NCBI GenBank assembly: GCA_020054035.1
Contig: JAGVLY010000024.1
Location: forward strand, 1-32,034
Source: Bacteroidia bacterium
GTDB taxonomy: Bacteria; Bacteroidota; Bacteroidia; SXHM01
DNA length: 32,034 nucleotides
Direction: 5' to 3'
The translations under genes and the position numbers were made by a program. Positions 1 to 32,034 of the stretch are shown piece after piece; the first letter of the stretch is position 1, and each line of letters starts with the position of its first letter. The notes beneath the pieces are model-generated. The model was not told the origin of the DNA and searched no databases. It saw only the letters and a program-made list of their open reading frames with translations.

Positions 1-1
1 C

Positions 2-2167
2 ACCGTTAAAAACACTACAGGTGCTGTTCAGCCAAAACTTGATTTAACACTGAAAGAAAAAATCAGTGGTAACACTATGAACGGTGTTACTGACAACAAA
101 GGGAAGGCGGAGTTTCATCTGAAGAAAGGAAACACTTATGTCATTGGATTTAAAGGAAAACAAAACCACAGTGAAATAGCCGTCCTAACTGGCGGAAGCG
201 GCTTTATTACTAAAACCATTACTTACGATGCACCTCTTTCAATAGTATCAGGAAAAACAGATACCATTAAACAAAACATTCCCCGCGACCAAAGTTCTAC
301 TGCTTCAGAAGCCCTCATCAAATTGGGTATAACCGACAAGAACGAGAGGCCGTTGACTAATGTACCGGTGAGTATGTTTTGCCGCAAAACCAACAAATTT
401 TATTCTTCAAAAACGGACAACACAGGTGAAGCCCGTTTTCTTGTACTTATTAATAACGACTATGAGATAAATGTTGATGCGGAACAAAACTTCCGTCAGA
501 TAAATGTTCCCGACAAGGCTTATCTGGGAATGACTAAAAAACTCATCTATACACCAACAAAACTGGACGAGACTGTTAATGGTGATACCATTACCCAGCA
601 ATTGGGTGAAGATGCAGAGCCCACCAATTCAAGAGTTTTAATAAAAATGCTGATTTCGGATTTGGATAGAAACCCATTGGCAAATGAACCTGTATTTATC
701 AATGAAAAGGAAGGGAATAAGGTATACTATGGTATTTCAGGCGAAGACGGAACGGTAAAGTTGCTGGTTCCTAAAGGCAATAAATATTTATTGAACTTTA
801 AATACGAACGCGATGTTGACTTGCTTGACCTAATGCAGAAAGAAGGCTACCGCACTATTGAAATTGAATACGGGTATATGGGCTCACAAAAAATTGAAGA
901 GTTCTATCAAACAGCCAAACGCGATAAAAATGGTTTCATTACTGAGTTTATGAGCACTAAAGCAAATCCGATAAAATTTGAAGGAACTATTGAAAAAACA
1001 GCACAGGGTTTTAACATCAATTACGGATCAGAATCCTCCACTCCTACTCCTGCTGCCTATGACGGAATGCTGCTCTCACATGGCGGTTACTACTCGCGCA
1101 ACTTCTTCAGTTTTGATGAAGCAACAGGAAAATACAACTGGGGTTCTGAATTTGCGGAAAGCGGACCTTCAAGTGCTGTTGTGGAAGACAGTGTATTACT
1201 GATTAACACACAATCCTGCACACTTTATGCGCTGGAAGCCTACACAGGAAAAATGCTGTGGTCAAAATGGTTGGGACCAAATTTATACTCCATGCCGTCA
1301 ATTGATAATGGAAAGGTATATGCTGTTTATCCAAATGAGTTGGGCGCAAGTGTTTCGCGACTTACACAAACAGGTAAAGGCGATTTGGAAGAGCTGAAAA
1401 ATGTGCTTGCCTGTTTTGATTTAAGAACCGGTAAAATCCTTTGGCAGAATTGGGTGAATGCCGAAGCACTTTCATCACCGGTTATCAGCGGCAGTAATGT
1501 TTACCTCACCTGTCTTTCGGGGAAGCTGTATGAGTTTGATAAAAATAAAGGAACTGTGTTAGGCAGCATAAATGATGTTGCAATGTCACCACCAACCATT
1601 GTAAATGATAAAGTTTTTGTGAGCGTAAAGAATGCAGGAAATGAAACTGTTGCTGTCTATTCAACGAATGGATTAAAACCGGTAAAGAAAATCACTTCAC
1701 TCAGTTCGCCTCTTTTTGTTGATGACCTTTATAATCTTTCGGCCAACGAACAAATGAATTTTTGCGGAACTCGAATACTGCACTATAAAGGCAAAAACTA
1801 CAATGTAATGGGCAACAAAGTTATCTGCTCTAACCCAGATGATGGTTCAATTGCATGGTCGGCTATCATTCCCGCAACCAAAACAGAAACAGATAAGCCA
1901 ATTGCTACCATGCCGATTGTAGCAGGCGGCAAAATTGTTATCTCTACTTTATCGGGACAGGTGATAGCTTATGAACCAACTACAGGCAAACAACTAAACT
2001 CATGGGAAACCAACAGTAAAGTGGAAACTCAGGCTACTATTAACAAAGGCTGGATCTATTCAGGAACCGAAGACGGAAAGACCGTTTCCATCAATACAGG
2101 AGACAGCAAGTTTACAGGATGGAATATGTTTGGCTATAACGGCAGCCACAACACGGTTGTGAGGTAA
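2..2167 (+). CDS. PQQ-like beta-propeller protein with N-terminal Ig/carboxypeptidase-regulatory-like repeats (5' partial)
   Basis: The frame is open from base 2, upstream of the ORF-track methionine at 77, so the gene is cut by the left edge and its true start and any signal peptide lie outside. The N-terminal half contains at least three related modules of about 100 residues, each ending in a pattern such as TDNTGEARFLV or SGEDGTVKLLVPKG. These resemble carboxypeptidase-regulatory-like or Ig-fold repeats. The C-terminal half, from about residue 325 of the tracked ORF, is a PQQ-type propeller: blades show YALEAYTGKMLW, CFDLRTGKILW, ICSNPDDGSIAW and IAYEPTTGKQL. No PQQ-dependent dehydrogenase active-site set was recognised, so a structural or BamB-like binding role is likelier than catalysis. 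Cell-surface or periplasmic location is inferred. The specific function is unknown. Confidence 0.85.
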   Translation, partial: TVKNTTGAVQPKLDLTLKEKISGNTMNGVTDNKGKAEFHLKKGNTYVIGFKGKQNHSEIAVLTGGSGFITKTITYDAPLSIVSGKTDTIKQNIPRDQSSTASEALIKLGITDKNERPLTNVPVSMFCRKTNKFYSSKTDNTGEARFLVLINNDYEINVDAEQNFRQINVPDKAYLGMTKKLIYTPTKLDETVNGDTITQQLGEDAEPTNSRVLIKMLISDLDRNPLANEPVFINEKEGNKVYYGISGEDGTVKLLVPKGNKYLLNFKYERDVDLLDLMQKEGYRTIEIEYGYMGSQKIEEFYQTAKRDKNGFITEFMSTKANPIKFEGTIEKTAQGFNINYGSESSTPTPAAYDGMLLSHGGYYSRNFFSFDEATGKYNWGSEFAESGPSSAVVEDSVLLINTQSCTLYALEAYTGKMLWSKWLGPNLYSMPSIDNGKVYAVYPNELGASVSRLTQTGKGDLEELKNVLACFDLRTGKILWQNWVNAEALSSPVISGSNVYLTCLSGKLYEFDKNKGTVLGSINDVAMSPPTIVNDKVFVSVKNAGNETVAVYSTNGLKPVKKITSLSSPLFVDDLYNLSANEQMNFCGTRILHYKGKNYNVMGNKVICSNPDDGSIAWSAIIPATKTETDKPIATMPIVAGGKIVISTLSGQVIAYEPTTGKQLNSWETNSKVETQATINKGWIYSGTEDGKTVSINTGDSKFTGWNMFGYNGSHNTVVR

Positions 2168-2171
2168 AAAA

Positions 2172-2200
2172 GAAAGGGAACCCTGTTGGGGTTCCCTTTC
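2172..2200 (-). terminator. Intrinsic terminator of the small lipoprotein gene
   Basis: A perfect 12-bp stem (GAAAGGGAACCC with its complement) closes a 5-nt loop. Read on the minus strand it is followed directly by a run of T, the form of a Rho-independent terminator for the lipoprotein gene at 2221-2487. On the plus strand it lies just after the PQQ-protein stop but lacks an immediate U-tract, so it probably acts mainly leftward. Confidence 0.8.
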
Positions 2201-2220
2201 AAACAAACACTTTTCAGTGA

Positions 2221-2487
2221 TTATTTTTTTGCTTTTCCTTTTGGAGCAGCAGCAACAGCAGCTAAAGAATCAGCAGTTGCTTGTGCTTTTGCAGCAGCTT
2301 CAACAGCAGCTAAAGAATCAGCAGTTGCTTGTGCTTTTGCAGCTTCAGCAGCTTGGATAGTAGCTAAAGAATCAGCAACTCTTGTAGAGTCAGCAACTTC
2401 TTTTGCTCTTTTTTCAGCAGCAGATGGTCCACAAGCAGCAAATACTGCAAATGCTAATACAGCAGGAACGTAAAATAATTTTTTCAT
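2221..2487 (-). CDS. Small Ala-rich lipoprotein with a duplicated 16-residue repeat
   Basis: An 88-residue protein with a charged start (MKK), a hydrophobic segment and a lipobox ending AVFAAC with Cys19, so a lipid-anchored periplasmic or outer-membrane lipoprotein is predicted. The mature part is rich in Ala, Lys, Asp and Ser. It contains two near-identical 16-residue units, AKAQATADSLAAVEAA and AKAQATADSLAAVAAA, preceded by a diverged one. This suggests a continuous helix, perhaps a periplasmic spacer. At the DNA level the units lie in a 43-bp perfect direct repeat (2253-2295 and 2301-2343, period 48 bp), so the duplication is recent or homogenised. It has its own candidate promoter and terminator, so it is monocistronic. 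The plus-strand ORF 2186-2473 is its shadow. Function unknown. Confidence 0.85.
   Translation of the reverse strand: MKKLFYVPAVLAFAVFAACGPSAAEKRAKEVADSTRVADSLATIQAAEAAKAQATADSLAAVEAAAKAQATADSLAAVAAAPKGKAKK
2253..2343. repeat. Tandem 48-bp-period direct repeat inside the lipoprotein gene
   Basis: Two 43-bp identical copies, 2253-2295 and 2301-2343, are offset by 48 bp, exactly 16 codons. Copy number could change without breaking the frame. Confidence 0.9.
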
Positions 2488-2519
2488 TGTTTTGTTTATT
2501 GGGTTTTTAAAATCGGGGA

Positions 2520-2554
2520 CAAATGTATAGAGTTATACAAATAGTCTATACAAA
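2520..2554 (-). promoter_or_regulatory. Candidate sigma promoter of the lipoprotein gene
   Basis: On the minus strand TACATTTG (2520-2527) matches the Bacteroidota -7 consensus TAnnTTTG exactly. A TTTG at 2551-2554 could be the -33 element, though the 23-nt spacing is slightly long. The predicted 5' leader to the ATG at 2487 is about 25 nt. Confidence 0.45.
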
Positions 2555-2614
2555 TATGTTAAAATTTTAAAATATTGATAATTAGCACTTTAAATGTTAT
2601 GCTCTACATAAAAA

Positions 2615-2639
2615 AAGCCTTGCACTGTGTGCAAGGCTT
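2615..2639 (-). terminator. Intrinsic terminator of the Cys-rich secreted protein gene
   Basis: A perfect 11-bp stem (AAGCCTTGCAC with its complement) encloses a TGT loop. On the minus strand it runs directly into a T-tract. It lies 30 nt past the stop codon of the gene at 2669-3058. Confidence 0.85.
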
Positions 2640-2668
2640 CCGATTAAAGACATAACGATAATTATCTG

Positions 2669-3058
2669 TTAATCTTTATATTGAGCATTAATCTGATCCG
2701 CTGAGGGCAGAATAACTTCTTTATTGCCGGCTTTTCTTACAAATTTCAAAAACTTACCTGTTCCTTTGCAGGCATAACCAATTACCGAATCTCTTGGAGT
2801 AACTCCGTTAAATGCAAAATATTTCCAGGTTTTATCTTCTTCCTGTACACACACTACAACATCCAAGGCATCGGTACAGGTGTTTTTCAATTTCACTTTG
2901 TAAGTGTCTTTCTTAAATTGACATTTCATACAATCTTCGCCCCAGGCAGAAGCATATTTTGTAAGGCAGTCGTTCCATTCCGTATCCTGATCATTTAGCG
3001 GAGGTGTAAAGGCAAATGCAAAAGGAATAAACAACGATAGTAGAATTAGTTTTTTCAT
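2669..3058 (-). CDS. Secreted Cys-rich hypothetical protein
   Basis: A 129-residue protein with a clear N-terminal signal sequence (MKKLILLSLFIPFAFAF), so export to the periplasm is predicted. The mature part has six cysteines, at about 31, 43, 46, 61, 70 and 97, including a DCMKC pair, a pattern consistent with disulfides. Aromatic and beta-prone stretches (KTWKYFAFNG) suggest a compact beta fold. The gene is followed by a strong intrinsic terminator and is apparently a single unit. I do not recognise the family. The CxxC-like pair is not in a thioredoxin context, so redox activity is not claimed. Confidence 0.8.
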   Translation of the reverse strand: MKKLILLSLFIPFAFAFTPPLNDQDTEWNDCLTKYASAWGEDCMKCQFKKDTYKVKLKNTCTDALDVVVCVQEEDKTWKYFAFNGVTPRDSVIGYACKGTGKFLKFVRKAGNKEVILPSADQINAQYKD

Positions 3059-3113
3059 TTTTAATGTAGTGTTGGTTTATAAATATTTTTAGCTGAAGGC
3101 AAACATCATTCCA

Positions 3114-3635
3114 TTATTTGCAATGTGTGTTCTTTAAAATGATTTTAGCTTCTTCGTTGCCTTTCTTTTTTGACTCGTTCCAGTCTTTGCAGGCTGCATC
3201 ATGGTCATTCAGTCCTTCTTTTGCCCAGCCTCTGTTGTTAAGGGCTTCACCGGCTTCTGTGTTATCAGGATTTAATGAAAGAGCCTTGTCGAAATCAGGC
3301 ATAGCAAGGTCAAATTTCTTTAGTTTATTGTAGGCACTCCCTCGGCTGATATACGCCCAGATATGTTCGGGATGCGCAGCTATTACTTTAGTATAATCAT
3401 CAATGGCAGCCTGATAATTCTTTTCAGCGCTTTGGCAAAAGGCTCGTTGCAATAAAGCATTCAAATGATCCGGCTTGCTGTTTAATACTTTGGTATAAAA
3501 ACCAATAGCGGTATGAAATTCTCCTGCCATCTTTTTCTGCTCGCCCTGATTGAACATACCATCTATATCCTGCGAGTAGGAAGTGAGAAGGTTAGAAAGT
3601 AAGAAAGTGAGAAGGAGTATAATTTGTTTACTCAT
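3114..3635 (-). CDS. Secreted TPR-repeat protein
   Basis: The ORF track starts at 3677, but the ATG at 3635 (MSKQIILLL) begins a proper signal peptide ending near SYSQ and is preferred; the extra 14 residues would bury it. The mature protein of about 155 residues carries TPR-like helix pairs: AIGFYTKVLNSKPDHLNALLQRA, AIDDYTKVIAAHPEHIWAYI and FDLAMPDFDKALSLNPDN, followed by NNRGWAKEGLNDHDAACKDW. It is probably a periplasmic protein-protein interaction scaffold. The hydrophobic core of the signal peptide is encoded by a 28-bp element almost identical to one in the MORN-protein gene (15485-17104). It lies in a minus-strand run with the gene at 3699, which may be co-transcribed. Confidence 0.85.
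   Translation of the reverse strand: MSKQIILLLTFLLSNLLTSYSQDIDGMFNQGEQKKMAGEFHTAIGFYTKVLNSKPDHLNALLQRAFCQSAEKNYQAAIDDYTKVIAAHPEHIWAYISRGSAYNKLKKFDLAMPDFDKALSLNPDNTEAGEALNNRGWAKEGLNDHDAACKDWNESKKKGNEEAKIILKNTHCK
3586..3613 (-). repeat. 28-bp dispersed element forming the signal-peptide core (copy 1)
   Basis: A 28-bp pyrimidine-rich stretch (minus strand) matches 15504-15531 (plus) at 27 of 28 positions and is read in the same frame in both genes, giving LTFLLSNLL. Confidence 0.75.
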
Positions 3636-3698
3636 GGTGTTATTTTTTAAAGTATCGTATTCGTGAAAATAGTTCATGGTTTGTGGTTTTTAAAAACA

Positions 3699-4145
3699 TT
3701 ATTCAAACGTTTCTGTGCTCTTGTATTTGGGTTCTTGCACTAACCTAAGTAGATGCAGAAAGGCTTTTTGCAAACCTTTTACTGACTTATCATCTTCAGG
3801 GGTTACAATTTTCAACCGCGAAAAGTAATTCTTTTTTTCAACTAAGTATTCTTTTCGTTCTATGCATTTATCTCCGTCTATACACTTTATGATGAGGGCT
3901 TTTTCTTCGTCTGAATAAATTACTTCAGGATTCAGGTCAGTGATCAGGATGGTTTCTTCCATCATTTTCATTTCTTCTTTATAGGAAGTGAGTAACAGTA
4001 AACCTTTCTTTACATCTATCACATATTTACCGGTCAGCTTTCCGTTGATATAAGCCAAGGTTTCTTCCATGCTTATATTCTGTGCAAACGAAACTGCCGA
4101 CAGCAGAAAAAAGCAGCAACAAAAAAAAGTATTTTTAAGAAACAT
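3699..4145 (-). CDS. Secreted hypothetical protein
   Basis: The track begins at 4163 (MDLQKPM...), but the ATG at 4145 (MFLKNTFF) gives a cleaner signal peptide ending VSFAQ and is preferred; the longer start cannot be excluded. The mature protein is about 125 residues. It starts with an amphipathic stretch (NISMEETLAYINGKL), continues with alternating charged and beta-prone segments, and ends with a helix (VKGLQKAFLHLLRLV). I recognise no catalytic motif. Two cysteines flank a CIDGDKC turn. It is divergent from the coiled-coil gene at 4269, with which it shares a short promoter region, and sits upstream of the TPR gene on the same strand. Confidence 0.75.
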   Translation of the reverse strand: MFLKNTFFCCCFFLLSAVSFAQNISMEETLAYINGKLTGKYVIDVKKGLLLLTSYKEEMKMMEETILITDLNPEVIYSDEEKALIIKCIDGDKCIERKEYLVEKKNYFSRLKIVTPEDDKSVKGLQKAFLHLLRLVQEPKYKSTETFE

Positions 4146-4192
4146 AGGCTTCTGTAAATCCATTCAAAGAAAAGAAACAGTTTTTAAATTAG

Positions 4193-4208
4193 CAAAGATA
4201 TACCTTTG
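4193..4208. promoter_or_regulatory. Abutting divergent -7 elements between the genes at 3699 and 4269
   Basis: TATCTTTG on the minus strand (4193-4200) and TACCTTTG on the plus strand (4201-4208) both match TAnnTTTG and touch without a spacer, giving a near-palindrome. -33 elements are weak on both sides. Two RNA polymerases could not occupy both at once. Confidence 0.45.
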
Positions 4209-4268
4209 ATTTTGAAATAATCTGTTTCAATACGTATTTTCGGCACAGAAAAAACAAAGATATTTTCA

Positions 4269-5711
4269 TTGAAAAGCATTTATAAGACCACGCTGTTGCT
4301 GTTTACAACACTTTTGGTGTCTGCCGTTTCATATACCCAAACACTGGATGTGCAGGGCAAGTTCAAGATTTATGACGGCAACTCAGAAGGGGCAATCATT
4401 ACCGTAGCTAAGAACGGTGCTGTTGTGCAAACAGTGCCTATTAAAGGATCTAAATTTTCGGTTAACCTTGAATTCAACGCAGATTATGTACTCACCTTTT
4501 CAAAGCCGGGATATATTGTAAAAAAGGTTGCTTTAAATACCCGCGCCCCTCGGGATTTAGTTGAAGAAGGTTTTGACCCTGTTGAATTTTTTGTAGAGAT
4601 TTTCAAACAATATGACGGAGTGAATATTGTTATTTTCAATCAGCCTGTTGCTATGTACCGCTATATGGAAGAACTGGATGGCTTTGGTTATGATACGGAT
4701 TACACCAAGTCTATTCTTTCGCAGATAAAAGAAGTTGAAAAACAATTAGAGGTAAAAGCAAAAGAAGAGCAGACCGCCTTAGCACAGGCACAGACACAAC
4801 AATCGGCACAGGCAAAGGCTGATGCTGAAGCCAAGAAAGCGGCTGAAGCAAAGGCTGCTGCCGAAGAAGAAAAAAGACAAGCCGAAGCAAAAGCTGAAGA
4901 AGAACGCAGACTGGCAGAAGCGAAACTAGCAGAAGAAACACGTAAAGCTACCGAGGCAAAAGCAGAAGAGGAGCGCAAAGCAGCAGCAGCTAAACTTGCC
5001 GAAGAAAAAAGACAAATGGCTGAAGCCAAAGCTGCAGAAGAAAAACGTTTAGCCGAGGAAGCAAAGGTTGCTGAAGAAGCACGCAAAGCAGCTGAAAAAG
5101 GACGTTTAGAAGAGGAAGCGCGCAAAGCAGCTGAAGCAAAAGCATCTGACGAAGCACGTAAGGCAGCGGCAAAAACTGCTGCTGAGGAAGAAGCCAAACG
5201 TATAGCAACAGCACAGGCAGAACAAGAAGCAAAAAAAGCAGCAGAAGCTAAAGCAGCGGAAGAAAAACGAAAAGCAGAAGAAGCACGTTTAGCCGAAGAA
5301 AACAGGCAGATAGAAATTGCCCGTGCCGAGCAGGAAGCACGTAAAAAAGAAATTCTGGCCAAAGCAGCAGAATCAGAAGAGAAGAGACTTGCAGCCGCAA
5401 AAGCTGTTGAGGAAGAGCGCAAAAAAGCTGCTATACTGCGGGCGCAGGAAGAAGAAAAAACACGTCAGCAGAACTACGCCAACGTGGAAGCAAAGAAGAA
5501 AACAAAAGAAGACTACTACACTCCCCTGCCCGATTCGCGCACCGAAGATACGGTGGATGACGGCAAAAAGAAAACTACTACCATTACCATTATCAAAAGC
5601 AATTACAAAACTACCTACGTAAAAGTAGTACACAACTGGGGCGGTGTGTTTTACTTTATGAATGATGAAGATATAACCGAGAGCGAGTTTAAGGCGAAGA
5701 CGAAGCTATAA
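4269..5711 (+). CDS. Secreted long coiled-coil protein with N-terminal beta-sandwich domain
   Basis: The start is a TTG at 4269; it is supported by the signal peptide that follows directly (KSIYKTTLLLFTTLLVSAVSYTQ). Residues about 25-150 form a carboxypeptidase-regulatory-like beta domain (LDVQGKFKIYDGNSEGAIITV, then FVEIFKQYDGVNIVIFNQPV). Residues about 155-410 are an uninterrupted Ala/Glu/Lys heptad region built on units such as EAKAAEEKRLAEEA, like the helical rod of TolA. Residues about 415-480 form a small C-terminal module (TTTITIIKSNYKTTYVKVVHNW). No transmembrane anchor beyond the signal peptide and no TonB/TolA C-terminal domain was recognised, so TolA homology is only compositional. 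A periplasmic spacer role is inferred. Long antisense ORFs (4700-5422 and others) are low-complexity shadows. Confidence 0.85.
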   Translation: MKSIYKTTLLLFTTLLVSAVSYTQTLDVQGKFKIYDGNSEGAIITVAKNGAVVQTVPIKGSKFSVNLEFNADYVLTFSKPGYIVKKVALNTRAPRDLVEEGFDPVEFFVEIFKQYDGVNIVIFNQPVAMYRYMEELDGFGYDTDYTKSILSQIKEVEKQLEVKAKEEQTALAQAQTQQSAQAKADAEAKKAAEAKAAAEEEKRQAEAKAEEERRLAEAKLAEETRKATEAKAEEERKAAAAKLAEEKRQMAEAKAAEEKRLAEEAKVAEEARKAAEKGRLEEEARKAAEAKASDEARKAAAKTAAEEEAKRIATAQAEQEAKKAAEAKAAEEKRKAEEARLAEENRQIEIARAEQEARKKEILAKAAESEEKRLAAAKAVEEERKKAAILRAQEEEKTRQQNYANVEAKKKTKEDYYTPLPDSRTEDTVDDGKKKTTTITIIKSNYKTTYVKVVHNWGGVFYFMNDEDITESEFKAKTKL

Positions 5712-5736
5712 CTCGATGTTCATCAAACTTTATCCT

Positions 5737-5744
5737 TATTTTTG
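5737..5744 (+). promoter_or_regulatory. Candidate -7 element for the lhr gene
   Basis: TATTTTTG matches TAnnTTTG 15 nt before the ATG at 5760. The implied leader is very short and no clear -33 TTG is seen. Confidence 0.35.
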
Positions 5745-5759
5745 TAAGACAATATCATC

Positions 5760-8700
5760 ATGTCTCTCTTCCACCCTACCGTTGAATTCTGGTTTGCCAA
5801 AAACCTTGGTGAACCTACCGAGGTGCAGCGCCTTGCCTGGAAAGAAATAAAAGCAGGCAACAACACGCTGATTGCAGCACCAACAGGTTCGGGTAAAACA
5901 CTGGCTGCATTTCTTTCGGCTATTGATGATCTGGTAAAACAAAGTCTGGAATTCAGGTTAGAGAATGCAACACAAGTAGTTTATATTTCTCCGCTGAAAG
6001 CGTTGAGCAATGATATTGAGCGCAACCTGAATGTGCCACTATCGGGAATACAAAAAGAGTTGGAAGAACAAGGGTTGTTTCCTCCCGGAATACGTGTTAG
6101 TGTGCGCACAGGCGATACACCACAGGCCGAACGGATAGGGATGATTAAAAATCCTCCGCATATTTTAGTTACCACTCCTGAATCATTATACCTGATGCTG
6201 ACTTCCGTAAACGGAAGAAAAATATTATCCACCGTAAAGACGGTAATTGTGGATGAGATACATGCGCTGGTGGGCGATAAAAGAGGTTCGCATCTTGCGC
6301 TGTCCTTAGAACGTCTGGAAGTTTTAACAAAGAACAGATTGAGGCGCATCGGCATTTCGGCAACACAGAAACCGATTGAACAGGTTGCAGAATTTTTAAC
6401 CGGAACACATGGGAAAGAATATCCTGCCGTAATTGTAAACGCAGGACACAGGCGTAAATTAGACCTTGCCATAGAAGTTCCGCCCTCACCGCTAACGGCT
6501 GTAATGGCAAACGAAGTGTGGGGCGAGATTTATCAGAAATTAGAAGAGTTAATTCTTTCGCATAAGACCACGCTCATCTTTGTAAACACACGAAGATTAG
6601 CCGAGCGACTGGCGCATACCTTAACAGAACGCTTAGGCGAAGATGCCGTAACAGCGCACCACGGCAGCATGAGCAAAGACCACCGCTTTGATGCAGAGCA
6701 GCGGTTGAAGAACGGTTCGCTGCGGGCATTGGTTGCCACGGCTTCATTGGAATTGGGTATTGATATCGGTTCTGTTGATTTGGTTTGCCAGGTTGGTTCT
6801 CCTCGTTCCATTGCTGCATTTCTGCAACGGGTCGGTCGCTCGGGACACAGTGTTAAAGGAACACCCAAAGGGCGTTTATTTCCTTTGAACTTAGATGAGC
6901 TGGCAGAAAGTGTTGCTATTTTAGATGCCGTGAAGCGCGGTGAATTAGATAAAATAATTATCCCCGATAAGCCGCTTGACATCCTTGCACAACAACTGGT
7001 TGCCGAGGTATCATGTGATGAATACAAGGAAGATGATTTGTTTGAATTAGTGAAGAAGGCTTATCCTTATCGCAACTTAGAACGCAAAGAATTTGATGAA
7101 ATAGTAACCATGCTTTCGGATGGCTTTGCCACCAAGCGCGGCAGGCGCAGCGCTTACCTGCACCGCGATATGGTGAACGATACTTTACGCGCCCGCAAAG
7201 GCGCAAAGCTTACCGCCATTGTTTCGGGCGGTGCCATTCCCGATAATTTTGACTACGATGTTATTTTAGAACCTTCGGGCACTTATCTCGGCACGCTGAA
7301 CGAAGACTTCGCGATAGAAAGCATGGCAGGTGATATTTTCCAGCTGGGAAATTCATCGTGGAGAATACTGAATGTGGAAACAGGAAAAGTAAGAGTAGAA
7401 GATGCAGGCGGCATGGCTCCTACCATTCCCTTCTGGTTGGGCGAAGCACCTGGAAGAACGGTGGAGCTTTCGCAAGCAGTTTCAAGATTGCGCGCTGAAA
7501 TTTCAGAGAAATTAGGCAGCAATCATGATCTGCAACTGGAAGAAACTTCCAAAGCCTTGACAGAAGAGTTGGGTTTGTCATCATCTGCTTCCGAGCAGTT
7601 GGTAAACTTTTATGCTTCTGCACAAGCGGCACTGGGAGTAATGCCCACGCAGGAAACATTGGTGATGGAACGCTTCTTTGATGAAGCTGGTGATATGCAT
7701 CTTGTCATACATTCACCTTTCGGAAGCCGCATGAACAGAGCGTGGGGCTTGTCGCTGAGAAAACGCTTCTGCAAGAAATTTAATTTTGAATTACAAGCGG
7801 CAGCAACGGAAGATGCAATCATTCTTTCGCTGGGTTCAACACACAGCTTTCCGCTGGAAGAAGTGTTTCAATACCTGAATGCACAAACCGTGCGCACGGT
7901 GTTGATACAGGCGCTGCTTGATTCACCCATGTTTGAGATACGCTGGCGCTGGAATGCTTCCCGTGCATTGGCAGTGTTGCGCAGAAGAGCAGGAAAAAAA
8001 GTGCCTCCGCAAATACAGCGCATGAACAGCGAAGACCTTATTGCGCTTGTGTTTCCCGACCAGCTTGCCTGTTTTGAAAACATACAAGGCGAACGCGAAG
8101 TGCCTGACCATCCGTTGGTAAATCAGACGATACACGATTGTTTATATGAGGCAATGGACATTGAGCGGTTGGAAAATTTGCTGCGTTCCATAAAAGCAGG
8201 AGAACTGAACTTGGTGGCGAAAGATTTGAAAGAGCCTTCGCCTTTTGCGCATGGAATATTAAATGCGCGTCCTTACGCTTTCTTAGATGATGCACCGTTG
8301 GAGGAAAGGCGCACCAATGCCGTTCGCAACCGCAGGTGGATGGACCCTGAGCAAGCAAAAGATTTAGGAAAATTAGATGAAGCGGCTATTGAGGCCGTAA
8401 AAAAAGAAGCATTTCCGGAAGCAGAAAACTATGATGAATTGCACGATGCGTTGGTGCTTTCGGGCTTTATCACCGAAAAAGAAGGAGAAGAAAATAATTG
8501 GAAAAAGTATTTTGAAGAACTCGTGATTGCAAAACGTGCAACAGTTTTACATTTTCAACATATCCGTTTGTGGGTTGCCGTTGAAAGAGTTCCTCAGTTA
8601 GCGAAAGTTTATTCGCTGAACATGCTCTCCCCCTTTGGGGGAGCCGGAGGGGGCTTTAATCCTTTAGTAACTATTCCCGAAAAGATACAATCTGCTTTTC

Positions 8701-10127
8701 CGGAGAACCAAAATTCATTGGCAGAGATCATTCGCGGAAGATTGGAAATACTCGGGCCGGTAACGGCTTCATCTGTTGCTGAGACAATGGCGTTACCATT
8801 GACTGATGTGGATTTAGCATTGAGTGTTTTAGAAAATGAAGGGTTTGTTTTTCGGGGACAATTCAATCCCGATGAACCGGAGTTAGAGTGGTGCGAGCGC
8901 AGATTATTAGCCCGTATCCACCGCTATACCTTGAAGAAACTGCGCAGCGAAGTGCAGCCGGTGAATGCAGCAGACTTTATGCGTTTCCTGTTTCAGTGGC
9001 AGCAGGTGGAAACAGGCACACAGAGCGAAGGTCCGCAAGCTTTGAAAAAAGTATTGGAACAATTAGAAGGCTACGAAGCGCAGGCAGCAGCATGGGAAAG
9101 CGATATTCTTGCTGCACGTGTAAATGATTACGACCATCACTGGCTGGATGTGCTTTGTCTTTCGGGGAAATTTGCATGGGGAAGGTTCAGAATAAACAAT
9201 AACAGCAAAAATTCAGGGCCGGTAAAAACCACACCTATCTCTATTGTTTCGCGCCCTGCGCTGGGTATCTGGAAAGCAGAAAGCAATGTCGAAAAACCTT
9301 TTGAGCTTTCTCATAACTCAAAGAAAATACAGGAAGTGCTTGCACAATACGGTGCTATGTTCTTCAATGAAATAACTGAAAAGACAGGCTTGATGCGTGG
9401 ACAAACAGAAGAAGCGATGAACGAATTGGTATCGTGCGGGCTGCTGACTTCTGATAGTTTCACGGGCTTGCGGGCATTGCTGCTTCCCGCGAAATACAGC
9501 ACACAGGCGGGAAGGACAAAAAATAATATTGTGTTTACGATGGAACAGGCGGGGAGATGGAGTAGCTTAAGCCTCACCCCTAACCCCTCTCCGAAGGAGA
9601 GGGGAACAGAGCAAGAAAGTAAACGTGCTCTGGAGATGATTGCGCGAACCTTGCTGAAAAGATATGGTGTGGTATTCAGAAGATTGGCAGAGAAAGAAAA
9701 CCTTACTCCACGATGGAGAGAGTTGATAAAGATCTACCGCCTGATGGAAGCACGGGGAGAGATACGCGGTGGACGCTTTGTTGAAGGGATGTACGGTGAA
9801 CAGTTTGCCCTGCCTGAAACAATAGCACTCTTACGCAAAATAAGAAAGGACGAAAAATCAGGAAGATTGATCTCCATAAGTGCTAGTGACCCGCTAAATT
9901 TAACAGGAGTAATTACTCCCGGCAAAAGAGTTTCAGCACTTTACGGAAACCGCATTCTGTTTATGGATGGTATTGCGGTTGCTGTGAAAGACGGAAAAGA
10001 AATTGCACTGCTGCCCGCTGCTGACATTGATGCGTTGAAAGGCCGTGAGTGGCAAGTGCGCCAGGCATTGGTGCAACGGAATATTCCACCAAGACTGAGG
10101 GCTTATCTGGGGAAAGGGATTGGGTGA
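5760..10127 (+). CDS. lhr: Lhr-type superfamily 2 DNA helicase (large helicase-related protein)
   Basis: An ATP-dependent 3'-5' helicase of the Lhr family, implicated in DNA repair. At 1455 residues it is the long form, close to the length of E. coli Lhr, not the shorter ligase-associated form. Motifs: Q-motif [10 protein letters not shown] (18-27), Walker A APTGSGKT (40-47), motif II DEIH (165-168), motif III SAT (200-202), ELGIDIG (331-337) and motif [10 protein letters not shown] (356-363). Winged-helix and beta-rich Lhr core regions follow to about residue 870, then the Lhr C-terminal region ([18 protein letters not shown] and onward). Two dispersed palindromic DNA repeats lie in frame, adding [11 protein letters not shown] (956-966) and [11 protein letters not shown] (1272-1282); the frame stays open through both. 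The gene is monocistronic by spacing, with the restriction-modification island immediately downstream. Confidence 0.95.
8625..8656. repeat. In-frame dispersed palindromic repeat A inside lhr
   Basis: The sequence holds a perfect 7-bp hairpin CTCCCCC-TTT-GGGGGAG (8627-8643) followed by CCGGAGGGGGC. From memory this is a frequent dispersed motif in environmental Bacteroidota genomes. Here it is read as the Gly-rich peptide [11 protein letters not shown], unlike the surrounding helicase sequence. Confidence 0.75.
9572..9606. repeat. In-frame dispersed palindromic repeat B inside lhr
   Basis: A perfect 9-bp hairpin CCCCTCTCC-GAA-GGAGAGGGG (9584-9604) is preceded by CCTCACCCCTAA. It is translated as [11 protein letters not shown], a peptide I recall from spurious ORFs overlapping this repeat family in many genomes. 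It probably sits in an exposed loop between C-terminal Lhr domains. Confidence 0.8.
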
Positions 10128-10137
10128 ACACAAAATG

Positions 10138-10166
10138 TTGCTAAAAACATATTTTTCCTAATATTG
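10138..10166 (+). promoter_or_regulatory. Candidate promoter of the restriction-modification island
   Basis: A TTG (10138-10140) and TAATATTG (10159-10166, one mismatch to TAnnTTTG) are separated by 18 nt. They lie 27 nt before the GTG start of the methyltransferase, which suggests the island carries its own promoter. Confidence 0.45.
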
Positions 10167-10193
10167 CAGACTTAACTAATCTTAGTTATAATA

Positions 10194-11279
10194 GTGTCCA
10201 ATAAATTAAACTATAAAGCAGTCGATTTCTTCTGTGGGGGTGGTGGGATGAGCTACGGCATGCAGCAAGCAGGAATTGAAGTTCTCGCAGGAATTGATTA
10301 TGAGCCAACTTGTAAGGAGACATATGAAGCAAACATTAAAAACGCTGAATTTATTTTAGCAGATGTTTTCAATTTGTCAGAAAAAAGTCTTCAAAAAAAA
10401 TTAAATCTCAAAAAAAATGACAATGAACTAATTTTAATTGGCTGTAGTCCCTGCCAGTTTTGGAGCATCATCAATACAGACAAAAATAAATCAGAAAAAT
10501 CTAAAAACCTTCTTGTGGAATTTAGACGATTTGTTGAATATCTAAAACCTGGATATGTTGTTGTAGAAAATGTCCCTGGCGTTTTAAGGAAAAAAGAAGA
10601 AAGCGGATTAGCGTCATTCATAAATTGGTTAGAAGAAGAAAGAAACGGCTACAAAGTTCATTTTGATGTTCACAATGTTAGCGAATATGGAGTTGCTCAA
10701 AACAGAAAACGATTTACATTAATTGCAAACAGAGTTTCGAACGAGGAAATAATCCCATTAAAAAAAGCGGGAGAAAAATTGGCTGTAAAAGATGTGATAG
10801 GTACAGAAAATGGTTTTCCACGAATAGATGCAGGACACAAGGATGATAGTGATTTTCTACATACAGTTCCTTCTATTAGTCAAATCAACAAAGAAAGATT
10901 ACGATTAGTAAAAAAAGATGGTGGTAATCGTTTTGGTTTTGCAAAAAATAAAAGACTGCAATTAAAATGTTTTGTTGACAGAGACGATTCTTTCAAAGAC
11001 ACTTTCGGCAGATTATGGTGGAATAAACCTTCTCCAACTATCACAACAAAATTTTCCAGTATTTCAAATGGACGATTTGTTCATCCCGATGAAGACAGAG
11101 CATTGTCCTTGCGAGAAGGTGCATCATTACAATCATTTCCTAAAAGCTATAAATTTTATGGTAGCAGCGTTTCTTCTATTGCACGAATTATCGGCAATGC
11201 TGTTCCGCCTGAATACGCCAAGCAAATTGGTTTAGCAATCTTAACAAACACTAAAAATGCAAGAAGAAGTAAAAAATGA
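10194..11279 (+). CDS. DNA (cytosine-5-)-methyltransferase of a restriction-modification system
   Basis: Transfers a methyl group from SAM to C5 of cytosine in a specific DNA sequence. The start is GTG at 10194, which leaves motif I complete. Motifs in order: I DFFCGGGGMS (11-20), IV GCSPCQFW with catalytic Cys87, VI ENV (125-127), VIII QNRKR (169-173), a variable region acting as target-recognition domain, then SPTITTK, LREGASLQSFP and GNAVPPEYAKQIG (IX-X). At 361 residues it is a normal size for a type II C5 methylase. The recognition sequence cannot be read from the protein. Its 3' end overlaps the next gene by 23 nt, implying translational coupling. Both genes are more A-rich than their neighbours, consistent with horizontal acquisition. 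No separate restriction endonuclease gene is present, so the partner ATPase-nuclease is the likely effector. Confidence 0.95.
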   Translation: MSNKLNYKAVDFFCGGGGMSYGMQQAGIEVLAGIDYEPTCKETYEANIKNAEFILADVFNLSEKSLQKKLNLKKNDNELILIGCSPCQFWSIINTDKNKSEKSKNLLVEFRRFVEYLKPGYVVVENVPGVLRKKEESGLASFINWLEEERNGYKVHFDVHNVSEYGVAQNRKRFTLIANRVSNEEIIPLKKAGEKLAVKDVIGTENGFPRIDAGHKDDSDFLHTVPSISQINKERLRLVKKDGGNRFGFAKNKRLQLKCFVDRDDSFKDTFGRLWWNKPSPTITTKFSSISNGRFVHPDEDRALSLREGASLQSFPKSYKFYGSSVSSIARIIGNAVPPEYAKQIGLAILTNTKNARRSKK

Positions 11280-13158
11280 AGTTTTAGAAATGAAGTTTGA
11301 CCCAAATACAATCGAGCATTTGGGCATACATCAATATTCAACTTTACCACCTGTAATTGCAGAATTAGTATCAAACTCCTATGACGCAGAAGCGGAAGCT
11401 GTAACTATTTATTTAGTTGACAATGGAGATAAAGAAATTACCATTGAAGACAATGGGCACGGGATGACCTTTAATGAGATCAACACAAACTTTCTCTTAA
11501 TAGGCAGAAATAGAAGACACAAGGAGGGCAAACAGAAAAGCAAAAATGATAAACGGCTTGTGATTGGCAAAAAGGGAATTGGCAAACTTTCATTCTTTGG
11601 TATTGCGGGAACAATTGAAGTTGAAACTATTCAAAACTATGTTTTAAATAGCTTCAAAATGGACTGGGATGACTTGAAAAAATTTGGAGAAGAAGATAAA
11701 ACATACACTCCAACGATTTTAAAGAAAGATGAAACAGTTGAGAAGAAACAAGGAACTACAATACGTTTAAAAAATATCAAAAGAAAAACCGCATTTCTTC
11801 CTAAGGATTTAGCGTATTCATTATCTAAAACTTTCACAGTATTTGACGAGCCAGACTTTAAGGTTAAAATAATTCACAACAACGAACCAGATAACGCAAC
11901 CGATGTAACTAACTCTCTTAAGTATTCAGGAATTACAAAACTGCATACATGGAAATTTCCAATAGTATTGAATCCAACAGGGTATGAATATGCCGACAAA
12001 ATCAATGGCGAAATTATTGCAGGAGTTGAAACTGTGCCTTCCTCTCTGAAAGGTGTAGCACTATTTTCAAGAGGTAAATTAGTAAACGAGCATAGTTTTT
12101 ATGATTTATCCGCATCAAGTTTTGGATACGATTACATTTCAGGATGGCTAAATGTTGATTTCATTGACGACTGGAAAAAAGAAGTCATTTCCACCAATCG
12201 CAAATCATTGATTTGGGAGGATGATGATGCTTCAAATTTGAAAAATTATTTAGCCTCAATAATTCCAACTTTCTATAACGAACAACGAGAGAAAAGAGAG
12301 GAAAAAGTTTTAGCAGACTTTAAAACTGAAACTGGAGAGGACATTCCTAAATGGTTAGAATCCCTACCATCACACGAAAATAAACTTGCAGACAAAATTG
12401 TCAAGACAATTTTTAAGAGTGAAATTGAATCGGGAAAAAGAGTTGAACTTATCAAATATGTTAAAGACTCTTTTCAATTTGAAGCATTCAAAGAGTTTGC
12501 AAGTGAACTTGAAGACCTTGAGCAAATAGATACAGCAAGTTTAATTCGCTTAATGAAGGAGTGGGAATTAATTGAAGCAAAAGAAATGTGCAAAATCGCT
12601 ATTGGGCGAATAGAAACAATAAACACTTTTGAAAAGCACATCAAAAATAAAGTGAATGAAGTTCCTACAATGAGTGATTTCTTGAAAAAATTCGCTTGGA
12701 TATTAGACCCAAGAATTCAAGAATTTGAAAATGAAATTTACTATTCTCAATTACTGAAAGAGAAGTATGCAGATGACAAGATTGCGTTCAGAGAATATTA
12801 CGAAGCTGAAGCCATAAATAGACGAATTGATTTTTTATGTATGGGGCTTGCAAGTAACTATTTCATAATTGAACTAAAAAAACCAGAGTTTGTAATTCGA
12901 GAAAAAGATATTAGGCAAGCCGCAGATTACAGGTCATTTATTGAATCTCATTTCGGAAACGAGCCACAGACTATAAAATCGGTTGTTGCTTATGTAATTA
13001 CAGGTTCAATAGACGGAGACAGGCTTGCAGTAGCTGCAATGAAAACATACGAAAAGGCTAACGAAGTTTATGTTCGGACATACCACGAACTTTTACGAAA
13101 TGCAAGAAATTATCATACGGAGTTTATTAAAAAGTATGAGCAGACACAGGTAAAGTAA
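11257..13158 (+). CDS. GHKL (MutL/MORC-like) ATPase with C-terminal PD-(D/E)XK-type nuclease domain, R-M effector
   Basis: Residues 1-200 form a GHKL ATPase (HSP90/MutL/MORC class): N-box ELVSNSYDA (36-44), G1 DNGHG (65-69) and G2 GKKGIGK (104-110). Residues about 200-345 (TIRLKNIKR, KGVALFSRGKLVNEHSF, STNRKSLIW) fit the transducer region of this class. A helical segment follows. The last 120 residues contain RRIDFLCMG and YFIIELKKP, giving D525 and E539-x-K541 of a PD-(D/E)XK nuclease, plus Q554-x-x-x-Y558. This assignment is from visible motifs only. MORC-like GHKL ATPases encoded beside DNA methylases are described in bacterial restriction-modification systems, so the likely role is ATP-driven restriction of unmodified DNA. 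It overlaps the methylase gene and ends the two-gene island. No other endonuclease is nearby. Confidence 0.85.
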   Translation: MQEEVKNEVLEMKFDPNTIEHLGIHQYSTLPPVIAELVSNSYDAEAEAVTIYLVDNGDKEITIEDNGHGMTFNEINTNFLLIGRNRRHKEGKQKSKNDKRLVIGKKGIGKLSFFGIAGTIEVETIQNYVLNSFKMDWDDLKKFGEEDKTYTPTILKKDETVEKKQGTTIRLKNIKRKTAFLPKDLAYSLSKTFTVFDEPDFKVKIIHNNEPDNATDVTNSLKYSGITKLHTWKFPIVLNPTGYEYADKINGEIIAGVETVPSSLKGVALFSRGKLVNEHSFYDLSASSFGYDYISGWLNVDFIDDWKKEVISTNRKSLIWEDDDASNLKNYLASIIPTFYNEQREKREEKVLADFKTETGEDIPKWLESLPSHENKLADKIVKTIFKSEIESGKRVELIKYVKDSFQFEAFKEFASELEDLEQIDTASLIRLMKEWELIEAKEMCKIAIGRIETINTFEKHIKNKVNEVPTMSDFLKKFAWILDPRIQEFENEIYYSQLLKEKYADDKIAFREYYEAEAINRRIDFLCMGLASNYFIIELKKPEFVIREKDIRQAADYRSFIESHFGNEPQTIKSVVAYVITGSIDGDRLAVAAMKTYEKANEVYVRTYHELLRNARNYHTEFIKKYEQTQVK

Positions 13159-13205
13159 TTTGCTTTACAAATAAGTTATTTTTTCGTCTTAGATAAACTA
13201 TTTCT

Positions 13206-13223
13206 TATGTATCTTGCTACATA
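13206..13223. promoter_or_regulatory. Short inverted repeat between the R-M island and the MazG-like gene
   Basis: TATGTA (13206-13211) and TACATA (13218-13223) flank a 6-nt spacer. It could be an operator-like dyad; the stem is too short and has no T-tract for a terminator. A TATATTTA at 13250-13257, one mismatch from the -7 consensus, follows just before the next gene. Confidence 0.25.
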
Positions 13224-13265
13224 CCAGAGAGTCCAAAATCCTCGTTTATTATATTTAACATTAAA

Positions 13266-13601
13266 ATGGATTTCAAAGAAATAGAACAAAAGATACTCAA
13301 CTTTCGTGATGAGCGCAACTGGCAGCAGTTTCATCAGATAAAAGATTTACTGCTGGGGCTTAATATTGAAGTGGGCGAATTGCAGGAACTGCATTTATGG
13401 AAAACCGAACAACAACAAACCGAGATAGACCGCGAAAAGATAAAAGACGAACTGGCTGACATTTCTATCTTTCTTATTTACATCAGCAAGCATTATAACA
13501 TTGACCTTAGCGAAGCCATTGCGGCCAAGCTGGAAAAGAACGCAGCAAAATACCCGGTGGAGAAAAGCAGAAATTCAAATAAGAAATACAATGAGTTGTA
13601 G
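13266..13601 (+). CDS. MazG-like all-alpha nucleoside triphosphate pyrophosphohydrolase
   Basis: A 111-residue protein of the MazG-like/dCTPP1-type all-alpha NTP pyrophosphatase family, which hydrolyses (d)NTPs to the monophosphate and pyrophosphate with Mg2+. The metal-binding pattern is EVGELQE (about residues 36-42) plus KDELADISIFLIYI (about 59-72), giving the ExxE and ExxD acidic pairs. WQQFHQIKDLLLGLN is the usual N-terminal helix. The single-domain size matches the small housekeeping subgroup. It is 9 nt upstream of the RsmH-family gene, so co-transcription is likely. Known relatives prefer dCTP and 5-modified dCTP, which is interesting beside a cytosine methylase, but the codon use resembles the downstream chromosome and not the island. 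Confidence 0.85.
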   Translation: MDFKEIEQKILNFRDERNWQQFHQIKDLLLGLNIEVGELQELHLWKTEQQQTEIDREKIKDELADISIFLIYISKHYNIDLSEAIAAKLEKNAAKYPVEKSRNSNKKYNEL

Positions 13602-13610
13602 CAAGAAGTA

Positions 13611-14660
13611 ATGGACAACGAGCAATCAAAACCACCGCGCAGAATTCGCTACAAAGGAACACACCCGAAAACCTTTAAAGAAAAATACAAGGAGTTGCAG
13701 CCCGAAAAATATGCTGCCGACATTGAAAAGGTAATGCAAAAGGGCAATACGCCTGCCGGCATGCACCGTTCCATTTGTGTAAACGAAATACTGGAATTCC
13801 TGAACATACAACCCGGACAAACAGGGCTTGATGCTACCTTAGGTTATGGCGGACACAGTTTAGAAATACTGAAACGCCTTACTCCGGGCGGACGTTTATT
13901 TGCCACAGATGTTGACCCCTTTGAATTGCCCCGCACCCGCGAAAGACTGGAAGCACTGGGCTATGGTCCTGATGTGTTATTTATCCGCAAGATGAATTTC
14001 TCGGGAATAGAACAGATTGTTTATGAATCCGGTACGTTGGATTTTGTGTTGGCCGATCTGGGTGTTTCGTCCATGCAGATAGATAATCCGGAAAGAGGTT
14101 TTTCACTAAAAGTGGAAGGCCCGCTTGACCTACGTCTAAATCCTAAAAGCGGCAATCCCGCATCACACCTGCTGAAAAGAATAAGTCAACCCCGTCTGGA
14201 AGAACTGCTGATTGAAAATTCTGATGAACCCCATGCAGCAATTATAGCAGCTGCCATAAAGAATGAAATAAATAAGAACACGCCCGTTGAAACAACCACA
14301 CAACTAAAAGCCATTATTAAAGAAGTATTACAGTTTATTCCTGCTGATGAACGCGATGAAACAATTAAGAAAACCTGTCAACGCTGCTTTCAGGCACTTC
14401 GCATCATTGTAAACGATGAGTTTGGTGTGTTAGAAAAATTCTTGGAAAAACTTCCCGCTGCACTTTCACCGGGCGGCAGAGTAGCTATACTCTCCTTTCA
14501 TTCGGGCGAAGACAGAAGAGTTAAAAAATCATTTCAACAGTTTTTCAGAGAAGGTGTTTACAGCGAAATTGCTCCCGACCCTATTCGTCCATCGGTAGAA
14601 GAAATAGGCAGCAACCCGCGTGCACGTTCAGCTAAGTTGCGCTGGGCAATAAAATTATAA
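13611..14660 (+). CDS. rsmH: RsmH/MraW-family 16S rRNA (cytosine-N4)-methyltransferase
   Basis: Methylates N4 of cytosine 1402 in 16S rRNA if it is a true orthologue. Family signatures: SAM motif GLDATLGYGGHS (about 70-81), ATDVDP, ADLGVSSMQIDNPERGFS, CQRCFQALRIIVNDE and the C-terminal LSFHSGEDRRVK. The 349 residues include an unusual N-terminal extension of about 45 residues, rich in Lys/Arg/Tyr (RIRYKGTHPKTFKEKY), before HRSICVNEIL, where typical RsmH begins HxPVLL. The gene is not in a dcw cluster: no mraZ, ftsL, ftsI or mur genes are adjacent. It may therefore be a second, divergent RsmH-like paralogue, and the gene symbol is family-level. It sits in a run with the MazG-like gene upstream and a crotonase-family gene 49 nt downstream. 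Confidence 0.85.
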   Translation: MDNEQSKPPRRIRYKGTHPKTFKEKYKELQPEKYAADIEKVMQKGNTPAGMHRSICVNEILEFLNIQPGQTGLDATLGYGGHSLEILKRLTPGGRLFATDVDPFELPRTRERLEALGYGPDVLFIRKMNFSGIEQIVYESGTLDFVLADLGVSSMQIDNPERGFSLKVEGPLDLRLNPKSGNPASHLLKRISQPRLEELLIENSDEPHAAIIAAAIKNEINKNTPVETTTQLKAIIKEVLQFIPADERDETIKKTCQRCFQALRIIVNDEFGVLEKFLEKLPAALSPGGRVAILSFHSGEDRRVKKSFQQFFREGVYSEIAPDPIRPSVEEIGSNPRARSAKLRWAIKL

Positions 14661-14709
14661 TTTCGCAACGAAAATGCAGTAATTTATTTTCTCCTTAAAC
14701 CTATTATTT

Positions 14710-15474
14710 ATGTCAGAAGAACAAGGCACAGTCACTACTGCCACTGAAAACGGGATAGCTACCATCACCTTTTATCATCCTCAAAGCAACTCATTACCAG
14801 GCGCATTGTTACGACAACTTGCTGAAGAAATAACCAACGCAGGCAACAACTCTGATGCAAAAGTGATTGTATTGAAAAGCCAAGGCGAGAAAGCCTTTTG
14901 CGCAGGTGCATCATTTGACGAACTTATTTCCATTAAAGACAGCGAAACGGGCAACTATTTTTTCTCGGGATTTGCGGCTGTTATCAATGCAATCCGCAAA
15001 GCGCCAAAGTTTGTTATTGCACGTGTGCAGGGCAAAGCAGTAGGTGGTGGCGTTGGAATTGCATCTGCAGCTGATTATACATTTGCATTAGATTCAGCTT
15101 CCGTAAAACTGAGCGAACTGGCAGTTGGTATTGGCCCATTTGTGGTAGGTCCTGCGGTAGAACGCAAGATCGGAACATCAGCATTTGTGCAGCTTTCCAT
15201 CAATGCCACCAAATGGGAAAGCGCAGCATGGGCAAAAGAAAAAGGTCTGTATGCCGAAGTATTTTCTTCCGTTGAACAAATGGATGAAGCAGTGAAATTG
15301 CTGGCTATGACCCTTTCATTCAGCAGTCCGGAAGCCATGGCAGAGCTAAAGAAAGTTGCGTGGCAAGGAACAGAGAACTGGGACAGTTTACTTTCCGAAA
15401 GAGCAGCCATCAGCGGCAGACTGGTACTTTCAGATTTTACAAAAGACGCTATCAATAAATTCAAACAAAAATAA
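14710..15474 (+). CDS. Enoyl-CoA hydratase/isomerase (crotonase) family protein
   Basis: A 254-residue crotonase-fold enzyme acting on a CoA thioester. The two oxyanion-hole segments are visible: KAFCAGASFDEL (about 61-72) and GKAVGGGVGIASAADYTFA (about 106-124). Position KLSELAVGIGPFVVGPAV is where crotonases carry the catalytic glutamates. Glu is present in SELAVG, but the second one in the GxxP region is not evident, so hydratase versus isomerase or other chemistry is open. The gene lies 49 nt after rsmH and 10 nt before the MORN-protein gene. This context does not name a pathway; a role in fatty-acid or branched-chain amino-acid breakdown is only plausible. Confidence 0.85.
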   Translation: MSEEQGTVTTATENGIATITFYHPQSNSLPGALLRQLAEEITNAGNNSDAKVIVLKSQGEKAFCAGASFDELISIKDSETGNYFFSGFAAVINAIRKAPKFVIARVQGKAVGGGVGIASAADYTFALDSASVKLSELAVGIGPFVVGPAVERKIGTSAFVQLSINATKWESAAWAKEKGLYAEVFSSVEQMDEAVKLLAMTLSFSSPEAMAELKKVAWQGTENWDSLLSERAAISGRLVLSDFTKDAINKFKQK

Positions 15475-15484
15475 AATAGTTACG

Positions 15485-17104
15485 ATGAAACATCTTTTCC
15501 TCTTTCTCACGTTCTTACTTTCTAACCTTCTTTCACTTCATGCGCAAACGCCAAGCTGCGAAGTAAAATGCTTTTCAGGAAACTGTCAAAATAGTTTTGG
15601 CAAGTATCAATACAGCAACTGTGTTGTTTATGAAGGCTTTTTCAAAGACTCCAAACCAAACGGCAAAGGCAAATACCTTTATACTACCGGTGATGTGTAT
15701 GATGGTGAATTTATCATGGGTAAACGCGAGGGCTTTGGTGAGTTCAAATGGACTGATGGAACTCGTTATGAAGGCGACTGGAAAGCCGATGTAATGGATG
15801 GCAAAGGAACTATCTGGTATGCAAACGGTGAAAAATATGTGGGTGAATGCTACAACTCAAACCGTGAAGGAAAAGGAATCCATTACAATGCCAACGGAAC
15901 CGTTTTCCATGATGGCTACTGGAAAAATAATGACAAAGCACCAACTTCAACTTCCGTTACAGGTGGAACCCAGAACAGTAATTCACAAATTTCGGGAGGT
16001 AATACTACTAACACCACTCCACCGGCAGATGAAGATGATTATTCGTGGCTTGACGCATGGCTGGATAGCTATGACGAAACAACAGATGAAAGCGCGACAA
16101 AAACAGAAGAAACAAAATCTAAAACCATTACAGGCGAAACAACGCAGGGAACATCATCCGGCAATTTCTGCACCGACTATAAAACTATTGCAGCTACAGC
16201 CGGTGAATATTTTACAAGCATTCAAGGAAGCATTCGCTCACAAACAGGAGACATGTTTAAAACAACCATTTACAACACCACTAAATCTATTACCGGTTCA
16301 AAGGATTGTTATGTGCAATACATTTTAGGTACCAGCTACTATGCAATATTTGGTGAATATGATACCTATTCTGCTGCCGAAACAAAGTTTAATGAACTGC
16401 AAGGCAAAATAAAAAGTTGTATGACTGATAAGTTGCTTGAAAATGGCAAAACCACCGAATACATTCTCAAAGACCTTTCCATTATTAAAAAATATCCTGA
16501 TGGCTTTGATTTGTTTGGCGACCAACTTGATATTTACAAGAGTGTTGAAACAGGCAAATACGAAGTAAGGCTGTATATCTCAACTAACACATGGAACAAC
16601 AGGGTTTACACCATTACTTCACCGGGCGGATCGGGCGATGCAACGTTTGATACCAACCTGAAAAAAATCATGGAAAGCAGCCGCAATACATTTGCTGCTG
16701 TATTGGGCGAAAAACATGAAACCAAGAATTTATTCGGAACTTATGTACACTATGATATTAACGCCACACTTCCCGGCATTTTTGACCTGAGTTACACCGA
16801 AGGGGGCTTTGCGCTTACAAAAGAAATTACAGGCGTACGATACGATGGCTCAAGTGAAGCCGATGCAAAAAGAATTTACAATGAGTTGGCTGAAAAAATA
16901 AAAAAATCATTAGGCTATAACTATGTTTATATCACTACGGAAGACGATAAAGGCGAGTGGAAAAATTTCAAGCTTGCTTCAAAAAGCGAGATGAAGGCTG
17001 ATGACACTCCCGTAGTTACCGTAAAATACGATTACGACAGCTACGATAAAAAGTATTCGGTTGAAATAAGCTTCGGGTATAAAGCATTTGGCGGAATATT
17101 ATAG
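15485..17104 (+). CDS. Secreted MORN-repeat protein
   Basis: The track ORF opens at 15356, inside the upstream gene. The ATG at 15485 starts a signal peptide (MKHLFLFLTFLLSNLLSLHAQ) and lies 10 nt after the crotonase stop, so the protein is 539 residues. Residues about 35-155 hold five MORN-type repeats, for example GKGKYLYTTGDVYDGEF, GFGEFKWTDGTRYEGDW and GKGTIWYANGEKYVGE. A Ser/Thr/Asn-rich linker follows. The C-terminal 330 residues contain two or more related alpha/beta modules (DMFKTTIYNTTKSITGSKDC; IFDLSYTEGGFALTKEITGV) that I cannot assign. Periplasmic or surface location is inferred. The signal-peptide core shares a 28-bp DNA element with the TPR gene at 3114. Confidence 0.85.
   Translation: MKHLFLFLTFLLSNLLSLHAQTPSCEVKCFSGNCQNSFGKYQYSNCVVYEGFFKDSKPNGKGKYLYTTGDVYDGEFIMGKREGFGEFKWTDGTRYEGDWKADVMDGKGTIWYANGEKYVGECYNSNREGKGIHYNANGTVFHDGYWKNNDKAPTSTSVTGGTQNSNSQISGGNTTNTTPPADEDDYSWLDAWLDSYDETTDESATKTEETKSKTITGETTQGTSSGNFCTDYKTIAATAGEYFTSIQGSIRSQTGDMFKTTIYNTTKSITGSKDCYVQYILGTSYYAIFGEYDTYSAAETKFNELQGKIKSCMTDKLLENGKTTEYILKDLSIIKKYPDGFDLFGDQLDIYKSVETGKYEVRLYISTNTWNNRVYTITSPGGSGDATFDTNLKKIMESSRNTFAAVLGEKHETKNLFGTYVHYDINATLPGIFDLSYTEGGFALTKEITGVRYDGSSEADAKRIYNELAEKIKKSLGYNYVYITTEDDKGEWKNFKLASKSEMKADDTPVVTVKYDYDSYDKKYSVEISFGYKAFGGIL
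15504..15531 (+). repeat. 28-bp dispersed element forming the signal-peptide core (copy 2)
   Basis: Matches the minus strand of 3586-3613 at 27 of 28 positions and is read in the same frame (LTFLLSNLL). Confidence 0.75.
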
Positions 17105-17136
17105 AAGCATAAACACTGTCTACTTATCGTTTATTT

Positions 17137-17171
17137 CGACAATCTTATACTTAACGCTATATTGTTTGTCG
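17137..17171. repeat. Imperfect inverted repeat downstream of the MORN-protein gene
   Basis: CGACAA (17137-17142) pairs with TTGTCG (17166-17171) across a 23-nt AT-rich interior. No U-tract follows. It may be a weak structure at the end of the upstream transcript. Confidence 0.25.
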
Positions 17172-17230
17172 AATAACCTGCTTGAAAGAACAATATTCTG
17201 AATAATTCGTATATTGCGGTATAAATTACC

Positions 17231-17246
17231 TCTGCCTCCGGGCAGA
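17231..17246. repeat. Dispersed palindromic repeat C upstream of the E1 gene
   Basis: TCTGCC-TCCG-GGCAGA forms a 6-bp stem in a GC-rich patch within AT-rich DNA, 18 nt before the ATG at 17265. This CTGCC/GGCAG palindrome resembles another short repeat family that I recall from Bacteroidota genomes. Confidence 0.5.
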
Positions 17247-17264
17247 CAGGGAAACCAATAAGGT

Positions 17265-19358
17265 ATGGCTGCAATCGTAACGGAGAAAAAGAAAGCCGGT
17301 TCTGTTTTGCCGGGAAACACGCTGTTAAAGGCGTGGCAACTGATGTGCACAGCCCGTGCCATGTCAGCTATTTACGAGAAGAATGCTAAAATAACTTCCA
17401 AATATGTTCACGCCACTTCGCGCGGACATGAAGCAATACAACTTGCATTAGGCTTACAATTATTGCCTCAGGATTTTGTTGCGCCTTATTACCGCGATGA
17501 TTCTATTTTGTTAGCAATAGGTATGCAGCCATACGAACTGATGCTGCAACTATTGGCAAAACGTGATGATCCTTTTTCGGGCGGAAGAACGTATTACTCG
17601 CATCCAAGTCTGAAGCGCGATGAAATGCCTAAAATACCGCACCAGAGTTCCGCAACGGGAATGCAGGCAATCCCTGCAACAGGTGTGGCAATGGGATTGC
17701 AGTATCAGGAATTGATTGGTTTAAAAGCTTCGGCAGAAAAACCAATCAGCGTTTGCTCGCTGGGTGATGCATCAATAACCGAAGGTGAAGTAGCCGAAGC
17801 ATTTCAAATGGCAGTGCTCAAAAAACTGCCCATATTGTATTTAGTGCAGGACAATGAATGGGATATTTCAGCAACGGCAAAGGAGATACGTGCGATGGAT
17901 GCGACTGAATATGCCAGAGGATTTAAAGGACTGGAAGTGCGCAGCATTGACGGCACTGACTTTATAGAGTGTTATAAAACCGTTTCGGAAGTGATAGAGC
18001 TTATGCGTAAAGAGCGCAGGCCATTTCTTATTCATGCAAAAGTTCCGTTGCTTAATCACCACACATCTGGTGTGCGCATGGAGTTTTACCGCAGTGAAGA
18101 AGACCTGGCAAAACATAAAGCGCGCGATCCGTTTCCTAAGTACAGAAAGCAATTAATTGAAATTGGTGTTACAGAAAAAGAACTTGCTGAACTGGAAGAA
18201 GAAGCAAACCAATTAGTAGAAGAAGATTTTGAAAATGCGTTAAAAGCAGAAGACCCTCAGCCATCGGATTTGTTTTTACATGAGTTTGCCCCTTCCCCTG
18301 TTACCGAAGAAAAAGGAGAACGCAATCCCGCAGGCAAACAGCCTACGGTGATGGTTGACTCTGCATTATTTGCTATCAGAGAATTGATGGCAAAGCATCC
18401 CGAGTGTTTGCTTTATGGACAGGATGTAGGCGGAAGATTAGGAGGAGTATTCCGTGAGGCAGCAACACTGGCACAACAGTTTGGGGATAACAGAGTATTT
18501 AATACTCCAATACAGGAAGCATTTATAATAGGAAGCACCGTTGGCATGAGTGCCGCAGGATGCAAACCCATTGTAGAAGTACAGTTTGCAGATTATATCT
18601 GGCCGGGCTTAAATCAATTATTTACAGAAGTAAGCCGCTCGTGCTATTTAAGTAATGGCAAATGGCCTGTGAGTTGTATTATCCGTGTCCCCATCGGTGC
18701 ATATGGCAGTGGCGGTCCTTATCACTCATCCAGCGTTGAGTCAGTAGTAACAAATATTAAAGGAATAAAGATAGCATATCCATCAACCGGTGCCGATTTA
18801 AAAGGACTAATGAAAGCTGCATATTATGACCCAAACCCTGTGGTTATTTTAGAACACAAAGGTTTGTATTGGTCAAAAATAAAAGGAACGGAAGAAGCCA
18901 AAACCATTGAACCGGATGAAGAGTATATTATTCCTTTCGGTAAGGCAAGGATTGCATTGGAGGCATCGGCAGAAGAATTAGTAAGCGGAAATACCATCAC
19001 GGTTATCACTTACGGAATGGGTGTTTACTGGGCAAAAAATGCAGCCAAAAACTTTCCGGGCAAAGTAGAAATAGTTGATTTACGAACACTTAATCCGCTG
19101 GACGAAGAAACAATTTATGCTTCGGTAAAAAAGCACGGAAAGTGTTTAGTGGTAACGGAGGAACCTGTAAATAATTCATTTGCGCAAAGCATTGCAGGGC
19201 GCATTTCCAAAACCTGTTTTGAATATTTAGATGCACCTGTGGATGTAATCGGTTCGGAGAATTTGCCGGCTATTCCTTTAAACTCAATCTTGGAGCAAAC
19301 GATGATTCCATCGGCTGAGAAAGTGGCGGTGGTTATGAAGAATTTGTTTGAGTATTGA
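17265..19358 (+). CDS. 2-oxoacid dehydrogenase E1, fused alpha and beta subunits (branched-chain type likely)
   Basis: Thiamine-pyrophosphate-dependent decarboxylase component of a 2-oxoacid dehydrogenase complex. Residues about 20-330 are the E1-alpha part: HATSRGHEAIQLALG, YYRDDSILLAIG and the TPP motif GDASITEGEVAEAF with DNEW 27 residues later (167-199). After a short linker, residues about 355-697 are the E1-beta part: YGQDVGG, FNTPIQEAFIIG with the TPP-activating Glu, and EVQFADYIWPGLNQL. The length of 697 suits the fused E1 form common in Bacteroidota. Branched-chain 2-oxoacid specificity is inferred from similarity of type and not shown by sequence. The next gene starts 3 nt after the stop, so the two are co-transcribed. 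A second, larger fused E1 is at 28746. Confidence 0.9.
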   Translation: MAAIVTEKKKAGSVLPGNTLLKAWQLMCTARAMSAIYEKNAKITSKYVHATSRGHEAIQLALGLQLLPQDFVAPYYRDDSILLAIGMQPYELMLQLLAKRDDPFSGGRTYYSHPSLKRDEMPKIPHQSSATGMQAIPATGVAMGLQYQELIGLKASAEKPISVCSLGDASITEGEVAEAFQMAVLKKLPILYLVQDNEWDISATAKEIRAMDATEYARGFKGLEVRSIDGTDFIECYKTVSEVIELMRKERRPFLIHAKVPLLNHHTSGVRMEFYRSEEDLAKHKARDPFPKYRKQLIEIGVTEKELAELEEEANQLVEEDFENALKAEDPQPSDLFLHEFAPSPVTEEKGERNPAGKQPTVMVDSALFAIRELMAKHPECLLYGQDVGGRLGGVFREAATLAQQFGDNRVFNTPIQEAFIIGSTVGMSAAGCKPIVEVQFADYIWPGLNQLFTEVSRSCYLSNGKWPVSCIIRVPIGAYGSGGPYHSSSVESVVTNIKGIKIAYPSTGADLKGLMKAAYYDPNPVVILEHKGLYWSKIKGTEEAKTIEPDEEYIIPFGKARIALEASAEELVSGNTITVITYGMGVYWAKNAAKNFPGKVEIVDLRTLNPLDEETIYASVKKHGKCLVVTEEPVNNSFAQSIAGRISKTCFEYLDAPVDVIGSENLPAIPLNSILEQTMIPSAEKVAVVMKNLFEY

Positions 19359-19361
19359 TTT

Positions 19362-20048
19362 ATGCAGAAACTTCTTTTATTGCACGGTGCCACCGGTTCA
19401 TCACAACAGTTTGAACAGGTAGCAGCCCTGCTTAATAACAGCTTTGAAATACACACCCTTGATTTTTCGGGACATGGAGGAAAACCAATTCCTGACGAGC
19501 CTTTCAGCATTGAGTTATTTGCAAAGGATGTACTTCGGTGGATGCAGCAGAACAAGATAGCAACCATTGATATTTTCGGCTACAGCATGGGCGGATATGT
19601 TGCTTTATATCTTGCAAAAAATCATCCCGAAAAAGTTGGCAAAGTATTTACCCTTGCCACCAAATTTAACTGGAACCCCGAAGGTGCAGCCAAAGAAGCA
19701 GCTATGCTTAACCCCGAAAAGATTGTTGAGAAAGTTCCTGTCTTTGCCAAAGCACTGGAACAAAAACACGGTGAGAACTGGAAAACTGTTTTAATAAAAA
19801 CAGCAGAGATGATGATTAATCTGGGCAACTCCCCTGCCCTGCCCTTAACTTCACTTACAGAAATACAACATCCTATTTTGATTTCCGTTGGCGATAAAGA
19901 CAACATGGTAACGCTGGAAGAAACCATTGCAGCTTACCGCTCAATAAAAAACGGACAACTGCTGGTGCTGCCTCAAACACAGCATCCATTTGAAAGGGTA
20001 AATCCCAAAAGAATTGCAGCTAAAATAAGTCGTTATTTCAGCGAGTGA
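19362..20048 (+). CDS. Alpha/beta-hydrolase family protein
   Basis: A 228-residue serine hydrolase. It has the oxyanion-loop motif LLLHGATGSS at the N-terminus, nucleophile elbow GYSMGG with Ser75, the acid in SVGDKDNMV and the catalytic His in PQTQHPFE near the C-terminus, so the triad appears intact. A short lid of helices lies between about 105 and 160. It is translationally close to the E1 gene (3-nt gap). Its 3' end overlaps the convergent VOC gene by 16 nt. Because a bioB-bioF-bioD operon lies downstream, a BioH-like pimeloyl-ester esterase role is conceivable. The intervening opposite-strand gene and separate promoter argue against treating it as part of that operon. Substrate unknown. 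Confidence 0.85.
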   Translation: MQKLLLLHGATGSSQQFEQVAALLNNSFEIHTLDFSGHGGKPIPDEPFSIELFAKDVLRWMQQNKIATIDIFGYSMGGYVALYLAKNHPEKVGKVFTLATKFNWNPEGAAKEAAMLNPEKIVEKVPVFAKALEQKHGENWKTVLIKTAEMMINLGNSPALPLTSLTEIQHPILISVGDKDNMVTLEETIAAYRSIKNGQLLVLPQTQHPFERVNPKRIAAKISRYFSE

Positions 20049-20425
20049 ATCGCTACGCGATTGCCTTCGCTGTCAATAAACAAGCCCATATAACCAATAT
20101 CAGGCGTTATCAGTTTTTTCTCCTGAAGCACTTTCCCACCTGCTTTTTCAACACGCGCCAACTCCACTGCAAGGTCAGCAGCTTGTGAGGTAAAGTAAAT
20201 TAATACACCGTCATTTTTTGAAGTAGCATAAAACTCCTTGTTATAAACCAATGAACCCTGCGCACCCGGTTTATTATCCAATGCCGGAAACCAACCCATT
20301 TCAATTGGTCCCATTACATGTTTTGAAATACTGATTTCAAAAACAGTTTGGTAAAAAGTGATGGCTCTGTCCATATTGTCAACCGGAATTTCAAACCAGC
20401 CAACCATGTTTCTTTGTAGTTCCAT
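20033..20425 (-). CDS. VOC (glyoxalase/bleomycin-resistance) family protein
   Basis: A 130-residue protein of the vicinal oxygen chelate fold. It has two beta-alpha-beta-beta-beta modules: GWFEIPVDNMDRAITFYQTVF at the start and DLAVELARVEKAGGKVLQEKK, then YMGLFIDSEGNRVAIHS at the end. The terminal pattern (GNRVAIHS) resembles small single-domain VOC proteins of unknown substrate; not all metal ligands of glyoxalase I are evident. It has its own candidate promoter (TATATTTG at 20451-20458) and converges on the alpha/beta-hydrolase gene with a 16-nt overlap. The overlapping ORF 20314-20661 is a shadow. Confidence 0.85.
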   Translation of the reverse strand: MELQRNMVGWFEIPVDNMDRAITFYQTVFEISISKHVMGPIEMGWFPALDNKPGAQGSLVYNKEFYATSKNDGVLIYFTSQAADLAVELARVEKAGGKVLQEKKLITPDIGYMGLFIDSEGNRVAIHSLK

Positions 20426-20450
20426 TGTGTTAAATTTTTAGATGTGTATG

Positions 20451-20458
20451 CAAATATA
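20451..20458 (-). promoter_or_regulatory. -7 promoter element of the VOC gene
   Basis: TATATTTG on the minus strand is an exact TAnnTTTG match, 25 nt upstream of the ATG at 20425. No clear -33 element is seen. Confidence 0.5.
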
Positions 20459-20468
20459 AAGAATACTT

Positions 20469-20506
20469 CTCTGCGGCTCTCTGCGTAAAACTCTGCGACC
20501 TCTGCG
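20469..20506. repeat. Dispersed repeat D with four CTCTGCG units
   Basis: CTCTGCG occurs at 20469, 20479, 20491 and 20500, ending in a GGTTAAAA tail. I recall this as a widespread intergenic repeat in Bacteroidota. It fills the gap between the VOC promoter and the bio-operon promoter. Confidence 0.6.
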
Positions 20507-20531
20507 GTTAAAATTAGTTGCCGTAAATCTT

Positions 20532-20539
20532 TATCTTTG
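20532..20539 (+). promoter_or_regulatory. -7 promoter element of the biotin operon
   Basis: TATCTTTG matches TAnnTTTG exactly, 22 nt before the bioB ATG. The -33 region overlaps the end of repeat D and shows no clear TTG. No BirA-operator dyad was seen. Confidence 0.5.
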
Positions 20540-20561
20540 CGCGAATCCCAAAAAGAAAAAC

Positions 20562-21524
20562 ATGTCCTGGACTTTAGATAAAATATTAGAAGTTTACAAT
20601 ACACCCTTGTTGGAATTAGTTTTCCAAGCACAGCAGGTTCATCGTCAATACCACACCCCAAGCGAGGTGCAGGTTAGTTCACTGCTATCCATTAAAACTG
20701 GAGGCTGTGCTGAAGACTGCGCCTATTGCCCGCAGGCAGCCCGCTACAACACCGATGTTAAGGTGCATAAACTGATGACACAGGAAGAAGTAGTAAGTGC
20801 TGCAACTAAAGCAAAAACAGCAGGTGCATCACGCCTGTGTATGGGAGCTGCCTGGCGCGAAGTGCGTGATAACCGCGATTTTGACAATGTACTGGAAATG
20901 GTAAAAAGCGTGAACGGCATGGGCATGGAAGTATGCTGTACCCTTGGAATGCTTACCGAAGAACAGGCGCAGAAACTGGCTGACGCAGGATTGTATGCTT
21001 ACAACCACAACATTGATACATCAGAAGAAAACTACGATAAAATCATTACTACCCGTACTTATAATGACCGCCTGCACACCATTGAAAACGTGCGCAAAGC
21101 CGGAGTAAGCGTATGTTCAGGTGGAATTATAGGAATGGGAGAAAGTGTGGAAGACCGTGCAGGTATGTTGTTAACTCTTTCCAATCTTGACCCTCAACCT
21201 GAGTCTGTTCCGATTAATGCATTAGTGCCTGTTGCAGGAACTCCTCTTGAAAATCAACCCATTGTTCCTATTTGGGACATGGTGCGCATGGTAGCTACGG
21301 CACGTATAGTAATGCCAAGAACAACGGTGCGCCTTTCTGCGGGAAGAACACGCATGTCGCTGGAAGGACAGGCTTTGTGCTTCTTAGCCGGAGCAAGTTC
21401 AATTTTTGCAGGTGATAAATTATTGACCACTCCCAATCCTGATTTCAATGAGGATATGGAAATGTTCAAACTCTTCGGGTTAACTCCAAAAGAAGCTTTT
21501 AAAGAAGTGGCACATGCACATTGA
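20562..21524 (+). CDS. bioB: Biotin synthase
   Basis: Radical-SAM enzyme inserting sulfur into dethiobiotin, the last step of biotin synthesis. The 4Fe-4S motif CAEDCAYC gives Cys49, Cys53 and Cys56. The ligands of the sacrificial 2Fe-2S cluster are visible as Cys93 (RLCMGAAW), Cys125 or Cys126 (EVCCTLGM), Cys185 ([12 protein letters not shown]) and an Arg in TVRLSAGR. At 320 residues it is the normal family length. It is the first gene of the operon and overlaps bioF by 11 nt, with a Bacteroidota-type -7 element directly upstream. Confidence 0.97.
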
Positions 21525-22644
21525 TGAGCGCCTGAGCGCATCACTGGAAAAAAGAATTTCCGAAAAAACCTTTCGCTCAATCACGCTGAAAAGCGGATTG
21601 ATTGATTTTTCATCCAACGATTACCTTGGTTTTGCACGCTCTGCAAAACTGAAAGAGAAAATCAAAGAATACGAAAACACAGAACAGAATTTACTGAATG
21701 GCTCTACCGGTTCGCGGCTGCTGTCAGGCAATTCAGCCTTTGCTGAAGAACTGGAAAAGTTTATTGCAGATTATCATAACGCAGAGGCAGCATTACTCAT
21801 CAACTCAGGTTACGATGCAAACCTTGGTTTGTTTTCAGCGCTGGGCAGAAAAGGCGATACTATTATTTATGATGAGCTCATCCATGCATCAGTGCATGAT
21901 GGCATGCGGCTTTCCAAAGCAGATTGCAAACCATTTGCACATAATAACACTGTACATCTTGAAGAACTTTTAAAACAAACAACAGGGCAAATTTTTGTTG
22001 CTGTTGAATCAGTTTATTCAATGGACGGAGACTTTGCTCCATTAAAAGAAATTGCCGCACTCTGCAAAAAATACAACGCCAGTCTTATTGTTGATGAAGC
22101 CCATGCTACAGGAATTTTCGGAGAAAATGGAAAAGGAAGAGTTTGTGAATTAGGTTTGAAAAATGATGTGTTTGCTCGACTGATTACATACGGAAAAGCT
22201 ATAGGGTGCAATGGTGCGGCAGTTATAGGCAGCACATTGTTAAAAAACTACCTCGTTAATTTTGCACGTTCATTTATTTACACAACGGCAGCGCCTGTGC
22301 ATAACTTACATGCAATAAAAAGCGCTTACGATTTATTACTGAAATCTGAAGAAACAATTTCTTCTCTCAAAAAACTGATTGCACTTTTTAAACAGATAAT
22401 AATCACTGTTGATGGAATAAATCTGCACGAAAGCTCCTCTCCTATTCAAAGCATTATTATCCCGGGAAATGAAAAGGTGAGAAATGTAGCAGAACAAATA
22501 CAGGAAAAAGGTTTTGATGTTCGCCCGTTGGTAAGTCCTACTGTGCCTGCAGGACAGGAACGAATAAGAATTTGTCTACACGCTTTTAATACAGAAAAAG
22601 AAATTGAAGATTTGGTTTCAGCAATTCAATTATCGCTGCAATGA
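21514..22644 (+). CDS. bioF: 8-amino-7-oxononanoate synthase
   Basis: PLP-dependent condensation of pimeloyl-ACP (or -CoA) with alanine. The alpha-oxoamine-synthase signatures are present: SSNDYLGF (33-40), [10 protein letters not shown] (63-72), VDEAHATG (193-200) and the Schiff-base Lys228 in TYGKAIG. 376 residues is typical. Related enzymes (KBL, SPT) share these motifs; the position between bioB and bioD decides the assignment. It overlaps bioB by 11 nt and bioD by 4 nt (ATGA), indicating translational coupling. Confidence 0.95.
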
Positions 22645-23249
22645 GAAAGATATTTGTAACCGGAATTGGAACTGGTATTGGTAAAACAATTATTTCCGCT
22701 TTGCTTACAGAAAAATTGAAAGCCGATTACTGGAAACCTGTTCAATCAGGAAACCTCGATGACACAGATACCGATTTAGTACGAAGATTAGTTTTTAACA
22801 ACCTATCCGTTTTTCATCCTGAGACATTCAGATTAAAGCAACCCCTATCGCCTCACGTTGCCGCTGAAATTGATGGAGTTGAAATAAATTTGGAAGATTT
22901 TAAAATTCCTGAAACAAAAAACAACTTAGTGATTGAAGGCGCAGGCGGGTTGATGGTTCCGCTTTCAAACCAACTCTTTGTTATTGATTTGATAAAGCAT
23001 ATAAATGCAGAAGTAGTTCTTGTTTCACAGAACTACTTAGGCAGTATCAATCACACGCTGCTATCAGCAGAGGCATTGAAATCAAGAAATATAAATGTAA
23101 CGGGGATAATTTTTAATGGCGAAACTTATCCGCAGGGTGAGCAGATAATACTGCAGCACACCGGACTTCGGTGTTTGGCAAGAGTGCCGCAGATGAATAA
23201 TATTTCGCGAGAGAGCATAAAGCTGTTTGCTGAAAAGTTAGAATTGTAG
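22641..23249 (+). CDS. bioD: Dethiobiotin synthetase
   Basis: ATP-dependent ring closure of 7,8-diaminononanoate with CO2. The P-loop GIGTGIGKT (8-16), KPVQSG (32-37), the acidic DDTDTD segment and EGAGGLMVPL (about 95-104) are all BioD hallmarks. At 202 residues it is slightly short but within the family range. It starts inside the bioF stop (ATGA overlap) and closes the operon. bioA, bioC and a recognisable bioH are absent here and must be elsewhere if synthesis is complete. Its stop lies only 6 nt from the stop of the convergent micro-gene. Confidence 0.95.
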   Translation: MRKIFVTGIGTGIGKTIISALLTEKLKADYWKPVQSGNLDDTDTDLVRRLVFNNLSVFHPETFRLKQPLSPHVAAEIDGVEINLEDFKIPETKNNLVIEGAGGLMVPLSNQLFVIDLIKHINAEVVLVSQNYLGSINHTLLSAEALKSRNINVTGIIFNGETYPQGEQIILQHTGLRCLARVPQMNNISRESIKLFAEKLEL

Positions 23250-23255
23250 TTCGGA

Positions 23256-23384
23256 TTACATCCCAACTTCGTCACCACTAATAATATGAGTAGGTGAAGG
23301 TTGTGCAGTTGCAGTAGTGTTGCTAGAGCCGCTTCCAACTAATGTTGAAACTGCGATAATGATGGTGGTAATTGCTGAAATCAT
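23256..23384 (-). CDS. 42-residue micropeptide, copy 1
   Basis: This ORF is too short for the track. ATG at 23384, TAA at 23256-23258. The peptide starts with a hydrophobic stretch (MISAITTIIIAVSTLVGSG), then a Ser/Thr/Ala segment (SSNTTATAQPSPT) and ends HIISGDEVGM. It is 39/42 identical to copy 2 located 170 bp away. In the 14 codons that differ between copies, 11 are synonymous and 3 conservative (A/T, V/I, T/S), which is strong evidence of translation under purifying selection. The N-terminus lacks a basic residue, so it may be a membrane anchor and not a classical signal peptide, although ATAQ would suit signal peptidase I. The upstream AAAAACAAACACC leader is shared with copy 2. Function unknown. 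Confidence 0.8.
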   Translation of the reverse strand: MISAITTIIIAVSTLVGSGSSNTTATAQPSPTHIISGDEVGM

Positions 23385-23425
23385 GGTGTTTGTTTTTTTA
23401 AGAGTTAGTAATTGATTATTTATTT

Positions 23426-23554
23426 TTACATTCCAACTTCGTCTCCGCTGATAATGTGAGTAGGTGAAGGTTGTGCAGTTGCTGAAGTGTTGCTTGAACC
23501 GCTTCCGATTAATGTTGATACTGCAATGATGATGGTGGTAATTGTTGAGATCAT
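23426..23554 (-). CDS. 42-residue micropeptide, copy 2
   Basis: ATG at 23554, TAA at 23426-23428. It is the same length as copy 1 and carries the same C-terminal HIISGDEVGM. The differences are Thr4, Ile16 and Ser24. The 41-bp spacer between the copies is much less conserved than the coding parts apart from the leader just before the ATG, as expected for two genes and not a bulk repeat. It is the promoter-proximal copy and faces away from the 518-residue protein gene across a 151-bp AT-rich intergenic stretch, so shared or coordinated regulation is possible. No TAnnTTTG match was found there. Confidence 0.8.
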   Translation of the reverse strand: MISTITTIIIAVSTLIGSGSSNTSATAQPSPTHIISGDEVGM

Positions 23555-23705
23555 GGTGTTTGTTTTTTGAGGTTTGTAATAAAGTTTAATTGGGTGCTTT
23601 TAGTTTTTTAGTTGCACTTTAGTTTGGTCGTTTATCGAATAGCATGTAAATTGTAGCCGACTATTCCAAAAAAATAACTATAGTGAAATCACCCTGAAAG
23701 CCGCG

Positions 23706-25262
23706 ATGCGAGAGGAAAACATACAACACCTGAAGCACATTGTTGACGCACTCAATAAAAATGAGAAAGAGGTTCTTGTTGAATACCTCAAGGCATTTGA
23801 CAGCCGCTCAAGTGGCTACAAGCCAAAGACTCTAATCATTTTAGACTTGTTGTTAAAAAACGATGACTTATCGATAATCAATAAGTATTTGAAGAAGAAA
23901 TTCGGGGCTAAGTCGGAAGATGCACTACGAATGATGATGTATCGCCTGAAAGAAAAAATAGGCGAAAGTTTAGTGTTGGACGTAAATATTATGCGTGAAG
24001 GGGTCTACAGTGAACTTTCGCAGGCACGTGCAAACATTGCGAAGAAAAAAATCATTGCACTTATTTACACATCAAGAGGAATAGCACATGAAACCCTTGA
24101 GTTGTATGATAAGGTAATTTCTCTGGCAAAAAAATTTGAGTTCTATAACGATCTGATAGAGGTGTTGATGTATAAGCAGCAACACGTAGGAATTAGGGAA
24201 GGGAAAAAAGCATATAACAAGCTTACAGAAGAAATCAACTTCTATGAAAAAAGCCGCACTGCAGCAAATGATGCAATAAAGGCATACTATGAAGTATCTA
24301 TTAACTGGGGCTTTAAAGGACTGAACAGAAATGTTCCCGATCCGGGGTATATTACTTTTCTTGAAGATAAACTCTCAAAACTCAAAAAGGACTTTGAAGA
24401 GACTTCCTCCGCTTTGGTTGGTTATTACTACTATACTATTAGTGTAGAATATAATCAGGTTCTTCATTTTGGAAAAAAAGCCAGTGAGTATTGTAACTAT
24501 CTGGTTGATCTGGTAAAAAATAATCCTTCCATTTATTTGAAACTAAGATTAGGAAACGTTTACCTTAATTACAGTCAGAATGAATTATTCAATTATGAAT
24601 TTAATTCAGCTTTACAAAATGCATTGGAAGGAAAGAAGTGTTTCAATACCGGCACCTATAATTACAACAACAGTCTTGAACTTGAATTTTATGCAAATTT
24701 CTACTCCGGTAATCTGAAGGATGCTACTACTACGATTGAAACACTTATTCAAAACACAAAAACAGATAAAAGCGAATTCTCTACTGCAAAGCGACATTAC
24801 CTCTTAGCCTGCACCTATTTCGCGCAGAAACAATTTATCAAAGCAAATCGCACCTTACAGTTTACTTCATCGGCCGAAAAAGACAAAGAAGGCTGGAACA
24901 TCGGTATGCGTATTTTCAATATTATGAATACAGTAGAAAATGCTCAGTATGACCAAGCCGATTTACTGATTATGAATTTACGCCAGTTCATCAAAGAAGC
25001 ACTGAAACTCAAATTTGTTCCCGAACGCGATAAAATCATTCTGGAAATACTGCTTGAACTTAGAAAACAAGGCTATGATTTTGAGAAAATAGTTAAAACA
25101 AAGCATCAGCAATTGGAACAACTTGCTAATGTTAAAGGAAACCACTCATGGCAAATTCAATCACCTGAACTTATTGTGTTCCATCGCTGGGTAGTTGCAA
25201 AGGCAAAAGAAAAATTTTATGAGCCTGTTTATAGAATGGAAGTAGTAAACAGTATTGACTAA
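23706..25262 (+). CDS. Large all-helical, probably TPR-like solenoid protein
   Basis: A 518-residue cytoplasmic protein with no signal peptide or membrane segment. Residues 1-105 are highly charged and helical (ALRMMMYRLKEKIGESL), possibly a separate N-terminal domain. Residues about 110-450 consist of repeated amphipathic helices with Tyr/Phe/Ala spacing (SRGIAHETLELYDKVISLAKKF; GKKASEYCNYLVDLVKNN; RHYLLACTYFAQKQFIKANRTL), typical of degenerate TPR or related solenoids. I do not recognise the family. It is divergent from two micropeptide genes, a layout reminiscent of peptide-binding TPR regulators, but no helix-turn-helix is evident. Its stop overlaps the stop of the convergent gene at 25259 by 4 nt. 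Confidence 0.8.
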   Translation: MREENIQHLKHIVDALNKNEKEVLVEYLKAFDSRSSGYKPKTLIILDLLLKNDDLSIINKYLKKKFGAKSEDALRMMMYRLKEKIGESLVLDVNIMREGVYSELSQARANIAKKKIIALIYTSRGIAHETLELYDKVISLAKKFEFYNDLIEVLMYKQQHVGIREGKKAYNKLTEEINFYEKSRTAANDAIKAYYEVSINWGFKGLNRNVPDPGYITFLEDKLSKLKKDFEETSSALVGYYYYTISVEYNQVLHFGKKASEYCNYLVDLVKNNPSIYLKLRLGNVYLNYSQNELFNYEFNSALQNALEGKKCFNTGTYNYNNSLELEFYANFYSGNLKDATTTIETLIQNTKTDKSEFSTAKRHYLLACTYFAQKQFIKANRTLQFTSSAEKDKEGWNIGMRIFNIMNTVENAQYDQADLLIMNLRQFIKEALKLKFVPERDKIILEILLELRKQGYDFEKIVKTKHQQLEQLANVKGNHSWQIQSPELIVFHRWVVAKAKEKFYEPVYRMEVVNSID

Positions 25263-25639
25263 TTGCAGCCACACTCCTGCCCTGCCCTTCTGACAGCATT
25301 CAGCACTACAACAGTATCACAAAGTGAAAAATCCATTTGGATTTTATCTTCACTTATTTCAAGCAGGTAGTATTTACAAGGTTTTTCACGCACTCTACTT
25401 TTATCAAAATTCACTTCTGTCTTTTTAATAATTGAAGCAATGCTGTCTTTATTCAAATTCAGGCAAGCCAATTGACAAATTGCTTTTTCTGAAATCACAG
25501 GTTTGCGCTCTATGATTTCTGTTTTTACACGTTCGCCCGGCATCCAGAAGTCAAAACTTCTTCCGCGCATCAGCAAAAAATAAATAAAGATTGCACCAAT
25601 GGTGAAGCCAATTATATAATAGAATACCCGTTTAGCCAT
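25259..25639 (-). CDS. Membrane-anchored hypothetical protein
   Basis: A 126-residue protein with one N-terminal transmembrane helix (FYYIIGFTIGAIFIYFLLM) behind a basic start, so it is a bitopic inner-membrane protein with a soluble C-terminal part of about 95 residues. That part has paired cysteines (CQLACL) and a C-terminal CGC, and ends with beta-prone segments (KYYLLEIS, DTVVVLNAVRR). I do not assign a family with certainty. It is the last gene of a tsaE-ald operon: its ATG follows directly on the ald stop (TAAATG). The 3' end overlaps the convergent solenoid gene by 4 nt. Confidence 0.75.
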   Translation of the reverse strand: MAKRVFYYIIGFTIGAIFIYFLLMRGRSFDFWMPGERVKTEIIERKPVISEKAICQLACLNLNKDSIASIIKKTEVNFDKSRVREKPCKYYLLEISEDKIQMDFSLCDTVVVLNAVRRAGQECGCN

Positions 25640-26860
25640 TTAAAATGCTGCCAGCAACAACTCTATATCCGTGTAAGGAATTTTATAGGTATCGCCAAGA
25701 AATTTATTAGTGAGCTTACCGTTGTAAAGATAAATACCATGTCTCAGACCCTGATTATTGCGTATCATATTTTTCATTCCACCGCTGTCGCCAACATTGA
25801 GCAACATAGGTGCAAAAATATTACTCAAGGCATGAGATGCTGTTTGTGCAACACGCGATGCAATGTTTGGAACACAATAGTGTGTTACCCCATGTTTAAT
25901 GAAAACAGGATCAGCGTGACTGGTAACACGCGATGTTTCAAAACATCCTCCTTGGTCAATGCACACATCAATAACAACTGAACCCTCTTGCATATTACTT
26001 ACCATTTCGTCAGTTACAAGACAAGGTGTTTTACCGGATTTGGAACGAATAGCACCTATCACCACATCCGCACGCATTAAGGCTTTTGCCAAAATTTTAG
26101 GTTGTATGATGGATGTATAAATCCTTCTGCCAATATCGTTTTGCAAACGTGAGAGTTTATAAATGGAATTATCAAACACTTTTACGTTTGCACCTAAACC
26201 CAATGCGGCACGTGCTGCTGATTCACCAACAGTTCCCGCACCAATAATAACTACTTCCGTTGGAGGAATTCCGCTGATACCACCCAGCAACATACCACGC
26301 CCTTCGTTTACATTGCTCAAATACTCGGCTGCTATCAACACGGCTGTGCTTCCTGCAATTTCGCTCATGCTACGCACAAAGGGATAAATCCCTACTTTGT
26401 CTTTTATGTAATCGTAAGCAATGGCACTGGCTTTTTTTGCCATTAATTGTTTTAAAAAGTTTTCGGGTTGAATGGTTAATTGCAGTGCAGAGAATAACGT
26501 TTGACTCGGCTGCATAATCTCAATCTCTTCTAATGATGGCGGAGCAACTTTTAAAACAATATCGGCTTTGTAAACTTCTTTTATATCATAGGCAATCTGC
26601 GCTCCTGCTTCACTGTAATCAGTGTCGGTAAAATTTGCGCCTTTTCCCGCATTGGTTTCAATTACTATTTTATGTCCGTTGGCTACCAATAGTTGAACTG
26701 CATCCGGAACAAGTGGTACGCGATTTTCCTGAAAATGCGTTTCTTTAGGAATACCAATATAAAGGTCTTGCTGCTTACGACCTACTTCTAGCATTTCTTC
26801 CTGCGGCATCAGTCCTGCCGAAGTAAGCGTAAAAAATCCACTGCGTTTTTGTTCCATCAT
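25640..26860 (-). CDS. ald: Alanine dehydrogenase-family NAD(P)-dependent oxidoreductase
   Basis: Family of alanine dehydrogenase and PntA transhydrogenase. Residues about 30-170 form the substrate-binding half: IGIPKETHFQENRVPLVP with substrate Arg47, and VLKVAPP with Lys104. The Rossmann half carries the nucleotide motif VVIIGAGTVGESAAR (203-217), then VFDNSIYKLSRLQ and VIDVCIDQGGC. Where characterised alanine dehydrogenases have the catalytic His (YLHLA), this protein has Gln127 (SALQLT). I recall this as usual in the Bacteroidota branch, so alanine oxidation is likely but not proven. The 406 residues include an N-terminal extension of about 30. It is 3 nt downstream of tsaE and abuts the next gene, so it is in an operon. 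Confidence 0.85.
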   Translation of the reverse strand: MMEQKRSGFFTLTSAGLMPQEEMLEVGRKQQDLYIGIPKETHFQENRVPLVPDAVQLLVANGHKIVIETNAGKGANFTDTDYSEAGAQIAYDIKEVYKADIVLKVAPPSLEEIEIMQPSQTLFSALQLTIQPENFLKQLMAKKASAIAYDYIKDKVGIYPFVRSMSEIAGSTAVLIAAEYLSNVNEGRGMLLGGISGIPPTEVVIIGAGTVGESAARAALGLGANVKVFDNSIYKLSRLQNDIGRRIYTSIIQPKILAKALMRADVVIGAIRSKSGKTPCLVTDEMVSNMQEGSVVIDVCIDQGGCFETSRVTSHADPVFIKHGVTHYCVPNIASRVAQTASHALSNIFAPMLLNVGDSGGMKNMIRNNQGLRHGIYLYNGKLTNKFLGDTYKIPYTDIELLLAAF

Positions 26861-26863
26861 TAA

Positions 26864-27343
26864 TTATGCTCTGTATATGAGTGTTGCGTTAATTGTTCGT
26901 ATTTCGTTGGTGTTGGTTATTTCCACTTTCACATATTCATCCGGCAAAAGGCTTTCAATAATCTGCGGCCATTCAATAAGGCAATAGTTATTGCTGAAGA
27001 AATAATCGACACAGCCCGTATCTTCTGCCTCCTGAGTAGTTTTCAATCGGTAAAAATCAAAATGATAAACCGGAACATTCTTGCTGTCGCGGTATTCATT
27101 GATAATGGAAAATGTAGGACTGCTTACCAAATCTTCAACTCCCAGCTCTTTACAAATAGCTTTGATGAAGGTTGTTTTGCCTGCACCCAGGTTGCCCGAA
27201 AAAGTCAGAACTTTTGCGCCATCGCAGAAAGCAAGCAATTCTTTGGCTGCTTTGCCAAGGTCGCTAAGACTTTCGGATTTTATGGAAACTGTTTTTTGAG
27301 TAGAAGTTGCGGTCATTTCCTTTAAAGAAAGGTTTGAAAACAA
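26864..27343 (-). CDS. tsaE: tRNA threonylcarbamoyladenosine biosynthesis ATPase TsaE
   Basis: ATPase of the t6A37 tRNA modification complex with TsaB and TsaD. Walker A GNLGAGKT (50-57), SSPTFSIINEY (about 74-84) and HFDFYRL are characteristic of TsaE, as is the EWP motif (LIEWPQII). 159 residues is the family length. ATG at 27343 opens the track ORF; an internal Met10 (MTATSTQ) is an alternative start that would leave all motifs intact. It is the first gene of the three-gene minus-strand operon and is divergent from the small ORF and sigma-factor gene. Confidence 0.93.
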   Translation of the reverse strand: MFSNLSLKEMTATSTQKTVSIKSESLSDLGKAAKELLAFCDGAKVLTFSGNLGAGKTTFIKAICKELGVEDLVSSPTFSIINEYRDSKNVPVYHFDFYRLKTTQEAEDTGCVDYFFSNNYCLIEWPQIIESLLPDEYVKVEITNTNEIRTINATLIYRA

Positions 27344-27495
27344 TACTATACAAACATAATGCTTTTTTTTAAGCAGTTTTTTGTTTCAACTCACGATTTA
27401 ACCAACATTGATTTGTGTTAATATTTTGTGCATAAAACAATTACAGAACTACCTGATTTTCTGACTACTATTGAACTCGATTAACACAAAATCGG

Positions 27496-27690
27496 ATGCG
27501 CAAACAACCTGTTATGAACGAACTAAGTAAGCTCCAGCACTACATAAAACGATTTTGTCCCGAGCTTGGCAACGTAAAGTTCAGCAAAACACGTTACGCA
27601 GATTTATCGGAAGACGAGCAGGACGAATTGATTGAAAAATACATCAGCAGCATCAAGGCTTTATCGACAGAAGACAACCGGACTAACTGA
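27496..27690 (+). CDS. Small helical hypothetical protein
   Basis: A 64-residue, strongly charged and probably all-helical protein (SEDEQDELIEKYISSIKAL near the C-terminus). Met7 (27514) is an alternative start. No signal peptide, membrane segment or cysteine cluster; one Cys in KRFCPELGN. It lies in the 400-bp gap between tsaE and the sigma-factor gene, same strand as the latter and 55 nt before its ATG, so they could be co-transcribed. The composition is normal for a real gene, but no homologue is recognised. Confidence 0.5.
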   Translation: MRKQPVMNELSKLQHYIKRFCPELGNVKFSKTRYADLSEDEQDELIEKYISSIKALSTEDNRTN

Positions 27691-27745
27691 TAACCGGTAA
27701 CCTAATTCATTAATTTCCGTTTAGTTGCCCCTATTCATTCAGAAA

Positions 27746-28609
27746 ATGAGGCAATTTGTCATAACACAAGGTATTACTGAAAAACAAGAGGAATCTTTTT
27801 ACCTCTATCTGCGTGATATTGCAAAAGAAAATGTGCTTTCCACAGAAGAAGAAGTGCAACTTGCAGAACGAATAAAAACCGGTGATATGTTTGCGCTTGA
27901 AAAGCTGACTAAAGCTAATTTAAAGTTTGTGGTTAGTGTTGCAAAACAATACCAACACCGCGGTCTTACCCTTCCTGATCTTATTAATGAAGGTAACCTT
28001 GGACTTATTATAGCTGCCCAAAAATTCGACAGCGCAAAGGGCTTCCGCTTTATTACGTATGCTGTCTGGTGGATTCGCCAAAGCATTATCAATGCTATTT
28101 CCGAGAAATCAAGAGCCATAAAAATTCCGCGCAAGCAGGTAGATACCCTGAACAAGATACGGAACGCCATGCGTCATTTGGAACAAAAGTTAGAGCGTGA
28201 GCCCTCTTTAGAAGAGCTTTCAGAACATCTTGGTTTACCTGAAGAAAAGATTTCTGCTTTGCTTAGCGTTAACAAACCTGTTGAATCGGTTGATAATAAT
28301 TTTGGCGAAGATTCAGAGTTTAGTCTTAAAGACATCATATCTAATCCCGACAACGATTTATCGGATAGTAACCTGATTGATGAATCGCTGAAAGAAGAAA
28401 TAAGACGCTCGCTCTCTAAATTAGATATTAAGGAACGCGAAGTGCTGCAATTCTACTATGGATTGGGTGCTACCAAAGGCTTAGACCTTGAAGAAATATC
28501 AAGAGAGATGAACCTTAGCACCGAGCGTATTCGCCAGATAAAAGAGCGTGCTTTAAGGCGTTTGCGCCTTGGTTCAAGAGGGATGAACCTTCGTAATTTT
28601 CAGAATTAA
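27746..28609 (+). CDS. RpoD-like sigma-70 factor (Bacteroidota type)
   Basis: Directs RNA polymerase to promoters. The track starts at a TTG (27725), but the ATG at 27746 gives MRQFVITQGIT, the usual beginning of Bacteroidota primary sigma factors, and is preferred (287 residues). Region 1.2 spans about 16-45. Region 2 includes LTKANLKFVVSVAKQYQHRG, DLINEGNLGL and RFITYAVWWIRQSI. Region 3 is about 125-200. Region 4 has LDIKEREVLQFYYGLG and the helix-turn-helix LEEISREMNLSTERIRQIKERALRRLR. Region 1.1 is missing, as is normal here. The segment after region 2.4, KSRAIKIPRKQVDTLNKI, differs from the QSRIVRLPLNKVGSLNKI I recall in the main RpoD, so this may be a second, RpoD-like sigma. Confidence 0.9.
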   Translation: MRQFVITQGITEKQEESFYLYLRDIAKENVLSTEEEVQLAERIKTGDMFALEKLTKANLKFVVSVAKQYQHRGLTLPDLINEGNLGLIIAAQKFDSAKGFRFITYAVWWIRQSIINAISEKSRAIKIPRKQVDTLNKIRNAMRHLEQKLEREPSLEELSEHLGLPEEKISALLSVNKPVESVDNNFGEDSEFSLKDIISNPDNDLSDSNLIDESLKEEIRRSLSKLDIKEREVLQFYYGLGATKGLDLEEISREMNLSTERIRQIKERALRRLRLGSRGMNLRNFQN

Positions 28610-28629
28610 ATTACACTGTGAAATCGGTT

Positions 28630-28740
28630 GCCACTGATTTCACAGATTCACACAGATTTTTTTCACAAATTTAGAAGCTGCTTTTTAGCCAATCCGTAAA
28701 ATGAGTGTAATTAGTTGCTTTATTCTGTGAAATCTGTGGC
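28630..28740. repeat. 111-bp element with terminal inverted repeats (MITE- or REP-like, repeat E)
   Basis: GCCACTGATTTCACAGA (28630-28646) and TCTGTGAAATCTGTGGC (28724-28740) are inverted complements with one mismatch in 17, enclosing 77 bp of AT-rich DNA without an ORF. It fills the gap between the convergent sigma-factor and E1 genes and could also act as a bidirectional terminator. From memory the CACAGATTTCACAGATT motif recurs in Bacteroidota genomes. Confidence 0.65.
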
Positions 28741-28745
28741 TAAAA

Positions 28746-31163
28746 CTAAAACTCCGGAAACTCATCCGGATCAGCATCGTGCATGATGCTGTAAATTGCT
28801 TCCACTACATCTTCCACACCCGGCTTAGAGAAATAGTCGCCATCGCTTCCGTATGCAGGACGGTGAGGTTTTGCGCTCAGTGTTTTAGGTTCAGAGTCTA
28901 AATACTGCCATGCCTGTTGCCCTTCCACCACTTGTTGCATCATATATGCTGATGCGCCACCCGGAACATCTTCATCCACGAACAAGACACGGTTGGTTTT
29001 CTTAATAGACTCAACAATGCTCTTGTTTATATCAAACGGCAGCAAGGTTTGCACATCAATCAGTTCAACAGAGATACCAAGTTCCTTTAATTGGGTTACG
29101 GCTTCCTGCGCTATGCGGCAACAAGAACCATAAGTAACCAGTGTAACATCGGTTCCTTCTGTAAGAATTTCAGGGATACCGAGCGGAGTTCTGAATTCGC
29201 CAATATTATCCGGCAAGCGTTCTTTTATGCGGTAGCCGTTAAGCGGTTCTATAATAATAGCAGGATCGTCAGCAGCAAGCATGGTATTGTAAAAACCTGC
29301 TGCTTGTGTCATGTTGCGGGGAACAAGCACATAAATTCCGCGAAGAGAGTTGATGATCATTCCCATCGGTGAACCGCTGTGCCAGATGCCTTCGAGCCTG
29401 TGGCCACGGGTGCGGATAATAACGGGAGCTTTTTGTCCTCCTTTGGTGCGATAGTGAAGTGAAGCTAAATCATCGCTTAAAATCTGTATCGCGTAAAGCA
29501 AATAATCTAAATACTGTATCTCGGCAATAGGGCGCAAGCCGCGAATGGCAAGACCTATTCCCTTGCCTGCTATGGAGGCTTCACGAATACCTGTATCGAA
29601 AATGCGATTCTCGCCAAACATAGCCTGCAAGCCTTCAAAGGCTTGGTTCACATCACCAATCTTACCCAAGTCTTCGCCAAAGGCAAGCACTTTATTATTG
29701 GTTGCAAATATTTTTTCAAAGTTGGCTTTCAATATTTCGCGACCATCTTTCATGGGTGATGCATCGGAATACGCAGGCGCAACGGCTTTTACTGCCAGCG
29801 CATTTTCTGCGGACTGACTATGAAGATGTGAATTATAGCGGTCGGCATTCTGTTCCTGCGCTTCTTTATACCAAGCCTGCAATTGTTGTTTCGCGGCTAA
29901 TTCTTCAAAGCGTGTGGCACGCAGAACTTTTCTTACGGCAGTAATAATATCTTTTCGGACAGGATCAATGGCGGTGGTCAATTCATTTTTAATGGCGTTT
30001 ACCTTTTCAGCGTTCTCGCTCTCGGCAGCAATAAAATCAATGTAAGCCGAAACGGTTCTCAGTTCCTGCTTTATCTCGTTATTAAAGGAATCCCATGCAG
30101 CTTTCTTGGCATCACGGGCATATTTCTTTGCGTTCTCTTCTATCTCGTCTAATTCTTCGGCAGTGGCAATGGCATTGGAAAGCATCCATTCGCGCATTTT
30201 AACAATACAATCAAATTCTGTTTCAAAGTCAAGGCGGTCTTTGCCTTTGTAGCGCTCGTGCGAGCCGGAGGTGCTGTGTCCCTGCGGCTGTGTTAGTTCC
30301 TGAATGTGGAACAATACCGGTACATGCGTTTCGCGGCACTCGGCAATTCCTTTCTCGTACAACTCACAAAGTCCCGGATAATCCCAGCCTTTGGCGGTGT
30401 AGATGCGGATGCCATTAGTGTTTTTCTCTTTAATGAAACCGCGCAAAGCCTCTGAAATGCTTTCCTTGGTGGTTTGTACTTTCTTGGGAACTGAAATTCC
30501 GTAGCCATCGTCCCAAACTGATATTGCCAAGGGAACTTGTAAAACTCCTGCGGCATTAATGGTTTCGAAGAACAGTCCTTCTGAAGTGCTGGCATCGCCA
30601 ATGGTTCCGAAGGCTACCTCGTTTCCTTTATTGGAAAAAGAGGTTTCATTCTTCAGTTCGGGGGTGTTGCGGTAAACCTTTGAAGCCAAGGCCAAACCCA
30701 ACAGGCGGGGCATTTGAGCAGCTAAAGGCGAAATATCAGAAGTGGAGTTTTTATTCTCCATCTGGTTTTTAAACATTCCGTTTTTGTCGAGCATACGAGT
30801 TCCGTAATGCCCGTTCATGCTGCGCCCTGCTGATGAAGGCTCGGCCTCCACCGAAGGGTGGGCAAACAATTGCGCGAAAAACTCCTGAACAGTAAGTAAG
30901 CCGCACGCCATCATAAAAGTCTGGTCGCGGTAATAGCCCGCACGGTGGTCGCCATCACGGAAAGCCTTTGCCATGGCTATCTGTGCCACTTCCTTCCCAT
31001 CACCAAAAATACCGAACTTGGCTTTTCCGGTAAGCACTTCTTTGCGCCCCAACAAGCTTGCCTGACGGCTTTCGTTGGCTATGCGGTAATCGTTAAGAAC
31101 GGTTTTGCGGAATTCTTCTACTGAAAGGGTCTTGTTCAAGTTCTGCTCTGCTGCTCGTGCCAT
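28746..31163 (-). CDS. Large fused alpha-beta 2-oxoacid dehydrogenase E1-type enzyme
   Basis: TPP-dependent 2-oxoacid decarboxylase (E1 alpha plus beta) of 805 residues. The alpha part, about 20-340, has GIFGDGKEVAQIAM, YYRDQTFMMACG, the TPP motif GDASTSEGLFFETINAA (from 189) and DDGYGIS in place of the usual NN-type motif, then GHSTSGSHERYK. A helical linker of about 130 residues follows. The beta part, about 475-805, has AFGEDLGKIGDV, FDTGIREASIAGKGIG with the TPP-activating Glu and EIQYLDYLLYAIQIL. This longer form exists in Bacteroidota beside the roughly 690-residue type seen at 17265; the substrate is uncertain. No E2 or E3 genes are adjacent. It is transcribed alone from a good promoter. 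Confidence 0.9.
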   Translation of the reverse strand: MARAAEQNLNKTLSVEEFRKTVLNDYRIANESRQASLLGRKEVLTGKAKFGIFGDGKEVAQIAMAKAFRDGDHRAGYYRDQTFMMACGLLTVQEFFAQLFAHPSVEAEPSSAGRSMNGHYGTRMLDKNGMFKNQMENKNSTSDISPLAAQMPRLLGLALASKVYRNTPELKNETSFSNKGNEVAFGTIGDASTSEGLFFETINAAGVLQVPLAISVWDDGYGISVPKKVQTTKESISEALRGFIKEKNTNGIRIYTAKGWDYPGLCELYEKGIAECRETHVPVLFHIQELTQPQGHSTSGSHERYKGKDRLDFETEFDCIVKMREWMLSNAIATAEELDEIEENAKKYARDAKKAAWDSFNNEIKQELRTVSAYIDFIAAESENAEKVNAIKNELTTAIDPVRKDIITAVRKVLRATRFEELAAKQQLQAWYKEAQEQNADRYNSHLHSQSAENALAVKAVAPAYSDASPMKDGREILKANFEKIFATNNKVLAFGEDLGKIGDVNQAFEGLQAMFGENRIFDTGIREASIAGKGIGLAIRGLRPIAEIQYLDYLLYAIQILSDDLASLHYRTKGGQKAPVIIRTRGHRLEGIWHSGSPMGMIINSLRGIYVLVPRNMTQAAGFYNTMLAADDPAIIIEPLNGYRIKERLPDNIGEFRTPLGIPEILTEGTDVTLVTYGSCCRIAQEAVTQLKELGISVELIDVQTLLPFDINKSIVESIKKTNRVLFVDEDVPGGASAYMMQQVVEGQQAWQYLDSEPKTLSAKPHRPAYGSDGDYFSKPGVEDVVEAIYSIMHDADPDEFPEF

Positions 31164-31185
31164 TGTGCTTAATTACTGTTTGTGG

Positions 31186-31214
31186 CAAATATAAAGGAAT
31201 CAAATTACAACCAA
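31186..31214 (-). promoter_or_regulatory. Promoter of the large E1 gene
   Basis: On the minus strand TTG (31212-31214), 18 nt, then TATATTTG (31186-31193), an exact -7 match. It lies 22 nt upstream of the ATG at 31163 and overlaps the 3' end of the next gene. It is the best -33/-7 pair in the window. Confidence 0.6.
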
Positions 31215-31699
31215 TTGCCTCCGCCTCTTTCTGATGCATCCCATATTTTAAGAGACATCGCAGCAGCTACTTCTTTAGCAAGTTCAAATGCTTTTGAGGC
31301 ATTCAAGGTTTCAAACAATAAAATTCTCATTTTACTTTTTGTAATTATATTGACTTGAAGAACTTCGTTTTTTAAAGTAAGAGTTCGCCCCGCTCTGCTT
31401 GTATTAGTGCTTAGAAAATTTACCCTAAAAACCGAAACATATTTTAATTCAGGGATAGTCATCCATCTCCCAAATTTAAAAAACCTTAATGTCGTAAAAA
31501 CCCTGTATCTCTTATTATTAAAATCAATTTCAATCCCGGTGTGATATAATAAAACAAGTGCTGAAGCAACAGCTAACAGTGAACTCAAAATTACAGATTC
31601 TGGAAACCCAAGAATTGCAAAACCTGCTAAGAAATACCCAATAATTATTAGCGGAACAGGTTTGTCTCTTTTGTAAATAAATATCAGGTTTTTCATCAT
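31205..31699 (-). CDS. Two-TM membrane protein with a PH-like soluble domain
   Basis: A 164-residue protein. Two hydrophobic segments (VPLIIIGYFLAGFAILGF and VILSSLLAVASALVLLY, about 15-52) form a hairpin in the membrane. They are followed by a beta-rich domain (GIEIDFNNKRYRVFTTLRFFKFGRWM, then LKYVSVFRV) and a C-terminal helix (NASKAFELAKEVAAAMSL), the arrangement of bacterial PH-like domains, though the match is by pattern only. Start Met1 or Met2 (31699 or 31696). It begins 14 nt after the stop of the GNAT gene, so they are probably co-transcribed. Function unknown. Confidence 0.75.
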   Translation of the reverse strand: MMKNLIFIYKRDKPVPLIIIGYFLAGFAILGFPESVILSSLLAVASALVLLYHTGIEIDFNNKRYRVFTTLRFFKFGRWMTIPELKYVSVFRVNFLSTNTSRAGRTLTLKNEVLQVNIITKSKMRILLFETLNASKAFELAKEVAAAMSLKIWDASERGGGNWL

Positions 31700-31713
31700 T
31701 TAAAGTTAAAATT

Positions 31714-32034
31714 CTAAATCCCATACTCCAGCCTCAGCACATTATCCTCCAACTTAGCAACCGAATGCGGCAGGTTGCGCAGCATATTCAGCATATTGGT
31801 GTTGGAGGCGTGTATCTCGGCACGGAAGGTTGTGATGCCGTTTTCCTTGGCATAGGTGGCAAGGTGGCTGAGTAAAATCTTGCCGATGCCTTTATGGTGA
31901 TATTCGTCAATTACGGTTATACCGGCTTCGGCTACTTTGGGGTTATCTTCTGTGCGGAAATAGCGGGCTACTCCTATTCCGTAAATTTCATCGTTCTCTT
32001 TTTTGTAGGCAACAATTCCTACGCGGCTAGTATC
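31714..32034 (-). CDS. GNAT-family N-acetyltransferase (5' partial)
   Basis: The track missed this because no early ATG lies in the window. The minus-strand frame is open from the right edge for 106 codons to a TAG at 31714-31716. The acetyl-CoA motif is clear: AGITVIDEYHHKGIGKILLSHLATYA, with the H-x-K-G-I-G-K core that binds the pyrophosphate of acetyl-CoA. It is followed by TTFRAEIHASNTNMLNMLRN, the usual motif B region, and a short C-terminal strand. The N-terminal part and start lie beyond the window. The substrate cannot be inferred. It is followed 14 nt later by the two-TM protein gene. Confidence 0.88.
   Translation of the reverse strand, partial: DTSRVGIVAYKKENDEIYGIGVARYFRTEDNPKVAEAGITVIDEYHHKGIGKILLSHLATYAKENGITTFRAEIHASNTNMLNMLRNLPHSVAKLEDNVLRLEYGI

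Follow-up and report, generated by a model that had tools for sequence, protein, structure and literature searches.

Two short open reading frames lie in tandem on the minus strand of a stretch of Bacteroidia DNA (hereafter the window, meaning the whole 32,034 nucleotides analyzed), and they raise the question of whether frames this small are genes and, if so, what their products might do. We found that they belong to a widespread and apparently undescribed two-gene pair in Bacteroidia, in which small peptide genes stand divergent from a gene for a protein with a predicted tetratricopeptide repeat (TPR) fold.

Peptide genes of the window and its genus

The peptide genes and their parts are as follows.

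23426–23554, minus strand: peptide gene copy 1, 42 aa plus stop, MISTITTIIIAVSTLIGSGSSNTSATAQPSPTHIISGDEVGM; open reading frame with dN/dS 0.055 against copy 2 and homologues in every genome of the genus
23256–23384, minus strand: peptide gene copy 2, 42 aa plus stop; open reading frame, same evidence as copy 1
23429–23455, minus strand: C-terminal nonamer IISGDEVGM, codons 34–42 of copy 1, proposed ligand; kept across the genus though the middle is variable or deleted, with a related motif in other families
23259–23285, minus strand: nonamer IISGDEVGM, codons 34–42 of copy 2, proposed ligand; same basis as in copy 1
23555–23568, minus strand: A-rich leader of ribosome-binding type of copy 1 (AAAAAACAAACACC type); an identical leader type precedes every copy in all genus genomes
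23385–23398, minus strand: A-rich leader of copy 2; the repeat unit reaches 14 nt upstream of the ATG

Both 42-residue frames (43 codons with the stop) reported in a preliminary description of this DNA are present, carried on a repeat of 143 nt with 89% identity. Their separation of 170 nt, as given there, is the distance from start to start, and the true gap between the genes is 41 nt. Our recount of the codons returned the same figures: 14 differ, 11 of them synonymously and 3 nonsynonymously (dN 0.033, dS 0.59, ratio 0.055), and the tail HIISGDEVGM is indeed identical in the two copies.

Profile and single-sequence searches of related genomes (G-numbers denote genomes of the window's genus, G000 being the window's own; L-numbers denote partner loci) recovered the peptide in seven out of seven genomes of the genus. 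The description as a tandem pair fits the window, which has two copies, but not the genus, where copy number ranges from one (G005) through three (G006) to four (G002 and G003), with at least two copies in G004 and at least one in G001, where the contig ends inside the array. Homologous frames change length in frame only. The peptides of G003 and G004 are 29 aa long (MIATISTILVAASILVGTSAIITTDQTGM or an I/V variant) and lack, in frame, the middle of the 42- to 45-aa versions. Throughout the genus, the peptides retain a hydrophobic N-terminus and a tail of the form II[TS]x[DE][EQ][TV]GM, and conservation extends to the 14-nt leader ahead of the start (AAAAAACAAACACC type). A cleavage after ATA that would release a 15-residue peptide, as had been proposed, is not supported: relatives have other residues at that place (SSSASS, SSSSSS), and the segment is missing from the 29-aa versions in G003 and G004.

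Ratios of dN to dS within arrays were 0 to 0.11, except for one pair with just five differing codons. The search for homologues and the dN/dS comparison that had been suggested as a check came out in favor of the earlier claim of purifying selection: homologous frames recur at the same place in each of the six remaining genomes, and their length changes are all in frame. These results support the window peptide genes as conserved protein-coding micro-genes under purifying selection, without a known family, in agreement with the preliminary description, which matched them to none.

The peptide differs more between species than between copies in one genome. Between the window and G002, dS was 0.59 and dN 0.31, compared with dS 0.59 and dN 0.03 between the two window copies, so that between-species dN was about 10 times within-genome dN at similar dS. 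The contrast of silent and replacement codons within versus between genomes gave p = 0.002–0.017 in three non-independent Fisher tests on small numbers, and the second array type of the genus showed a weaker contrast. Gene conversion would also erase silent differences, and we therefore interpret the pattern as selection that seems to hold all copies in one genome to one peptide while the peptide diverges between species.

Genomic setting and shared intergenic region

Wherever both sides are visible, the array is flanked by bioD (convergent) and by a gene for a 518-aa protein (divergent); G001 and G004 show only the 518-aa side. The array is divergent from the 518-aa gene in all seven genomes. 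Since it and bioD are convergent and it does not lead into any gene, an attenuator leader peptide was rejected, as was a biotin link (bioD and bioF neighbors) as a general trait, because neighbors differ in other families. The preliminary description overlooked the divergent TPR-fold gene at 23706–25262 and with it the recurrence of the pair across the class.

23555–23705, no strand: 151-nt region between the peptide array and the 518-aa gene; identity with the six other genus genomes 77–91%

Identity at fourfold sites of the 518-aa gene, in the same comparison of the window with the other six genomes, was 50–57%. The 151-nt stretch is thus more conserved than silent sites next to it and is under strong constraint; it is a probable divergent control region. 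A scan for sigma-70 promoters and terminators, which was not made for Bacteroidota promoters, found none, and Rfam, which covers known RNA families, had no family at the locus.

These observations bear on whether the array could encode small hydrophobic toxins that disturb membranes and are controlled by the TPR protein or by an antisense RNA. Type I toxin peptides (Ldr, Ibs) and phenol-soluble modulins form tandem arrays of short hydrophobic peptides, and the arrays described here resemble those of the Ldr/Ibs type. They differ in having a conserved polar tail, kept while the middle is free, and a protein partner, with no antisense RNA family found in Rfam at the locus. PADLOC anti-phage defense models had no match for five receptors. 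In addition, the array occupies one chromosomal place in the genus, and the partner was absent from the plasmid and phage collections searched. We consider a toxin very improbable on these grounds. A mobile or viral origin was rejected, as searches of viral contigs, phages, and plasmids gave no match.

The partner protein

23706–25262, plus strand: 518-aa TPR-fold protein, proposed peptide receptor; AlphaFold pLDDT 91, pTM 0.85, Foldseek best matches TPR proteins including Rap
23706–23990, plus strand: helical domain at the N-terminus of the 518-aa protein, residues 1–95; pLDDT 85 when modeled alone, PDB search without a match at E < 0.4
24012–25127, plus strand: TPR superhelix of the 518-aa protein, residues 103–474; AlphaFold, Foldseek, and Pfam TPR matches in the family

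The AlphaFold model, built with 67 aligned sequences, confidently predicts a helical N-terminal domain followed by a TPR superhelix. Fold and profile searches with the 518-aa protein returned TPR proteins, including LGN/Pins, Tom70, RapF, and RapI; in the profile search, RapJ (E 2.7e-4) ranked below designed TPRs and GPSM2. Pfam TPR matches occurred in up to 32 of 67 family members, and the 518-aa protein itself had no Pfam family above the cut-off and no NCBIfam or PADLOC match. Partner length is mostly 480–550 aa.

The 25 Pfam families seen most often in the 67 partner members did not include a helix-turn-helix (HTH) domain, and the N-terminal domain alone gave no significant fold match. A DNA-binding N-terminus is unsupported, as no DNA-binding fold was recognizable. 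We note that profile and fold searches with this domain (23706–23990) gave weak matches to death-fold proteins (pyrin, DED, ASC), all with E above 0.4; the domain could adopt a death-like fold judging from these matches, which we do not claim.

Pairing across the Bacteroidia

A narrow profile detected the partner family in 56 of 295 Bacteroidia genomes and a wider one in 91 of 396 sampled genomes, about a quarter, with up to seven copies per genome. We searched for small frames with a rule (ATG start, A-rich leader, 20–130 aa, hydrophobic N-terminus, upstream and divergent) that misses and adds some cases. Outside the genus, 30 of 61 homologues had such a frame, compared with 1.4 in shuffles and one of 61 on the sense strand. 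The same rule applied to unrelated control genes yielded one in 49, after removal of a control gene that turned out to be a family member. On looser inspection, we also saw peptides of 22–24 aa, such as MSTIIEILKALGIINPDNTGGG, in tandem at L080 and L105, as well as Sec-type proteins about 100 aa long at L074, L087, L097, and L113.

Carriers differ in their N-termini. One branch has K/R-rich Sec-type signal sequences, judged by eye, which make export plausible for that branch. Basic residues are absent from positions 2–12 in 34 of 37 short-type peptides, and Sec export is not evident for the window type, whose N-terminus has none of the basic residues that mark a classical Sec signal.

A second paralogue in the window's genus is likewise accompanied by tandem small genes in the same orientation, which encode a different peptide (MATLLAILLSLNLITS...IIWETNEK; MATLLAILLSLNLITSAQSKTITQDQAVSVAKANGVNTSNIIWETNEK). 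This second pair has two or three peptide copies, spaced by 185 nt. In a more distant partner subfamily, some of whose members come from other classes, a clear peptide is absent in most cases, though L119, L122, and L126 have one. Overall, no peptide was found for 64 of 145 homologues under the detection criteria used, which we interpret as either incomplete detection or peptide-free operation in part of the family.

On a tree of the 145 partners, peptide presence and type were clustered, with 33 changes compared with 59 in shuffles, a difference to which near-copies contribute. Clades with DIIVDE, IIWE-type, Sec-type, and window-type tails were apparent. The labels are imperfect: at L069, L167, and L168, which have Sec-type peptides, the label was taken from a spurious or over-long first frame, and the calls at L088, L092, L100, L118, L119, L134, and L161 are doubtful.

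Constant pairing and the co-segregation of peptide type with receptor clade would also be expected of an intracellular accessory or scaffold subunit that is never secreted, for example a cofactor completing the superhelix. We regard such a subunit as quite unlikely, given the high variability of the peptides' middle and length (22 to 126 aa), their repeated tail units, and the Sec signals of one large branch.

The conserved tail and repeated units

Peptide middles were unrelated between families, while C-termini were alike. The tails include IISGDEVGM (window), IITTDQTGM, IVDVEDTGL, IIGLEETDF, IVDLEQDGM, IIGTDGNGGW, and DIIVDEIAH, and those of Sec-type carriers include IIGHEDLPY, IISHEDILF, and IVGHDDIPL. 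The motif I[IV]..[DE] near the C-terminus, fixed before new loci were fetched, occurred at 12 of 30 earlier loci (0.4 expected) and five of 17 new loci (0.35 expected). A looser form, picked afterwards, occurred at 21 of 30 (1.0 expected) and 10 of 17 (0.8 expected), respectively; both sets of counts overstate independence, as Sec-type carriers share ancestry and the loci are phylogenetically non-independent. The motif is missing from the peptides at L062, L066, L072, and L096.

Several precursors repeat a short unit. Three tandem genes at L183 each contain three DIIVDEIAH units, and the nine copies differ at silent positions only. Six DIIVDEIAH units occur at L197, five FDQTDG units within one precursor at L195, and four IGTEQSGWG units over three genes at L060. 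Short repeated units with silent drift have the look of processed peptide-signal precursors, and this is the strongest single hint that the tail may be the product.

A tail at the extreme C-terminus, a hydrophobic N-terminus without basic residues, and a TPR partner are also consistent with a tethered docking peptide, in which an uncleaved N-terminus would sit in the inner membrane and the tail would recruit the TPR protein with no intercellular signal. The acidic EEVD tails of Hsp70 and Hsp90 bind in this way in the TPR groove of co-chaperones; the acidic C-terminal tail is a point of likeness, but the systems are not homologous, and the carrier here is a stand-alone small peptide. We consider docking unlikely. 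The hydrophobic stretch is often just about 12 residues, the 22- to 24-aa versions can be amphipathic with E/K inside (L080), and release is a better fit for the Sec-type carriers and for precursors that repeat the unit three to five times.

A proposed ligand and receptor

The reading we prefer, and hold to be slightly better than an even bet, is a module of peptide ligand and TPR receptor in which the precursor is exported and its tail is released as a signal bound by the partner. The small genes would be translated into precursors in which a dispensable linker joins a hydrophobic N-terminus to a C-terminal ligand roughly nine residues long, IISGDEVGM in the window. The precursor would most likely be exported and processed to release the tail, which, after re-uptake, could serve as a cell-to-cell or self-sensing signal. 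The divergent gene would provide a cytoplasmic TPR superhelix that binds the tail, and binding may alter the action of the TPR protein, with effects that may include expression from the shared control region. The dose may be raised by having tandem gene copies and by repeating the unit within a precursor.

Several lines of evidence point to a ligand and receptor: the divergent arrangement of all seven genus arrays, the pairing of a second paralogue with a different tandem peptide, the excess of divergent small frames across the class over shuffles and controls (30 of 61), and the clustering of peptide presence and type on the receptor tree. The recurrent C-terminal motif and the units repeated with silent codon changes argue for it as well, as do the maintenance of one peptide among same-genome copies at dS 0.59 with higher dN between species and the Sec-type signals in related carriers of one branch. 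Additionally, the TPR superhelix is a peptide-binding fold, and Rap receptors were among the matches. Arguing against it are the 64 of 145 homologues with no detected peptide, the window N-terminus lacking basic residues, the partner N-terminus with no DNA-binding fold, and the absence of the tail motif from some peptides.

Comparison with known peptide signaling

In streptococci, SHP precursors adjoin the Rgg receptor gene, and the active peptide is C-terminal. The module described here is alike in placing a short hydrophobic precursor by a receptor gene and differs in receptor family, peptide sequence, and Gram-negative host. The Rgg-SHP precursors are described as very short and hydrophobic (PMC7564271).

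We also compared the module with the RRNPP/RRNPPA systems of Firmicutes (Rap-Phr, PlcR-PapR, NprR-NprX, Rgg-SHP, ComR-ComS, and AimR-AimP; PMC10075063, PMC9765709). Both have an adjacent pair of a TPR receptor and a short precursor with a hydrophobic N-terminus and a ligand thought to be C-terminal, several paralogous pairs per genome, and fast peptide evolution (PMC10075063, PMC9765709). The module differs in belonging to another phylum, with an outer membrane, and in its head-to-head genes, tandem arrays, and multi-unit precursors. Of the features that define RRNPP systems, the partner has the TPR receptor fold (AlphaFold superhelix; Foldseek LGN, RapF, and RapI) and the adjacent receptor and propeptide genes. 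At 518 aa, the window protein lies slightly above the receptor range of 250–500 aa (PMC10075063), and neither an N-terminal HTH nor a Rap/NprR three-helix bundle was found in the partner family. Sequence kinship with Firmicutes receptors did not go beyond generic TPR similarity. By analogy, the module may work like RRNPP, but it fails as a member, since no HTH or Rap-type N-terminus and no such kinship were found, its candidate receptor slightly exceeds the length range, and it occurs in another phylum.

The module could be a pheromone system specific to Bacteroidota, with an origin independent of RRNPP, that combines multi-copy secreted precursors, a roughly nine-residue C-terminal signal that crosses two membranes on uptake, a new TPR receptor class, and several private channels per genome; we put the chance of this a little short of even. 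The RRNPP_detector paper describes systems in Firmicutes and mentions Bacteroidetes just as a gut phylum (PMC10075063), and the RRNPPA structural paper does not mention Bacteroidetes. Bacteroidota are dominant in guts, soils, and waters, yet our open-access literature searches, which excluded preprints, found no peptide-receptor signaling described in them. For about a quarter of the sampled Bacteroidia genomes, the module supplies a candidate ligand and receptor specified down to the residue, and it points to numerous small genes that may be passed over by gene callers.

Additional arrangements at partner loci

The window's own genome contains two distant partner paralogues with no evident peptide, at G000:C27:108–1553 (L115, at a contig start) and G000:C84:5401–5931 (L116). 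Two or three tandem partner genes with few visible peptides occur at L100:2101–6794, L101, and L109. Two different families have a conserved protein (MELRKLPNTDAERLQALKVAYQKAVTTPKENLAFSSDMMKYLKPF..., about 119 aa) beyond the peptide array of the second pair type (L107:1391–1825, L108:4728–5087, L111:4926–5285, and L187:2540–2893); it is possibly a third partner of that pair type. At L068, about 610–780 nt upstream of the partner on the minus strand, a frame of four 14-residue repeats (NTTGFITNTIVSET) lies beside a Sec-type peptide gene. Upstream of the partners at L069, L165, and L172, a Sec-type peptide gene is followed by a second small gene, whose product has a similar Y(L/F)..KGY domain and a long membrane segment at its N-terminus, placing anchored and secreted versions next to each other.
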